From: Streptococcus hillyeri
GTDB lineage: Bacteria > Bacillota > Bacilli > Lactobacillales > Streptococcaceae
Length of the DNA stretch: 64,000 nt
NCBI RefSeq assembly: GCF_003686955.1
Contig: NZ_RCVM01000003.1
Coordinates: 62,001 to 126,000 of the forward strand
Reading direction: 5' to 3'
Shown here one piece after another: positions 1 through 64,000 of this stretch. Every line of letters starts with the position of its first letter. Position 1 is the stretch's first letter. Both the position numbers and the translations under genes were made by a program. Below the pieces are notes generated by a model, which was not told the origin of the DNA, did not search any database, and worked only from the letters and a program-made list of their open reading frames with translations.

Positions 1-231
1 TGGTATTTTTTCAAAAGCATTGTGTTCGTGAAAGGAGATTTGTCTTGTCTCAATTTCAAAATGCTTGAGTAACAGTCCCGTATTTCTCGTGTCCTCTGCG
101 CAAATAACATCCACACTCTTTAAGACTTCTACCGCACGAAAGGTCATGTCTTGTAGATTTCCAATAGGGGTTGGAACCAAATAAAGGGTTCCATAAGGTG
201 ATTTCCCCTTAAAGGATTTTTGAACTTGCAT
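1..231 (-). CDS. rsmI: 16S rRNA (cytidine-2'-O)-methyltransferase RsmI, N-terminal part
   Basis: The window holds the first 77 codons; the rest lies beyond the left edge. Residues 14-26 carry the family signature [13 protein letters not shown] followed by [12 protein letters not shown] and the CAEDTRNT motif, typical of the RsmI/YraL tetrapyrrole-methylase fold. RsmI 2'-O-methylates C1402 of 16S rRNA with AdoMet. It follows yabA by about 105 bp on the same strand, the usual Gram-positive order tmk-holB-yabA-rsmI. The ATG at 231 is preceded by an AAGGAGAA-like ribosome site. The family assignment is from motifs seen; completeness cannot be judged. Confidence 0.93.
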
Positions 232-335
232 GATATTCTCCTTTTCTTAAGATACAGACAGCCATCAGTTCTAAAATCGTCAATATGAGACAAATCAAGA
301 CGATAATCTTGTTAGCTCTGATTTTCGCTTTCGCA

Positions 336-665
336 TTATTTTCGACTGTAGAGAAGCTCCATGCAAAAGGCACAGTCTTCCTTATTTTCACGGTGTTGCC
401 CGTAAAAGTCATTGCAGACATGAAATCCTTCTTCGTAAATGGATTCCACATACTCCTTACCTCTAGTAGAGCTTTTCAAGGAATGTTGTTCTTCAACGAC
501 CAATTGGCTGAGATGTTCACGTAAAGCTGTGTTTTCCATACGTAAACGGGCATTTTCTTCAAAAACTTCTTGGACTTTTTTTCTCATGGCGTCCAACTCA
601 GCTAGCGTCACCATAAACTGTTGAGAGAAGGATTCCATCTGTTCCAATAGTTCTTTTTTATTCAT
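336..665 (-). CDS. yabA: replication initiation control protein YabA
   Basis: 109-residue protein with an N-terminal coiled coil (about residues 1-60, used for tetramerisation in the family) and a C-terminal zinc-binding motif built from H82, C84, C98 and C101. YabA binds DnaA and the DnaN clamp and restrains re-initiation of replication. Length and layout match the family. It lies 15 bp downstream of holB, whose product also belongs to the clamp-loader machinery, so co-transcription tmk-holB-yabA-rsmI is likely. Identification rests on the conserved gene order plus the Cys/His pattern. Confidence 0.93.
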   Translation of the reverse strand: MNKKELLEQMESFSQQFMVTLAELDAMRKKVQEVFEENARLRMENTALREHLSQLVVEEQHSLKSSTRGKEYVESIYEEGFHVCNDFYGQHRENKEDCAFCMELLYSRK

Positions 666-680
666 TCACTTTCCTTCTTT

Positions 681-1544
681 CTAAGCAATCACAAAATAAT
701 CAAGGGCATTTTGAAAGCTGACATTTGCTTGCCACATTTGTCTTGCATGATGGCAACGCGTTAGCAGTTTAGGATTTTTCTGCCGTGACAAGATGACCGT
801 TAACAGCCTAAAAGCAAAGTCTTGGAGATCTTTTTCTGTTGCTATTTGAGCTAGTCTTGCTACTTCTAAGTAGGCCTTATTAGTCTCTTGCTCCAACAAC
901 TTAGCAAATTTATCTAGCACTTGTTCTAGCTCCAGTATTTTACTATTTTGGGACAAAGCTAGCGCTTCTTCTTCACTGGTAGCCACTTGCGCTAAGAGGC
1001 GTGACTGACTTTTTAAAAGACCTTTTTGCAGCAATAACTCTTCCAAATACTCTTGATTCTTTGGAAAATGAAAGAGTTGACACCGGCTTTTGATGGTTGG
1101 CAGTACTTTGCTATCATCACTGGTCAATAAAATCATATAAGACTGACTTTGAGGTTCTTCGATAAATTTTAAAAGACTGTTAGCGGCATTGCTGTGCATT
1201 TTGTCCGCATCCTTGATAATAAAAACTTGGCTTTCACCTTCAAATCCAGAGCGTGAAAAATCACGTGTCAACTCTCTAACCGTATCCGTCTTAATGACTT
1301 GCCCCTGCGGTTCAATGATTTTGACATCCGAAAATTCTTGTTCCTCAATTAGGCGACAAGACCTGCAATTTTCACAGGGGATACCATCTGATAATTGCTC
1401 ACAAAAACGACTTTTGGCCAGCCAAAGAGCCATTTCAAATGAACCAAAACCACCAGAAAATAGATAAGCATGGCTCATACGGTTAGCCTGTAATATCTGA
1501 GAAAAAGTTTGATAATGTTTTGGCTGATACTGAGCTATGTTCAT
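681..1544 (-). CDS. holB: DNA polymerase III clamp loader subunit delta'
   Basis: 287 residues. HolB (delta') is a structural subunit of the clamp loader that opens the DnaN ring. The P-loop position (residues 30-37, GGFGSFEM) lacks the Walker A lysine, as expected for the ATPase-inactive delta' subunit. A four-cysteine zinc module is present at C48, C57, C60 and C63, and the sensor-like stretch [13 protein letters not shown] follows. The start codon overlaps the tmk stop by 4 bp (ATGA), indicating translational coupling. holA, the partner delta subunit, is at 44464-45504 of this same window. Confidence 0.95.
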
Positions 1545-2185
1545 TTTTCTGCCTTTTCTAAAGCTTCCAAGATGATTTGGTAGGCATCTTCGATGACTTT
1601 TTCAAGCGGTTGACTGGCATCAATTGTCACGATGCGTTCACTTTCCTGCTCCGCCATTTTCAAATATCCCGAGCGAACTTTTTGGTGCATGCTAAGAGCT
1701 TCCAAATCAAGACGATTAACCTCCCGCTCAGCATTTTGTGAAATTCGCTCAAGACCAATCTCTGATGGCACGTCAAAATAAAGGGTCAAATCTGGCTGGT
1801 GACCATCAGTGGCATAGTGATTTAGCCAAGTAATGGCTGGAATATCAAGCCCACGACCGTATCCTTGATAAGCTACTGAACTGTCAATAAAGCGATCTAC
1901 TAAAACCAGTTTGCCCGCGGTTAAAGCAGGCAAAACTTTTTCGGCTAAATGTTGGCGGCGAGCTGCAATATATAGCAGAAGTTCCGTTTTATCATCCATA
2001 TTGGTGTGGCTAACATCAAGGATAATGTCTCGGATTTTTTCCGAAATGACAATGCCACCTGGCTCTCTAGTCGTGACGATGGTATCGCCTATTTTTTCTT
2101 GCAAACGTGGGACCAAGGCTTCTAAAACGCTAGTTTTTCCAGCACCATCTGGACCTTCAAAAGATATAAAAAGACCTGTTTTCAT
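1541..2185 (-). CDS. tmk: thymidylate kinase
   Basis: 214 residues. Phosphorylates dTMP to dTDP with ATP. The P-loop GPDGAGKTS is at residues 11-19, the DRF/DSS motif ([13 protein letters not shown]) binds dTMP, and the LID region with conserved arginines follows. It heads the tmk-holB-yabA-rsmI cluster and overlaps holB by 4 bp. Length is typical of bacterial TMKs. An upstream gap of 84 bp contains the terminator of the preceding gene. Confidence 0.96.
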
Positions 2186-2234
2186 ACGATCACTTTCTGT
2201 TTCTCATTTCTCTTATTTTACCAAAAAATCATGT

Positions 2235-2263
2235 AAAAAGCACTAGTAAATCCAACTAGTGCT
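2235..2263 (-). terminator. rho-independent terminator after the CBS-ACT gene
   Basis: Inverted repeat AGCACTAGT / ACTAGTGCT with a 7-nt loop, followed on the minus strand by a run of five U. It sits between the CBS-ACT protein stop and tmk and should end the upstream transcript. Confidence 0.75.
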
Positions 2264-2269
2264 AACAAA

Positions 2270-2929
2270 CTAAAATCCTGCTTTAGCCTGTGTTTTCACA
2301 AGACTATCAATCGTCATTCCTTGAGCCTCTAATTTTTCTCTGAGGAGATCAAGGTCAAAAGTGCCATCAATTTGGACTTCCACAATCACTTTACCATGAC
2401 GCTCGTCTGCAATGACGGTACGGCGGATATTGAGATTTTCATCTGAAATAGTCTTGATAATTTTTCCAAGAACACCGACGCTATCCTCAGTTAACACACG
2501 GACGCGAATCCCTTCTTCTCCATAGCCTGAAACACGGAGGAAGGTACGGAAGATATCCTTATCAGTAATAATACCAGAAACATAACCATTTTCTGCTACT
2601 GGAAGAACCCCAACATTATGCGTCATCATGAGAAAGATAGCATCTTCAAGACTGGCATAAGGATCCACTGTCACAACATCTTTAATCATAACATCGCGGA
2701 TTTTCGTCTTATTGAGCAAATAATTCATCTCATAAATAGATAGACTTGTTGCCTTAGAAGGCTGCGCTTCTGCCATAGTTCCTTCGGTTACTAGACCAAC
2801 CAAACGATCCTTTTCAATAACTGGAAGTCTGCGTAATCCTTGCTCTCGCATTAAATCTGCGGCATGGGCTACTGTCGTTTCTGGAGAAACATAGACGACT
2901 TTTCTAGTCATAAAATCTTTTACTGCCAT
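2270..2929 (-). CDS. CBS-pair plus ACT domain protein (AcuB-like)
   Basis: 219 residues with two CBS domains (about 8-60 and 75-130) and a C-terminal ACT domain (about 142-212). CBS pairs usually bind adenine nucleotides and ACT domains bind small ligands such as amino acids, so a ligand-sensing regulatory role is likely. The domain order is that of the AcuB family, but no acetoin-utilisation genes are nearby, so that role should not be assumed. It is monocistronic, with a terminator immediately downstream. The true ligand and partner are unknown. Confidence 0.8.
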   Translation of the reverse strand: MAVKDFMTRKVVYVSPETTVAHAADLMREQGLRRLPVIEKDRLVGLVTEGTMAEAQPSKATSLSIYEMNYLLNKTKIRDVMIKDVVTVDPYASLEDAIFLMMTHNVGVLPVAENGYVSGIITDKDIFRTFLRVSGYGEEGIRVRVLTEDSVGVLGKIIKTISDENLNIRRTVIADERHGKVIVEVQIDGTFDLDLLREKLEAQGMTIDSLVKTQAKAGF

Positions 2930-3035
2930 AGGGATTCCTCCAACTTTTTTGAGTTTATTATACCATTTTTTTGGAAAGGTTTACATAAAAAATATGAAAT
3001 TAGATTGAAAAAATGAGTTAAATCATCAGAAAATC

Positions 3036-3950
3036 TTATTTCTGCTCGCGTTTTTCTCGTCTGTCTTGAATAATTTGTAATACATCTCCACGTCTCGTTT
3101 CAATGTCTCCTTCACGTCTGCGTTGGAAAGATGAATTCAACACAGCACCGATAATGAGAATTTTAGCAAAGAAAATAAACCAGAACATGACCACAAAAAT
3201 AGCCACCGAACCAAAGAAGCGTAAATCTTCTAGCCTAGCTGCCGCCAAATTAAAATAGGCACCAAAAAGACTGGTCGTCAGCAAAAGGACAATACTTGTA
3301 AATAGGGTTCCTGGCAATACATTTCGCAACCGTTTAACTTTCACATTCGGCAGGATAAAGTACAGCAAGCCAACGGCAACTAAAAAGACGATAAAGGTTA
3401 AAGGCTGGGTCAGATGAGACAGATTATGATAGAGTGATTGGTCCATGTTCAAATGCTGATAAATAATGTCCAGCACCGCTTTTCCAAAAGTAGAAATCAC
3501 AATCGCCAAAATCAGAAAAAGGACTAAGATCACGCCAGACAAAACACCGATTGCATGAGATAAGACAAAATCGCGATGCTCTTGAACGTCGTAAGCCTTA
3601 TTGATAGCCTTCTGTAAAAAGGTCATACTTTTGGAAGTCGTCCACAATCCAGTCACAATGGAAACCCACAAAAGACCGCTTGACGAGGTATTGAAAATAT
3701 TGCGAACAATACTAGCCGTACTCAGATAAAGTTGATGAGGTAAGGTATCTTCTAAAAAAAGCAAGAGTTCGCTGGTATCTATCTGGAGATAAGGGAAAAT
3801 ATTTGCCAACAAAATCAAGAAAGGAAACATCGTTAGCAAGAGGTAATAAGCCACTGCAATACTCGATAAATCCATCTCTGAGGCCTTATAATGTTCAAGA
3901 AAAAAAGCCAAGAACTGACTATTTTGCAAACGACGCCATAGTTTTTTCAT
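3036..3950 (-). CDS. YihY/BrkB family membrane protein
   Basis: 304-residue integral membrane protein of the YihY (formerly RNase BN) family with about six hydrophobic segments, starting near residue 31 (AVAYYLLLTMFPFLILLANIF) and ending near residue 270, followed by a charged cytoplasmic tail rich in R, E and K. The function of the family is unsettled; transport or envelope roles have been suggested. It lies 36 bp downstream of map on the same strand, so the two may be co-transcribed. Confidence 0.85.
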   Translation of the reverse strand: MKKLWRRLQNSQFLAFFLEHYKASEMDLSSIAVAYYLLLTMFPFLILLANIFPYLQIDTSELLLFLEDTLPHQLYLSTASIVRNIFNTSSSGLLWVSIVTGLWTTSKSMTFLQKAINKAYDVQEHRDFVLSHAIGVLSGVILVLFLILAIVISTFGKAVLDIIYQHLNMDQSLYHNLSHLTQPLTFIVFLVAVGLLYFILPNVKVKRLRNVLPGTLFTSIVLLLTTSLFGAYFNLAAARLEDLRFFGSVAIFVVMFWFIFFAKILIIGAVLNSSFQRRREGDIETRRGDVLQIIQDRREKREQK

Positions 3951-3986
3951 CTTGACTTTACTCCTTTATTTTTTTCAATGAATGCA

Positions 3987-4847
3987 CTAATATGTTCTCT
4001 CTTCACCTTGGCTGGTCAAGATGACAGGTCCATCTTTAGTGATAACAAATTGATGTTCATATTGGCAAGATAGGCCACCATCAAGCGTTTTATGTGCCCA
4101 CCCTGTCTTCATATCAGTGTCAATTTCCCAAGTTCCGGTGTTAATCATTGGTTCAACGGTTAAGACCATCCCCTCTTTCAAGCGAAGCCCTCGACCTGCG
4201 GTTCCATAATTAGGTACCATTGGTTCTTCATGCATAGTTGGTCCAACACCATGCCCAACCAAATCTCTCACGACGCCATAGCCACGGCTTTCAGCATATT
4301 CTTGGATAGCTGCTCCGATATCCCCGATGCGGTTACCTACGACAGCTTTTTCGATACCAAGATACATGGCTTCTTTAGTAACTGCCATAAGATTTTTTAC
4401 TTCATCAGACACATTTCCAATAGCATACGCCCAACAAGAGTCTGCCAAACCACCTTTATAATCCTCAGTGTACTTTTTCATCTCAGCCACATCGTCAAAA
4501 TTAAGTTTTGACACATCTAGCACCGCTTTGTCCAAAGGCTCTGACAAGACCATATCTACCTTAAGAAGATCGCCATCTTTTAAAATGTAATGACGGGGAA
4601 AAGCATGCGCAACCTCATCATTAAGCCCGCAGCATGTCGCATATGGGTAATCCATCACATGACCGTCTACACCGATTTGAAGAGGTAAGACATTTTCCTC
4701 CTTACAACGGCGACGAACATACTCTTCAACTTCCCACATGTCTACGCCTGGTTTTAAAAGGTCACGAAGACCGATGTGGATAGAAGCAAGAAAGTCTCCT
4801 GCCCTATCCATAGCTTCAATTTCACGTTGTGATTTTAAAGTAATCAA
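3987..4847 (-). CDS. map: type I methionine aminopeptidase (TTG start)
   Basis: 286 residues. Removes the initiator methionine from nascent proteins. Metal ligands of the family are visible: an Asp in KVDMVL, an Asp in the LDVSK region, the His in GHGVGPTMHEEP, and Glu residues in VEPMIN and YEHQFVIT. The stretch between the first metal ligands is longer than in E. coli Map, as is usual for streptococcal enzymes. Translation most likely starts at a TTG codon at 4847, with an AGGAG ribosome site 8 nt upstream; there is no better ATG. Confidence 0.94.
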   Translation of the reverse strand: MITLKSQREIEAMDRAGDFLASIHIGLRDLLKPGVDMWEVEEYVRRRCKEENVLPLQIGVDGHVMDYPYATCCGLNDEVAHAFPRHYILKDGDLLKVDMVLSEPLDKAVLDVSKLNFDDVAEMKKYTEDYKGGLADSCWAYAIGNVSDEVKNLMAVTKEAMYLGIEKAVVGNRIGDIGAAIQEYAESRGYGVVRDLVGHGVGPTMHEEPMVPNYGTAGRGLRLKEGMVLTVEPMINTGTWEIDTDMKTGWAHKTLDGGLSCQYEHQFVITKDGPVILTSQGEERTY

Positions 4848-4897
4848 ATTTTTCTCCTTTAGTTTTAGTTTCGTTTGATATCGTTCAATTGATAATT

Positions 4898-6181
4898 CTA
4901 GGTTGTTTTAGTCGTTACCATAGCCTTGGCAACCATTTGATTTTCCAAGTAGATATCAATATCCAAAATACTGCTACGGCGACTTTCCATCACCACTTTT
5001 GGAACAATGGTCAGGTGATCATCAATTTGAACTGCCTCTAAAAAGTATATCATCATTTGATCAATAATGACATTCTTTTTACTTTTTTTGGTTAAAATGC
5101 GATGCGCTACTTCTTTAAAGTATTCAGCTAAGACTCCCTGAGCTAACTGCCCTAAGTGGTCTAACATCACTGGCTCAACAACGAATGAAAAATCATCTTT
5201 TTCATGATGCAGATGAGCCAACATTTGTTCGCTGTAGGTGTGAAGATTCGGGTGACGAAGATTTTGCATGCCTTCCAAAATTTGACGACGAGTAATCACA
5301 CCTAAAAGTGTCAAATCATCAGCCACAACAGGCACCATATTATAATCTTCAAAAATCATTTTTTGGCTAATATTAGCAAGACTGACACTCGGCTTTGTGG
5401 TAAAGGGAATACTGGTCATCACTGTCTCTATTTTTTCATCTGGATCGACTTGGGCAACGTCACGCATGCTAACCACACCAACGACTTTTTCATCCGCATT
5501 GGTTACTGGAAAACGAACATGGTTGGTTTTCTTGGTCAAATGATGAAAATCTTTCACGGTGTCTGTTGCTTGTAAGTAACCATATTCTGACTTGAATTGG
5601 TATATTTCATCAACCGTTTTGACGTCCGTTTTGATACGGGCATTAGACAGCGCTTGGTTAATCATAGTCGCCACGCTGAACGTATCATAACCTGTTACCA
5701 TGACAGGAATTCCTGTCTGCTCTGCCATTTCCTTAACCTTAGCAGAAACCGAAAAACCACCTGTAACAAGGACAGCATTTTGGTGTTCCAAGGCCAAAAG
5801 CTGGATGTCCTCACGGTCACCGACAATGAGAAGTCCCGAATTAACAAGATAGCGCAGGATGTTCTCACGGGTCATGGCACCAATAGAGAATTTGCTAAAT
5901 TCACGCCCGAGCCCCCCAGCACCTGCAACAACATCAGAATCTGAGATGCGAGCAATTTCAGCATAGGTCAAGCGATCTAAACGCACGCGCATTTTTTTAT
6001 CCACACGAACCGTTCCCGACCGTGGTCTTGTCTCTACAATTCCACGATTTTCTGCCTCTTTAATCGCACGGTAAGCCGTCCCGTCGCTCACCTTGAGGTG
6101 GTTGGAAATCGAACGAACGCTGACCCTTTTGCCAACCGCCAAATTTTCGAGATAATCTAAAATTTCTTGGTGTTTACTCAT
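4898..6181 (-). CDS. spxR: HTH-DRTGG-CBS-CBS-HotDog regulator (SpxR/YtoI-like)
   Basis: 427 residues with an N-terminal GntR-like winged helix (about 1-65), a DRTGG-type segment (about 70-185), two CBS domains (about 195-310) and a C-terminal HotDog thioesterase-like domain (about 325-427). This architecture matches SpxR of pneumococcus, reported to influence pyruvate oxidase expression, and YtoI of Bacillus. The CBS and HotDog parts suggest sensing of nucleotides and acyl-CoA. The domain calls are from sequence pattern; the SpxR equivalence is inferred from architecture. Confidence 0.8.
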   Translation of the reverse strand: MSKHQEILDYLENLAVGKRVSVRSISNHLKVSDGTAYRAIKEAENRGIVETRPRSGTVRVDKKMRVRLDRLTYAEIARISDSDVVAGAGGLGREFSKFSIGAMTRENILRYLVNSGLLIVGDREDIQLLALEHQNAVLVTGGFSVSAKVKEMAEQTGIPVMVTGYDTFSVATMINQALSNARIKTDVKTVDEIYQFKSEYGYLQATDTVKDFHHLTKKTNHVRFPVTNADEKVVGVVSMRDVAQVDPDEKIETVMTSIPFTTKPSVSLANISQKMIFEDYNMVPVVADDLTLLGVITRRQILEGMQNLRHPNLHTYSEQMLAHLHHEKDDFSFVVEPVMLDHLGQLAQGVLAEYFKEVAHRILTKKSKKNVIIDQMMIYFLEAVQIDDHLTIVPKVVMESRRSSILDIDIYLENQMVAKAMVTTKTT

Positions 6182-6281
6182 AAAAAAGATACCTATCCTG
6201 CTTTACGAACTAGCCAATCTCTCATCGGATATCCGCTCAAAAAAGCAGGGCATTTCCTTTCATCAATCTCTGATTCATTAG

Positions 6282-6839
6282 TTATCTTGTCATTTTAATA
6301 TTCTCTTTGGTCAGCTCATAATCTCGATATCTGCGCATTTTATGTGTGTAACGGTCACTTCCTTTATAATGACGGTTCACTTTAAAACCAGATTTTTCTG
6401 CAACACGCTGACTTGCCTTATTTTCCTCATGTGTAACAAGGCGGAGCTTCTTTAACCCAAATTCTTGAAAACTCAAAAAAGCAATGGTTTTTAACGCTTC
6501 CGTGGCAAAGCCCTGACCTTGAAACTCTTTTTTAACAAAGTAACCTAGCTCTGCCCATTTTTCAGAAAGGTCCAACTGATCAAACTTGATGGCTCCGATA
6601 AGCTCTCCTGACTGTTTTTCCTCAAGCGCCCAAATGCCTAAAGGACTTTTCAAAAAGCCATGCACCAACAAATAATCACTTTCTTGCTTGGTCGCTTTCA
6701 AGGGAAAGATAAAATCCAAGTTATCTGGACAACTTGCAATCGCATAGAAACTCTCCGCATCCGCAAACGAAAATGGTCTCAGGTACAGATGCTCTGTCTC
6801 TATAACAGAATACGTCGCCAAAGCAGTTAAAATATCCAA
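6282..6839 (-). CDS. GNAT family N-acetyltransferase (RimJ/RimL type)
   Basis: About 185 residues of the RimJ/RimL-like acetyltransferase group: TEHLYLRPF near the N-terminus, and the acetyl-CoA site with GYFVKKEFQGQGFATEAL and NKASQRVAEKSGF. Substrate unknown. Start choice: an extended -10 promoter (TGT-TATAAT, 6871-6879) lies just upstream, leaving the GTG at 6866 almost without leader; a TTG at 6839 has an AAAGG site 7 nt before it and is preferred. If GTG is used the protein is nine residues longer. Confidence 0.8.
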   Translation of the reverse strand: MDILTALATYSVIETEHLYLRPFSFADAESFYAIASCPDNLDFIFPLKATKQESDYLLVHGFLKSPLGIWALEEKQSGELIGAIKFDQLDLSEKWAELGYFVKKEFQGQGFATEALKTIAFLSFQEFGLKKLRLVTHEENKASQRVAEKSGFKVNRHYKGSDRYTHKMRRYRDYELTKENIKMTR

Positions 6840-6989
6840 AACAGCGCCTTTCTTGAGAATAATCACCTATATTATAACATAACTATGGCCTTTCTTTTAT
6901 ATAACAGATGAAAAAGACAAGGAAAAAACGTTAAAACTTGAGGATATGCTCTCATTTTTTAACGTTTTTAAAGAATTAAGACAAGCTAG

Positions 6990-8117
6990 CTATTTACTAA
7001 AAGCAATAACAAAGGCAACACCATCTACGGTATTACGAGCCGATATTTTCCAACCATGTTGCTGAATGATGGTTTTGGTGAGTGCCATTCCAATTCCTGT
7101 TTTTCCGTGTTTGCCAGTATAAAAACGGTCAAAGAGGTGTGCTAAATCTTCCTCGCTTAATTGCAGTCCGTCATTGGCAATGGTCAGGCTTTTTGTTGTG
7201 ACTGTCACTCTGATATAGGTCTGGGCATAGCGCAGGCTATTACTCAAAATATTTGTCAGAGCACGTTCTAGCTGTGCGGGATCTGCTAATACTTCCACAT
7301 TTGCCAGTTCCTCTTGCACTTCTAGATTTTGCTGACGAGCTTGGAAGGTGATGGGATAAAGACAATTTTCCAGAACGTCACTCAGCGAAACAGGAACTTT
7401 TTCGATTGCCAGCGCACCACTCTCCAAGCGCGACAGGTGCAAAATTTCATCCACTAGGTGACGCATTTTTTCTGTCTCTTGTAGGATATTCTGACTAGCT
7501 TCTTGCGACGACAACAAGTCGTTGCTTAAACCGTCTGCATAACCTTGAATGACCATCAATGGCGTTTTCAGTTCATGAGAAGCATTTTCAAAAAATTCCT
7601 TTTGCTGATGACGCTCGCGTTCAATCTTAGCCCCTAGACGCATTCCTAAATTTCCAGAACCCAGCAACCCCAGAACAAGAATAAACAGCAACAACACAGT
7701 AATATAGTGCACCAGACGAATTTCTGGTGTAACTTCCACCACAATCATCACCTTTTCCTGTCCCACATCTGCCACACTAATATAGTAATCATTTCCAGAT
7801 AAGTGCACAAACTGAATTTCGTGATTTTTCACATGTTGCTTCGCCCATATCGCCAAAGACTCTAACGTCTCTTGGGAATCCTCATCCATATTGTCTTTAA
7901 GCTGATAATCTTTGGTTAAGGGAACGTCTAATCCATACAAACGTTCAGAAATAATGACATTATATTCTTCTGAATATTCTAAAATACTATCTTGAATGGC
8001 AACCTGCGCTTCCTGATGAATATAGGTCATCATGCCGACATAAAAACCAATCAGAATCAACCCACTGGTCACAAGACTGACTAAGATAAACCAGATTCCG
8101 ACACGTTTTTTCGTCAT
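6990..8117 (-). CDS. membrane sensor histidine kinase
   Basis: 375 residues. Two transmembrane segments (about 8-30 and 135-157) enclose an extracellular sensor of roughly 100 residues. The HisKA phospho-acceptor is H181 in NASHELKTP, followed by an N box (LTNILSNSLRY), a G1 box (IANDG) and a G2 box (GKTGIGMAL). It overlaps the response regulator by 4 bp (ATGA) and forms a two-component system with it. Overall it resembles small VanS/CovS-like kinases, but the signal is unknown. The secreted protein gene just upstream is a plausible target or partner. Confidence 0.92.
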   Translation of the reverse strand: MTKKRVGIWFILVSLVTSGLILIGFYVGMMTYIHQEAQVAIQDSILEYSEEYNVIISERLYGLDVPLTKDYQLKDNMDEDSQETLESLAIWAKQHVKNHEIQFVHLSGNDYYISVADVGQEKVMIVVEVTPEIRLVHYITVLLLFILVLGLLGSGNLGMRLGAKIERERHQQKEFFENASHELKTPLMVIQGYADGLSNDLLSSQEASQNILQETEKMRHLVDEILHLSRLESGALAIEKVPVSLSDVLENCLYPITFQARQQNLEVQEELANVEVLADPAQLERALTNILSNSLRYAQTYIRVTVTTKSLTIANDGLQLSEEDLAHLFDRFYTGKHGKTGIGMALTKTIIQQHGWKISARNTVDGVAFVIAFSK

Positions 8118-8803
8118 GCCAACACCTCCAATTTATAGCCATATCCCCAAACGGTTGAAATAGCGACATTTGATTGTGCTTGACTGAGTTTTTTACGAAC
8201 TCGGCGAACCGTTTCATCTGTCGTCCGTGTTTCAATCGTCGCATCAATGCCCCAAACCTCATCTAATAATTGCTCCCGTGAAATGGCTCGTCCAGCCCCT
8301 TCCATCATAAATTTTAGCAGTTGTAATTCAGTCTGACTGAGTGACAGAGCTTGATAAGAACACACTATCGCATGTTCATGATCAGAATAGGTTAAATCCC
8401 CAAATGTCAGCACCTCTTTTTCTGCCTTCGGCGACAGCATTTCAATCCGCCTAAAGATCGCCTTAATGCGACTCATCAAAATCGAAGGTCTAAACGGCTT
8501 CATCATGTAATCATCGCTACCTGAGTTAATGCCCAAAACATAATCCATGTCCGTATCTTTCGCTGTCAGCAAGATAATCGGCACTGTAGACTGCTCACGA
8601 ATGAGTTTGGTCAATTCAAGCCCCGACCTTCCCGGCATCATAATGTCTAAAATGACCAAGTCGCAAGGATTGTGCTGAAAGGCGTCGTAAAGCGCATCTC
8701 CAGTCTCAAAAACCGTCACCTCATAGCCTGCGTCCACTAAAAATGTCGCCAAAATCTCCCGTATGCTCGCGTCATCATCTGCCGCAAAAATGCGTTTCGC
8801 CAT
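8114..8803 (-). CDS. OmpR/PhoB family response regulator
   Basis: 229 residues from the ATG at 8803, which has an AAGGTGAGG ribosome site; an in-frame GTG three codons earlier is less likely. Receiver domain has acidic residues D9-D11, phospho-acceptor D53 (LDIMMPG) and K102, followed by a winged-helix output domain ending in TVWGYGYKL. It is co-transcribed with the kinase downstream. OmpR-type regulators bind direct repeats, and such a repeat lies before the upstream secreted-protein gene (9890-9908), suggesting regulation of that gene. Confidence 0.92.
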   Translation of the reverse strand: MAKRIFAADDDASIREILATFLVDAGYEVTVFETGDALYDAFQHNPCDLVILDIMMPGRSGLELTKLIREQSTVPIILLTAKDTDMDYVLGINSGSDDYMMKPFRPSILMSRIKAIFRRIEMLSPKAEKEVLTFGDLTYSDHEHAIVCSYQALSLSQTELQLLKFMMEGAGRAISREQLLDEVWGIDATIETRTTDETVRRVRKKLSQAQSNVAISTVWGYGYKLEVLA

Positions 8804-8920
8804 CTGCCTCACCTTCTCTAACGTTTTTCTTATTGTGGGCTACACTTTTTAACCTGCCCCACTCAATCATTTATCTTTACTCTACCGAATTTTTACCGTT
8901 TAAGCAAGACCTCTCACGTG

Positions 8921-8957
8921 AAAGAAGCCTGAGAAAACAATCTCTCAGACTTCTTTT
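8921..8957. terminator. bidirectional hairpin terminator
   Basis: GAAG-C-CTGAGA pairs with TCTCAG-A-CTTC (one internal mismatch), with U-rich tails. It lies 9 bp beyond the stop of the secreted protein gene and separates that gene from the two-component operon. Confidence 0.7.
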
Positions 8958-8965
8958 AAAAACCA

Positions 8966-9766
8966 TCAGTTCATTTGGTCGTAATATTTATCCTCAATGC
9001 CTCGAATCCCCTCAGACACTTTTTCCAATTCCTTTTCAAGTTGAGCAGCTTTTTCCTCGCTTGGACAGGTGTCTAACTGCGCTTCAAGGTCATAAATCAT
9101 TTGATAAGCCTTTGTTAAACTAGCTTTTTCTTCTTTAGACAAAGCAGAGCTTTCATCAATAGCAGCTACTTGGATTTTCAAATCCAGTTTTCCTAGTTTT
9201 TCGTAAGCTGCTGTCAATTGCTCTTCTAATCCATTTGCCTTAGCTTCATCATATGCTTCCTCCTTATCACCATAGAGAGCGTCCAGCTGTTCCTCTAGTT
9301 GCTCAATCGTTGCTAAGATAGACTGATATTCTTTTTTCTCAGTATCTGATAGAGTTTTCATCGCCACTGCATTTTCAGAAGCAAGGCCTTCCTTATCTTC
9401 TGCTGCCATTTTTTCTTCTAATTTCTCGATAGGTTTAAAGAGAGCTTCCAATTCTTTTTCAAGCACTTCAGCTTTTTTCTCGTCAGTAACATTACCCTTA
9501 TCATCGTACAATTTAGCCAACTGAGCTGAAATCTCATCTGCCTTGTCGTAAGCTGCCTTGACTGTTTCTTTCTCCGCCTCTGTCAAGCTCTTGTATTCTG
9601 ATAAAACTGATACCGTTTCAAGTGAGAGGCAATCGCCACCTTGACAAGTCGTTTGTGTCTCATTTGCCAATACCTGCGGTGCTTGTAAAAGCGGTGTTAC
9701 CACCAATGCACCTGCCATAGCAAGACCTGTTACGATAGAAGTTAGTGTACGTTTTGTTTGTTTCAT
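8966..9766 (-). CDS. secreted three-repeat helical (coiled-coil) protein
   Basis: 266 residues with a Sec signal peptide (about 1-34, ending VLA). The mature protein is almost wholly acidic, helix-forming sequence made of three degenerate repeats (about 59-120, 138-199 and 209-262), each starting LT/LS-x-x-EK and containing E-L/Q-x-x-L-x-A/T-x-x heptads. Three cysteines exist: C41 and C46 flanking QGGD, and C233. There is no LPXTG, lipobox or transmembrane anchor, so it is probably released. I do not recognise a named family. Promoter -10 TATAAT is at 9842-9847. Confidence 0.75.
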   Translation of the reverse strand: MKQTKRTLTSIVTGLAMAGALVVTPLLQAPQVLANETQTTCQGGDCLSLETVSVLSEYKSLTEAEKETVKAAYDKADEISAQLAKLYDDKGNVTDEKKAEVLEKELEALFKPIEKLEEKMAAEDKEGLASENAVAMKTLSDTEKKEYQSILATIEQLEEQLDALYGDKEEAYDEAKANGLEEQLTAAYEKLGKLDLKIQVAAIDESSALSKEEKASLTKAYQMIYDLEAQLDTCPSEEKAAQLEKELEKVSEGIRGIEDKYYDQMN

Positions 9767-9889
9767 AAGAATGTCCTCATTTCTATTTAATCATCACCTC
9801 AGCTGAGAGGAAGTTGACCAGTCATCCTTGACTGTGACTTTATTATAGCTAGAAAATCAGCACAAATCCCCACAAACACCACACAGAAA

Positions 9890-9908
9890 TGTCACAACTT
9901 TGTCACAA
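9890..9908. promoter_or_regulatory. direct repeat TGTCACAA x2, 11-bp period (candidate response-regulator site)
   Basis: TGTCACAA occurs at 9890-9897 and again at 9901-9908. The 11-bp repeat period is that expected for dimeric OmpR-family regulators on one DNA face. The site lies about 45-65 bp upstream of the secreted protein's -10 box (9842-9847), a typical activator position. Binding by the adjacent response regulator is inference. Confidence 0.45.
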
Positions 9909-10445
9909 GTGAGAAAGTGAAAATACATGGCAATCTTTTTTAGGGTTATGATAAGGCGCACAATAGCCACGCACCAATAAACTGTAAACATTCACACCGT
10001 AAGACATACAGGTTAGTAAGGTCGCATAATCTTTATCAGAAGTCACTAATACTCAACCAAAATCAAAATTAGCATATTGAGCAAACTAAAGGACCAATAA
10101 AGGTATCAATTTTCCAGCGCTTCTTTCGCCATGGTGGTATTATAATCAAGAGTAAACACTTGATTATAACGGACTTTTTGAGACCTAAGCTCAAAAAGTA
10201 GCAATGAAACTCCAAAGGAGGTTTTGACGCTGACTTTGTCAGCTTCATTTCCCGCCTCAAAAGGTTCCCCAAACCTTTTGAGCGTCCGCACCGTTTTAGA
10301 AAGAAGCAAAAAAGTAATTTTTGATTTTTGACAAATATAAAATAGGTAAAAAATTATTAGGTTCAACCACCAAAATCTGATCCACCTGATAGACCAGTGT
10401 CTCTTTAATATTATGAATATAGAATACCTCACCTTTCTCATTCAC
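9904..10445 (-). pseudogene. class C (pilus-type) sortase remnant, interrupted by a BOX-like element
   Basis: Two fragments of one sortase lie on the minus strand. Fragment 1 (about 10445-10338) reads NEKGEVFYIHNIKETL, YQVDQI and VVEPNNFLPIL; fragment 2 (about 10049-9904) reads VTSDKDYATLLTC, SYGVNVYSLLVRG and YCAPY. TLLTC holds the catalytic cysteine and LLVRG the catalytic arginine of pilin-polymerising class C sortases. Between them lies a 288-bp repeat; removing it with one TAA copy joins PIL to VTSDKDY in frame. The N-terminal half, including the histidine region, is missing, and the C-terminal membrane anchor is not found. Non-functional. Confidence 0.8.
10050..10337. mobile_element. 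BOX-like modular repeat (copy A) inserted in the sortase gene
   Basis: 288-bp non-coding element flanked by TAA at 10047-10049 and 10338-10340. Its ends are imperfect inverted repeats of the AATACTC...CAAAATCAAAATTAG type. Inside are palindromic modules, including a perfect 11-bp-arm inverted repeat at 10140-10169, and sequences shared with the copies at 36986-37416 and 60385-60766 (for example GCTGACnAAGTCAG and CATGGCGAAAGAA motifs). It interrupts the sortase reading frame precisely, so it has moved at least once. Confidence 0.75.
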
Positions 10446-10632
10446 TATATGTATTGGTATCAATGCAGGTTATTACCCAACATTCCCACGACTATTTTAG
10501 CAACCCCTCTTATTATATTCTCATATTAAAACTCTTTATTCCAAAAACACCGAGAAATCCTTAATTGATTTTAATTTTTAAACAATTAGTTTATTTTTGT
10601 TTATTTCAGAAAATTCTAATCGAAATGTATAT

Positions 10633-10668
10633 TTTGTTGTATTTGTTGTATTTGTTGTATTTGTTGTA
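10633..10668. repeat. 9-bp tandem repeat TTTGTTGTA x4
   Basis: Four perfect head-to-tail copies of TTTGTTGTA in the AT-rich region 300 bp before the RofA-like gene. Such simple repeats can vary in copy number by slippage. The surrounding 10446-10839 region shows no supported gene. Confidence 0.9.
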
Positions 10669-10839
10669 AAAATTATTTATCTTTTTTATTTTTATAATAT
10701 CTACGAAAGGATAAAAAACAACGAACCTTATTATCTAATAGCAATATTAACCATGTTTTTTATCACAAAAACCATTTGTTTTAACTTTCAAATGATAACA
10801 ACTACCTCTCCTTAAATGAACCCTCCGAAGCGGTCAAAT

Positions 10840-10913
10840 ACTTGATATCACTTGGTTTTATTGATTTCAGAACACAACTACTTGATTTGACAAACTGTTT
10901 TATTTATGTCAGA
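10840..10913. promoter_or_regulatory. two imperfect 35-bp direct repeats before the RofA-like regulator
   Basis: Copies at 10840-10872 and 10879-10913 both run from ACTTGAT through a T-rich centre to TCAGAA. They lie 37-110 bp before the regulator start. RofA/Mga family regulators bind extended sites at their own promoters, so an autoregulatory site is plausible; this is inference. Confidence 0.4.
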
Positions 10914-10949
10914 ATACTTTAAAATAAATTTAAAAAGGAATTAAAGGTA

Positions 10950-12482
10950 ATGTTAGAAAGGTACATAGAAAAAGCAATTCAAGATAAGGTAACCATCCTT
11001 AATATTTTATTTGATATCAATGATATCAAATTAGAACAGATTGCCACTCTATCCGCTTTACCCACTAAAACAATCTATCGTATCGTTCAAGAATTTGAAG
11101 TTGAATTTGAGTCTGAACTTGATTTGAAAATTGAGCAAGATGTTATCTACATCAAGAAAATTGCAACCCATCATTCAAGTTATTACTTTCATCGTATTTA
11201 CCAGCAGTCTGCTATTTTGCAAACTATCCGATTCTTTCTATTGAATACCGATGGTAACTTCAACGATTTCATTGACCAAAAATTTATTTCCACAGCAACA
11301 GCTTATCGCATCCGCAAAAAATGTGAAGTGTTACTGCGAGCTATCGGTCTTAAGCTCTCAAAAAATAAGATTGTAGGTCAGGAACACCGTATTCGTTTTT
11401 TAATCACCCTGCTACAATATCATTTTGGTATCATTATCTATGACCTATCAGATGGGAGTATTGATTAGATCAAACAAATGATTGTCCAGTCAAATCTTCA
11501 TTCTAAAGACGATTCTTTAGAACTACTTCCCGAAAGGTATCTTTTTTTCGCTATTTTGGTGTCTCTGACTTGGAAACGTCGTGAATTTCCATTAAATGAT
11601 TTTCCACATAAGGAAATCAAACGTCTCAAAAAAATGTTTATTTATCCTATTTTGGTTGAAAATTGCCAGTTATCGTTAAAACCACATCTGGCTACTCCTT
11701 TGACCTCTAAGGAAATGGATTATATTTTCTTGGCATATTGCACAACCCATGTAGTATTTGCCAAAGACAAATGGACAGATGAACGAAAACTCGTTGCAGT
11801 TCAAGCTGTTTTACAAGATTCTCGTTCAAAACATCTTATCTCAAAATTCAAAAAAGTCTTTGGTACTGAGATCGTTGAATCAGATATCTTCCTCACCTCG
11901 ATGACCTTCTTGTCACGAACATTCTTATTCGGCTTGCAAAACTTAATCCCTTTTATCAATCACTATGAACACCACCTCATTGATACTTCAGATTCGCTGT
12001 ACATCATTATCAAAAACATCATCCAAGAATGGATGAGTGAGGAAGGTATTCAAGGATTTTTAGATCAGCACCGCCTTTATTTCTTGTATCTGTACCTGAG
12101 AAATTGTATTCAATCGTCGTTACCATCACTTCCTATCCACATCATTCTCGGAAGTCAGCTAGATCTTGACATGATCGAAGGTGTTTTAAAGCGTAATTTT
12201 ACAGAAGATGTGGCTATTATCAGTAGATACAACCTTTTGGCAGATACATTAAAAGATGCCGAAGAAATCACCAATCAAACAATCATCATTACGACTAAAA
12301 AATTTCTCCCTTATCTTGAGCAGTGCTATCACGGTACAGGCTGTCACTTCATCACGATAGCTATTGATTTGCATATCAATCAACAGCGACTCATTCAAAA
12401 TACCGTCTCTACCATTCGCTTGCAAACCTATTTTGACAAACTTGCGAGCATTGAAAAAAAGGCTAAACATTATCTGACTTAA
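10950..12482 (+). pseudogene. RofA/Nra (Mga family) stand-alone regulator, split by an in-frame amber stop
   Basis: Reads as one 510-codon frame with a single TAG at 11466-11468 (after SDGSID; continues IKQMIVQS). N-terminal HTH domains and the motif KLSKNKIVGQEHRIRFLI closely resemble RofA of group A streptococcus, and the second part keeps LTWKRREFP and the PRD-like region. RofA-like proteins control pilus and adhesin (FCT) loci. GAG-to-TAG or CAG-to-TAG is the simplest cause. An ATG at 11478 could restart a fragment of 334 residues without the HTH. It diverges from the decayed sortase, as in FCT loci. Sequencing error is possible. Confidence 0.85.
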
Positions 12483-12541
12483 TAGTTTTGATTTTAAATG
12501 ACCTTCGTTTCGTAAGGCGTTATATCTGTTCAAAAGGTATT

Positions 12542-12694
12542 ATGAATAACTACCAGCCGTTTGTGAACATAAAAAGAAGCTGGGAATCCCCAAACTCCTA
12601 CAAAGAACCTTTTCAGACAGTGAACTATTTTCGCTATTTTAAGAAGAGGGTGAAGAAGTTACGATTTCTTTGGAAACAGGCTAAATTGATATAG
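12542..12694 (+). CDS. possible small basic protein, 50 residues, unknown
   Basis: Short frame starting MNNYQPFVNIKRSW and ending FLWKQAKLI, rich in lysine, arginine and aromatic residues. An AAAAGG motif precedes the ATG by four bases and the stop lies one base before a strong terminator, so it would be the last gene of the regulator transcript. No family recognised; it may equally be untranslated trailer or a gene remnant. Confidence 0.25.
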   Translation: MNNYQPFVNIKRSWESPNSYKEPFQTVNYFRYFKKRVKKLRFLWKQAKLI

Positions 12695-12695
12695 T

Positions 12696-12732
12696 AAAAA
12701 TGCTGGGCACAGTGCCCAGCATTTTTGTTTTT
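12696..12732 (+). terminator. strong rho-independent terminator
   Basis: Perfect palindrome AAAAATGCTGGGCAC / (A)GTGCCCAGCATTTTT followed by GTTTTTT. Ends transcription from the RofA-like locus. Confidence 0.9.
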
Positions 12733-12885
12733 TAGATGCCCTTTTGTGACAAGTTGTCTCTCCTCTATCTTATCGATTCATTTTCGCCATGGCAACATTT
12801 ACTGAAACTTCTGTAACTGTTCCTAAATAATGTCAAACAACTGATTCCTGTCATGACTTTTAGCAACAGCTTTCTCTCCTACGCC

Positions 12886-12929
12886 AAAAAGGTTAATTAA
12901 GTGGATGAATGCCCTCAATTAACCTTTTT
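12886..12929 (-). terminator. terminator of the LPXTG leucine-rich protein gene
   Basis: AAAAAGGTTAATT and AATTAACCTTTTT arms around an 18-nt loop, 10 bp beyond the stop codon. The arms make it usable on both strands. Confidence 0.8.
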
Positions 12930-12938
12930 CATTGAAAA

Positions 12939-15900
12939 TTAGTTGTCTTTCCGTTTTTTGACCACGATAGCCGATAAGTACGCGAGAATCGCTATTCCTA
13001 GTCCATACCAATAAGAATCACTTGTAGTACCTGTTTTCGGTAGAACTTTTGATACAGAAGTTCCCTGAGTTGAAGATAAAGCTTGTTGTGCCTTTTTTTC
13101 TTTCATAGGGAGTTCTGATGCGGTGTTTGGCTCGTGACTTGGTTTGTCATTTTCAGACGACGCCTGAGGTTGCGACATTCCTTTCCAATCTTTCACCGCG
13201 TCTTTTACCGCTTCAAAGATGGCTTGACGATGGTAACTTGCTTTTGGAACATCGCGAATTTGAGTCATATCTGCCAATTCTTTGGTGCGAATCTCTTCGA
13301 CAGATAGGCCTTCGTAATCCTGCAAGGTCGCCACAGCCAAGGCATGGTAACCTTCATTATCTTCATCAATATTCAGAACTGGATTACCATATGTGTCTTT
13401 CTGGCCTTCGCCAATGCTCTCGCTACGATCCAAGATATACAGAATCACACCATTTGCATCCACATACACATTCAACCCAATATAATATTCTGGCAATGGA
13501 AGGGGGCTCTTGAACTGATGCACTCCTTGTACCATTGTTGCTTGAGCCAAGATACCTTTTCCTGTCACCAATCCTGTCAAGAGGGACAATTCTTTTTCCA
13601 AACGTGACACTTGTTCTGCTGACAAAGCACTGTTGTTGTAAGAACGTACAGCGTAGACATATTTTCCTTGTAATAGAGCTAAATTAGGAGATGTTGTAAA
13701 ATCCTTCATGGCCGTTTCAGCTAATTTCATTTGACAATCAAGTCCCAAACGTCCCATGAAAAAGCGGCTGGTATGGATAAATTGCCACTGTTCCCCTTGA
13801 CGCAGCTCTTTTTTCGCCACCAATTGTTCTCCTTGATGCAACAAGTCCTTAAACTGCTGCTGAGTGGAGGTACGCAATGTCGAGAAATCAATGGCTTTCA
13901 TTTCAGTCATTAACTGGGTCAACACCTCACGATTTGTTGCCAATTTCGCAGTATTGATGATATGCCCCTCCCCATCAGGTAGCTGACTTTCTGCTTCGCC
14001 TGCTGTCATCACTTCGACTGTTGAACCTGGTTTCCCATTTTGAGTGAAGGCATTAAAGGCGATTATTTCAACCTTTTCTGGTAATTGTACACGGTGCAAC
14101 TGATTGGTACGGAAGGCTTCTTCTTTGATTTCCCGTAATTGTGGTGGTAACTCAACCTTTTCCAAACGATTATCTGCAAAAACTTGAACCGATAGAATTT
14201 CTAATTTGTCTAAACCAGTCATATCAACTGTCGTCAAGGCATTGGATAGGAAAGCCATTTCGCCAATCTCCTCCACATCTTTGCCCAAGAAAAGGATGGC
14301 CTGTGCTCCATTTTGACGAAAGGCAGAGCGACCAATCTGCTTAACAGCTGGAGGAACCACAATTGCAGAGACATGGTTGATATGAAAAGCTGCATCCCCG
14401 ATTGTCTGGAGAGAGTCAGGTAATTCTAATGTACCAATGCGATTATTCATAAAGGCACCTGCACCAATTTCAACCACACCTTCACCCAAATTCAAGGACT
14501 CAATCCGATTAGACTGAAAGGCAAAATCTCCAATTTTTTGAATACTGTTTGGCAAGAAAACTTCTTCTAAGTCATATTTTCGTAGGCTTTGCTGGTCAAA
14601 ATCAACATTTCGAAAGGCATTGGCTGCAATTTCTGTGATGACATGCTCACCATTTCGCTCTGGAATGTCAAGTTTCTTCAAGCGACGAACTTTTTGAATG
14701 CCCTTCTCTGAAAAACCAAGGATCACTGAGTCTTGGTAACGGAAATCTTCTGCCACCCAACGGCTGTAATCTATCTTGGCAACCGCTGTTTGTAGCTCTT
14801 TCCCTGGATTTACATAGGCACCTTCCGTTTTTAAATGATGCGGATTTTTGCCATCTGTCGTTGTCAGTACTACCTGATTGCCATAATGGTCATCACCTGG
14901 ATTGCCAGTAAAGGCTTCTTTTCCAATACGCTCCAAGTTAGCTGGCAGATGAACTTGACTCAAATCATTGTCTTGAAAAGCTGCTTCACCAATCTCTTTC
15001 AAAGAAGTCCCCTTGAAAACAACCGATTGCAAACGATTTGATTTGAAGGAACGCTCACCAAGATAGGTCAGAGTCTTCGGTAAAACCAGTTCACCTGTTA
15101 AACGATTGTCAAAAAAAGCCATATCGCCAATATGCGTCACTTCCGATGGCAGACTAAGACTCTTCAGAGCCATGTGTGCAAAAGCATAATCTGAAATCCG
15201 TGTCAAAGTCTTTGGTAAGACAACTTCTGTCACATTTTTATGATCCGCAAATGCATCCGCTCCAATATGGGTATAACCTTCTGGAATCGTGATTTTCGTC
15301 AACACATAAGCATTGATGGATTCGCCCTCTGTAGAAATAACGTTCCCATCCGCATCTAAACGGTCTACTTTACCATTTTCGCCGACACGGCTCGTATATT
15401 CTGCAATTACCGTATTTTTATCAGGCGCAAATGCAAAACTCGCCACGCGCCGTAAAACAGTGCCATCTGTTCCTTTCTGAGGTAATACCAAATGACCCGT
15501 TTGCCCTAGCTTCTCTACTCCCTTGCGTGATAACCCAACAAGACAATCTCCACGCGTGATAAAATCTTCGCTCTGCCAAATGGAGTCAGACAGCTCTTGT
15601 ACCTTTTTGTCTACAGATGGGTTCGTTTTAGGGAACTCTTTGGATGGTTTCTTTGCATCTTTGGAATCATCGTCCTCTGCAAATAAGTCCTCTACTTCTT
15701 CTGAAAGAGCTTTATCAGATTGTCGAGGAACATCTTCTGCTTCTTCATAAAACCAGTCCTCATCTTTTTTATCTTCTGAGTAGGTAGGCTTTGACGGCTT
15801 GGAAGCCTTCGGTTTATCTTTTCCTGCGTCTGACGTTCTGTCTCCAAATAAATCCGTCACTTCATCTGAAACCTTTTCTGTATCCGTTGACGGTTTTTTA

Positions 15901-16052
15901 GGGAAATCCGTTTCCTCATCCTCAAACCAATCATCTATATCAGATGCCGTATTTGCAACACCCCTATCATGTTCCAAACCAGCAACCTCTTCAACAGACA
16001 GACCCATAGATAGCATTACTGCCAGTCCTAATACAACTGAACTTTTTTTCAT
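12939..16052 (-). CDS. LPXTG-anchored BspA-type leucine-rich-repeat surface protein
   Basis: 1037 residues. Signal peptide at about 1-25. Residues 36-150 form a low-complexity acidic region with duplicated modules (DWFE at 41 and DWFY at 99; DEVTDLF at 63 and EEVEDLF at 118). Two blocks of LRR_5/BspA repeats follow (about 155-410 and 435-690, with many LPxxLxxIGxxAF units), then a helical domain of about 300 residues, and a C-terminal LPKTG sortase motif, hydrophobic segment and KKRKDN tail. BspA-type proteins bind host ligands or other bacteria. It is convergent with the RofA-like gene; housekeeping sortase anchoring is expected. Confidence 0.9.
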   Translation of the reverse strand: MKKSSVVLGLAVMLSMGLSVEEVAGLEHDRGVANTASDIDDWFEDEETDFPKKPSTDTEKVSDEVTDLFGDRTSDAGKDKPKASKPSKPTYSEDKKDEDWFYEEAEDVPRQSDKALSEEVEDLFAEDDDSKDAKKPSKEFPKTNPSVDKKVQELSDSIWQSEDFITRGDCLVGLSRKGVEKLGQTGHLVLPQKGTDGTVLRRVASFAFAPDKNTVIAEYTSRVGENGKVDRLDADGNVISTEGESINAYVLTKITIPEGYTHIGADAFADHKNVTEVVLPKTLTRISDYAFAHMALKSLSLPSEVTHIGDMAFFDNRLTGELVLPKTLTYLGERSFKSNRLQSVVFKGTSLKEIGEAAFQDNDLSQVHLPANLERIGKEAFTGNPGDDHYGNQVVLTTTDGKNPHHLKTEGAYVNPGKELQTAVAKIDYSRWVAEDFRYQDSVILGFSEKGIQKVRRLKKLDIPERNGEHVITEIAANAFRNVDFDQQSLRKYDLEEVFLPNSIQKIGDFAFQSNRIESLNLGEGVVEIGAGAFMNNRIGTLELPDSLQTIGDAAFHINHVSAIVVPPAVKQIGRSAFRQNGAQAILFLGKDVEEIGEMAFLSNALTTVDMTGLDKLEILSVQVFADNRLEKVELPPQLREIKEEAFRTNQLHRVQLPEKVEIIAFNAFTQNGKPGSTVEVMTAGEAESQLPDGEGHIINTAKLATNREVLTQLMTEMKAIDFSTLRTSTQQQFKDLLHQGEQLVAKKELRQGEQWQFIHTSRFFMGRLGLDCQMKLAETAMKDFTTSPNLALLQGKYVYAVRSYNNSALSAEQVSRLEKELSLLTGLVTGKGILAQATMVQGVHQFKSPLPLPEYYIGLNVYVDANGVILYILDRSESIGEGQKDTYGNPVLNIDEDNEGYHALAVATLQDYEGLSVEEIRTKELADMTQIRDVPKASYHRQAIFEAVKDAVKDWKGMSQPQASSENDKPSHEPNTASELPMKEKKAQQALSSTQGTSVSKVLPKTGTTSDSYWYGLGIAILAYLSAIVVKKRKDN

Positions 16053-16072
16053 TCATTTTCCTTTCATGATAT

Positions 16073-16086
16073 TGTGATTAATCACA
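16073..16086. promoter_or_regulatory. palindrome TGTGATTAATCACA before the LRR protein gene
   Basis: Perfect 14-bp palindrome 20 bp upstream of the LRR protein start, inside its leader. The position would suit a repressor. The regulator is unknown. Confidence 0.35.
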
Positions 16087-16186
16087 TTGATAGATTTTAT
16101 GACAGCGATCACCTGTCACCTACTGAAGCTTCATTGTATCCCCTATCTTACCACAGGAATTCATCACACGCAACCATTTTTGTAGT

Positions 16187-16212
16187 TTTACCTAATTTTA
16201 AAATTAGGTAAA
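16187..16212. promoter_or_regulatory. perfect 26-bp palindrome upstream of the LRR protein gene
   Basis: Left arm TTTACCTAATTTT and right arm AAAATTAGGTAAA, no loop. About 135 bp before the LRR gene start. It looks like an operator for a dimeric regulator; the AT-rich arms contain ACCTAA/TTAGGT, also seen in some metal-regulator sites, but no assignment is made. Confidence 0.4.
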
Positions 16213-16260
16213 TTTAACCAAGATCATAATATTCATTTAGTCCAATCAAAGAGACTGGGC

Positions 16261-16300
16261 AAAAAAAAAAAAAACGAGAACACTTATTAAAATGTTCTCG
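16261..16300 (-). terminator. strong terminator, minus strand
   Basis: CGAGAACA and TGTTCTCG arms followed on the minus strand by 14 U and GCCCAGTCTC. It would end the transcript of the GTPase unit about 510 bp beyond its stop, or that of the former rlmCD 3' end. Confidence 0.8.
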
Positions 16301-16459
16301 CTGGATTAATTTATTACTGACGTATCTATTTTTTGTCTACGCAGTCGACATCCAAACAGACGTTCACATCAATGTACTTTTTTTGCACCTTTTTTATGTC
16401 AAAATCACTTTTTTCAATAAAGACAAAATGTTTGAAAAAGTGCTTAAAATAAAGGATTT

Positions 16460-16525
16460 TTACCCTTTGCTTCGTTGTAGCAACGCTACGCACTCCACGT
16501 GATGTGTCATTTGGAGTAACAAGGT
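16460..16525 (-). pseudogene. displaced 3' end of an rlmCD gene (att-like remnant)
   Basis: On the minus strand this reads [16 protein letters not shown] then TAA, matching the last residues of RlmCD-type methyltransferases; the intact gene in this window ends [14 protein letters not shown] at 19268. Upstream the frame is lost beside a GGTCCACTGGACC hairpin. DNA identity with the intact end is strong over CACTCnACGTGATG(T/C)GT (16491-16507 versus 19293-19309, 15 of 17 bases), in the same orientation. I interpret it as the far junction of an element inserted at the rlmCD 3' end. Confidence 0.65.
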
Positions 16526-16809
16526 CCAGTGGACCTTGTTAGCAGCTCGCCTTGAAACAAGGACTATTAATCTGTGGTTTTAACTAAGAGGCTCACAACC
16601 TCCACGTGTGCTGATAGAGAGTAACTATACTATAGAACGAAAGAGTTTAGTCAGACTTTGTGATTATATTATTGAACGATACTATGAAGTGTAATTAGTC
16701 ATTTACTTATCATTATCCCATCCCTAAGCCTAGTGCTTCTCCCAAGAGGCGATTGCCACCGGCCACCATTGGTTATAAAAGCAAAGTCAATGGACTCATT
16801 TCTAAAATA

Positions 16810-17949
16810 TTAATTCTTATTCACTTGCAACTGAGCCTTAAACATTTGCGACATAGTATCACGACCCTTTTTAGTACCAAGGTCATCTATGCTCATTTCT
16901 CCCTTGAATACCAACTCCATAATTCTGATATATGCCTCACCAAGAGCGGCTGTAATCACCCCTGCAGTTCCTGCAGAAATTGCACCACCCATGACAGTTC
17001 CTGCACCAGGAATAAATTTAATTATATTAGTAAAAACTGTTTTTCCAAGAAGAGTTGCTCCGCCTGCACCAATTGAGGAAGAAAGTAGAGCAGTTATGAT
17101 GCTCTTATTAACATCAAATCCAAAAATTACCGTGATAGAAGCTATCATACCAACTTGGGTAGGAACCAATAATGCGGCGTCAGAAAACGGGATAGGTACA
17201 GCTCCTGCAGCCGCCGCTGCTAATGTGGCAGTCGCTACCGCTGCCTGTGCTCTACGCTTTTTTTCTTCCAAAGAGGCTATTTGAACATGCTGAAGTGTAT
17301 CCATCAGCTCATCTGGTAGTGCTTCTCCCATAACTTTAATCAAAACATCAAGACCGTAAGACTTCGCAATACCTAAATCTTCAATTTCATAATCTTCTGC
17401 AAGTACAGGAATAATCTGAATGATATCCAAGTTTTCATTAAGTAAAGCTTGTCTCATGTCTTGAGCTTTTTTCTTTGAGAACGACTGTGTAAGGACAATT
17501 ACAATCGGTACTTGAGTAATTTGATTATCCTTCGAAAGTTCTCTAAGCCATTCAATCTCTTCTGGTTCAATTCTATTTGAGGCAGTATTTATACAGTACC
17601 AAATGCAATGAATAGCTCTATTAATATCTTGTGTAGCAAGTCCTTTACTGATGGTATCCACCACTTCTTGTTTAACTTCTGCTTGAACTTCTTTTCCTAA
17701 CTCAAATCCTCTCGTATCATAAATCGCAAGTGGCACATTCTTCTTTGTAATTTTACGCATATGAGTTGTCACCGGTTTTCCCATTCCAGTATCAGCCAAG
17801 TTGTCTTTAAATACTGCATTTATAAGCGTACTTTTACCCACACCTGTCTTTCCAGCAACAATAATATTCAATGTATTCAAATTTTTAATTTTATCTGCAA
17901 TCGCATTAATTGCCTCCTGCGCAATCTTATCTGCACTAATTTCTGCCAT
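16810..17949 (-). CDS. membrane-associated P-loop GTPase with DUF697-type C-terminal domain
   Basis: 379 residues. The G domain has G1 GKTGVGKS (33-40), TTH near residues 61-63, G3 DTRG (78-81) and a degenerate G4 (TQSFS, 154-158) where NKxD is usual. Residues about 228-350 are Ala/Gly-rich and hydrophobic with VPIPFSDAALLVPTQ, characteristic of DUF697, a membrane-inserting helical domain. Such proteins resemble Era/IRG-like GTPases; cellular role unknown. The ATG overlaps the small membrane protein's stop by one base (TAATG), so the two are coupled. It lies in a mobile-element remnant, hence a candidate defence or stress module (inference). Confidence 0.8.
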   Translation of the reverse strand: MAEISADKIAQEAINAIADKIKNLNTLNIIVAGKTGVGKSTLINAVFKDNLADTGMGKPVTTHMRKITKKNVPLAIYDTRGFELGKEVQAEVKQEVVDTISKGLATQDINRAIHCIWYCINTASNRIEPEEIEWLRELSKDNQITQVPIVIVLTQSFSKKKAQDMRQALLNENLDIIQIIPVLAEDYEIEDLGIAKSYGLDVLIKVMGEALPDELMDTLQHVQIASLEEKKRRAQAAVATATLAAAAAGAVPIPFSDAALLVPTQVGMIASITVIFGFDVNKSIITALLSSSIGAGGATLLGKTVFTNIIKFIPGAGTVMGGAISAGTAGVITAALGEAYIRIMELVFKGEMSIDDLGTKKGRDTMSQMFKAQLQVNKN

Positions 17950-18164
17950 TATTCTTCCTCCATGAATTTGTTTTCAAATGGTACAATTTCTGGCCCCATT
18001 TCATCAAAATCAATCTCATCATTCTTCAATGAGTCTTTGTATACTTTGTTTCCATATTTTTGGATAAGTGTTGGTATTGCAATAAATCCAGCCAAAGTTA
18101 ATGCACTTCCGGCGACAAACCATTTCAATTTTCTATGCTTATCTCTTTTGGTGTTATCCCTCAT
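17949..18164 (-). CDS. small single-pass membrane protein paired with the GTPase
   Basis: 71 residues: basic N-terminus (KRDKHRKLK), one transmembrane helix (about 15-33), then a strongly acidic tail (IDFDEMGPEIVPFENKF, EEE). No family recognised. Its stop overlaps the GTPase start in TAATG, so translation is coupled and the products probably function together, perhaps as membrane anchor or inhibitor of the GTPase. An extended -10 promoter lies 59 bp upstream. Role is inference from layout only. Confidence 0.7.
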   Translation of the reverse strand: MRDNTKRDKHRKLKWFVAGSALTLAGFIAIPTLIQKYGNKVYKDSLKNDEIDFDEMGPEIVPFENKFMEEE

Positions 18165-18222
18165 AACCGATTTTTCCGTTTCTTTATTAATACTCTAATC
18201 ATTCTGTTTATTTATTTACGCT

Positions 18223-18231
18223 ATTATAACA
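18223..18231 (-). promoter_or_regulatory. extended -10 promoter of the GTPase unit
   Basis: Minus strand TGT-TATAAT with no convincing -35 box. Gives a leader of about 50 nt to the small membrane protein gene. Confidence 0.5.
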
Positions 18232-18272
18232 CGAAACAACACAAAAAACCACAACCTTTCGATCGCAGTCTC

Positions 18273-19036
18273 TTACAAGTCAACTTCTGTTCCTTCGAGA
18301 AAGATTACAGTAATCTGCCCACTCTCTGAGATAGTGATGTTATCAAAGACTTGGCACATAATGTTACTATCGAAATAGTCTAGGTCAAGAACTTGTTTCA
18401 TAAACTTGCCATAATACTTATGCGGAAGATTGTCACCCTTGTTTAGCTTTTCTAACTTATCAAGAACATCAGTTTTATGGTCTTTGAGTATGCTGACGTT
18501 TTTCATAAAAGCCTTCTCTAACATTTCCTCATCAATATGGTTATTCTGACAGCCAATCTGTCCTTTGACTCTATAACGATTGTTACACTGCCATACTTTA
18601 CGTTTACCTCGACTGGTGGTCTAGTTCTTTCTACCAAAGGCCGAACCACATTCTGCACAGAACACTTTTGTGGTGAATGGAGTATTGTCATTTTGCACGA
18701 TGTAAAATTTCAGTAGATGTTCTTCACGAAAGGCTTTCCTCCTGTCCAATTCCAACTGTACTAATTCCCATGTGTCTTTGTCAATAATAGCTTCATGGCT
18801 ATTTTCTACATAGTATTGGTTGACTTGACCATCATTTTGAACTCGTTTCTTAGTCAAAAAATCAACTGTAAAGGTCTTCTGCAATAAAGCATCGCCTTTG
18901 TACTTTTTTTGAGAATCCTACTTGGATACCAGTTGGCCTTTCCTGACCAGCCCTTGATACCTTTGGTGTTGAGTTCCTTGGCAATGTTTTCTGCACTGTA
19001 ACCTTTTAAGAAAGAAACAAAAAAGTAATTTTTGAT
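18273..19036 (-). pseudogene. large serine recombinase remnant
   Basis: Minus-strand fragments read FLKGYSAENIAKELN, GIKGWSGKANWYPSRIL, then after a frameshift near 18910 KYKGDALLQKTFTVDFL and KRVQNDGQV, the zinc-ribbon CAECGSAFGRKN, a TAG stop (18630s) where tryptophan is usual, and an in-frame C-terminal part to EGTEVDL. These are the recombinase and zinc-ribbon domains of Tn916/ICE-type large serine recombinases. The N-terminal catalytic serine domain is absent; its edge coincides with a BOX-like end at 19009-19050. Inactive. It explains how the islet entered at the rlmCD 3' end. Confidence 0.85.
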
Positions 19037-19215
19037 GTTTGTTAAGTATTAATACATCACTATTTATCCAGATAAAAAATTTTTAGTAAACAGATTGTTA
19101 GGGGGACATATATTCCCACTAACCTCATGTATCTGAAAACAAATCATCCCATCATCATGCTATTAAACCAACTCACTCAACTTAAACACTCACTCTGATA
19201 CTTACTCTATACGAT

Positions 19216-19241
19216 AAAAAAAGCCTTACTATCAAGGCTTT
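19216..19241. terminator. terminator after rlmCD
   Basis: AAAAAGCCTT / AAGGCTTTTT with a 6-nt loop, 27 bp beyond the rlmCD stop; symmetrical, so active in both directions. Confidence 0.85.
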
Positions 19242-19267
19242 TTACTATTCCTTTCGTTAAAAGGTTT

Positions 19268-20695
<1,428 letters not shown>

Positions 20696-20700
20696 TCATA

Positions 20701-22158
20701 TTATCTAAATCCCATCTGGGCTAATAGTTCTTTATAGTTCTCTCGGTCAATATCAAGTCCTAGACCACCATACATGTCATAGGTGTCCACCCAGTCCCCT
20801 TGTTTTGGAACGGTTAAGCGCTCAATGCCAGACTGTCCACTGGTTAAAACGCCTAATCCTTCTGCCAAAAGCACAGGATAAGAAACATTGGTAGAGGTCA
20901 GGGCATAAATTTTTCCAAGCGCTGCTGAACCTGTAAAGAGTTTTGCAGGATTTTTGACTTGAGAGAAAATAGCTGATAAGACTTGTTGCTGACGTTTGAC
21001 ACGACCAAAGTCAGCTGTATCGTCTCCACGGAAACGGGCATAGTTCAACAGGGTTTTACCGTCCATCTTTTGTTTACCGACTGAGATGGTCTGGTACATC
21101 GCTCCGCCTTGTGCATAACCTAAATCATCAGGAACTTCTACCTCTGTTACCATTTCACCACCAACAGTTTCAAATGTGGCATCGATGTCAACTCCCTCAG
21201 GGAAAAGGGTATCAATGGCAATGGCAAAGGTTTCAAAGTCAATCATGACATAATATTTGATATCAATGTCAAAATTATGTTTGAGAGCCTGACGGACAAA
21301 CTCTGCCCCTTGGTCACCATCTTGTTCACCAAGGTTAAATGAGGAGTTTAATTTTAGGTCGGTCGAATAGTCATCAGAACTGTATCCTGGAATATTGACC
21401 AGTGTATCACGCATAAAGCTTGCTAGTTTGATTTTACCATCACTGCCACCAATATTCATGACCATAATCGTATCTGTTCGAGCATCTGTTGCATTTTGCG
21501 TCACGCGCTTATCACTACCTAAAATCAGGATATTGGTCCCATCTAAGGCATCCTCACCATTAAACACTTCTGTTTGTGCTGGTTGGTAATGATTTTTACC
21601 AGAGGTTACATCAGACACTCCCTTGAAGAACATGATAACCATGCCAATCAAAATCAGTAAGATAATAATGCCTAGCCATTGGAAAAAGCGTTTAATGCTA
21701 AAACGGCGTTTTTTCTTAACAGGCTTCTCAGGTTTTACCCTGACTGGCTTTTCTTTCAGAGGACGCTGCACTTTATCTTGTGGGCGTGGACGGCTAGAGG
21801 TTCTAACCTTTTCTTGTCTTGGATAAGCAGGCAAGCCTTTCGCGCGTTCTATTTGTTCTTCTGTGCCAAAAGCTGACGCTTCACGACTTGGATAAGGCGG
21901 TAACTCCCTTGACTGACGTCGTGATTGGCGTGAATAGCTTTTTCGTTCGTCCGCTCTAGGATAGACAGGCAAACCATTGATAGGATTTTGAGCTGACCTA
22001 ACTGGCTGAGAAGAGACAGGTACTTCTCCAGCTAACTTAGCATTAAGGTGGTCTAGCTCTGCTTTTTCCTTAGGATTTAAAAAATGAATGTTTTTTGATA
22101 AATAATCGTAACGTAGGGCTTCGTGGTGCGTCAAAACCTCTAAACGGCGATCTGCCAT
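20701..22158 (-). CDS. psr: LytR-CpsA-Psr family wall-polymer ligase
   Basis: 485 residues. Cytoplasmic N-terminal region of about 150 residues, basic KPVKKKRRFSIKRFF, one transmembrane helix (about 157-178) and an extracellular LCP domain with SDKR, DARTDTIMV, SFMRDTLVNIPGY and LNYARFRGDD motifs. LCP enzymes move undecaprenyl-linked polymers onto peptidoglycan. The cytoplasmic region has three LPxYP(R/S) motifs at residues 63, 86 and 109, exactly 23 residues apart. It is the last gene of the aroA-aroK-pheA-psr operon, the order seen in other streptococci. Confidence 0.92.
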   Translation of the reverse strand: MADRRLEVLTHHEALRYDYLSKNIHFLNPKEKAELDHLNAKLAGEVPVSSQPVRSAQNPINGLPVYPRADERKSYSRQSRRQSRELPPYPSREASAFGTEEQIERAKGLPAYPRQEKVRTSSRPRPQDKVQRPLKEKPVRVKPEKPVKKKRRFSIKRFFQWLGIIILLILIGMVIMFFKGVSDVTSGKNHYQPAQTEVFNGEDALDGTNILILGSDKRVTQNATDARTDTIMVMNIGGSDGKIKLASFMRDTLVNIPGYSSDDYSTDLKLNSSFNLGEQDGDQGAEFVRQALKHNFDIDIKYYVMIDFETFAIAIDTLFPEGVDIDATFETVGGEMVTEVEVPDDLGYAQGGAMYQTISVGKQKMDGKTLLNYARFRGDDTADFGRVKRQQQVLSAIFSQVKNPAKLFTGSAALGKIYALTSTNVSYPVLLAEGLGVLTSGQSGIERLTVPKQGDWVDTYDMYGGLGLDIDRENYKELLAQMGFR

Positions 22159-22167
22159 AGTTTCTCC

Positions 22168-22994
22168 TTAATGATCTGTCATAATGTAAACAGTGTAATC
22201 TCCTAAAATTTTAAACGTAATTCCCAAGCTTGTCAACTCAGAAAGGGCATACTGAACCAATTCTTTTTCGTGATGAGCAATATCAATGATGAAAAAGTAC
22301 TCGCCTAACATGGTTTTTAAGGGGCGACTCTCAATTTTCGTCAAATCAATGCCTCTCCAAGCAAAGACAGATAGAGCTTTATATAGTGCTCCTGGAAGGT
22401 TATCAGGTAAGGTGAGGGCTAGGGAAAGTTTTTCCGATATTTGTGGCAAAGCAAGCTGATTCCTTTTTTCTCCCAAAATCCAAAACCGTGTGAAATTTTC
22501 TTCAATTTCCTGAATATCTTTTGCAATAACCGTCAGGCCATATTGCTCAGCTGCTGCTTGAGGGGCAATAGCCGCATAGGGCTTATCTGGATTTTCTGCT
22601 ACAAATCGTGCGGCATAGGCAGTAGAAGCCGTTGCTTCTAAAGAGGCGTTAGGATAATGCTGGGTAATATAAGATTTCCCTTGTGCAATCGCCTGTGGGT
22701 GTGAGTAAATTTTTTCTGGATTTGTTGTCGCAACAGACATGAGTTGTTGCTTGATGGGCTGAATGATTTCAGACACAGCAAGTAAATTCCCTTGATGGAA
22801 AAGATAGTCCGTCGTTTCATGGACTGATCCCTCGATTGAATTTTCCACGGGGACAATAGCAAAGCTGACCTTCTTGTCTTGGTAGGCTTTTAGCACTTCT
22901 GTGATGGTTTCAAACGGCACTAGGTCAGCCTGAGGAAAGGCGCTGAGAGCTACATTGTGGGTAAAGGATCCTGACGGTCCTAAGTAAGCAATCT

Positions 22995-22998
<4 letters not shown>
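22168..22998 (-). CDS. pheA: prephenate dehydratase
   Basis: 276 residues. Converts prephenate to phenylpyruvate. Catalytic domain begins IAYLGPSGSFTH and contains VPVENSIEGSVHET and TRFWILG; the C-terminal ACT domain contains GALYKALSVFAWRGIDLTKIESRP, the phenylalanine-binding region for feedback control. No chorismate mutase domain is fused. The start overlaps aroK by 4 bp. With tyrA it supplies both branches from prephenate. Confidence 0.95.
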
Positions 22999-24822
<1,824 letters not shown>

Positions 24823-24864
24823 CTATGTAAAAATCTTGAATCGACTGCAGCAGTTTACCCAACC

Positions 24865-25203
24865 TTACTCTGACAATTCCTGTAACGGTTTAAAAATGAT
24901 ACGCTCCAAGTCACCAACATAAACGCCTAACGCTTGTTGGCTAGTGAAATAAGCTTTAAGAATGCTATTGTTTTCAATCTTATCACCAAGCGCTGACATT
25001 TCTGCTTGATCCTCTGAAGTTGGCATTTGTCCAGATTGGACTAGGATCTGAATTTTATTTTGTGCAACCAAAAATTCTTCCCAGATAGCTTTAGCTGACA
25101 CATCAGCTTCAACCGCTTCTCTAGCTGCTTTCACTGCTTGATATTCGGGAAGCGCACGAATGGCACGCTCCAAATTATTTGCTAAATCATAAATGTTTTC
25201 CAT
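24865..25203 (-). CDS. YlbF/YmcA family protein
   Basis: 112 residues, almost wholly alpha-helical, starting MENIYDLANNLERAIR. It belongs to the YlbF/YmcA group; in Bacillus the YlbF-YmcA-YaaT complex affects RNA processing and development through RNase Y. It lies 12 bp after tyrA at the end of the first aro operon. Length matches streptococcal homologues annotated as UPF0342. The role here is unproven. Confidence 0.85.
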   Translation of the reverse strand: MENIYDLANNLERAIRALPEYQAVKAAREAVEADVSAKAIWEEFLVAQNKIQILVQSGQMPTSEDQAEMSALGDKIENNSILKAYFTSQQALGVYVGDLERIIFKPLQELSE

Positions 25204-25215
25204 TGTTGTATCCTC

Positions 25216-26319
25216 CTACTTGATTGTAATGTTATATGCTGTATGTTCTCTAATCACCTGTTCAGCATGAGCTAAGTCCTTAGCATTTTTAAAAGAAATC
25301 TGCAAAATACCATGAATATCTTCACGATTTTCTTCGTTAATTCTGATATTAACCAAAGATGTTCCTCGAAGTAATTCCAAAATTCGTAGAATCACATCTT
25401 CTTCATCGGGAACATCAACAAAAAGGTCATAAAAGCTATCTACGCCACCTTTTTTATGAATCTCCATTTCTTTTCGAGTCACTCGACCATGTTCAAAAAA
25501 TTCCCAGATGCCATTTTCATCTTTTTGAGAAATTAGCTGCGCCACCTTATCTAATCGACCTTTGAAGTCTTCAATTCGATCTAAAACAGCTCTGCTATTT
25601 GTCAATAAAATAGAGGTCCACATGCCAGGCTCTGACTCTGCGATACGGGTCATGTCACGAAAACCACCTGCTGCAAAGTGATTGGTATGCTGATGATTCT
25701 CCGCATAGGCTCCAGCCTGTTCCATAAGGCTAGAGGCTAAAATATGAGGAAAATGTGATACCTGACTGGTCACTAAGTCATGTTCTGCCGCGTCAATCTC
25801 AACATAGCGTGCCTTCGTCCCAACCAGTAAATCTTTTAACTCTGAAATGGTTGTCTCTTTAGTCAAAGTAGAAGGCGTAAAAATGTAATAGGCATTTTCA
25901 AATAAGGTGACATCTGCAGCAATAGCTCCAGATTTATGACTACCAGCCATAGGATGAGAACCGACGAACTGAACCTTGTCACCAGACAAATAGGCTTCCG
26001 CTGCTGACACGATTTCAACCTTAGTAGAGCCAGCATCAGTGATAATCACATTAGGTTTCAAATCCATACTAGCCAATTCTTTAATAAAATCAATGGTCTG
26101 TTTAATAGGAACTGCCAGTATGATAACATCCGCTAAGGGGGCAAAAGAAGCAAAATCTCCTGTGACCCTATCTGCAATCCCACGCTCCAAGGCAATTTCT
26201 CGAGACTTTTCAGAGCGATTATAGCCCAAAATCTCATAATCGGGGTGGGCACGTTTTATCGCCAAGGCAATCGAGCCACCAATTAAGCCAAGCCCTGCAA
26301 TATAAATGGTTTTCTTCAT
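25216..26319 (-). CDS. tyrA: prephenate dehydrogenase
   Basis: 367 residues. Oxidises prephenate to 4-hydroxyphenylpyruvate for tyrosine. N-terminal Rossmann motif GLGLIGGSIALAIK, catalytic-region SHPMAGSHKSG and HDLVTSQVSHFPH, and a C-terminal ACT domain (about 295-367, ISFKNAKDLAHAEQVI) for likely feedback by tyrosine. It is preceded by aroC (67 bp gap) and followed by the ylbF-type gene. Confidence 0.95.
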   Translation of the reverse strand: MKKTIYIAGLGLIGGSIALAIKRAHPDYEILGYNRSEKSREIALERGIADRVTGDFASFAPLADVIILAVPIKQTIDFIKELASMDLKPNVIITDAGSTKVEIVSAAEAYLSGDKVQFVGSHPMAGSHKSGAIAADVTLFENAYYIFTPSTLTKETTISELKDLLVGTKARYVEIDAAEHDLVTSQVSHFPHILASSLMEQAGAYAENHQHTNHFAAGGFRDMTRIAESEPGMWTSILLTNSRAVLDRIEDFKGRLDKVAQLISQKDENGIWEFFEHGRVTRKEMEIHKKGGVDSFYDLFVDVPDEEDVILRILELLRGTSLVNIRINEENREDIHGILQISFKNAKDLAHAEQVIREHTAYNITIK

Positions 26320-26386
26320 CCTTACACCTAAAACCTTCTCTTTTTACTTTATAGAAAACTGTCATCTTTTTCGTATCTAAACCGTT

Positions 26387-27553
26387 TTAGAAATGCTTCA
26401 CATACTCTCTATGTCTAGTAACAGCTTCTTTTAATTCTTCTAGATTGTCTGATGAAAATTTCTCTAAGATTTCCTGAGCAATGACTGTAGCAACGACACT
26501 TTCCATAACCACACCCGCTGCTGGAAGAGCTGTTGGGTCAGAGCGTTCCACCGTTGCTTTGTAAGGCTCATGCGTTTCAATATCAACTGACATGAGTGGC
26601 TTATAGAGCGTTGGGATAGGCTTCATCACACCACGGATAATCAGCGGTTGTCCATTGGTCATGCCACCCTCAAAACCACCGAGGTTGTTGGTTCTTCGGG
26701 TATAGCCTTCTGCTTCACTCCACATGATTTCATCCATGACTTCAGAACCTTTACGGTAACCTGCTTGGAAACCAACTCCAAATTCAACACCTTTAAAGGC
26801 ACTAATCGAAACAACCGCCTGTGCTAACTTAGCATCCAGCTTGGTATCCCACTGCACATAGGAACCTAGACCAACTGGTACACCACCAACGATGGTTTCC
26901 ACAACGCCACCAATCGTGTCACCTTCTTTTTTAATCTGATCAATGTAATCCTTGATTTCTTGCTCACGCGCTTGATTGACAACAGAAATTTCCGATTGCG
27001 CCGCCAAGGTCTTAATTTCTTGAACTGTCAGACCTTCTGGGACATCAATTTCTTTACCACCAAACACGACAACATGATTGGCAATCTCGATGTCAAGCTC
27101 TGCCAAAATGCGCTTAGCAACGGCACCAATTGCCACTCGCATGGTGGTTTCACGGGCAGATGAACGCTCTAGAGAATTTCTCAAATCATCAAAGCGATAC
27201 TTCATCCCCCCAACAAGGTCTGCATGACCCGGACGTGGGTGGGTAATTTTTCGCTTCGTTTTCAGACGGTCTTCAATGTCTTCTACTGCCATAATATCCA
27301 GCCATTTTTGATGGTCTTTATTGATGACATGAAGCGTTATTGGGGCTCCAGTGGTCTTACCATGACGGACACCTGAAGTAATGTCAACCACATCACTTTC
27401 AATTTTCATGCGACCGCCACGACCATAGCCGCCCTGACGACGTTTCAGATCACCGTTAATATCCTCTGCGGTAAGGGATAATCCTGCCGGTACCCCCTCG
27501 ATAATGGCTGTCAATCGTGGTCCATGGGACTCACCTGCTGTTAAATATCTCAT
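26387..27553 (-). CDS. aroC: chorismate synthase
   Basis: 388 residues. Forms chorismate from EPSP using reduced FMN. Signatures [19 protein letters not shown] at the N-terminus, [33 protein letters not shown] and [15 protein letters not shown] are all present. It is immediately downstream (1 bp) of aroB. Intact. Confidence 0.97.
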
Positions 27554-27554
27554 C

Positions 27555-28622
27555 TTATTTCTCCAAGTAAGCTTTCATTTCTTCTAGACTGATTTGGTTA
27601 ATGGCTGCGCTTCCTAATTTTGGAACAATAACAGTCTTAATCGAGCCACCACTAGCCTTTTTATCATGCGTCAAAGCTGCGTACAATTCATCTGTCTTCC
27701 AAGGCTCGTAATCCGTTGGTAACCCAAATTTAGCACACATCGCACTAATGGCATCCGTGATACCAGCGGGCATGAGTCCTTTTTTCTCAGCCACATGAGA
27801 TATTTGAACCATACCAATCGCAACAGCCTCACCGTGCATAACCTTACCATAGCCCGCAGTTTGTTCAATAGCATGCCCAATCGTATGACCAAAGTTCAAA
27901 TACATGCGGACACCGCCCTCAAACTCATCCTCAACCACTATCTTACGTTTAACCTGGCAAGAATGGTAAATAATCGCCTCGGCATTTTCCAAAATAGCAG
28001 CAACGCTCCCATCTAAAGAATCAAGCAAGTCCCACAAAGCAACATCATCAATGAGACCGTACTTAATCACCTCACCCATTCCCTCAATCAATTCACGCTG
28101 ACCAAGTGTCTGAAGAACATCAGGATCAATTAAAACCCCCTTAGGTTGATTAAAGGTACCAACGCTATTTTTAGCCTTAGGCGTGTTAACACCCGTTTTG
28201 CCACCAATAGAAGAATCCACTTGAGCAGTCAGACTTGTTGGTATCTGTAAAAACGGAATCCCACGCATGTAGGTTGAAGCAACAAAACCAGCTAAATCAC
28301 CGACAACACCACCACCAAGAGCAACAATCCCGTCACCCCTAGTCAAACCATTTTCAAGCAAGAAATCGTAGGCATTATTAACTGTTGTAAGATTTTTGGA
28401 AGCCTCTCCTTCTAAAAACTCAAAAACAAAGACCTCAAAACCGGCAGTTTCAAGACTTTGTTGAACCGTCTCTGCATAGAGAGAGGCAACATGATTATCT
28501 GTTATAATCGCAATCTTCTGACAATTCCAAATGGAACGAGCCCAGTCTCCTACACTTGTAAGAGACCCTCGTTCAATCATGATATCATAGGGATTTGTCG
28601 CTAAATCAACATGTAATTTCAT
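27555..28622 (-). CDS. aroB: 3-dehydroquinate synthase
   Basis: 355 residues from the ATG at 28622 with GAGG 10 nt upstream; an in-frame GTG three codons earlier lies inside the site. Converts DAHP to 3-dehydroquinate with NAD and a metal. Motifs [33 protein letters not shown], and the metal-binding histidines in [12 protein letters not shown] and HGEAVAIGM. Placed between the NUDIX gene and aroC. Confidence 0.96.
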
Positions 28623-28627
28623 TGCTA

Positions 28628-29128
28628 TCACTTCCTCACTTGATGTAAATAAGTTAGGGCTTCTTGTAAAATTATCCTATCACGCTGGCGTAAGAGGCTC
28701 TGTTGTTCTGTATGAGGTTGTTGAACAGAAAAACGTTTGACAAGTTCTTCTAACGTTAAGGTTTCTAAATATACCTTGTCTGATGTTTCATTTTCATCGA
28801 AATGCTGCGCCAGCTTTTTCTCCGAAACCATCGCAACGAACCCATGATGAATTTGGAGGAGCTGTTCATCTTTTCGGTAATCGTCAATCTGGCACAGTTG
28901 ACTTAGCCACGTACACTGATAACCTGTTTCTTCCAAAATCTCACGCCGACAAGCCTGTTCAAAGGTTTCTCCGTCTTCTAGTCCACCCCCTGGTAAAACT
29001 GAGAAATCATATTTGCCATAAGTCATGACAAGAACTTTCTCATCAGGAGTTAAAACAAGGACACGTACTGCCTGACGTTGACGTGCAACCTGAAAATCAC
29101 TGTCGCCAATCTGATAGGTTTTTATCAT
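28628..29128 (-). CDS. NUDIX hydrolase inside the aro operon
   Basis: 166 residues from the ATG at 29128, which overlaps the aroE stop by 4 bp. The Nudix box is [18 protein letters not shown] followed by LEETGY, fitting GX5EX7REUXEEXGU. Nudix enzymes cleave nucleoside diphosphate derivatives; the substrate here is unknown. It sits between aroE and aroB, where streptococcal aro operons usually have no such gene to my knowledge. No separate promoter or ribosome site is evident, so it relies on coupling with aroE. Confidence 0.88.
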
Positions 29129-29988
29129 TGATATTTTTCTTTTAACGCCTGCCAAATCTCATCAGTCGGCATCGGCTCACCTGTCCATTCTTCAAAGGCT
29201 GCAGCAGCTTGAAACAGAAGCATTCCTAACCCATTAATAGCCTTAAGCCCACGGCTACGTGCCAGTTTTAAAAATGGGGTTTCAAAGGGTTGGTAAATCA
29301 CATCTGCTACTATAAGACCTTCTGGAAATTGAAAATCATCACGAATAATCATTGATTGACCATCCATGCCCACGCTAGTCGCATTAACAAACAACTGACT
29401 TTCAGCCACTTTTTCCTCAATCAAGTCAAGATTTTCAATCGGATAAACGTCAATTGCCACACCTGTTTTTTGGGACAAAGCTTGCGCTTTTACCTGTGTT
29501 TCCTCTAAGAAGGCTGTTTGGTTAAATATCGTAATATGACTAGCACCATTGAGCGCAGCTTGAGCAATAATAGCCGTTGCCGCACCACCACCACCCAAAA
29601 TGGTTAGGTGTTTATTAGCAATGTTAAAGTCTAAAAGTGTCTCTAGAGATTGAAAAAAACCGATACCATCCGTATTGTGACCAATCAATTTGCCATCACG
29701 ATGAATGACCGTATTCACCGCACCGATAAGCTGGGCTGAATCCGTTAAGTCATCCATATAGGGCAAGACAGCCTGTTTATAAGGCATAGAAATATTCACG
29801 CCCCACATGTCATAGCGCTTCACATTTTTGAGGGTTTCTTCAAGATCTGTTTCTGGAATATCCCATGCCACATAAACACCATTGATATTCGCCTTTTGAA
29901 AGGCATAGTTGTGAATAAAAGGAGAAATCGAATGTTTAATTGGTCTTGCGACCACCGCAGCTAGTCGTGTGTGTCCATCAATCTGCAT
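29125..29988 (-). CDS. aroE: shikimate dehydrogenase
   Basis: 287 residues. Reduces 3-dehydroshikimate with NADPH. Substrate motif [13 protein letters not shown], catalytic lysine in [15 protein letters not shown], and glycine-rich GGGGAATAI. Overlaps aroD by 11 bp and the NUDIX gene by 4 bp. Complete. Confidence 0.96.
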
Positions 29989-30655
29989 CTAACACCTCCA
30001 AAAACTTGGTTAATTGATGAAGAGGGATTTGCCCTGGAGCACTTTCCTCATCAAGACTAGCGTAGGACCAGCATGATCCCATCAATTCACCAGCAACACG
30101 GGTAATACGCCCTAGTTTTCCCATTGCCATGACCGCATACTCCTGCTCAGGATTAAGGGTCTTAAAGCCTCTGGTAAAATTCATCAAATCAAGTACGTCT
30201 TGATTGGTTTTAGGCATGACCGCAATTTTCACCACACGTGGCGAAAGGGCTGTCATTTCAGAGAAGGCTTCCATAATATTACCAGGGGTCTCTTCAAAAT
30301 TATGATAAGACAGGACTAAATTTGAAAACTCAAGCATCTCATGAAACACATCCATATGTGAAAAATACTCATAATCAATATAGTCCGGCTGATAAATCGC
30401 GTTAACTTCCTTAATAAGACTGACATATTCGCTGTCTTCTAACGCAATGTTGCCCCCTTCACGGTTCGTCCTTAGCGTAAAAAGTACCTCTCGCCCTACA
30501 AATTTTTCAAAAATAGCAGGTGCAACAGTCAAAATCTCCTCTTTTGGTAAATAATCAGCACGCCATTCGATGATATCTGCTAAGTCATACTTAGCCACAT
30601 CAAGCATCTGTGCCTCTTCCAAACTCCTAGGCATTACTGGAACGACAATTTTCAT
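29978..30655 (-). CDS. aroD: type I 3-dehydroquinate dehydratase
   Basis: 225 residues. Dehydrates 3-dehydroquinate through a Schiff-base lysine (VVKIAVMPK). EWRADYL and [10 protein letters not shown] are the type I signatures, and SYHNFEETP holds the catalytic histidine. It overlaps the upstream methyltransferase by 4 bp, so its translation may be affected by the frameshift in that gene unless a separate start of transcription exists. Confidence 0.95.
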
Positions 30656-31819
30656 TGGTTTACCCTTATCGTAAATACTTTCAAGTAATTACTGCTTTCA
30701 TCATTTTTGTTGACGGTAAAATCACTCGGCAACTGTTTTAAATCTATAAAGTGGTGCTTGGTTTTTCCAAGTCCTTTTTGAATTTGTTTTTTAAATTGCT
30801 GCGCTGTCATATTTGAAGCATTGGTGGAAGCGATGATGGTTCCTTTGGGACTTAAAATGTCCAACGCCTGCGCAATCAATTTGTGATAATCCTTCAAAAC
30901 TGAGAACGTTTGTTTTTTATTTCGAGCAAAACTTGGTGGATCGATGACAATCACATCAAATGTCAAATCATGACGTTTGGCATATTTAAAATACTCAAAA
31001 ACATCCATGACCACAAACTGATGGTTGTTAACATCAAAGCCATTGGCGTCAAAATGCGCTTTAGAAAGGTCGCGAGAACGTTTCGCCAAGTCAACCGATG
31101 TCGTTGCTAACGCTCCGCCCATAGCTGCTGCCACGGAAAAAGCTGCGGTGTAGGAAAACATATTAAGAACTGTTTTGCCTAGCGCCAACCCATCAACTAA
31201 ACTTCCTCTGACCTCATGTTGGTCTAAGAAAATTCCTGTCATTAGACCATCGTTTAAAAAGACTGAGTAGCGCACGCCATTTTCCAAAACCTCAAAAACC
31301 TCAGGTGCTTCATCACCGTAAAGATGAGAACTTTCAGGCAAGTCGCCTTTAAACCGTACCTTTTCGTAGGCACCAACAAGCTCTGGAAAAACCTTCTGAA
31401 AGGCTGATATAATGAGCTCTTTCTGGCTATAAATAAATATAGGTATTATACCAAGAAAACAGCGCATAATCTCCGTAACGATCAATGGTTACACCACCAA
31501 GATTATCCCCATCTTGATTAAAGAGACGGTAGGCAGTGGTCAAGTCGCTATGTTCAAAACGATGACGCTTTTTCTTAGCCTTTTCAAATAATCCTATCAA
31601 ATAGTCTTCCGTCAAGTCCATCGCACTACGAGACAAGACCCAACCAATCCCTTTATTTTGCGGCGACAGGTAAGCTGTCCCTAGAAAGGCACCTTTTTGA
31701 TTGACCAAAGAAACCAATCCGTCAGTAAATTCTTGATTGGGAAAATCTCTCCCATCAATGAGCTGAACACCTGACTTCACACGTTTCTCAGCCAAATCTC
31801 CCATAACAAGTTTAATCAT
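30652..31819 (-). pseudogene. class I SAM-dependent rRNA methyltransferase (RlmI-like), frameshifted
   Basis: N-terminal part (31819 to about 31428; IKLVMGDLAEKRVKSG, PUA-like, ending ALFSWYNTYIY) and C-terminal part (SQKELIISAFQK to the end, with MFSYTAAFSVAAAMGGA and VIDPPSFARNKK) are in different frames. The break is a tandem ATTTATTTAT near 31430-31440; removing one TTAT restores WYNTYIYSQKEL. So a single 4-bp slippage event disrupts an otherwise intact RlmI/YccW-type m5C methyltransferase. It heads the aroD operon. Its ATG lies 6 nt after an extended -10 (31826-31831), suggesting a leaderless mRNA. Confidence 0.85.
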
Positions 31820-31825
31820 AGGAGT

Positions 31826-31897
31826 ATTATAGCAAATTTTCAGACAGTTAGCCACAGTAGGTTTAGATTACTCCTGATTTTTGTTTTATGCTATAAT
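31826..31897. promoter_or_regulatory. back-to-back extended -10 promoters
   Basis: Minus-strand TGC-TATAAT at 31826-31831 serves the methyltransferase-aro operon; plus-strand TGC-TATAAT at 31892-31897 serves the LtaS-like gene. Both lack clear -35 boxes. Only about 60 bp separate the -10 hexamers. Confidence 0.6.
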
Positions 31898-31932
31898 AAA
31901 CTCATATGATTTCTAAGAATGAGGAAAATACT

Positions 31933-34125
31933 TTGAAAAGACTAAAAAACACTTTCTTTGATGTGGTCTCGACGAGGTTAGGCTTTGTATTGCTACTACT
32001 ACTTGGCTATACCCTCAAGACGATTTGGGCCTACTTCATGGCCTTTAACCTCGACTTGGCCTCAGTTGAACACCCTGTGCAGTACTATCTCCGATTAGTT
32101 TTGGTGGTCATTAACCCTATTCCTGTCGGACTACTCTTGATTGGACTGGCACTTTATATTAAACGCAAAAAGCCTTTCTACATCCTTGCTTGGACCATCT
32201 CGATTTTGCTGACTACACTGCTCTTTGCTAATATTATTTATTACCGTGAATTTGCAGACTTTATCACGTTCAGCTCTGCCATGGCCAGCCGAAAGACCTC
32301 AGAAGGCCTTGGTAAAACAGTCCTTGATTCCTTGCAGGTTTGGGATCTTATCTATGTGATAGACTACCTCATCATAGCCTTTTTCTTTTGGAAAAAGAAG
32401 ATCGCCACAGACAGTCGTCCTTTCCACAAGAGAGCCAGCTTTGCTGTCACATCCCTTTCAGCGCTCGCCTTTTCCATTAACCTGTTTATGGCTGAGTTGG
32501 ATCGTCCTGAACTGTTGACCCGCGGATTTTCAAATACCTATGTGGTTCGCGCCCTAGGTTTACCAACCTTTAGCATCTACTCAACCAATCAAGCCATTCA
32601 GGCTCAAAAGGAGCGTGATAGCGCTAGCGCTGAAGACCTCGTTCCTGTTAAGGAATACCTCAGTAGCCACTATGCCGCCCCAAATCAAGATTATTTTGGA
32701 ATCGGTAAAGGACGTAATGTGATTGTCCTTCACCTTGAAAGTTTCCAACAATTTTTGATTGACTATAAGTTAAAAGTCGATGATAAGGAATATGAAGTGA
32801 CGCCATTTATCAATTCTCTTTATCATTCAAAAGAGACCTTTGCTTTTTCAAATTTCTTTAACCAAGTTAAGGCCGGAAAAACATCTGACGCCGAAACCAT
32901 GATGGAAACTGGATTGTTTGGATTGTCAAATGGTTCTTTCATGGTTAACTATGGTGGGGAAAACACTCAATTTGCAGCACCAACTATCTTAGCTCAAAAC
33001 GGTAACTACACCAGTGCTGTTTTCCACGGAAATGTCGGTTCATTCTGGAACCGAAACAACGCTTACAAACAGTGGGGCTATAATTACTTCTTTGATGCTT
33101 CTTATTTTTCTGAGCAAACAGAAAGCAATTCCTTCCAATATGGTCTCAATGACAAAACAATGTTAGCTGATTCAATCCAGTATTTGGAACGCATGCAACA
33201 ACCCTTCTACACAAAATTTATCACCGTAACCAATCACTACCCTTACAACAGTTTATTGGGTAACAGCGATGAACAAGGTTTCCCTCTGGCTCAAACAAAC
33301 GACGAAACCATCAACGGTTATTTCGCCACAGCAAATTATCTTGACTCGTCTATCAAAGCGCTCTTCCAATACTTGAAAGACACCGGAATTTATGATAATT
33401 CTGTCATTGTTCTCTACGGTGACCATTACGGAATTTCAAATTCACGAAATCCAGACTTAGCACCGCTTTTAGGAAAAGATACGGAAACTTGGAGCCAGTA
33501 TGACAATGCCATGCTACAGCGTGTACCTTATATGGTCCATGTACCAGGCATGACCAAAGGCTTTATCAGCGATACCTTTGGTGGGGAAATTGATGGCCTC
33601 CCTACTCTCCTTCACATTTTAGGAATTGACACTGCAAACTACAGTCAAGTGGGACAAGATTTACTATCAGCAGACAATAAACAAATTGTCGCTCTCCGTA
33701 CAGCTGGTAGTTACATCACACCACAATACACTTCCTATAATGGTCGTATCTATGACACTGTCAGCGGACTCGAAATCACCAATCCTGATGAGAACACAAC
33801 GGTGGCATTAGAGGACATTAGAAACACTGCTGCTTTACAACTCAAAATGAGTGATGAAATCCAAACTGGAGACCTGCTCCGCTTTGATAAGACAAATGGA
33901 TTAAAAGTTGTCAATGTCGAAAATTTCTCATATACAAACAGTCTCAAATCCTTGATTGCTATCGAACAAAAGCTCGGTTCAGCTTCAACCAGTATCTATA
34001 GCAAACACGGTAACAAAACAACAGTTGATCGCTTCAACGCACCTAGCTACCTATCGCTCAATCCCAAACCCGAGGAAAGCGAAAACACTAGCGAGACAAG
34101 CACCACAACTGAAAAGAAAGATTAA
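31933..34125 (+). CDS. LtaS-family sulfatase-type polyglycerolphosphate transferase
   Basis: About 730 residues. Five N-terminal transmembrane helices (to about residue 195) precede an extracellular sulfatase-fold domain with the metal site HLESFQQF, the catalytic threonine in KAGKTSDAET, and YGDHYGIS. Homologues polymerise glycerol phosphate for lipoteichoic acid; streptococci may have diverged functions. The C-terminus is Ser/Thr/Glu-rich. Start: TTG at 31933 has GAGGA 8 nt upstream; the ATG at 31906 lies right at the expected transcription start and lacks a site. A terminator follows. Confidence 0.88.
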   Translation: MKRLKNTFFDVVSTRLGFVLLLLLGYTLKTIWAYFMAFNLDLASVEHPVQYYLRLVLVVINPIPVGLLLIGLALYIKRKKPFYILAWTISILLTTLLFANIIYYREFADFITFSSAMASRKTSEGLGKTVLDSLQVWDLIYVIDYLIIAFFFWKKKIATDSRPFHKRASFAVTSLSALAFSINLFMAELDRPELLTRGFSNTYVVRALGLPTFSIYSTNQAIQAQKERDSASAEDLVPVKEYLSSHYAAPNQDYFGIGKGRNVIVLHLESFQQFLIDYKLKVDDKEYEVTPFINSLYHSKETFAFSNFFNQVKAGKTSDAETMMETGLFGLSNGSFMVNYGGENTQFAAPTILAQNGNYTSAVFHGNVGSFWNRNNAYKQWGYNYFFDASYFSEQTESNSFQYGLNDKTMLADSIQYLERMQQPFYTKFITVTNHYPYNSLLGNSDEQGFPLAQTNDETINGYFATANYLDSSIKALFQYLKDTGIYDNSVIVLYGDHYGISNSRNPDLAPLLGKDTETWSQYDNAMLQRVPYMVHVPGMTKGFISDTFGGEIDGLPTLLHILGIDTANYSQVGQDLLSADNKQIVALRTAGSYITPQYTSYNGRIYDTVSGLEITNPDENTTVALEDIRNTAALQLKMSDEIQTGDLLRFDKTNGLKVVNVENFSYTNSLKSLIAIEQKLGSASTSIYSKHGNKTTVDRFNAPSYLSLNPKPEESENTSETSTTTEKKD

Positions 34126-34171
34126 CAATTAGCTCAGATAATTTTGAAAAATAGCTGAGCTAATATCATGT

Positions 34172-34202
34172 AACCTCTCCTGACATTCAGGAGAGGTTTT
34201 TG
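34172..34202 (+). terminator. terminator after the LtaS-like gene
   Basis: AACCTCTCCTGA / TCAGGAGAGGTT stem with short loop and following T run. Confidence 0.85.
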
Positions 34203-34207
34203 TCATC

Positions 34208-34235
34208 AAAAAAAGCCAACCGAAGTTGACTTTTT
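34208..34235 (-). terminator. terminator after fhs
   Basis: Arms AAAGTCAAC / GTTGGCTTT around TTCG, followed on the minus strand by T residues; 23 bp beyond the fhs stop. Confidence 0.75.
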
Positions 34236-34257
34236 ATCTGATAATTTACAAGGATTA

Positions 34258-35928
34258 CTAGAACAAGCCTACTGCTGTGCCGTCTTCTGCTACATCCATA
34301 TTAAGAGCTGCTGGTTGTTTTGGTAATCCTGGCATGGTCATCACATCTCCAGTCAAGGCTACGATGAAACCAGCTCCTGTTTTTGGCACAAATTCACGGA
34401 TGGTGATATCAAATCCTTCTGGTGCTCCAAGGAGAAACTGATTGTCTGAGAATGAGTATTGTGTTTTCGCCATGCAGACTGGTAATTTATCCCAACCAAA
34501 TTCCGCAAATTGTTTCAATTGCGTTTTAGCCTTTGGTCCAAATTGAACAGATTGACCACCGTAAATCTCAGTGACAATCTTAGTGATTTTAGCCTCAAGA
34601 CTATCTTCATCAGAATAGAGACGCTTGTAGTCTGCTCCGCCATTTTCCACAGCATTAACGACAGTCTCTGCCAAATCAATACCGCCGTCAGCACCGTTTG
34701 CCCAAACGCTAGCTAATTCAACTGCGACATCAATCTGAGCACAGAGTTCTTTTAGAGCTACAATTTCAGCTTCCGTATCTGCCACAAATTCATTGATAGC
34801 AACAACTGCAGGCACGCCAAATTTACGAATATTGTTAACATGGCGCTCCAAGTTCGCAAATCCTTTACGGACAGCTTCAACGTTTTCCTGATTGAGGTCT
34901 GTCTTAGCCACACCACCGTGCATTTTAAGGGCACGCAAAGTGGCTACAATCACCACTGCATCTGGAGTTGTTGGCAAGTTTGGTGTCTTGATGTTAAGGA
35001 ATTTTTCAGCACCAAGGTCTGCACCGAAACCAGCCTCTGTAACCACGTAATCTGCTAAACGAAGAGCTGTTGAGGTCGCCAAAACAGAGTTACAGCCATG
35101 AGCGATGTTGGCAAATGGGCCACCGTGCACAAGGGCAGGGGTGCCATAGATTGTTTGAACAAGGTTTGGCTTGATAGCATCCTTCAAAATAAGCGTCAAT
35201 GCGCCTTCTACCTTAAGGTCACGAACATAAACTGGTTTTCTAGCGTAAGTATAGGCAACTACAATATTAGCAAGGCGTGCTTTAAGGTCTTTCAAATCTG
35301 TTGCCAAGCACAGAATAGCCATAATTTCAGAGGCAACTGTGATATCAAAGCCATCTTCACGTGGAACGCCATTAACAGGACTTCCAAGACCAATAATCAC
35401 TTGACGAAGGGCACGATCATTAAGGTCAACGACACGTTTCCAAATGATACGGCGCTGATCAATACCAAGTTCATTTCCTTGTTGGATATGATTATCTAAG
35501 AGAGCTGACAGAGCATTGTTAGCCGTTGTAATGGCATGCATATCTCCTGTGAAATGAAGGTTGATATCCTCCATTGGAAGCACCTGGGCATAACCACCTC
35601 CTGCTGCGCCGCCTTTAATCCCCATAACAGGGCCCAGTGATGGTTCACGAAGGGCAATCATGGTTTTCTTACCGATTTTATTTAAGGCATCTGCCAAACC
35701 GATAGACATGGTTGATTTTCCTTCACCTGCTGGGGTTGGATTGATGGCTGTTACCAAAATGAGCTTTCCAACAGGATTTTCTTGAATAGCAGTAATCTTA
35801 TCAAAAGATAATTTTGCTTTATACTTTCCATAAAGTTCAATATCATCAAAGGTAATCCCCACCTGTTCAACAATTTCTGTAATAGGTTTTAAGGCTACAC
35901 TTTGAGCAATTTCAATATCTGTTTTCAT
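34258..35928 (-). CDS. fhs: formate-tetrahydrofolate ligase
   Basis: 556 residues from the ATG at 35928 (MKTDIEIAQ) with GAGGTG 7 nt upstream; longer frames upstream are leader. Makes 10-formyl-THF from formate, THF and ATP. P-loop [32 protein letters not shown] and FTGDMHAIT are conserved. Single gene with its own terminator. Typical length. Confidence 0.97.
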
Positions 35929-36091
35929 GAGACACCTCGTATTTTTGATAATCTTATTATAACAGATAATAATCAAAAACACATATTGCAAACTGAAAAA
36001 CAGAATAATGTTCGCGTTTTAGCTGAGTTAAAGTCCTTTACCACCATCTTTCGGTCGTATTTCTACAAAAAATTATATAAGTCACTAAATC

Positions 36092-36916
36092 TCACCAACC
36101 ATAGTTTGGCTCTACGCAAACACTGGTCGAATGAAGCAGTTCATCAACCGTTATCTTTTTCAAGCCAGCATGAACAGGGTCTTGCATACTATATAACGGA
36201 TCTAAATAGTAAACAGACGCAATATCATTACCATCAGTGGTCATCTCATACCCAATTCCTACAACATTATGTTCACCTTTTTTATCAGGATAAAGCGTTG
36301 AGAGTTCTATCGTATAGTACATAGGATAACCATCTGCTATATTTTTCTTCAAACGTTCCTTAAAAAGTGACTTGTCTTTCTCTGGATTGGTAATAGTTTC
36401 CAAGCGATAGCCTGCTTGGTTAGCTGCAGGGCTTTCATAGCCAAAAAGATGCTTATTCAGAATGGCAATCGCATCCTTATTATGGGTTCCAAAAGATGTA
36501 TCTGTCCCCATTTCTTGTGCCAAAATCTCTTGGCTGACATCAATCCCTTTATAGGATAAAAGCATGCTGACTGTCGTTGGCGCACAGTTTGTTGGCGTTT
36601 GCTGAATTTGCTGTGTCACATTTAAAATCACCCTTTGGCGATTATTTTCCAAATGACCTTCTGGAGAAATGTTATCTACTTCTTCTCTGCTTGGTACTTC
36701 GGTTTCCTCAGAAGGTTTATCAGTCGTCTCACTGGTCACTTCTGACTTTGAAGCCTCTTTTTTATCCTTATCAACCTTTTCAGTAGTATTAGACTGCAAC
36801 GATATCACCTTATCAGCTCCTTTTCCAGATTTAAACCGTGTTATCCCAAACACCATTCCTATCATCAGGATAAACAACGTCAAAAAAATGCTCACAAACA
36901 TGATAAAACGTCTCAT
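36092..36916 (-). CDS. membrane-anchored C39-like cysteine peptidase
   Basis: 274 residues. One N-terminal transmembrane helix (about 6-25), a linker of about 65 residues rich in K, S, T and E, then a peptidase C39-like domain with C111 in PTNCAPTTVSMLL, the histidine of KGEHNVVGIGY and the aspartate of YYLDPLY. It should face outside the cell. The target is unknown; relatives of this Pfam group (Peptidase_C39_2) occur as secreted enzymes in many Firmicutes. It is monocistronic, between fhs and a BOX-like repeat. Confidence 0.85.
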   Translation of the reverse strand: MRRFIMFVSIFLTLFILMIGMVFGITRFKSGKGADKVISLQSNTTEKVDKDKKEASKSEVTSETTDKPSEETEVPSREEVDNISPEGHLENNRQRVILNVTQQIQQTPTNCAPTTVSMLLSYKGIDVSQEILAQEMGTDTSFGTHNKDAIAILNKHLFGYESPAANQAGYRLETITNPEKDKSLFKERLKKNIADGYPMYYTIELSTLYPDKKGEHNVVGIGYEMTTDGNDIASVYYLDPLYSMQDPVHAGLKKITVDELLHSTSVCVEPNYGW

Positions 36917-36985
36917 CGTATCACCTCACCTCATTTCACTTCCATTATAGCGCTTTCAACAAAAGAATGCAAAACAGATTACTTT

Positions 36986-37416
36986 AATACTTAACAACAA
37001 CAAAGCTATAGTGTTTTGAATTTATAAAGTCAATTAGTTTTTATTTAGTATTTTTTAGCACTTCTCCTAATGTGGTGTGGGGCGCTCAAAAGGTCTAGGA
37101 GACCTTTTGAGGTGGGGAATAAGGCGAACGAAGTTCGTCTCAATCGTTAAGGTCTGGGAGACCTTTGGAGGTGGGAAATGAAGCTGACTAAGTCAGTGTC
37201 AGAACCTCCCCTCCTACAGAGTTCCATTCCTTCTTGGCAAGCCTAGGTCTCCTTCGCTCCCAGGTTTCTAAGCTCAGGCTGAAACTGTCCACTGGACAGT
37301 TTCACTAATAAGAATACCACTATAGCGAAAGAAACATTTTACCCTCACTTCGTTCGGTAGTCCATCAAAAGTATTAGAGGTTCTAAAATGCTAATTTTGA
37401 TTTTGAATGAGTATAA
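36986..37416 (+). repeat. BOX-like modular repeat, copy B
   Basis: About 430 bp, running from TAATACTTAACAA to CTAATTTTGATTTTGAATGAGTAT. Inside are nested palindromes (CTCAAAAGGTCT / AGACCTTTTGAG; GAAACTGTCC / GGACAGTTTC around ACT) and modules shared with copies A, C and E. It fills the gap between the C39 peptidase and divIB; no gene is visible in it. Confidence 0.75.
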
Positions 37417-37527
37417 ACTGGATAAGAATGATTTTTTGGTAAATGAAAACTCCTGAAATACAACGACTGCTAATCTGATAAGCATTTAGCTCTCATTAGC
37501 AAATCGTACCATTCAGGAGTTTTGAAA

Positions 37528-38856
37528 TTAGTGTGTTGTACTTTCGGTACTTGTTTCTTGCGTTGTGTCTGTTACAACTGTTTCTGTCAATTCTGGTGAT
37601 GAGGTTTCCTCTGAAAGGGTTTCTGACCCTTCCACTTCCTCATTAGCGTCAGCTGTGCCATCCGTTTTCTTGTTTTTCTTTTTCGCTTCTTCCTCTGCTT
37701 TTTTCTTAGCCTCTTCACGCTCTGCTTTTTCCTGAGCCATAATAGCTTCAATGGTTTCATTAGTCGTGTAGATTCCTACTTCCATGTCGATGATGCTAGG
37801 AGCAGTCAGGGTTTCAGCAATTTTGGAATAAAATGGCAACTTGACATCAAGTTGTGATAAAGGCACCCGAATTTGATGACCTTCTTTGACTTCTAACAGA
37901 AGCAAATCCTTTGTTGTGGCATTGGTCACCGCATTGACAACTTTAATACGTGAGACGAGATCTTCATCGAGTTTTGCTAACTGAGTGACCAAGGACTGCA
38001 CCGCTTTTTCATCCGTCAGATTAACCGTTAAAAAGTTCTCAGGTAAGTCTGCTTTTGAAACAACTGGCATACGCAGACCATTTTCAAGAACAGGCTGGTG
38101 ACCAGCTTCTGTCTGAGCATAGGCGATGATTCGATTCTCCGTGATGGAAATCTCAAAAACGTTAGGAAAACGATAAGTGATTTCTGCTTTTTTCACCCAC
38201 GGGTTAGCAGCTTGGATGGCTTTTTCAATGCTTTCTTTCTCGAAATACACACTCGAAATGTAATCAGATTGTTTAATTCCTGTTGAGACCAAAATAGAAG
38301 CCTTATCAGCATGTTCTAACCCAGTCACCTCAAACTGCTTTTCCTTGCTGTAAGGGCTAAGAATAAAACCTGAACACACCAGTGTTAAAACTGCCACAAC
38401 AATGATAGAAGCAACTTTTAACCTTGCCACTCTCAATGGACGGTTCTTAAGACGCTGTTCTTTTTTTTCGCTCTTAGCCTTTTCCCTAAGCTGTTTTTTA
38501 AGCGCCTTTTCTTCTTTTAAAATATCTTTAGGGGTTGGAGCAGGATTTTCTAGCTTTACAACTTCCTCTTTGACGTCACTCGGTTCCTCAACAGTTTCAT
38601 CATCATCTTCTTCATCTGTTGGGAAATCTTCTTCTGAGATGACATCTTGAATGTCTTCTTCACCATCCTCAGATTGTCTTTCCTCAGTTAAAGAATCCTC
38701 AAAATCATCCATAATTTGCTCTGGTTCTTCTGCTAAGACTTCCTCTTCTTCTGAGTTTTTAACAGCCTGCCTAGCGACAAATTCTTCGTGGAGCTTCTGC
38801 CAGTCAGTCTTTTCTATCACTTCTTTAGGCTCATTAGTGTCATGTTTTTTAGTCAT
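37528..38856 (-). CDS. divIB: cell division protein DivIB/FtsQ
   Basis: 442 residues. Long acidic cytoplasmic N-terminus (about 1-125), basic stretch, one transmembrane helix (about 150-172), POTRA and FtsQ/DivIB domains (FEVTGLEHADKASILVSTGI, NPWVKKAEITYRFPNVFEI), and a low-complexity C-terminal tail rich in K, E, S and T. DivIB acts with FtsL/DivIC in septal peptidoglycan synthesis. Its ATG directly follows the murG stop. The divIB-murG-murD order is the streptococcal dcw arrangement. Confidence 0.94.
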   Translation of the reverse strand: MTKKHDTNEPKEVIEKTDWQKLHEEFVARQAVKNSEEEEVLAEEPEQIMDDFEDSLTEERQSEDGEEDIQDVISEEDFPTDEEDDDETVEEPSDVKEEVVKLENPAPTPKDILKEEKALKKQLREKAKSEKKEQRLKNRPLRVARLKVASIIVVAVLTLVCSGFILSPYSKEKQFEVTGLEHADKASILVSTGIKQSDYISSVYFEKESIEKAIQAANPWVKKAEITYRFPNVFEISITENRIIAYAQTEAGHQPVLENGLRMPVVSKADLPENFLTVNLTDEKAVQSLVTQLAKLDEDLVSRIKVVNAVTNATTKDLLLLEVKEGHQIRVPLSQLDVKLPFYSKIAETLTAPSIIDMEVGIYTTNETIEAIMAQEKAEREEAKKKAEEEAKKKNKKTDGTADANEEVEGSETLSEETSSPELTETVVTDTTQETSTESTTH

Positions 38857-39924
38857 TTACTTTCCTTCAATGGCATTACGCAAGAGCTGATAAAAGGCAT
38901 CAGGTGATGTGATTTCCTCTGATTTTTTCATCGCTTCTTGGTAATTTTCTTTTTTAGATAATAGCAGAGCTACTTTCTCTTTTAAGCTCTCCACAGAAAG
39001 GTCTGGTTCAAGCAATTGTTCAGCGTAGCCTTTTTCCACAAAATAAGCAGCATTTTCTAACTGATCCCCACGTGACACCTCTTTTCCAAGTGGCACAATC
39101 ACGTGAAGTTTTTGCATGGCAACCAGTTCAAAAATCGTATTTGATCCACCGCGAGTGACAACGACATCAGCCATGTCCATGAGGGGCTGATAAAGGTCTG
39201 TGACGTAGTCAATGCGATATAGATTTTTTGAAAGTGTGTTGAGGTTCTCATCGCCAGAAATATTGATAACGTTAAAATCAGTCGTCAAATCATTGGTGCT
39301 AATAAAGTCATTAAAAACCCTAGCACCAGCTGAGCCACCAATAAAGAGTAACGTTGTTTTACTCTCATCAAACTGCGCCTTAATAGCATCAATTTGATGC
39401 TGGTCAAAAGATTGAGGGTTACCAACCTTGGTAATGGCACCAATGTGCTTGGTTTTCACAAGACCAGCCGCCTGCTCAAAGGTTGTGTACATTCGCGTCG
39501 CAAACTTATAAGCAATTTTATTGGCCAAACCCATAGAAAGGTCTGATTCATGGATAAAGACTGGAATGTTTAATCCTTTTGCAGCTATAACTGGTGGTAC
39601 TGAGACAAAGCCACCTTTTGAAAAGAGCGCCTGCGGACGAATTTTTGCCAAAATGACAACAGATTGAAGAATTCCCCAAGCTACCTTAAAGACATCAAGC
39701 ATATTTTGCCATGAAAAATAACGGCGAAGCTTTCCTGTTGCAATCGAATGGAACACAACGTCAAGCCCAGATTTTTCAATTTCCTTGTGCTCAATGCCAT
39801 TTTTATCACCAATATAGTGGACTTCCCAACCATCTTTTAGAAACTTAGGAATTAAAATAAGGTTTAGGGTAACGTGACCCACGGTCCCACCACCAGTAAA
39901 TACAATTTTCTTTTTTGTCATCAT
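38857..39924 (-). CDS. murG: UDP-GlcNAc:lipid I GlcNAc transferase
   Basis: 355 residues. Makes lipid II at the inner membrane face. Glycine-rich [16 protein letters not shown] at the N-terminus, [12 protein letters not shown], and the UDP-GlcNAc site [15 protein letters not shown]. The usual first G-loop has TVGH rather than AGGH, as in other streptococcal MurG. It is coupled to divIB downstream and lies 36 bp after murD. Confidence 0.95.
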
Positions 39925-39960
39925 TTAACTTCTTTTATTTTGATTGTTTTAGGGAACTTT

Positions 39961-41328
39961 TTACGAGTTACTGTTTTGTAATTTTAATTCTTCAAAACTG
40001 GTGATGAATTCTTCACCTCTAATTTCGAAGTTTTTATACATATCCCAGCTTGCATTAGCTGGACTGAGGAGAACCACTTCACCAGCTTGAGCATTTTCAA
40101 AGGCAATACGTGTCGCATCAGCGACATCCTTGGCATCAAGTGTCGGAACACCAGCTTTTTGCGCAGCTCGTTTGACACGATGAGCTGATTCGCCAAGGAC
40201 AACCATCAACTTTAGCCCCTCAATATCAGGGACAAGCTCATCAAATTCATTACCTCGGTCCAAGCCACCCGCAATCAAAATAGTGGTCGCATTGTCAAAA
40301 CCTGATAAGGCCTTTTGTGTGGCTAAAATATTGGTTGATTTCGAATCGTTATAGAATTTGACATCAGCGATTTCTCCGACATATTGAAGGCGGTGTTTAA
40401 CGCCACCAAAGGCTGATAGGGCTTCTTTAATTGCCTGATTTGAGATGCCTGATAATTTAGCAACGACAATTGTTGCTAGGGCATTTTCAATATTGTGAGA
40501 ACCTGGTACTCCAATTTCAGAAGCCTGCATAATGGCTTCACCTTTAAAGTAGAGGGTACCATCTGCTAGATAGCCACCGTCTACTTGCTCTGTCGTTGAA
40601 AACGGAACGACTGTTGCCTGAGTTTTGTGCGCCAGCTCTTTCGCCAAATCTTGGTTAACATTAAGCACCACAAAATCATCTTTGGTCATACGATTTTGCA
40701 TGTTCCACTTTGCTGCAACATAGCCATCAAAATCCCCATGATAATCAATGTGCGTAGGCATTAGATTGGTAATAAGGGCAATATGAGGGCGGAAATCATT
40801 GATTCCCATCAGCTGGAATGATGATAGTTCCATAATCAGCGTATCATCAGCTGTCGCCTTAACAGCAACCTCAGATGCCGGAAAACCGATATTTCCAGAT
40901 AAGAGACCCGTACGACCTGCTTGGTTAAAGACATCAGCAATCATCGTTGTTGTGGTCGTTTTTCCATTTGAACCGGTAATACCGATAATTGGCGCCTCAG
41001 AAACAAGATAAGCCAACTCCACCTCCGTCCATACAGGAATGCCCTTTTCAAGGGCACGGACTACCATGGGATTATCATATCGAATGCCTGGGTTTTTCAC
41101 CATCAGCTCAAAATTTTCATCCAAAAGCTCAACAGGGTGACTGCCACATACGACTTTTATGCCTTCTTCAAGCAAAGCTTGCGCCGAGGGATTTTCATCG
41201 AAAGGTTTCCCATCATTGACGGTCACAATAGCACCGAGCTTCACCAGCAGACGTGCTGCCGCTTCACCAGAACGTGCTAAACCTAATACTAATACCTTTT
41301 TATTTTCAAAATCTGTGATCTGTTTCAT
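39961..41328 (-). CDS. murD: UDP-N-acetylmuramoyl-alanine:D-glutamate ligase
   Basis: 455 residues from the ATG at 41328 ([21 protein letters not shown]). Adds D-glutamate to UDP-MurNAc-L-Ala. ATP loop [14 protein letters not shown], substrate regions NPGIRYDNP, and [10 protein letters not shown] are present. A longer in-frame start upstream would add 28 residues not found in homologues. First gene of murD-murG-divIB. Confidence 0.95.
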
Positions 41329-41410
41329 GTCACAATAAGTCCATTCTATCAATTCTATCCCATCTATTTTACCTTTTATAACAGCATTTTTCAAGGTAAA
41401 GGTAGGCATC

Positions 41411-41432
41411 AAAAAACTAGGATAAACCTAGT
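41411..41432 (-). terminator. terminator after the serine hydrolase gene
   Basis: ACTAGG / CCTAGT stem with a 5-nt loop followed by six U on the minus strand. Confidence 0.7.
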
Positions 41433-41438
41433 CCTCAT

Positions 41439-42707
41439 TTAATAATTTTCTGTAACTCCCTCTGTTACTGGTAGCTCTTTGGCTGGGTTCATATTTACCT
41501 TGTGCCATTCGTTGATAACATAGGTTAAACAGCATAATTGATTATAACCGTAACCGCTCATATCAGTAGTATCTGCATTACTCCCGCCAAATCCTGCCGT
41601 ATAAATTGAAATAAGGTAAGGAATTTCTTCTTCTACAATAGCATTGACATTTAAGGCTTCCTGAGAAAATCCAGGCTTTTGAGAGATGCGCACCGAATGA
41701 ACATATTGCTCATACCATTGACCTGGGAAAGAAGCGTCTAATCGCTCAATGATTGGCGCATACTTATCTTTATGCTCCCATAAATAATCAAGTACCTGTA
41801 TGTAGTAATCACTCGTTGTCTTGTTACCACCTTCGTAATCAATGGTCTTGATGTCTCCCTTTGAGTGACCAAATTTAGAGATTTTTTGATAGGCTTCATG
41901 AAAACCACCGAGACGATCAGCCATAACGTAGGCTGGTGTATTTTCAGAATGAATAAGAGCATTATCAAGAATCTGTGTCCAATTCATTGTTTCACCAAAG
42001 CCAGCTAGGTAAAGCGGGTAATCTGGTGCCTCAGTAATATTGCCAATAGTCGTATAAGGCACTTCCTCTGTCATATTAAGACGTCCAGCTGCAGCTTCAT
42101 CAATAATCAACATTCCAAGTGGTAACTTATAAGTTGAACCAGCTGTCATCGGCTGAGTATCATTCATGGTAAGCGTCTCATTGGTCACTAGATTTTTATA
42201 AGAAAACGCTACCTGAGAAACGTCTAAACCTTGTTCTGCTAAGAAGGCCTTGACAGTATCTTCTAAACTGAGATGCGCATAGTCATAATATAGACCTAAA
42301 GACGACATATAAGCTAAGTCCTCAGCTACAACCGCTTCCTTAGCCTCTAGACTTTTTACGGTAGGGGTCACTTCGGTTTTCTTACTTTTCTTTGCTTCTT
42401 CCGAAGATGATTTTTTTAAGAGAGGCTGTGAAGAGTTATTGCCCATTTTAGGAAGAATAGCGGCACTAGTCAACCAAAGACTAACAGACAAGATAAGGAG
42501 GCAAAGAGTTCCCAAAATAATGAGGCGATTTTGAAAGAAAGTGCTCACTTCCATCTTAGAGAGCATCCTATTTGTAAAAAATATCAGACCTTCGTCAGTT
42601 CCCTTAAAGGTGTTTCGAGTATGTCTAACACTATTGTGTAAATAATTTGAAGGTTTTCTCCTTCTTTTTTGTCGCCTTCTAGAACGGCGTTTATTTTCTT
42701 TTTTCAT
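41439..42707 (-). CDS. membrane-anchored class A beta-lactamase-like serine hydrolase
   Basis: About 422 residues from the ATG at 42707. Strongly basic N-terminus (RRSRRRQKRRRK), one transmembrane helix (about 65-85), then a penicillin-recognising domain with SxxK (STYK in MTAGSTYKLPLGM) and an SEN motif (IHSENTPAYV) in the SDN position; the KTG box is not clear. Likely a cell wall-related or regulatory hydrolase rather than a resistance enzyme. The -10 TATAAT (42717-42722) ends 9 nt before the ATG, so the leader is 2-3 nt at most. Confidence 0.85.
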   Translation of the reverse strand: MKKENKRRSRRRQKRRRKPSNYLHNSVRHTRNTFKGTDEGLIFFTNRMLSKMEVSTFFQNRLIILGTLCLLILSVSLWLTSAAILPKMGNNSSQPLLKKSSSEEAKKSKKTEVTPTVKSLEAKEAVVAEDLAYMSSLGLYYDYAHLSLEDTVKAFLAEQGLDVSQVAFSYKNLVTNETLTMNDTQPMTAGSTYKLPLGMLIIDEAAAGRLNMTEEVPYTTIGNITEAPDYPLYLAGFGETMNWTQILDNALIHSENTPAYVMADRLGGFHEAYQKISKFGHSKGDIKTIDYEGGNKTTSDYYIQVLDYLWEHKDKYAPIIERLDASFPGQWYEQYVHSVRISQKPGFSQEALNVNAIVEEEIPYLISIYTAGFGGSNADTTDMSGYGYNQLCCLTYVINEWHKVNMNPAKELPVTEGVTENY

Positions 42708-42787
42708 ATCGTCACTATTATAAAACAAATTCGAAGAACTATCTAATAATAACTAAAAAAGAACTGACTTGTGCCAGTTCCCCAAAA

Positions 42788-42850
42788 TTATTTCGTTGCT
42801 GCGTACAATTCAGCTACCTTGTTCCACTCCTCAGTTCCATCGGCGAAACG
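42788..42850 (-). pseudogene. degenerate duplicate of the sodA 3' end
   Basis: Minus strand reads TEEWNKVAELYAATK then TAA; the true SodA ends [14 protein letters not shown]. Nine of the last twelve residues match, and the DNA is about 70% identical over 36 bases. It lies 155 bp beyond the real sodA stop, with a GTCCCATTGGAC hairpin between. Same layout as the rlmCD remnant; it may mark a past insertion at the sodA 3' end. Confidence 0.55.
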
Positions 42851-42944
42851 CTCGATGTCACACGAAAAGTCCAATGGGACTTTCCTAGAGGAATGACTAG
42901 CTGTTCAAGGAGAAGATATCGTTCTCCTTAAAAAGTGTCGCTAA

Positions 42945-43550
42945 TTATTTTGCTGCTTTGTAGAGTTCGTCAACTTTATTCCAGTTGATGATTTCAAAGA
43001 ATGCTTTGATGTAGTTTGGACGGACGTTACGGTAGTTAAGGTAGTAAGCGTGCTCCCAAACGTCAAGTGCCAAGATTGGTTGTTTGCCATCCATGATTGG
43101 TGTATCTTGGTTTGGTGTTGATACCACTTCAAGTTTACCTTCTGCATTGACAACAAGGAATGCCCATCCTGAACCAAAACGCGTTGTTGCTGCTGCTGTG
43201 AAAGCCTCTTTGAAAGCGTCAAATGAACCAAATGCTTCATTGATTGCCGCTGCAACTTCTTCAGTAATTTCAGTTTTTTCTGGAGAAAGCAATTCCCAGA
43301 ACAAAGCGTGGTTCAAGTGACCACCACCGTTGTTAATAACTGCTTGACGGATATCCGCTGGAATTGACTCAACGTCTGACAAAAGTGCCACAAGGTCTTC
43401 ACCAATTTCAGGGTGTTTTTCAAGCGCAGCATTCACGTTTGCCACGTAAGTTGCGTGGTGTTTGCCGTGGTGTAGAGTCATTGTTTCCGCATCAATAACT
43501 GGTTCAAGCGCATCGTAAGCGTAAGGTAGGTCTGGTAAAATAATTGCCAT
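42945..43550 (-). CDS. sodA: manganese superoxide dismutase
   Basis: 201 residues. Dismutates superoxide. Metal ligands lie in the usual places: His in [12 protein letters not shown], His in [14 protein letters not shown], and Asp/His in [25 protein letters not shown] and gene length agree with the streptococcal Mn enzyme. It is a single gene; downstream is a degenerate repeat of its own 3' end. Confidence 0.97.
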
Positions 43551-43621
43551 GATTACATATCCTCTTTTCGTTATATTACCTTTATTTTATCTGAAAATGG
43601 CAGAGCTTTCAAAGAATTTGA

Positions 43622-44452
43622 CTAGAAATAATAATCCTCATCAATACGTAAAAAGGTACCATCTTTGACATAGAAATAAAAATAATTGGAACTACTACCC
43701 GAATACGTTCCCGATTCTGTCTCTTCATCAAATCCGATGCTGTATTTACCATCAGGAAATTGTGTTAAATCGGCTTTCTCTACAGCAGTTTTCAAAAATT
43801 CCTTAGCCTCTTTTGCTTGTCCGAGTTTCTCATTAAGAACATCAGAAGTCATCAAATGGAAGGAAAAAGTCCCTATAACATTTTCCTTGGCCAGCATTTC
43901 TTTAATAGGAATGTCATACAAACCTTGGAGGGGTTTTCCAGCCTTTCGGTTCGTTTCCACAACCTTGTAGTAATCTCCTATCTGAGGCGAATCCTCATCA
44001 ATCGTACCCCCAAAACCAGAGTAAGTCATATGATCAAATTGAAACCCTTTTATAGTCCTTTCCATTTCTTTCTGAAGTTGTCTCCCCTCTGGCTGCTTCC
44101 ACATCGCCTCCAAGGCAATAGGGAAAAATGTCCTTACCAAGCTTTCTGTTGAAGCGATTGCTTCTGGACTAGAATCTTCAGGTTCCTCACCATAGCCTAG
44201 AGACAGAGAAAAGGTTAGCTCTTCGCCGTTAACAACTTCCGTATAATGACCATCAGCGCTATAGATACTCGTCTCTATCGTTCGACCGACAGCATCTTCA
44301 ACGTTCATCTCTCCAGTGAAACCATAAGCTTTAAACAGGAGGGATAACTCGGACTCAGCTACCTGACGTTCCTTTTCACCATTTCCACAACCTGTTAGAA
44401 AAAAGAGCAAGGAAAATATCACAATCATTAAGCTAATCAGTTTCTTTTTCAT
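43622..44452 (-). CDS. lipoprotein of unknown function
   Basis: About 276 residues from the ATG at 44452 (MKKKLISLMIVIF) with GGAGAAG just upstream. Signal peptide with lipobox LTGC, so a membrane-anchored lipoprotein. The mature part is acidic, with GFTGEMNVEDAVGR and C-terminal NYFYFYVKDGTFLRID. No family recognised with confidence. It follows holA by 11 bp and is probably co-transcribed. Confidence 0.8.
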   Translation of the reverse strand: MKKKLISLMIVIFSLLFFLTGCGNGEKERQVAESELSLLFKAYGFTGEMNVEDAVGRTIETSIYSADGHYTEVVNGEELTFSLSLGYGEEPEDSSPEAIASTESLVRTFFPIALEAMWKQPEGRQLQKEMERTIKGFQFDHMTYSGFGGTIDEDSPQIGDYYKVVETNRKAGKPLQGLYDIPIKEMLAKENVIGTFSFHLMTSDVLNEKLGQAKEAKEFLKTAVEKADLTQFPDGKYSIGFDEETESGTYSGSSSNYFYFYVKDGTFLRIDEDYYF

Positions 44453-44463
44453 ATTCTTCTCCA

Positions 44464-45504
44464 TCAACCTTTGAGTAAACTTGCTATCTTCAACAATGCC
44501 ACTTCAAAGAGATAATCTTTGTCATAAACACCTGTCTTAATCTGATAATCGCATTCAATGAGCGTTGCGACAGCTTTTTTCAAAAAAGTTAAAGACAGAG
44601 TGCGACTATCTCGAAGAGCAAATTTCACCTGATAGGGATTGATGTTCCGTCCTATCAAACTAGAAAGCTCAGCTACCATAGCTTGCTCAGATTTCCCCTG
44701 ACTAGCTAAAATCTTAACCTGCAAAAAGAGACGAAACTGCCCAAGCATAATCGCAATCAACTTAATCTCGTCCTCCCCTTGAAGTCGTAAATCCCTTACC
44801 AACTCACGACTAGCATCAATCTTGCCAGACAGGATATACTGAGTCAGGTCAAATAAATTATCTTGTAGGCTTTTGGGAATAGCTTGCGCAATGTCCTCAT
44901 GTGTCACCGTGCCCTGCTTCTTATAAGATTTCAAAAAGGCTAAATTTTTTGAGGTGTCAGAAAAATCAAAGTTAGACTTAATCAAAAGCTCCTCAAAAAC
45001 ACCTGACTCAAACGCCAATCCTTCCTTATGAGCCAACTTCTGAAAATAGGTTCTCAGGTCTGCTTCTTTTAAAGGAACCGCTTCGAAAATCCGAGCGTCA
45101 CGCTTGAGAATCTTCACTAGACGTCGCTTTCCATCTAGTTTTCCTGGCGCCATAATAACCAAGCGTGTTGTCTCCACAGGATTCTCTAGATAGGCTTCAA
45201 ATCGCTTGAGTTCCTGCTCACCCAAATAAGATTTACGATCCGTCGTAATGTCTAAAAGATGATCAAAAATCACAACCTTTTCATCCGCAAAAAAAGGGAG
45301 ACTTTCCAAATCCATTTCAGCCGCTGCATAATCAGTCTCAGCCATGTCAAAATAAGAATAGGTCAAATCATCCTTATCAAACGAGATAGCCTTCATAAAA
45401 GCTTCTTTTAGCTGACTATACTGGCCTAGGTCCTCACCAGTAACGACCGTAATCAGCCCCAGTTTTTCTTTGGTAATGTTACCAATTTCTTCAATAGCAA
45501 TCAT
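44464..45504 (-). CDS. holA: DNA polymerase III clamp loader subunit delta
   Basis: 346 residues. HolA binds and opens the sliding clamp. N-terminal TVVTGEDLGQYSQLKEAF is the degenerate nucleotide-binding region, and the C-terminal collar part contains LRLQGEDEIKLIAIMLGQFRL. The start ATG is 6 nt after an extended -10 (TGG-TATAAT), pointing to a leaderless transcript. Immediately upstream lies the left copy of the 29-bp repeat bounding the toxin-antitoxin islet. Confidence 0.94.
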   Translation of the reverse strand: MIAIEEIGNITKEKLGLITVVTGEDLGQYSQLKEAFMKAISFDKDDLTYSYFDMAETDYAAAEMDLESLPFFADEKVVIFDHLLDITTDRKSYLGEQELKRFEAYLENPVETTRLVIMAPGKLDGKRRLVKILKRDARIFEAVPLKEADLRTYFQKLAHKEGLAFESGVFEELLIKSNFDFSDTSKNLAFLKSYKKQGTVTHEDIAQAIPKSLQDNLFDLTQYILSGKIDASRELVRDLRLQGEDEIKLIAIMLGQFRLFLQVKILASQGKSEQAMVAELSSLIGRNINPYQVKFALRDSRTLSLTFLKKAVATLIECDYQIKTGVYDKDYLFEVALLKIASLLKG

Positions 45505-45526
45505 ACCTTCATTATACCACAGGAAG

Positions 45527-45555
45527 TTATAACTTGACCATTTTCTCTATTTTGC
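45527..45555. repeat. 29-bp direct repeat, left copy
   Basis: Sequence from TTATAACTTGAC to CTCTATTTTGC, matching 47461-47489 in 28 of 29 positions (C versus T at position 13). Lies just upstream of holA. Confidence 0.9.
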
Positions 45556-45678
45556 AGTTTAGGTTCCCATTGATTGCTTCATGGCACTAAAAAACTTAAT
45601 ATTATGACATTAAAAAATGGCATTTTCTTGAAATTTCTTCACGGGAGCAAAAAGTATTTACTAGCTTTTGGTTTATCA

Positions 45679-45717
45679 TTGCTAATAGCAAAAAAACGGT
45701 GTATACTTGTATATACA
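45679..45717 (+). promoter_or_regulatory. promoter and operator of the MazEF-like operon
   Basis: -35 TTGCTA (45679-45684), 17-bp spacer, -10 TATACT (45702-45707). A palindrome TGTATA-N6-TATACA (45700-45717) overlaps the -10 box, the usual place for autorepression by antitoxin or complex. Operator role is inferred. Confidence 0.6.
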
Positions 45718-45734
45718 GAAAGAAGGTGGAAAAT

Positions 45735-45947
45735 ATGAACTTTGTAAAGGCTCGTAAAGTCGGTAACTCTATAACCGTGACACTTCCTAAAGACTTGGGT
45801 ATCACCACTGGTCAAGAGTTCTTAATCGAGAAAGGTCGTAATGATGTCATTATGCTAGTTCCTAAGATTGCCAATCCTTTTAATGGTCTTGACGATTTAA
45901 GTATGGAAGATGACTTTGAAGGGGTAACATTGTTAGATCATGAGTAA
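45735..45947 (+). CDS. mazE: MazE-like AbrB-fold antitoxin
   Basis: 70 residues from the ATG at 45735 (MNFVKARKVGNSITVTLPK) with GGTGG upstream. Residues 1-45 form an AbrB/SpoVT swapped-hairpin DNA-binding domain; the acidic C-terminal tail (FNGLDDLSMEDDFEG) should wrap and inhibit the toxin. Overlaps mazF by 8 bp. Part of an islet bounded by 29-bp repeats. The symbol is used in the family sense. Confidence 0.85.
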   Translation: MNFVKARKVGNSITVTLPKDLGITTGQEFLIEKGRNDVIMLVPKIANPFNGLDDLSMEDDFEGVTLLDHE

Positions 45948-46281
45948 TTACATTCCTAAAAAGCAGGATATTATCTGGATTGATTTTGACCCTTCTGCTG
46001 GGCGAGAAATTCAAAAGAGGCGTCCTGCCTTAGTCGTATCTAGTGACAATTACAATAAACAGACTGGCTTTGTTGCTGTCTGCCCTATCACTCACGGACA
46101 AGCTAAATTAAGAGATAAGGGACTATTAGTTGACGTGGAAAATGAAAAAATTGACGGTTACGTTAACCCGTTCCAACTACACACTTTCGACTATCGTGCT
46201 AGGAATGCCCAAAAAATCACTATATTAAGCGATTATGCTTTTGCTCAAGTCGTTCAACTCTATCAATTCATTTTTGAATAA
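45940..46281 (+). CDS. mazF: MazF/PemK-type mRNA interferase toxin
   Basis: 113 residues. Contains the family signature IIWIDFDPSAGREIQKRRP followed by ALVVSS, the conserved Arg and Thr/Ser active-site region, and PFQLHTFDYRARNAQK. MazF enzymes cut single-stranded mRNA at short motifs. The gene overlaps its antitoxin and appears intact. The cleavage motif cannot be predicted from sequence alone. Confidence 0.9.
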   Translation: MSNYIPKKQDIIWIDFDPSAGREIQKRRPALVVSSDNYNKQTGFVAVCPITHGQAKLRDKGLLVDVENEKIDGYVNPFQLHTFDYRARNAQKITILSDYAFAQVVQLYQFIFE

Positions 46282-46338
46282 AGCAATTCAAACACTAAAA
46301 ATAGACACACGCGTGCACACATACTAGGAGATTTAAAT

Positions 46339-47007
46339 ATGGCAAGAAAATCAAAAAAAAGCGGTTCTAATGGTCCTTGGATAATCATCGGAATTATTGT
46401 ACTGATAGCGATCATCATTGTATTACTACCCGTTATTTTTATCGGTAGCTTATTTGCAGTTTGGTACTTCGGTAAAAAGAACCCTAATCCTAAAATGAGA
46501 AACATCGCTATCGGAACTGCTGTAATCAGCTTATTAAGTTGGAGCTTTATCGGAGACAGTAATGATAAAAATAATCAAGACACATCTGTGAAGTCTGGAA
46601 TTGTATCTACAACAGCAACTAAGAAGAAAGAAAATCCCGAAGTGACCACTACTGAAAAGAAAACTACGGTAACAGAATTTACAACTTCTACCACTACAAC
46701 AACCACTGAAAAAACCACAACTACATCAACAATCGCAACGACACTCGAAGCTCCGACAACACAAGCTCCTGACCCAGTTGTTTCAACTACCGAAAGTGTT
46801 CCGGTACAAAATTTTGCTACCGCACCAGTAGCAGAAGCTGCTCCAGCTCCACAACCCGTGGCACCCGAACCAGAAGCTGCTCCAGTTCAAGCATACTATG
46901 CAAACTGTACCGCAGTGAGAAACGCAGGAGCTGCTCCGATATATTCTGGAGACCCTGGTTATGGTCCACATTTAGACCGTGACGGAGATGGCGTAGCCTG
47001 CGAGTAA
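46339..47007 (+). CDS. membrane protein with Thr/Pro-rich linker and Excalibur domain
   Basis: 222 residues. Basic N-terminus, two close hydrophobic helices (about 14-45 and 55-72), a long low-complexity linker of T, E, K and then A, P, V (about 80-185), and a C-terminal Excalibur calcium-binding domain with YYANCTAVRNAGAAPI and DRDGDGVACE. The domain is extracellular in other proteins. It follows mazF by 57 bp within the repeat-bounded islet. Role unknown; perhaps cell-surface calcium-dependent binding. AGGAG precedes the start. Confidence 0.85.
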   Translation: MARKSKKSGSNGPWIIIGIIVLIAIIIVLLPVIFIGSLFAVWYFGKKNPNPKMRNIAIGTAVISLLSWSFIGDSNDKNNQDTSVKSGIVSTTATKKKENPEVTTTEKKTTVTEFTTSTTTTTTEKTTTTSTIATTLEAPTTQAPDPVVSTTESVPVQNFATAPVAEAAPAPQPVAPEPEAAPVQAYYANCTAVRNAGAAPIYSGDPGYGPHLDRDGDGVACE

Positions 47008-47089
47008 TGAAAAGAAGTTGAACCAAAATCTCAACCCTCTCTTTTTTGATAATGGCAGATTGGCGCAGTAATTGATTGGAAGTCTATAT

Positions 47090-47300
47090 CTGAACTTTAA
47101 GTGTCCATCTCAAATAGTCCACTGAACAGTTTCACCCCCACACACTAAAACTTATTAGTTTTAGTGTGAAGGGGGTGGCAAGACCTAGGCTTGCCAAGAT
47201 GGAATGGAACTCTGTAGGAGCTCGCTTCCGCCCCACACCACATTAGAAGAAGTGCTAACAAAAATACTAAATAAAAACTAATTGACTTTACCATTCTATA
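47090..47300 (-). repeat. BOX-like modular repeat, copy C
   Basis: Minus orientation; shares GTCAATTAGTTTTTATTTAG, TAGCACTTCTnCTAATGTGG and CTCCTACAGAGTTCCATTCC modules with copies B and E. Contains hairpins CACACTAAAAC / GTTTTAGTGTG and a GTCCACTGAAC variant core. Lies inside the toxin-antitoxin islet; 47008-47460 has no supported gene. Confidence 0.7.
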
Positions 47301-47460
47301 AAACGCATATAACATAGTTATTAGCTATAACAAAAGCAAAAGAAACTGTCAAATACTATGAAAAAGTCCTAGAAAATTAGAGAAGGGAGCAAATCTGTTA
47401 TTTTAGATTTTTCGATAGCTAAGAAACCTATCGTATTACCGTTTTTTAAGGCATATAATT

Positions 47461-47489
47461 TTATAACTTGACTATTTTCTCTATTTTGC
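47461..47489. repeat. 29-bp direct repeat, right copy
   Basis: Second copy of the repeat at 45527-45555. Here it contains the -35 TTGACT (47468-47473) and leads into an extended -10 (TGC-TATGAT, 47490-47495) of the DUF3042 gene. Confidence 0.9.
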
Positions 47490-47528
47490 TATGATTAAGG
47501 TATCTTAAAGAAGATAGGAGACACTCTT

Positions 47529-47705
47529 ATGGCTAAAAAACATCCTTTTGTGAAAGGTCTTGTGACCGGTGTTGTTGGATCAGTTGCTGCCGCTGCTGGT
47601 GCGCTTTTTGCAATCCAAAAAACCATCATTGAACCTGAAGAAAAGAAAGCTGCTTTTATCGAAGAAAACCGTAAAAAAGCTGCGCGTCGTCGCGTATCAC
47701 GCTAA
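47529..47705 (+). CDS. DUF3042 family small protein
   Basis: 58 residues: MAKKHPFVKGLVTGVVGSVA, a short hydrophobic Gly/Ala-rich segment (about 10-29), then a charged tail (EPEEKKAAFIEENRKKAARRR). This matches DUF3042, found across lactic acid bacteria; function unknown, possibly membrane-associated. AGGAG lies 8 nt upstream and a promoter (TTGACT, 16-bp spacer, TATGAT) at 47468-47495. A long bidirectional terminator follows. It was identified by reading the frame directly. Confidence 0.85.
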   Translation: MAKKHPFVKGLVTGVVGSVAAAAGALFAIQKTIIEPEEKKAAFIEENRKKAARRRVSR

Positions 47706-47841
47706 TTTATACTTTCAAAGATCAAACCAACCAATTCACCAAAAACTTAGATAAAACTGAGTTTTATCAGGCTGAGGTAAGCTTTGCTTGTCAATAAGCA
47801 CTCACCATTTGAATATAATCAAAGAGCCCGGTAAAAGTCTC

Positions 47842-47907
47842 AACAATAGAAAAAGGCTTAGAATAACGTCATCAATATACGTTAATTTTAAGCCTTTTTC
47901 TATTGTT
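47842..47907. terminator. long bidirectional terminator
   Basis: Arms AACAATAGAAAAAGGCTTA and TAAGCCTTTTTCTATTGTT with an inner TAACG/CGTTA stem. Separates the convergent DUF3042 and clpP genes. Confidence 0.85.
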
Positions 47908-47960
47908 CAATTGTATCAGCAAGATCCAAATCTGAGTTTTTCCCAGCCTCTCATAGTTGC

Positions 47961-48551
47961 TTAATTTAAGCTATTATTTTCCATGATAGCATCAATGAAA
48001 CCATATTTAAGTGTTTCTTCTGCACTCATCCAGTAATCACGCTCTGCATCCTTGTGAACTTGCTTCACTGTCTTACCAGAGTTTTTAGCCAAGATTTGTT
48101 CAAGGTTATTACGAGTTTTCAAAAGGTGCTCAGCTGCGATTGCCATATCTGTTTGTTGCGTACCGCCACCAGTACCACCCATCGGTTGGTGAATCATGTA
48201 TTCTGCATTTGGAAGCATGAAGCGTTTCCCTTTTGCTCCTGATGACGCAATGATTGTTCCCATTGAGGCAGCCACACCCATAACAATCGTCTGGACATCT
48301 GCCTTGATAAAGTTCATGGTATCAACAATAGCTAAACCTGCTGATACAGACCCTCCAGGAGTGTTAACGTAAAGATAGATATCTTTTGTAGGATCTTGAG
48401 CATCTAGGAACAAAAGCTGCGCAATAACAGAATTTGCCATATTATCCTCAACAGGACCTGTTAACATAATGATACGGTCTTTTAAAAGACGTGAGTAAAT
48501 ATCATAAGAACGCTCACCGCGTGATGTTTGTTCAATAACTACAGGAATCAT
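47961..48551 (-). CDS. clpP: ATP-dependent Clp protease proteolytic subunit
   Basis: 196 residues. Serine protease barrel subunit. Catalytic Ser in [14 protein letters not shown], His in [12 protein letters not shown], and Asp in the C-terminal region (AERDYWMS). Works with ClpX, ClpC or ClpE. A perfect CIRCE operator lies about 80 bp upstream, indicating HrcA control; a GGTCAAA half-site nearby could be part of a CtsR site but the second half is poor. Confidence 0.97.
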
Positions 48552-48629
48552 AATTTTCCTCTTTTCTACTTAATTCTTACTGTTATTATATGCTTTTAGT
48601 CAGATAAGGTCAAATAAAAAACTCATTTT

Positions 48630-48656
48630 TTAGCACTCTCTTCAAAAGAGTGCTAA
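48630..48656. promoter_or_regulatory. CIRCE operator (HrcA site)
   Basis: TTAGCACTC (48630-48638), 9-bp spacer, GAGTGCTAA (48648-48656): perfect match to the CIRCE consensus. Located upstream of clpP. CIRCE normally marks groE and dnaK operons; control of clpP by HrcA is known for Streptococcus salivarius. Confidence 0.93.
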
Positions 48657-48667
48657 AATTCTTTTGT

Positions 48668-48702
48668 AAAAATAAGAACAACTGTATTTGCCCTTATTTT
48701 TT
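48668..48702 (-). terminator. possible terminator downstream of upp
   Basis: AAAATAAG and CTTATTTT arms with T-rich ends. On the minus strand it follows upp by about 120 bp; stem is AT-rich, so strength is uncertain. Confidence 0.45.
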
Positions 48703-48806
48703 TCTATTCCTTTAGAGTCAGTTTGTTAGGGCTCGTTTATTTCAAACGATCTAAACTTATTTGGCCACTGGACCTCGCCGCTTTCTTATTTTCCAGCGAC
48801 GACCTA

Positions 48807-48831
48807 AATAGGTCCACTGGACCTATTTAGT
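48807..48831. repeat. GTCCACTGGAC hairpin at the upp stop codon
   Basis: Palindrome with core GTCCACTGGAC and flanks AAATAG / CTATTT. The flank on the gene side is the upp stop context itself. Related cores occur at 16536, 37298, 42869 and 48771. Confidence 0.6.
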
Positions 48832-49452
48832 ACCAAACAAGCGGTCTCCTGCATCTCCAAGTCCTGGGACGATGTAGCCTTGTTCATTGAGTTTTTCGTC
48901 AAGGGCTGCTGTATAGATATCAATGTCTGGATGCGCTGCTCTGAGTTTTGCAACTCCTTCTGGCGCTGCTACCAAGCAGACGAATTTAATGTTAGTTGCT
49001 CCGCGTTTTTTCAATGAATCAACACCTAGAATAGCTGAGCCACCTGTCGCAAGCATTGGGTCAACCAAGAAGACTTGGCGCTGCTCGATATCTTCTGGAA
49101 GTTTTACCAAGTATTCAACTGGCTCAAGAGTTTCTTCGTCACGGTACATTCCAATGTGCCCCACTTTTGCGGCTGGAACAAGACTCAAAAGACCATCAAC
49201 CATACCGATACCTGCACGCAAAATTGGAACGATTGCTAATTTTTTTCCAGCCAATTGTTTCTGAATCGTTTTTGTAATCGGCGTCTCAATTTCAACATCT
49301 TCAAGTGGAAGATCACGCCACACTTCATATCCCATGAGCATAGCAATTTCATTAACCAACTCACGAAAATCTTTTGTAGAGGTCGTTGTACGACGCAAAA
49401 TAGACAACTTATGCTGAATTAGCGGATGTGCAATAACTTGGAAATTTCCCAT
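48823..49452 (-). CDS. upp: uracil phosphoribosyltransferase
   Basis: 209 residues. Salvages uracil to UMP with PRPP. PRPP motif [16 protein letters not shown], uracil-binding [16 protein letters not shown] near the C-terminus, and [11 protein letters not shown]. Promoter -10 TATAAT lies about 45 bp upstream. The stop codon is immediately followed by a palindrome (TAAATAG-GTCCACTGGAC-CTATTTA on the plus strand), one of several such hairpins in the window. Confidence 0.97.
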
Positions 49453-49738
49453 GAGAGAACCTCTTTCTATATACGTTTATCCCTAGTATTATATCAAAAA
49501 AGTAAGCGGTTGACTATTATTTTTTGTAGAACTAACCATGACAAACACATGGCAAAAAGCCGTATAACTGTTTTCTAACTACACATATTTTCTCAAGATA
49601 TTTACATCTGTATATTGGCTTATCCTCGTTTTCATCTACAATACGACGAAAATGTCAACAAATAGTTGCGCACAAGCAAACAAATCTTTCTCAGTTAGTC
49701 TTTTGAATTCCATCTCATTCTCTCTGTCCATAAAAATA

Positions 49739-49780
49739 AGCTCTACTATTTTACCATTTTTTAGGGAAAATAGCAGAGCT
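49739..49780 (-). terminator. hairpin after the methyltransferase gene
   Basis: AGCTCT-A-CTATTTT pairs with AAAATAG-C-AGAGCT around a 14-nt T-rich loop, 6 bp beyond the stop of the methyltransferase. 49453-49738 otherwise holds only the upp promoter and no visible gene. Confidence 0.6.
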
Positions 49781-49785
49781 GAACC

Positions 49786-50541
49786 TCAATCTTTCTTTGT
49801 TACCTTTTGTGCTTTAATGACTAAAAAATCAGGTTTATGTAGTAAATCCCTATACTCGGGATATTCTTCTAACATCTTATCATCTGGGAGTGGTTCAATC
49901 ACTTTCTCAATCGTAAAGCCAGCATATATCAAGGTATTAAAAATCTCTGAAAATGTTCGGTGATATTTTTTGACATTGTCCACAAACCAGACAGACTCAC
50001 GTTCTCCTGAGACGCTATAATGAGTCAAATTCAAATGTAGACGATTCCCATCGGTATCTCTAGTCCACCGATCACCACCTGTATGGCAGGTATTGATTGG
50101 ATGTTCTTGTGAAAAAATCAGAAAGCCATTATCATTTAGCTTATCATAAATTTTAGCAATCAAATCCGAAAAATCTGCCACATAGTGAAAAGCTAGCGAA
50201 CTAACCACCAAATCAAACGAACCATCCAACTGATCGATATCTTCCATCGGTAAATTCAGGTATTGAATGTTAGGAGCCGTATTTTCAGCCTCAGCAACCG
50301 CCAACATCTTCTCAGAAATATCAATCCCAAGAATAGAACTAGCTCCCGCATCACTAAATTTCTTGCAGTAATCACCAAATCCACAGCCTAAATCAAGAAT
50401 CCTTTTACCTTTTAAATCAGGTAATAAGGAAAATAAGGCAGGAATTTCAAAAAGAGTATTGGCATTGCGTTCATTTTTTCGAATCTTTTGATACCCCTCA
50501 AAAAAGGTATCATTGTCATAGATATTTTGCTTTGCCATCAT
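49786..50541 (-). CDS. class I SAM-dependent methyltransferase
   Basis: 251 residues. Motif I RILDLGCGFGDYCKKF (AdoMet loop), LGIDISEKMLAVA for the ribose, and FDLVVSSLAFHYVAD as post-motifs. Belongs to the small-molecule (UbiE/Tam-like) methyltransferase group; the substrate is unknown. GAGGAG precedes a double ATG (50541/50538). It lies 15 bp after the flavin disulfide reductase gene, so co-transcription is likely. Confidence 0.85.
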   Translation of the reverse strand: MMAKQNIYDNDTFFEGYQKIRKNERNANTLFEIPALFSLLPDLKGKRILDLGCGFGDYCKKFSDAGASSILGIDISEKMLAVAEAENTAPNIQYLNLPMEDIDQLDGSFDLVVSSLAFHYVADFSDLIAKIYDKLNDNGFLIFSQEHPINTCHTGGDRWTRDTDGNRLHLNLTHYSVSGERESVWFVDNVKKYHRTFSEIFNTLIYAGFTIEKVIEPLPDDKMLEEYPEYRDLLHKPDFLVIKAQKVTKKD

Positions 50542-50555
50542 AGCTCCTCATTATT

Positions 50556-51872
50556 TTAAAAATTAAAGACGTCGTTTAAATTCTCAGCCATGGTTGGGTG
50601 TGTGAAAATTTGATTTTTGATGTAAGTGTAAGGAATATGGTTATCCATAGCCATTTTGATGAGGTTAATGATTTCGTGACTTCCTGCTCCAAAGAGAGTT
50701 GCTCCTAGAATTTCATTGGTCTCAGTATTGACAATCACTTTATAAACGCCTCGAAGGTCATTATTGACATGGGCTCTTGGCATATTAGCTACCAGTAATT
50801 CATTGACCTTGTATGGTAAACCTGCTTCTTGCACAGCCTTTTCCGTCAAACCAACCTGTGACAAAGCAGGATCAATGAAGAGAGAGTTTGGTACATTTTG
50901 ACGGTTTTGAAGGCTGTAATCTCCTTGACCGGTCAACTTACCAAAAACGATGCGGAAATCATCAAGTGATGTGTAAGTGAACTGGAGACCTCCGTTCACA
51001 TCACCGACCGCATAAACACCAGATACCGTTGTTTCACAGTAGTCATCAACCTGCACAGCACCACGGTCGGTCAGTTTGATGTCTGTATTTACCAAACCAA
51101 GTCCTTCAGTGGCTGGTTTGCGCCCCATGGCGTACATCACCACATCAAAGAGATATTCTTTGCCGTTTTCAGTGACAACAACCTCCTCACCACGGTTGGC
51201 AACTGCTTCTACTTGACTTCCTAGGACAAAGCTGACGCCATCTGCTTCAAGGTACTCTTGTGCTAATTTGGCAGCCACCTCTTCATAGCGTTCTAAAATG
51301 ACTGGGGAATTTTCAAAAACAGTGACTTGACTACCTAGACGAGCATAAAGCGAGGCAAATTCTAGACCAATATTACCACCACCGATGATTCCAAGTCGTT
51401 TTGGTTGTTCAGGTAAATTTTGGATACCTGTACTATCTACCACATGCTTACTCTCTAACAGCCCTGGAATTGGAAAGACATTTGACACGGCACCAGTATT
51501 GATAACAATGGTTTCTGCTGTTAATTGTTCTGTCTCATCACCAGCTGAAACTTCAATCACTTTGTTAGAAATAAATTTAGCATGAGCATTGATGAGATCA
51601 GCTCCGCTATTTTCTAAAACCATTTGATTTTTATTGCGAAGACGAGTTGTGACGGTCTCTTTGAGCGTCATTGCATGATCAAAGGTTAAATTGTTTTCTG
51701 CTGCTTGTATCAAGGTTTTAGTCGGAATACAGCCGACATTGATACAAGTGCCACCATAATTTGCCGCATTTTGCTCAACAAGAGCAACTTTTTTACCAGC
51801 GGCAGCCATTTTACCAGCCAATGTTTTCCCCGCCTTACCAAAGCCGATAACAATCAAATCATATGCTTTCAT
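50556..51872 (-). CDS. FAD-dependent pyridine nucleotide-disulfide oxidoreductase (RclA/MerA-like)
   Basis: 438 residues from the ATG at 51872. N-terminal FAD motif VIGFGKAGKTLAGKMA, redox disulfide CINVGC in GGTCINVGCIPTK, NAD motif GIIGGGNIGLEFAS and the dimerisation domain with HPTMAENLNDVF. Resembles RclA/YkgC-type enzymes that protect from reactive chlorine or copper stress, distinct from lipoamide dehydrogenase. The electron acceptor is not known. Confidence 0.87.
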   Translation of the reverse strand: MKAYDLIVIGFGKAGKTLAGKMAAAGKKVALVEQNAANYGGTCINVGCIPTKTLIQAAENNLTFDHAMTLKETVTTRLRNKNQMVLENSGADLINAHAKFISNKVIEVSAGDETEQLTAETIVINTGAVSNVFPIPGLLESKHVVDSTGIQNLPEQPKRLGIIGGGNIGLEFASLYARLGSQVTVFENSPVILERYEEVAAKLAQEYLEADGVSFVLGSQVEAVANRGEEVVVTENGKEYLFDVVMYAMGRKPATEGLGLVNTDIKLTDRGAVQVDDYCETTVSGVYAVGDVNGGLQFTYTSLDDFRIVFGKLTGQGDYSLQNRQNVPNSLFIDPALSQVGLTEKAVQEAGLPYKVNELLVANMPRAHVNNDLRGVYKVIVNTETNEILGATLFGAGSHEIINLIKMAMDNHIPYTYIKNQIFTHPTMAENLNDVFNF

Positions 51873-52013
51873 AAACACTTCTCCACATCTTTTTCTTTAG
51901 TTTAACAAACTTTAACGTCGCTGTCATAAATTCGCTACGCCAATTTGAATTCATTTTATTTCCGAACGTTATAGCCAAAACAAATCAATTTGTTATCATT
52001 TAACACAAATTAC

Positions 52014-52042
52014 TTGACAAGTTTGACATTTTCATTTAGAAT
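52014..52042 (+). promoter_or_regulatory. promoter of the glycine riboswitch-agcS unit
   Basis: TTGACA (52014-52019), 17-bp spacer, TAGAAT (52037-52042). About 35 bp before the riboswitch. Confidence 0.7.
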
Positions 52043-52078
52043 AAGCACAATTACATAAAACACCAACCGATTGACGTC

Positions 52079-52236
52079 ATTCTGGAGAAGATTTGATCTA
52101 CCGAAGGAATTATACTCTCAGGTGCCTTAGGGCAAGGACAGGATGACTGACGGACTTCTGGAGAGATTCTGCAAGACAGAACACCGAAGGGGCAAGGCGA
52201 TTTTTCGCTCAATCTCTCAGGTAAAAGGACAGAAGG
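52079..52236 (+). ncRNA. tandem glycine riboswitch
   Basis: Two aptamers, each with the glycine signature: CCGAAGGAATTATACTCTCA...AAGGACAG (first) and GGAGAGA...CCGAAGGGGCAA...CTCTCAGGTAAAAGGACAG (second). The cooperative tandem form is common in Firmicutes. It lies before the glycine/alanine symporter and is followed by a terminator hairpin at 52306-52333, so glycine should decide read-through into agcS. Confidence 0.93.
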
Positions 52237-52305
52237 AAAATGATGCACTTGTTAAAAGGGGATGTTCTCATTTTAACAGGATTTTTTGCGACATTCTCCA
52301 CCTCC

Positions 52306-52333
52306 AGGACTGTGATTTTTCTCAGTCCTTTTT
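52306..52333 (+). terminator. riboswitch expression-platform terminator
   Basis: AGGACTG / CAGTCCT stem with T8 containing loop and T tail, between the aptamers and agcS. A second small hairpin (GTTATTCTA / TAGAATAAC) follows at 52357-52377. Confidence 0.8.
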
Positions 52334-52406
52334 GTGTTCAGTGTGGGTGTTTGACAGTTATTCTAACTTAGAATAACTGTGCAACTTATATTTTAAGGAG
52401 TTTTAT

Positions 52407-53759
52407 ATGTCTACTTTTTTCACACATCTTGAAAAGATTCTTTCAACTGTTAATGATTTGGTTTGGGGACCACCACTTCTCATCTTGTTAGTCGGGACAG
52501 GTATCTATCTGACTCTTCGTCTCGGTCTTTTGCAAATTCTCAAACTCCCTAAAGCTTTCAGTTTAATCTTTGTCCACGACGAGGAACATCACGGAGATAT
52601 TTCCAGTTTTGCGGCTCTAGCAACAGCTCTTGCGGCTACTGTTGGTACTGGAAATATTGTCGGAGTGGCTACCGCTATTCAAGCTGGTGGTCCCGGTGCC
52701 CTTTTTTGGATGTGGGTAGCTGCTTTCTTTGGAATGGCGACTAAATATGCAGAAGGTCTTCTTGCTATCAAATACCGTACCAAGGATGATAACGGTGAAA
52801 TTTCTGGTGGACCTATGTACTATATCCTAAATGGTATGGGGCAAAAATGGCGTCCTCTCGCAATCTTCTTCGCCTTAGCTGGTGTATTGGTAGCTTGGCT
52901 TGGCATCGGAACATTCTCTCAAGTCAATTCCATTACCGGCTCTTTGAAATCTAGCTTTGGCTTTGCTCCACAAATCGTCAGTGTCATTATCGCCATTATC
53001 GTTGCTTTCATTATCTTTGGCGGTATCCAGTCTATTTCTAAAGTAGCTGAAAAAGTGGTTCCCTTTATGGCTGGACTTTATATCTTAGCTGCTGTTCTTG
53101 TTATTCTCTTAAATAGCAATCAAATTCTCCCTACTGTTGCTCTAGTGCTTGAATCTGCTTTTACAAAATCTGCTGCCATCGGAGGTTTTCTTGGAGCCAG
53201 CGTCCAAAAAGCTATGCAGATGGGAATTGCCCGTGGGGTCTTTTCAAATGAATCTGGTCTAGGCTCTGCACCAATTGCTGCCGCTGCAGCTAAAACCAAC
53301 GAGCCAGTAGAGCAAGGTCTCATCTCAATGACAGGTACTTTCATTGATACCATTATCATCTGTACCTTGACAGGTTTAACCATCCTCATTACTGGTGTTT
53401 GGACCAGTGATAGTTTAAAAGGTGCTGATGTCACTCAAGCTGCCTTTAGTGGAACTTTTGGAGCTATTGGTAGTTTTGCACTGACCATTTCACTAGTTCT
53501 CTTTGCCTTTACAACCATTCTAGGCTGGTCTTACTACGGCGAACGTTGTTTTGAATTTCTTTTCGGAACAAAGCACATTCGCATTTACCGTCTCATTTTC
53601 ATCCTAATGGTTGCACTAGGTGGCTTCTTAAGCCTTCATATCGTTTGGACGATTGCCGACATTGTAAACGGACTGATGGCTATTCCAAATCTCATTGCAC
53701 TTCTAGCGTTATCACCTATTGTTATCAAAGAAACAAAAATGTATTTTGAGAAAATCTGA
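52407..53759 (+). CDS. agcS: alanine/glycine:sodium (AgcS) symporter
   Basis: 450 residues, about ten to eleven transmembrane helices. Family signatures GTGNIVGVATAIQAGGPGALF, YAEGLLAIKYR, GGPMYYI and RGVFSNESGLGSAPIAA. Imports glycine or alanine with sodium. The upstream glycine riboswitch implies glycine is a physiological ligand. AAGGAG precedes the ATG. Confidence 0.93.
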   Translation: MSTFFTHLEKILSTVNDLVWGPPLLILLVGTGIYLTLRLGLLQILKLPKAFSLIFVHDEEHHGDISSFAALATALAATVGTGNIVGVATAIQAGGPGALFWMWVAAFFGMATKYAEGLLAIKYRTKDDNGEISGGPMYYILNGMGQKWRPLAIFFALAGVLVAWLGIGTFSQVNSITGSLKSSFGFAPQIVSVIIAIIVAFIIFGGIQSISKVAEKVVPFMAGLYILAAVLVILLNSNQILPTVALVLESAFTKSAAIGGFLGASVQKAMQMGIARGVFSNESGLGSAPIAAAAAKTNEPVEQGLISMTGTFIDTIIICTLTGLTILITGVWTSDSLKGADVTQAAFSGTFGAIGSFALTISLVLFAFTTILGWSYYGERCFEFLFGTKHIRIYRLIFILMVALGGFLSLHIVWTIADIVNGLMAIPNLIALLALSPIVIKETKMYFEKI

Positions 53760-53779
53760 GAATGTATAGTTAGCATTTT

Positions 53780-54072
53780 TGGGACAGTTAGCTTTATGAG
53801 GTAAGGACACAAGCCCCCCTAACAGAACTCCATTGCCTGTTTTCAAGCCTAAGACCTAAACGAGAGTGGGACAAAAGCCATAATTTAGAATCCTTGTCTT
53901 CCACTAGCTCTCTGGTTCATAAGCTCAGGCTGAAACTGTCCAGTGGTATGTTTTAGATGGACACTCAAAAATGAAGAGGTCTCCAGTTAGGACTTCTAAG
54001 CAACCACTGCGTCAAATTATTTCTACACTAAAATTTAAGAGGTTGGGATTTTTTGTCCCAGCCTCGTCTTTT
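53780..54072 (+). repeat. decayed BOX-like mosaic with GAGGTTGGGA-type terminator
   Basis: Holds fragments shared with other copies (AAGCTCAGGCTGAAACTGTCC, AGATGGACACT) and a hairpin GAGGTTGGGA / TCCCAGCCTC at 54039-54063 followed by T residues. No gene is visible between agcS and the next repeat. Confidence 0.6.
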
Positions 54073-54347
54073 TATACTCATTCAAAATCAAAATTAGATT
54101 TTTATATCCTCTAAGTTTTGATAAAATTATAAATGTAGGGAATTTAAAACATTTCTTTCAGCAGAGTGGTAAGTTCCCATCATCTCGATTTTGTCGTCTT
54201 AGACACTGTAAAAGCGACAATTCTCAGCTCTTCGTAGTTGCTAAAGCTATGACACCAAAGGTTTGTTGGCGTGCTAACCACATGAGGAGATTTTAGAGAA
54301 AAGAAAATATTTTTGTTCCTGTCTAATTTTGATTTTTATAGAGTATA
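54073..54347. mobile_element. BOX-like element with 25-bp terminal inverted repeats, copy D
   Basis: Left end 54073-54097 (TATACTCATTC then AAAATCAAAATTAG) and right end 54323-54347 (its inverse) match in 22 of 25 positions. 275 bp, non-coding. The ends equal those of the element inserted in the sortase gene, which supports a mobile non-autonomous family. 54348-54597 shows a GCGACC/GGTCGC hairpin and no gene. Confidence 0.7.
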
Positions 54348-54597
54348 AGACAGGAAACTGTCTATTTCACGCGACCTTGTGGTCGCATTTTAAACTGATG
54401 CGGAGAAGTTCAACTTGTGAATACTGTTTTTTACAGGATTCTAATCTCAATATTAAACATAAGTCTGTTTAAAGTTTCAAAACAAATGACAGTCTGAACC
54501 ACTCCTATCGTTTTACACCACATAAGGTTAATTTTTTCAGATTTTGAAATGAATTCAGTACTTTTTTTCTTATTATTTATTTTCAATCCTACTCTCT

Positions 54598-54626
54598 TTT
54601 ACACTTTCATTATCATATGATATAAT
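54598..54626 (+). promoter_or_regulatory. mntE promoter
   Basis: TTTACA (54598-54603), 17-bp spacer, TATAAT (54621-54626), 27 bp before the start codon. Confidence 0.7.
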
Positions 54627-54653
54627 ACTGAGACATCATTTTTGGGAGGTTTT

Positions 54654-55844
54654 ATGACTACTGCATCTGAAAAACTTCAGCTAGCTAAGCGGGGCCCCAT
54701 TATTTCCATCGTGGCCTATCTGCTCCTCACAGCAGCAAAATTGGCTTCTGGTTATTGGCTAGGTTCCAGTTCTCTTATCGCCGATGGTTTTAACAATCTT
54801 TCTGATATTGTTGGCAATATTGCCTTATTAATAGGCCTTCATTTGGCTAGTCGTCCCGCTGATAATGACCACAAATTTGGTCATTGGAAGATTGAAGATC
54901 TTTCTAGCCTTATCACTTCTTTCATTATGGCTACCGTTGGTTTTCAAGTGTTGATTCAAACGGTTAGAAAGATGTTGTCGGGACAAAGCTCCGCTATCGA
55001 CCTAGAAGGTGCTATTGTCGGGATCCTATCTGGTCTTGTGATGTATGCTGTTTACTTCTATAACAAGAGGCTGTCAAAGCAAGTTCAGTCATCTGCCCTA
55101 GCCGCTTCGGCGAAAGATAACCTGTCCGATGCTGTGACTTCTATCGGTACTTCTCTCGCGATTGTTGCTAGCTCCTTTAACCTCATTTGGCTGGATAATC
55201 TGTTTGCCCTGCTGATTACCTATTTTATCTTAAAAACAGCTTATGATATCTTTATCGAAGCGACCTTTAGCCTCTCTGACGGTTTTGACGATAAACACCT
55301 AAAAGCTTACGAGAAAGCTATCTTAGAAATTCCTAAAATTTATGCGGTTAAGTCCCAACGTGGTCGAACTTATGGAAGTAACATTTATCTTGATATTATT
55401 TTGGAAATGAATCCTGATTTATCTGTCTATGAAAGCCACGAAATTACGGAGCAAGTCGAAAATATGCTACGTGAACGCTTTGAAGTTTACGATATTGATA
55501 TCCACGTCGAACCTGCGCCAATTCCCGAAGATGAGATTTTTGAAAATGTTTATCATAAACTCTACAAAAACGAAAAAATTATCCTCTCAAAAATCCCAGA
55601 TTACGAAGAATACCTATCTGATGATTTTCGATTGATTGATAGCGACGGCGCTCTTTTAACTAAAGAAGAAGTCATTAAACAGGATAAACACTACTTGAAC
55701 AACTTTCAATACTTCAAAGTCACCTCAATCAGCCAAAAAACAAAACTTGTGACCTACCAATTAGAAGGTCATCAACATACCAGCCTTTGGCGACGACACG
55801 AAAAATGGTTTTTAATCTATCACCAGATTACAAAAATAAGCTAA
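54654..55844 (+). CDS. mntE: cation diffusion facilitator, manganese exporter MntE
   Basis: 396 residues from the ATG at 54654 with GGGAGG six bases upstream. Six transmembrane helices (to about residue 205), metal-site motifs DGFNNLSD and AKDNLSDAVTS, HKFGHWKIEDL, then a cytoplasmic dimer domain (KSQRGRTYGSNIYLDI, HVEPAPIPEDE) and an extra C-terminal domain of about 100 residues. Very like pneumococcal MntE, which exports excess manganese. No known Mn-sensing riboswitch motif was seen. Confidence 0.92.
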   Translation: MTTASEKLQLAKRGPIISIVAYLLLTAAKLASGYWLGSSSLIADGFNNLSDIVGNIALLIGLHLASRPADNDHKFGHWKIEDLSSLITSFIMATVGFQVLIQTVRKMLSGQSSAIDLEGAIVGILSGLVMYAVYFYNKRLSKQVQSSALAASAKDNLSDAVTSIGTSLAIVASSFNLIWLDNLFALLITYFILKTAYDIFIEATFSLSDGFDDKHLKAYEKAILEIPKIYAVKSQRGRTYGSNIYLDIILEMNPDLSVYESHEITEQVENMLRERFEVYDIDIHVEPAPIPEDEIFENVYHKLYKNEKIILSKIPDYEEYLSDDFRLIDSDGALLTKEEVIKQDKHYLNNFQYFKVTSISQKTKLVTYQLEGHQHTSLWRRHEKWFLIYHQITKIS

Positions 55845-55873
55845 AAACGGTTGGAGCACCCAATCGTAAAATT

Positions 55874-55915
55874 AAAAAGCTAGAGTTCCGCTATTGGGAA
55901 GCTCTAGCTTTTTTT
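55874..55915. terminator. bidirectional terminator between mntE and pepF
   Basis: AAAAGCTAGAG / CTCTAGCTTTT stem with a 16-nt loop and seven or more T; separates convergent genes. Confidence 0.88.
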
Positions 55916-55954
55916 CGTGGCTGAGAACTATTTTTGTCTCAGACTCTTTTTATA

Positions 55955-57757
55955 TTATAGATGAACACCTTTTTCAACTAGGGCTTCAAGTTCTGTCAAA
56001 CGTTCTTCAAAGACTTTGAAGGCTGCGTTGAGGTAATCAACTTTTGTCATATCAACACCAGCTTTAGCAATGACATTAAGGGCGTAATCTGAGTTACCTG
56101 CTTTGAGGTAATCAAGGTATTTGTCTTTATCTTCTTGCGTACCATGCACAATGCGGTCTGCTAAGAAGTTTGCTGCTGCAAAACCTGTTGCGTATTGATA
56201 CACATAATAATTGTAGTAGAAGTGCGGAATACGTGCCCACTCGTATTGAATTTCTGGATTGTCTTCCGCTGATATGCCATAATATTTCTCGTTAAGAGAC
56301 CCATAAAGATTATTAAGGTAATCACTTGTTAAAACCTCGCCATTTTGGTCAGCCACATGGATAGCATGTTCAAATTCAGCGAATTGCGTTTGACGGAAGA
56401 TTGTTCCTCTGAAGCCATCAAGATAATGGTTCAAAATAGCAAAGCGCTGTTTGTCGTCTTCAACTTCTGCCAACAAGGCCTCTGTCATGATGTTTTCATT
56501 AGTTGTTGACGCAATTTCTGCTAAGAAAATACTATAATCACCGTAAACGTATGGTTGGTTTTCACGAGTATAAGCTGAATGCATACTGTGACCAGTTTCG
56601 TGGACAAGTGTATAGAGATTCTCAAGCGTATCTTGCCAGTTCAATAACATAAAGGCATTGGTGTCATAGGCACCACCTGAGTAAGCACCTGAACGTTTTC
56701 CTTTATTCACATGGACATCAATCCAGCGCTCTGTAAAGGCACGTTTCACACGCGCAGCATAATCATCACCAAGAACTGACAACACTTTTTCTGCTTTTAC
56801 TAGAGCTTCATCATATGTAATAGCCATATCTACTTCTGAAAGTGCTGTATACATATCATACATTTTCAAATCATCCAAACCAAGAACTTTTTGACGTAAT
56901 TTAATGTAACGATGTAACAATGGCAAGTGAGCATTGACTGCTTCAAGGAGTGTGTCATAAACTGCTTCTGGGATAAAGTTGGCTGACATAGCTGCTTCAC
57001 GAGCAGATTTGAAATGACGTACTTTCGCCTTATAGTTGTGAACTTTAACGTTTGTTTGAAGCGTCTTAGCGTAAGTATGTTGGAACTGCTCATAAGTACC
57101 GTACATCGCCTCATAAGCTCCTTGACGAACCTCACGATTTTTTGACTCCATCAAGCTAATGTAGTTACCATGAGTCAATTCTTCTACTTCCCCCTTATCA
57201 TTTGTCACCCAAGGGAAAGCAATGTCTGCATTGTCAAGAACAGAAAAGGTCTCACTAGCCCCTGAGAAGATTTCTTGAGCTCCTGCAAGTAATTCTTCTG
57301 CTTCTTGTGACAAAACATGTTCTTTGGTCTTAAAGAGGCGTTCAAAGTGGTGATTGTAGAGTTCAAGTTCAGGAGTTTCTTTGACAAATTCAGCGTATGC
57401 TTCTTCTGATAACGCCATAAATTCTGGCTCGTAGAAAGCAAATGTTCCACTCAATTTTGCATAAAGGGCACCAGCCTTTGCTTGAAGTTCTTGATAGTAA
57501 GCTACTGTTGTGTCCTCATCGTTTTTCATTGAAGCATAGACATAAAGTTTTTCCAAACGACGCATCAACCCCATGTAGGTCTCGGTTGTCTTAAAAAGGC
57601 TAGCGCTACTATCCAAAAGATGACCAGCCAATTCTTTTGCGGCGTCAACATCTTGATTTAGGGAAGCTAATTCTTCCTCCCAAGCGGCATCTGTTGGGAA
57701 AATCGTTGTTAAATCCCAAGTGTATTTTTCCTCTAAATGACTTCTATTTTCTGACAT
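55955..57757 (-). CDS. pepF: oligoendopeptidase F
   Basis: 600 residues, M3 metallopeptidase. Zinc site HETGHSMHS (HEXXH) with the third ligand in the [11 protein letters not shown] segment. Cleaves peptides of about 7-17 residues in the cytoplasm. Length typical. GGGAGG before the ATG. Single gene. Confidence 0.96.
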
Positions 57758-57926
57758 GTCATTCCTCCCAAATCTGTAATAAGATTATTTTATCACAAAA
57801 CCTTGTCTTTCAACATTCAAAACTGGATTATCAATATATTTTCAAATTTTTCGAAAGAATTTCAACTATTTTCAATAACTTCGCCAATAACTTCAACAAC
57901 TTTTTTCTTAAAATAAGCTAAAACCG

Positions 57927-57954
57927 TTGACATCTCTCGTCAAAGTGCTATACT
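57927..57954 (+). promoter_or_regulatory. trmL promoter
   Basis: TTGACA (57927-57932), 16-bp spacer, extended -10 TGC-TATACT (57949-57954). Transcript start about 57961, giving a leader of about 119 nt. Confidence 0.75.
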
Positions 57955-57960
57955 AGAAAA

Positions 57961-58064
57961 CAAGAATTCGTTGGTTTAACTCAAACCTGTTATGAGTTAA
58001 GTTAATGAGTCGCCATAACCAGGTTATCTGCCGAGATTTGACTCCGGGTAACCTGGTATTTTTG
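57961..58064 (+). promoter_or_regulatory. structured leader with alternative hairpins before trmL (candidate attenuator)
   Basis: A terminator-like hairpin ACCAGGTTA (58018-58026) / TAACCTGGT (58049-58057) with following ATTTTTGTATTT lies between promoter and gene. Its 5' arm can instead pair upstream: CCTGTTATG (57986-57994) with CATAACCAGG (58014-58023, one bulge). An alternative hairpin TAACTC (57978-57983) / GAGTTA (57994-57999) competes in turn. Layout is that of attenuators or riboswitches. No known class recognised. Confidence 0.5.
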
Positions 58065-58079
58065 TATTTGGAGAAAATT

Positions 58080-58589
58080 ATGACTAATCACATCGTTCTT
58101 TTTCAACCACAAATCCCACAAAATACCGGTAACATTGCCCGCACTTGTGCCGCTACAAACTCCCCTTTACATATCATCCGTCCAATGGGTTTTCCTGTTG
58201 ACGACAAAAAGATGAAACGGGCTGGACTTGATTATTGGGATAAACTTGACGTCCATTACTACGACTCACTTGAAGAATTTTTGGGAAAAATGGCTGACGC
58301 TTCTAAACTTCACTTAGTCACAAAATTTGCAGATAAAACCTACTCAGACGAAACTTATAACGATGGGCTAGCGCATTATTTCATGTTTGGTCGTGAAGAT
58401 ACAGGACTTCCAGAAGAATTTATGCGAGAAAATCCTGAAAAAGCGATTCGTATTCCTATGAATGATGAGCATGTTAGAAGCCTCAACGTTTCTAATACCG
58501 TTTGCATGATTGTTTATGAAGCTTTGCGTCAGCAACAATTTGCAGGACTTGAATTGACCCATACTTATGAAAAAGATAAACTCAAATAG
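58080..58589 (+). CDS. trmL: tRNA (cytidine/uridine-2'-O)-methyltransferase TrmL
   Basis: 169 residues from the ATG at 58080 with GGAGA upstream. SPOUT knot fold: [18 protein letters not shown] near the N-terminus, FGREDTGLP and [17 protein letters not shown] at the knot. Methylates the wobble ribose of tRNA-Leu isoacceptors in the family. An in-frame start further upstream falls inside the leader hairpins and is not used. Confidence 0.93.
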
Positions 58590-58682
58590 TTGGCGTTTGT
58601 AGTCAGACTTCTAGTCCCTACAACTGCTAGACTATCAAGAGTTACTATAAAAACACTAATTAGTTATTTTACGTGAAAAGTC

Positions 58683-58711
58683 TTGCAAAGTCGGGGCTTT
58701 TTTGCTATGAT
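58683..58711 (+). promoter_or_regulatory. promoter of the FMN riboswitch-ribU unit
   Basis: TTGCAA (58683-58688), 17-bp spacer, extended -10 TATGAT (58706-58711), eight bases before the riboswitch. Confidence 0.75.
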
Positions 58712-58718
58712 GTAATTG

Positions 58719-58925
58719 TCTTCAGGGCAGGGTGTAATTCCCGACCGGCGGTGACAGACGAGACGATTTTTTGATGAGAATAGGTAGCAAGTCGATGATA
58801 ATGCGTGGATATATCAAGACAAACTAACGTCCTAGCAACAAAAAAGAGACTGTCTGAAGTCCGTGAGCGCAAGCTGATGTGGTGCGATTCCACAACCGAC
58901 AGTAAAGTCTGGATGGGAGAAGACC
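58719..58925 (+). ncRNA. FMN riboswitch (RFN element)
   Basis: Carries the RFN signatures CAGGGCAGGGTGTAATTCCC, GACCGGCGGT, the long variable arm, GAGCGCAAGCTGATGTGGTG, GATTCCAC, CCGACAGT and closing GGATGGGAGAAGA. The variable arm is long (about 100 bases). It controls the riboflavin transporter downstream. Confidence 0.95.
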
Positions 58926-59005
58926 AATGCTTTTTGTGCTATCTTTTTTGAGTACAAAAATACTTGGAACTTCTTTCAAATTGTAAAATTTGGAGGAATT
59001 TTTTT

Positions 59006-59575
59006 ATGTCTACACAGGCAAAACAAACACGTCGTTTGGTGTATATCGCCATTTTGACAGCACTTTCATTTCTGCTGATGTACTTTCAGTTTCCACTGAT
59101 TCCAGGGGCAGATTTCTTAAAAATCGACTTTTCGATTTTGCCACTTCTAGTGGTCATGCTGGCCTTCGACCTTAAAAGCGCATGGTTGGCACTTATCCTA
59201 CGTAGCGTTTTAACGTTACTCTTAAACAACAACGGTCATAGCACTCTCATCGGTATACCGATGAACATCATGGCTCTTGGCGTCTTTATCACTGCGTTAG
59301 CTTTTCTTTGGAAAAAAGAGCAGAGCGTTAAAAACTATGCCATTGCTTCTATCGTAGGAACCCTTCTTTTAACCTTAGTAATGGTTGTGCTCAATATTTT
59401 TTACGCCGTGCCTGCTTACGCTGCTTTTGCTAATTTTGATATCAATCAGTTTATCGGACTTTCAAAATACATCTTTGCCATGGTTATTCCATTTAACCTC
59501 GTAGAAGGTGTTATCTTTGCCGTGACGTTCTACCTAGTGAACTTGGCTATGAAACCTTTAATTACTAAATTATAA
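59006..59575 (+). CDS. ribU: riboflavin transporter substrate-binding component RibU
   Basis: 189 residues from the ATG at 59006 with GGAGGA upstream. Six transmembrane helices, ECF S-component of the RibU family (IDFSILPLLVVMLAFDLKSA, NNNGHSTLIGIPMN, NLVEGVIF). Works with a shared EcfAA'T module encoded elsewhere. Placement after an FMN riboswitch confirms the vitamin. Longer frames upstream have no ribosome site. Confidence 0.95.
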   Translation: MSTQAKQTRRLVYIAILTALSFLLMYFQFPLIPGADFLKIDFSILPLLVVMLAFDLKSAWLALILRSVLTLLLNNNGHSTLIGIPMNIMALGVFITALAFLWKKEQSVKNYAIASIVGTLLLTLVMVVLNIFYAVPAYAAFANFDINQFIGLSKYIFAMVIPFNLVEGVIFAVTFYLVNLAMKPLITKL

Positions 59576-59598
59576 ATGATTATGCTATAATCATTAAC

Positions 59599-60249
59599 AT
59601 GAAACAGAAACAAACTTATTTTGTGAGAGCAAGTTTTGCAGCCCTTGTCTTTGTCATGCTGGGTTATGTGGTTAAATTCTATCCTGAAGTTCTTACTGAA
59701 TTTGACACGCCTATCCAGTCAACAGTTCGAGGGGCATTGCCTGAACTTGCAACTCACTTTTTCTCAACAATTACCGTAATCGGAAACACGTCAACACAAG
59801 TTGCACTCGTTGTCATCGCGGCTGCCTTTTTACTCAAGCAAAAATGGTATGCTGAAAGTGGATTTGTGGCTATTAGTGGCATTTTAGCCGCTATTGTTAT
59901 TTTCGGTTTCAAAACCATTTACCAACGTCCTAGACCAAGTATTGAACACCTTGTTCATGCAGGTGGCTTTTCATTTCCTAGTGGGCATTCTCTTGGAACG
60001 ATGCTGATTATCGGAAGTCTAATTATCATCATTGGTCAAAGGGTTAAGAATCAGCAATTAAAATTAACTTGGCAGATACTATTAGGAATAACAATCTTTC
60101 TTGTTGGACTATCTCGGATTTATCTAGGAGTTCACTACCCAACAGATGTCATTGCAGGATTTACCTTGGGATATGGGCTTTTAAATCTTCTCTATCCTAT
60201 TTATGATCAAAAACGTTTTGAATGGCGTTTTCAAAATAAACAAAAATAG
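59599..60249 (+). CDS. PAP2-family membrane phosphatase
   Basis: 216 residues with about six hydrophobic segments. PAP2 motifs: K-x6-RP (KTIYQRPRP), PSGH (FSFPSGHSLGT) and SR-x5-H-x3-D (SRIYLGVHYPTD). Candidate undecaprenyl pyrophosphate or lipid phosphate phosphatase. Extended -10 TGC-TATAAT (59586-59591) ends 7 nt before the ATG with no ribosome site, so the mRNA is probably leaderless. Confidence 0.9.
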   Translation: MKQKQTYFVRASFAALVFVMLGYVVKFYPEVLTEFDTPIQSTVRGALPELATHFFSTITVIGNTSTQVALVVIAAAFLLKQKWYAESGFVAISGILAAIVIFGFKTIYQRPRPSIEHLVHAGGFSFPSGHSLGTMLIIGSLIIIIGQRVKNQQLKLTWQILLGITIFLVGLSRIYLGVHYPTDVIAGFTLGYGLLNLLYPIYDQKRFEWRFQNKQK

Positions 60250-60272
60250 GCATCAACTAATACTGGATATCA

Positions 60273-60330
60273 GCACACCTGGTTTTCTGAACTTGACGTC
60301 AATCAAGATTAGAAGACACGGTGTGCTTTT
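60273..60330 (+). terminator. terminator after the PAP2 gene
   Basis: GCACACC / GGTGTGC stem around a long loop with further pairing, followed by TTTTGTTATTT. Confidence 0.65.
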
Positions 60331-60384
60331 GTTATTTATAGACTCTTCTAATCTAGTCATTGAAATTTTATACCCGTTGTGCTA

Positions 60385-60766
60385 GTTATTTTCTTTTTTA
60401 GCACTTATCCTTATGTGGTTCGGGGCGGAAGCGACCTCCTACAGAGTTCCATTGCTAAATTTGAGCCCAATCATCCTTGCAGGGGACTACTACGAAATTG
60501 AGTTTCAATTTCTGTAATTCTCCCAAAAGTCCGTTCTTATCAAAGGTAACCTCTGAGATCTCTCATTTCTAATCTCAGACTTATGTCACTTTCCAGTTTC
60601 TCAGTAACAGGCTTTGATAGTCTCTCCCCAGACTATCAAACTCCACAGAACAGTTTCACCAATAAGAGGGCAACTATGGCGAAAGAAAGGTTTAAACTCA
60701 CTACATTCGTTGGCTTATCACTAATATTAAAGGTTCTAAAATTCTAATTTTGATTTTGAACCATTA
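60385..60766 (+). repeat. BOX-like modular repeat, copy E
   Basis: Begins near TTTTTTAGCACTTATCC, contains CTCCTACAGAGTTCCATT, ACAGTTTCACCAATAAGAG, ACTATGGCGAAAGAAA and ends GGTTCTAAAATTCTAATTTTGATTTTGAA. Same module order as copy B. The 60250-60974 gap holds this element, the PAP2 terminator and, at its end, a probable -10 (TATAAT near 60909) for the next gene. Confidence 0.7.
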
Positions 60767-60974
60767 TATTTTTATAGTGAGTTGCGAGGAGACCTAACCT
60801 TACCAAGAAGAAATAATGTGCAAAATGTTTTTACTTCAACTAAAATTAATTTCTTATTTGGACCAACCTATGTAACGTCACACACAATCTTCCTACAAGT
60901 TTTATGCTATAATAGTTGAGATTGGACATTAACCATTATTCAAAGATATCATCAATACTAGAGAGGAAGCGATT

Positions 60975-62627
60975 ATGTCATTCGATGGCTTTTTATTACA
61001 TCACCTGACAAAGGAACTTCAAGATGATCTCCTTTTTGGACGCATTCAAAAAGTGAATCAACCCTTTGAACGTGAATTAGTTCTTACCGTTCGTAATAAT
61101 CGTCAAAATTACAAACTCTTATTATCTGCCCACCCTGTTTTTGGACGTATTCAAACCACAAGTGCTGAGTTTCAGAATCCGCAAACTCCTAATACTTATA
61201 CCATGATTATGCGCAAGTACCTTCAAGGTGCTGTCATCGAAGATATTCAGCAGATTGAAAACGATCGTATTCTAGAAATCTCAGTTTCTAATAAAAATGA
61301 AATTGGGGACGCTATCAAGGTGACTCTTGTTGTCGAAATTATGGGAAAACATTCTAATATTATTCTGATTGACAAAAATGAGAGTAAAATTATTGAATCC
61401 ATCAAGCATGTTGGCTTTTCTCAAAACTCTTACCGCACCATTTTACCAGGTTCAACCTATATTGCTCCGCCACAGACTAACGCGGTAAATCCCTTTAATA
61501 TCTCAGACACCAAGCTTTTTGAAATCTTGCAAACAGAGGACTTATCTCCTAAGAACCTTCAAAAACTTTTTCAGGGACTGGGTCGCGATACTGCTAGTCA
61601 ATTGTCTGCACAGCTTGGAACTGACAAACTCAAACATTTCCGAGCTTTCTTTACCCAAAAAACACAGCCTCATCTGACAGAAAAAAGCTTCGCTGCTCTT
61701 CCATTTTCCGATAGCATTCAAGGCTTCAACACACTGTCAGAACTCATGGACTTTTTCTATGGGGAAAAAGCAGAGCGGGACCGCATTGCTCAGCAGGCTA
61801 GTGATTTGCTCCACCGTGTACAAAATGAGCTGGAAAAGAATCGTAAAAAATTAGGCAAGCAAGAAGCCGAGCTTTTGGCGACTGAAAATGCTGAAGAATT
61901 CCGCCAAAAAGGTGAACTTTTGACCACCTATCTCAGCTTAGTGCCAAATAATAAATCCTCTGTTGAGCTTGATAACTACTATACTGGTGAGAAAATCACG
62001 ATTGCTCTTGATGTCGCTCTCACACCGAACCAAAATGCCCAGCGCTATTTTAAAAAATACCAAAAACTCAAAGAGGCTGTTAAGCACTTGACTGGTCTTA
62101 TTGAAGAAACCAAGCAGACCATTGAATATTTTGAGTCTGTTGATTACAATCTCTCTCAGGCTAATATGGATGAGATTGAAGATATTCGTGAAGAGCTTGT
62201 TCAAGCTGGCTTTATGAAACGCCGTGCCACTGATAAACGTCACAAACGTAAAAAGCCTGAGCAATATCTCGCATCTGACGGTAAAACCATTATTATGGTC
62301 GGTCGTAATAATCTTCAAAATGAAGAATTGACTTTCAAAATGGCTAAAAAAGGTGAACTTTGGTTCCATGCTAAAGACATCCCTGGTTCACATGTCATTA
62401 TCAAAGATAATCTGGATCCTTCTGATGAGGTAAAAACAGACGCTGCTGAGCTTGCAGCCTACTATTCTAAAGCAAGACTCTCCAACCTTGTCCAAGTGGA
62501 TATGATTGAAGCTAAAAAGCTCAATAAACCTACTGGTGGAAAACCTGGTTTTGTAACTTATACAGGACAAAAAACCTTGCGCGTCACACCAACCGAAGAA
62601 AAAATTAACAGCATGAGGTTAAACTAA
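60975..62627 (+). CDS. rqcH: NFACT protein RqcH / fibronectin-binding PavA-Fbp54
   Basis: 550 residues. N-terminal NFACT-N (MSFDGFLLHHLTKELQDDLL), central coiled coil (about 270-420) and NFACT-R domain (GKTIIMVGRNNLQNEELTFK, WFHAKDIPGSHVII). In Bacillus RqcH adds alanine tails to stalled nascent chains; streptococcal members also act as surface fibronectin-binding adhesins (PavA, Fbp54). No signal peptide. AGGAAG before the ATG. The LysR gene starts directly after its stop. Confidence 0.93.
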   Translation: MSFDGFLLHHLTKELQDDLLFGRIQKVNQPFERELVLTVRNNRQNYKLLLSAHPVFGRIQTTSAEFQNPQTPNTYTMIMRKYLQGAVIEDIQQIENDRILEISVSNKNEIGDAIKVTLVVEIMGKHSNIILIDKNESKIIESIKHVGFSQNSYRTILPGSTYIAPPQTNAVNPFNISDTKLFEILQTEDLSPKNLQKLFQGLGRDTASQLSAQLGTDKLKHFRAFFTQKTQPHLTEKSFAALPFSDSIQGFNTLSELMDFFYGEKAERDRIAQQASDLLHRVQNELEKNRKKLGKQEAELLATENAEEFRQKGELLTTYLSLVPNNKSSVELDNYYTGEKITIALDVALTPNQNAQRYFKKYQKLKEAVKHLTGLIEETKQTIEYFESVDYNLSQANMDEIEDIREELVQAGFMKRRATDKRHKRKKPEQYLASDGKTIIMVGRNNLQNEELTFKMAKKGELWFHAKDIPGSHVIIKDNLDPSDEVKTDAAELAAYYSKARLSNLVQVDMIEAKKLNKPTGGKPGFVTYTGQKTLRVTPTEEKINSMRLN

Positions 62628-63536
62628 ATGCGTATTCAACAATTACACTACATTATCAAAATCGTTGAAACTGGTTCTATGAATGAAGCTGCCAAGCAAC
62701 TCTATATCACGCAGCCCAGTCTCTCCAATGCTGTTCGTGACCTTGAACGTGAGATGGGCATTGATATTTTTATCCGTAATCCCAAAGGGATTACACTAAC
62801 TAAAGATGGGGTGGAATTTCTCTCTTATGCTCGTCAGGTTGTGGAACAAACCTCACTTTTAGAAGAACGCTATAAAAATCCGACTGCTAATCGTGAATTG
62901 TTCTCAGTTTCCTCGCAGCACTACGCTTTCGTAGTCAATGCCTTTGTCTCGCTGCTAAAAGGGACTGATATGAGTCGTTACGAACTCTTTTTGCGAGAAA
63001 CAAGGACCTGGGAAATCATTGATGACGTAAAAAACTTCCGTTCTGAGATTGGGGTACTTTTCCTCAACAACTACAATCGTGATGTTTTGACTAAAATGCT
63101 TGATGATAATCGTCTCACCTATACTCCACTCTTCACAGCTCTTCCCCATATCTTTGTCTCTAAAACCCATCCTCTAGCACAAAAGGATATTGTTAGTCTA
63201 GAGGATTTAGAAGAGTACCCTTACTTCTCCTATGACCAAGGGATTCATAACTCTTTCTACTTTGCAGAGGAAATTTTAGCACAGGTTCCTCATAAAAAAT
63301 CCATCGTCGTTTCCGACCGTGCCACCTTGTTCAATCTTCTCATCGGTTTGGATGGCTATACCATTGCGACAGGTATTTTAAACAGCAACCTTAACGGTGA
63401 CAATATTGCCTCAATCCCACTGGATGTCGATGATGAAATCGAACTCGTCTATATCCAACATGAGAAAGCTAATTTATCAAAAATGGGGGAAAAATTCATT
63501 GACTACCTCTTAGAAGAAGTTAAATTTGACGAATAA
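62628..63536 (+). CDS. LysR family transcriptional regulator (CpsY/MtaR-like)
   Basis: 302 residues. N-terminal winged helix (IQQLHYIIKIVETGSMNEAA, TQPSLSNAVRDLE) and a substrate-binding domain. Resembles CpsY/MtaR-type regulators of methionine and cysteine supply in streptococci, but the exact ortholog is not settled. Its ATG immediately follows the rqcH stop (TAAATG), so the two are co-transcribed. A bidirectional terminator follows. Confidence 0.88.
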   Translation: MRIQQLHYIIKIVETGSMNEAAKQLYITQPSLSNAVRDLEREMGIDIFIRNPKGITLTKDGVEFLSYARQVVEQTSLLEERYKNPTANRELFSVSSQHYAFVVNAFVSLLKGTDMSRYELFLRETRTWEIIDDVKNFRSEIGVLFLNNYNRDVLTKMLDDNRLTYTPLFTALPHIFVSKTHPLAQKDIVSLEDLEEYPYFSYDQGIHNSFYFAEEILAQVPHKKSIVVSDRATLFNLLIGLDGYTIATGILNSNLNGDNIASIPLDVDDEIELVYIQHEKANLSKMGEKFIDYLLEEVKFDE

Positions 63537-63540
63537 CCAA

Positions 63541-63577
63541 AAAAATCGAGCGGATAACAATTCCACTCGATTTTTTT
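63541..63577. terminator. bidirectional terminator
   Basis: AAAAATCGAG / CTCGATTTTT arms with a 16-nt loop between the LysR gene and the convergent csm6-like gene. Confidence 0.85.
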
Positions 63578-63583
63578 ATGTTA

Positions 63584-64000
63584 TCACAAAAGTTGTGCTT
63601 TTATGAGCTGATTTACCTTATCGTAATAAAAGTCTTTTGTATCATAAATCACACCAGCTTCTTGTGCTAGAAAAATAATTTTCTCCAAAAAAATCTGCGA
63701 TGAAAATTTTGTGGTGCGATGGAGCTCTTCTTCATCAAATGGTTTAATCAGATGGGCAAGAGGATTTCGCACTGCCTTTTCTAACTGACGAAGCTGTGCA
63801 ACCGTATCTTTAATCGCTTTCGAAAAATCGGTCACCTCAATCAAATCGGCTAGACTTTTTGAAGTCACTTTGCTATCACGGCGCTCCGAGACAAAAGCTT
63901 GGACGAAAGGATTAGTAGAGTTCACCATCTCACCAAATTTCCAACTATCGTACTGATCCGATTTGGTATCATGGATAAATTGTTTTAAATCTGGTACCTT
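63584..64000 (-). CDS. csm6: probable Csm6 (type III-A CRISPR ring-nuclease-activated RNase), C-terminal part
   Basis: 139 codons including stop are inside the window and the frame is open to the right edge (KVPDLKQFIHDTKSDQ...). The segment has LRQLEKAVRNPLAHLIKPFDE, in which RNPLAH fits the R-x4-6-H motif of HEPN ribonucleases, and continues as the helical C-terminus typical of Csm6. Csm6 is the cyclic oligoadenylate-activated RNase of type III-A systems. The CARF domain and other csm genes would lie beyond the edge. The motif is seen; the family is inferred. Confidence 0.6.
   Translation of the reverse strand, partial: KVPDLKQFIHDTKSDQYDSWKFGEMVNSTNPFVQAFVSERRDSKVTSKSLADLIEVTDFSKAIKDTVAQLRQLEKAVRNPLAHLIKPFDEEELHRTTKFSSQIFLEKIIFLAQEAGVIYDTKDFYYDKVNQLIKAQLL

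Follow-up and report, generated by a model that had tools for sequence, protein, structure and literature searches.

The 288-bp repeat that interrupts a sortase reading frame in Streptococcus hillyeri is probably a BOX-type MITE that was inserted whole and mobilised in trans by a TNA-targeting transposase of the IS630 family. In this reading, an element without a transposase would have entered a TAA site in a class C sortase relic as a unit, with duplication of 3 bp, and the transposase would have been supplied by an IS630-family element, about 1.1 kb long, that shares these ends and also duplicates TNA. The site lies in the window (the 64,000-nt stretch of DNA that was analysed, G000:C33:62001-126000) of a 2.15-Mb host genome assembled in 83 contigs, and comprises the following features.

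10050..10337, plus strand: BOX-type repeat of 288 bp within the sortase relic, one of 53 end-paired copies
10047..10049, no strand: left copy of the TAA target duplication, read from the sequence
10338..10340, no strand: right copy of the TAA target duplication, read from the sequence
10050..10072, plus strand: left terminal inverted repeat TACTCAACCAAAATCAAAATTAG, scoring 18.0 against the IS630 end profile
10314..10337, minus strand: right terminal inverted repeat, reading inward TATTTGTCAAAAATCAAAAATTAC, 17.8 on the IS630 end profile
10341..10469, minus strand: upstream piece of the sortase relic (P0001), from its NF033745 match and relatives' ORFs
9942..10046, minus strand: downstream piece of the sortase relic (P0002), with the TLLTC and LVRG segments, from its NF033745 match and relatives' ORFs

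The preliminary description had given a 288-bp element between TAA at 10047-10049 and TAA at 10338-10340, a 3-bp target duplication and imperfect inverted ends, all of which are correct. The terminal inverted repeats agree at 16 of 24 positions in the sortase-site copy and at 15-20 of 24 across the 53 copies. Only one ORF of at least 80 aa overlaps the element (111 aa, 10106-10441), and it extends into the sortase relic; a Pfam search with this ORF returned no family, and the element has no transposase of its own. An Rfam search at gathering scores likewise returned no family at the element. A second full-length copy, on contig C15, is 93% identical to it.

The two sortase pieces lie in one minus-strand frame, with the peptide ..PNNFLPI leading up to the element and VTSDKDYATLLTC continuing beyond it. 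Both match the class C sortase model NF033745 (E 2.9e-7 for P0001 and 3.5e-6 for P0002), with scores that are under the curated cut-off because the pieces are short. By ungapped extension on this profile, the pieces end at position 190 and start at position 192, and the codon of the TAA site fills position 191. In tblastn comparisons with sortase ORFs of 12 relatives, which are from other species and are not independent of one another, consecutive residues flank the element in all 12, with none lost or gained; the junction is reached by the matches themselves in nine relatives and by ungapped extension in three (L040, L041 and L055). In G263 and G264, these matched stretches lie exactly 291 bp closer together (288 + 3). 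The earlier claim that the frame is rejoined when the element and one TAA are removed is thus borne out without a gap in every relative, and the proposed check for an empty site yields uninterrupted sortases, but in other species and not in strains of the host species.

What is left of the sortase corresponds approximately to residues 179-242 in a relative of 291 residues (L046); the first ~178 residues and the C-terminal part are missing, and the region 8001-13000 contains no sortase match at E <1 besides the two pieces. The insertion target is a remnant and not a gene split in two, so that of the proposed insertion into a class C sortase gene, the site and the frame stand while the intact gene does not. 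As the relic lacks both terminal parts of the sortase, inactivation of a working gene by the insertion is not claimed. Around the relic lie a two-component system, a protein of 266 aa with no family above cut-off, and an Mga-like regulator. The latter (10950-12482) occupies two adjacent ORFs, an HTH part at 10950-11468 and a PRD part at 11478-12482, and is perhaps a split gene. Upstream of it, at 10633-10668, TTTGTTGTA occurs four times in tandem; tandem runs of such short repeats can vary in length.

The element has 77 matches in the host genome (40 of 131 candidates were scored in a first look). With up to 3 mismatches, the left-end pattern TACTCANNCAAAATCAAAATTAG matches 84 times and a reversed-pattern control once, and a 29-base right-end pattern matches 64 times against 0 for its control. 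Pairing of these ends gave 54 pairs, of which one was dropped, its right end being shared with another pair; 30 left and 11 right ends are unpaired, and L202 was left out of the counts. The remaining 53 copies with both ends range from 230 to 718 bp, and their lengths are mostly grouped near 234, 288, 346, 400, 444-454 and 502-512, in steps of ~50-60. By eye, the extra sequence of longer copies falls either at the tips of hairpins or in the interval from GGAGGT to GCGTCCGC.

Identical 3-bp flanks are present in 44 of the 53 copies, and identical 4-bp flanks in none. The flanks have the form TNA in 53/53 cases on the left and 51/53 on the right, and the middle base is equal in 44 of the 51 copies flanked by TNA left and right; when the middle base was shuffled 20000 times, 23.1 +/- 3.4 copies agreed (maximum 36), and no shuffle reached 44. 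The flanks of L139 and L162 are nearly identical, so these two may go back to a single duplicated insertion, which gives a stricter count of 43/52. Among the unpaired left ends, we examined five left-left inverted pairs, with identical flanks in three, and 19 further ends, for three of which a right end was found, again with identical flanks. The genome-wide comparison that had been suggested to define ends and target preference yields both, as paired ends in 53 copies and a TNA duplication. As for other insertions in genes, no copy is flanked by open frames reaching at least 180 nt on one side and 90 nt on the other, a threshold at which the sortase site itself fails; at 75 nt on both sides there are six of 53, among which the sortase site (132 and 141 nt) ranks first by the length of its shorter frame.

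The window also contains other BOX-type pieces, whose shared stretches support the earlier observation that modules recur among copies here.

36988..37413, minus strand: BOX-type copy of 426 bp with TTA on both sides and a diverged right end (8 mismatches), from shared stretches and ends
54075..54345, no strand: 271-bp relative (L174) with two inverted TACTC ends and unequal flanks (TTA / TAA), from its ends
19020..19048, plus strand: isolated right end from a BOX-type copy, found with the right-end pattern
47181..47290, no strand: partial copy with stretches in common with 37025-37250 (I1, I5, I7, I8)
60383..60768, no strand: copy with a degraded end and stretches in common with other copies, from shared stretches and the left-end pattern

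Small elements of 271-280 bp and 180 bp that are bounded by a pair of inverted TACTC-type ends include L172-L175 in the host and L213, L215 and L216 in other genomes; their flanks are identical in L172, L173 and L175, and unequal in L174, L213, L215 and L216. A 75-bp miniature on host contig C3 (L192) retains the two ends and is flanked by TTA left and right.

In a scan of 284 genomes of the genus, the left end at up to 1 mismatch turned up in 15. Same-family copies flanked by TAA left and right are present in three contigs, from S. moroccensis and from Streptococcus sp. S784/96/1; these two seem to be already among the 15 and would then not be independent additions. A search of plasmid records with the element gave no match, and one of phage records gave one partial match; a boxB-like stretch in an S. 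suis prophage record (62 nt, 82%) had no matching ends around it.

The candidate source of the transposase came from genome G051, where a 1076-bp element (L205) with the BOX ends TACTCATCCAAAATCAAAAATAGC and GCTACTTTTGATTTTTGTTAAGTA contains a transposase of the IS630 family, and so is not a MITE. Its transposase is broken, and its flanks are unequal (TGA and TAA). The catalytic piece scores 138.8 bits against NF033545 (cut-off 100) and 86.7 bits against PF13358 (cut-off 28.6), and the other piece scores 55.7 bits against NF033545. Relatives of the catalytic piece are present in 50 of the 284 genomes; transposase matches in plasmid (989 records) and phage (1 record) sequences are all below 60% identity. 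We inspected 70 loci with transposase homologues, 30 from the homologue search and 40 chosen by hand from the search listing, mostly in genomes with many copies, for inverted TACT...AGTA ends 1000-1250 bp apart, disregarding the flanks. Ends were found at 54 of these (49 distinct, 5 duplicates). Of the distinct copies, 41/49 have identical 3-bp flanks, with TNA at 48/49 left and 48/49 right flanks. These IS630-family elements of other streptococci thus have ends (TACTnAAnnAAAATCAAAA) in common with the BOX-type copies and the same TNA duplication; unlike the host element, they encode a transposase (NF033545).

The usual duplication of the IS630 family is TA (2 bp). The subgroup studied here duplicates 3-bp TNA instead, and its assignment to the family rests on the transposase. 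We built an end profile from 34 distinct IS ends, with the copy of L205 (L228) excluded and TACT unscored. All 106 ends of the host copies (53 left and 53 right) score above 9 on this profile. Among the 374 TACT sites of the window, six score above 8 bits, and five of these are BOX ends (10050, 19048, 37413, 54075 and 54345); the sixth, at 54560 with flank AAG, scores 11.2, is not a recognised BOX end and counts against the IS630 reading, and the remaining sites score ~0 bits or lower.

The search for a transposase with matching inverted ends, as called for at the outset, thus succeeded in other genomes, but none was found in the host: homologues of the L205 catalytic piece gave 0 matches there, as did PF13358, in a search whose control was positive in just 3 of 14 genomes. 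Since the host assembly is in 83 contigs, it could lack a multicopy IS. The second-richest genome in BOX ends (G031, with 11) has no match to the L205 transposase at E 1e-10. In the same genome, a BOX-like left end (L221, from 1501) is situated ahead of an ORF resembling another transposase; a right end was looked for there and not found. The lack of a host transposase, the broken transposase and unequal flanks of L205, the result for G031 and the 16 of 70 loci without ends all count against mobilisation by IS630, and shared ends and target fall short of proving it. We nonetheless consider trans-mobilisation of the BOX copies by an IS630 transposase most likely. The element would qualify as a MITE by its inverted ends, its target duplication, the lack of a transposase of its own and a partner with the same ends, the last in other genomes only. 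The host lineage would once have held such a transposase, and its copies may now be immobile for want of one; with no IS630 transposase found in the host, they look stranded.

A MITE moved by a different transposase, of an IS5-group element or ISSpn2, is unlikely, though it is the best placed of the alternatives. Some IS5-group elements duplicate 3 bp, and the host has five matches to PF01609 transposases. Two of the places with these transposases have other ends (on C2 and C44, around CACGACAAACGCATGAA, unlike BOX), and two are without clear ends (C22 and C83), so we rejected them as movers. A similarity of BOX ends to ISSpn2, proposed for pneumococcal BOX, is cited by Croucher et al. 2011 (PMC3049150); if ISSpn2 belongs to the IS630 subgroup studied here, this alternative merges with the IS630 explanation. 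IS630 copies fit BOX in both ends and target.

It is less probable still that the element is kept as a structured RNA or DNA, with mobility merely a matter of its history. A consensus fold of 13 of the 53 copies, picked for alignability, has 60 predicted pairs, eight of which show two-sided changes. Pairing of the ends is expected for MITEs in any case, a function in the host element would be hypothetical, and folding with conserved pairs has already been drawn for pneumococcal BOX, as the accessible text of PMC3049150 shows. Finally, the idea that there was no transposition, and that the repeat arose by recombination or slippage with a 3-bp match by chance, is scarcely credible: shuffled flanks of this AT-rich set still agree in ~23/53, so that a single site proves little, but the observed 44/53 lies beyond all shuffles and the sortase junction is gapless.

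Among known systems, the host copies most resemble the E/F family of S. suis BOX-type repeats, with boxB modules, which is likewise modular with inverted ends according to Croucher et al. 2011 (PMC3049150), where S. suis repeats with A/C and E/F ends are described. The host copies vary in modular steps of ~50-60 nt, the pattern expected from repetition of B modules, and the 288 nt of the sortase-site element agrees by size with an S. suis E1B1F1 element (E about 115 nt, F about 133 nt in the sections consulted of PMC3049150), a likeness by description and not by module HMMs. An E1B1F1 element of S. suis was reported earlier inside an acetyltransferase pseudogene, and inverted ends and duplications of BOX were stated in the same partly available source, which terms the repeats apparently dormant (PMC3049150). 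Direct evidence of transposition as a unit had been presented as unusual in the preliminary description; insertion as a unit is well supported, but its novelty was overstated, and the sortase-site copy is a cleanly dissected further case of a known BOX phenomenon. The IS630 ends with the TNA duplication seem to be a new addition, as we met no earlier description of such a BOX partner in the open-access literature searched. A parallel is RUP of S. pneumoniae, also a repeat linked by its ends to an IS630-family transposon (IS630-Spn1), according to the part of PMC3049150 available. RUP differs from the host element in being a simple 107-bp unit that is not modular. Its target is TA.

The left end of pneumococcal-type BOX is found in 123 of the 284 genomes. 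In a sample of one copy each from 30 of these, two lacked a right end, and 24 of the other 28 loci have identical 3-bp TNA flanks; five loci repeat the flanks of another, which leaves 19/23 distinct loci with identical flanks. On the IS630 end profile, its left end reaches 12.2, and the right ends are of two kinds, scoring 10.6 (17/28 loci) and -12.7 (11/28 loci). Pneumococcal-type BOX has the TNA duplication, like the host element, and a left end that agrees with the IS630 profile; of its two kinds of right end, one does not. We regard it as an even question whether BOX-type repeats across streptococci, of the pneumococcal and host kinds, are MITEs of a single TNA-duplicating IS630 subgroup, which would have seeded several BOX families and often been lost from copy-rich genomes.

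The sortase site is one among 53 copies, and is in a gene that is now decayed. Its wider meaning concerns the mobility of BOX, which until now was based on a modest end similarity to one IS, as far as the accessible part of PMC3049150 goes. The IS630 elements with matching ends and a 3-bp target provide a concrete candidate transposase, and the defined ends and target permit clean annotation of BOX-type repeats.
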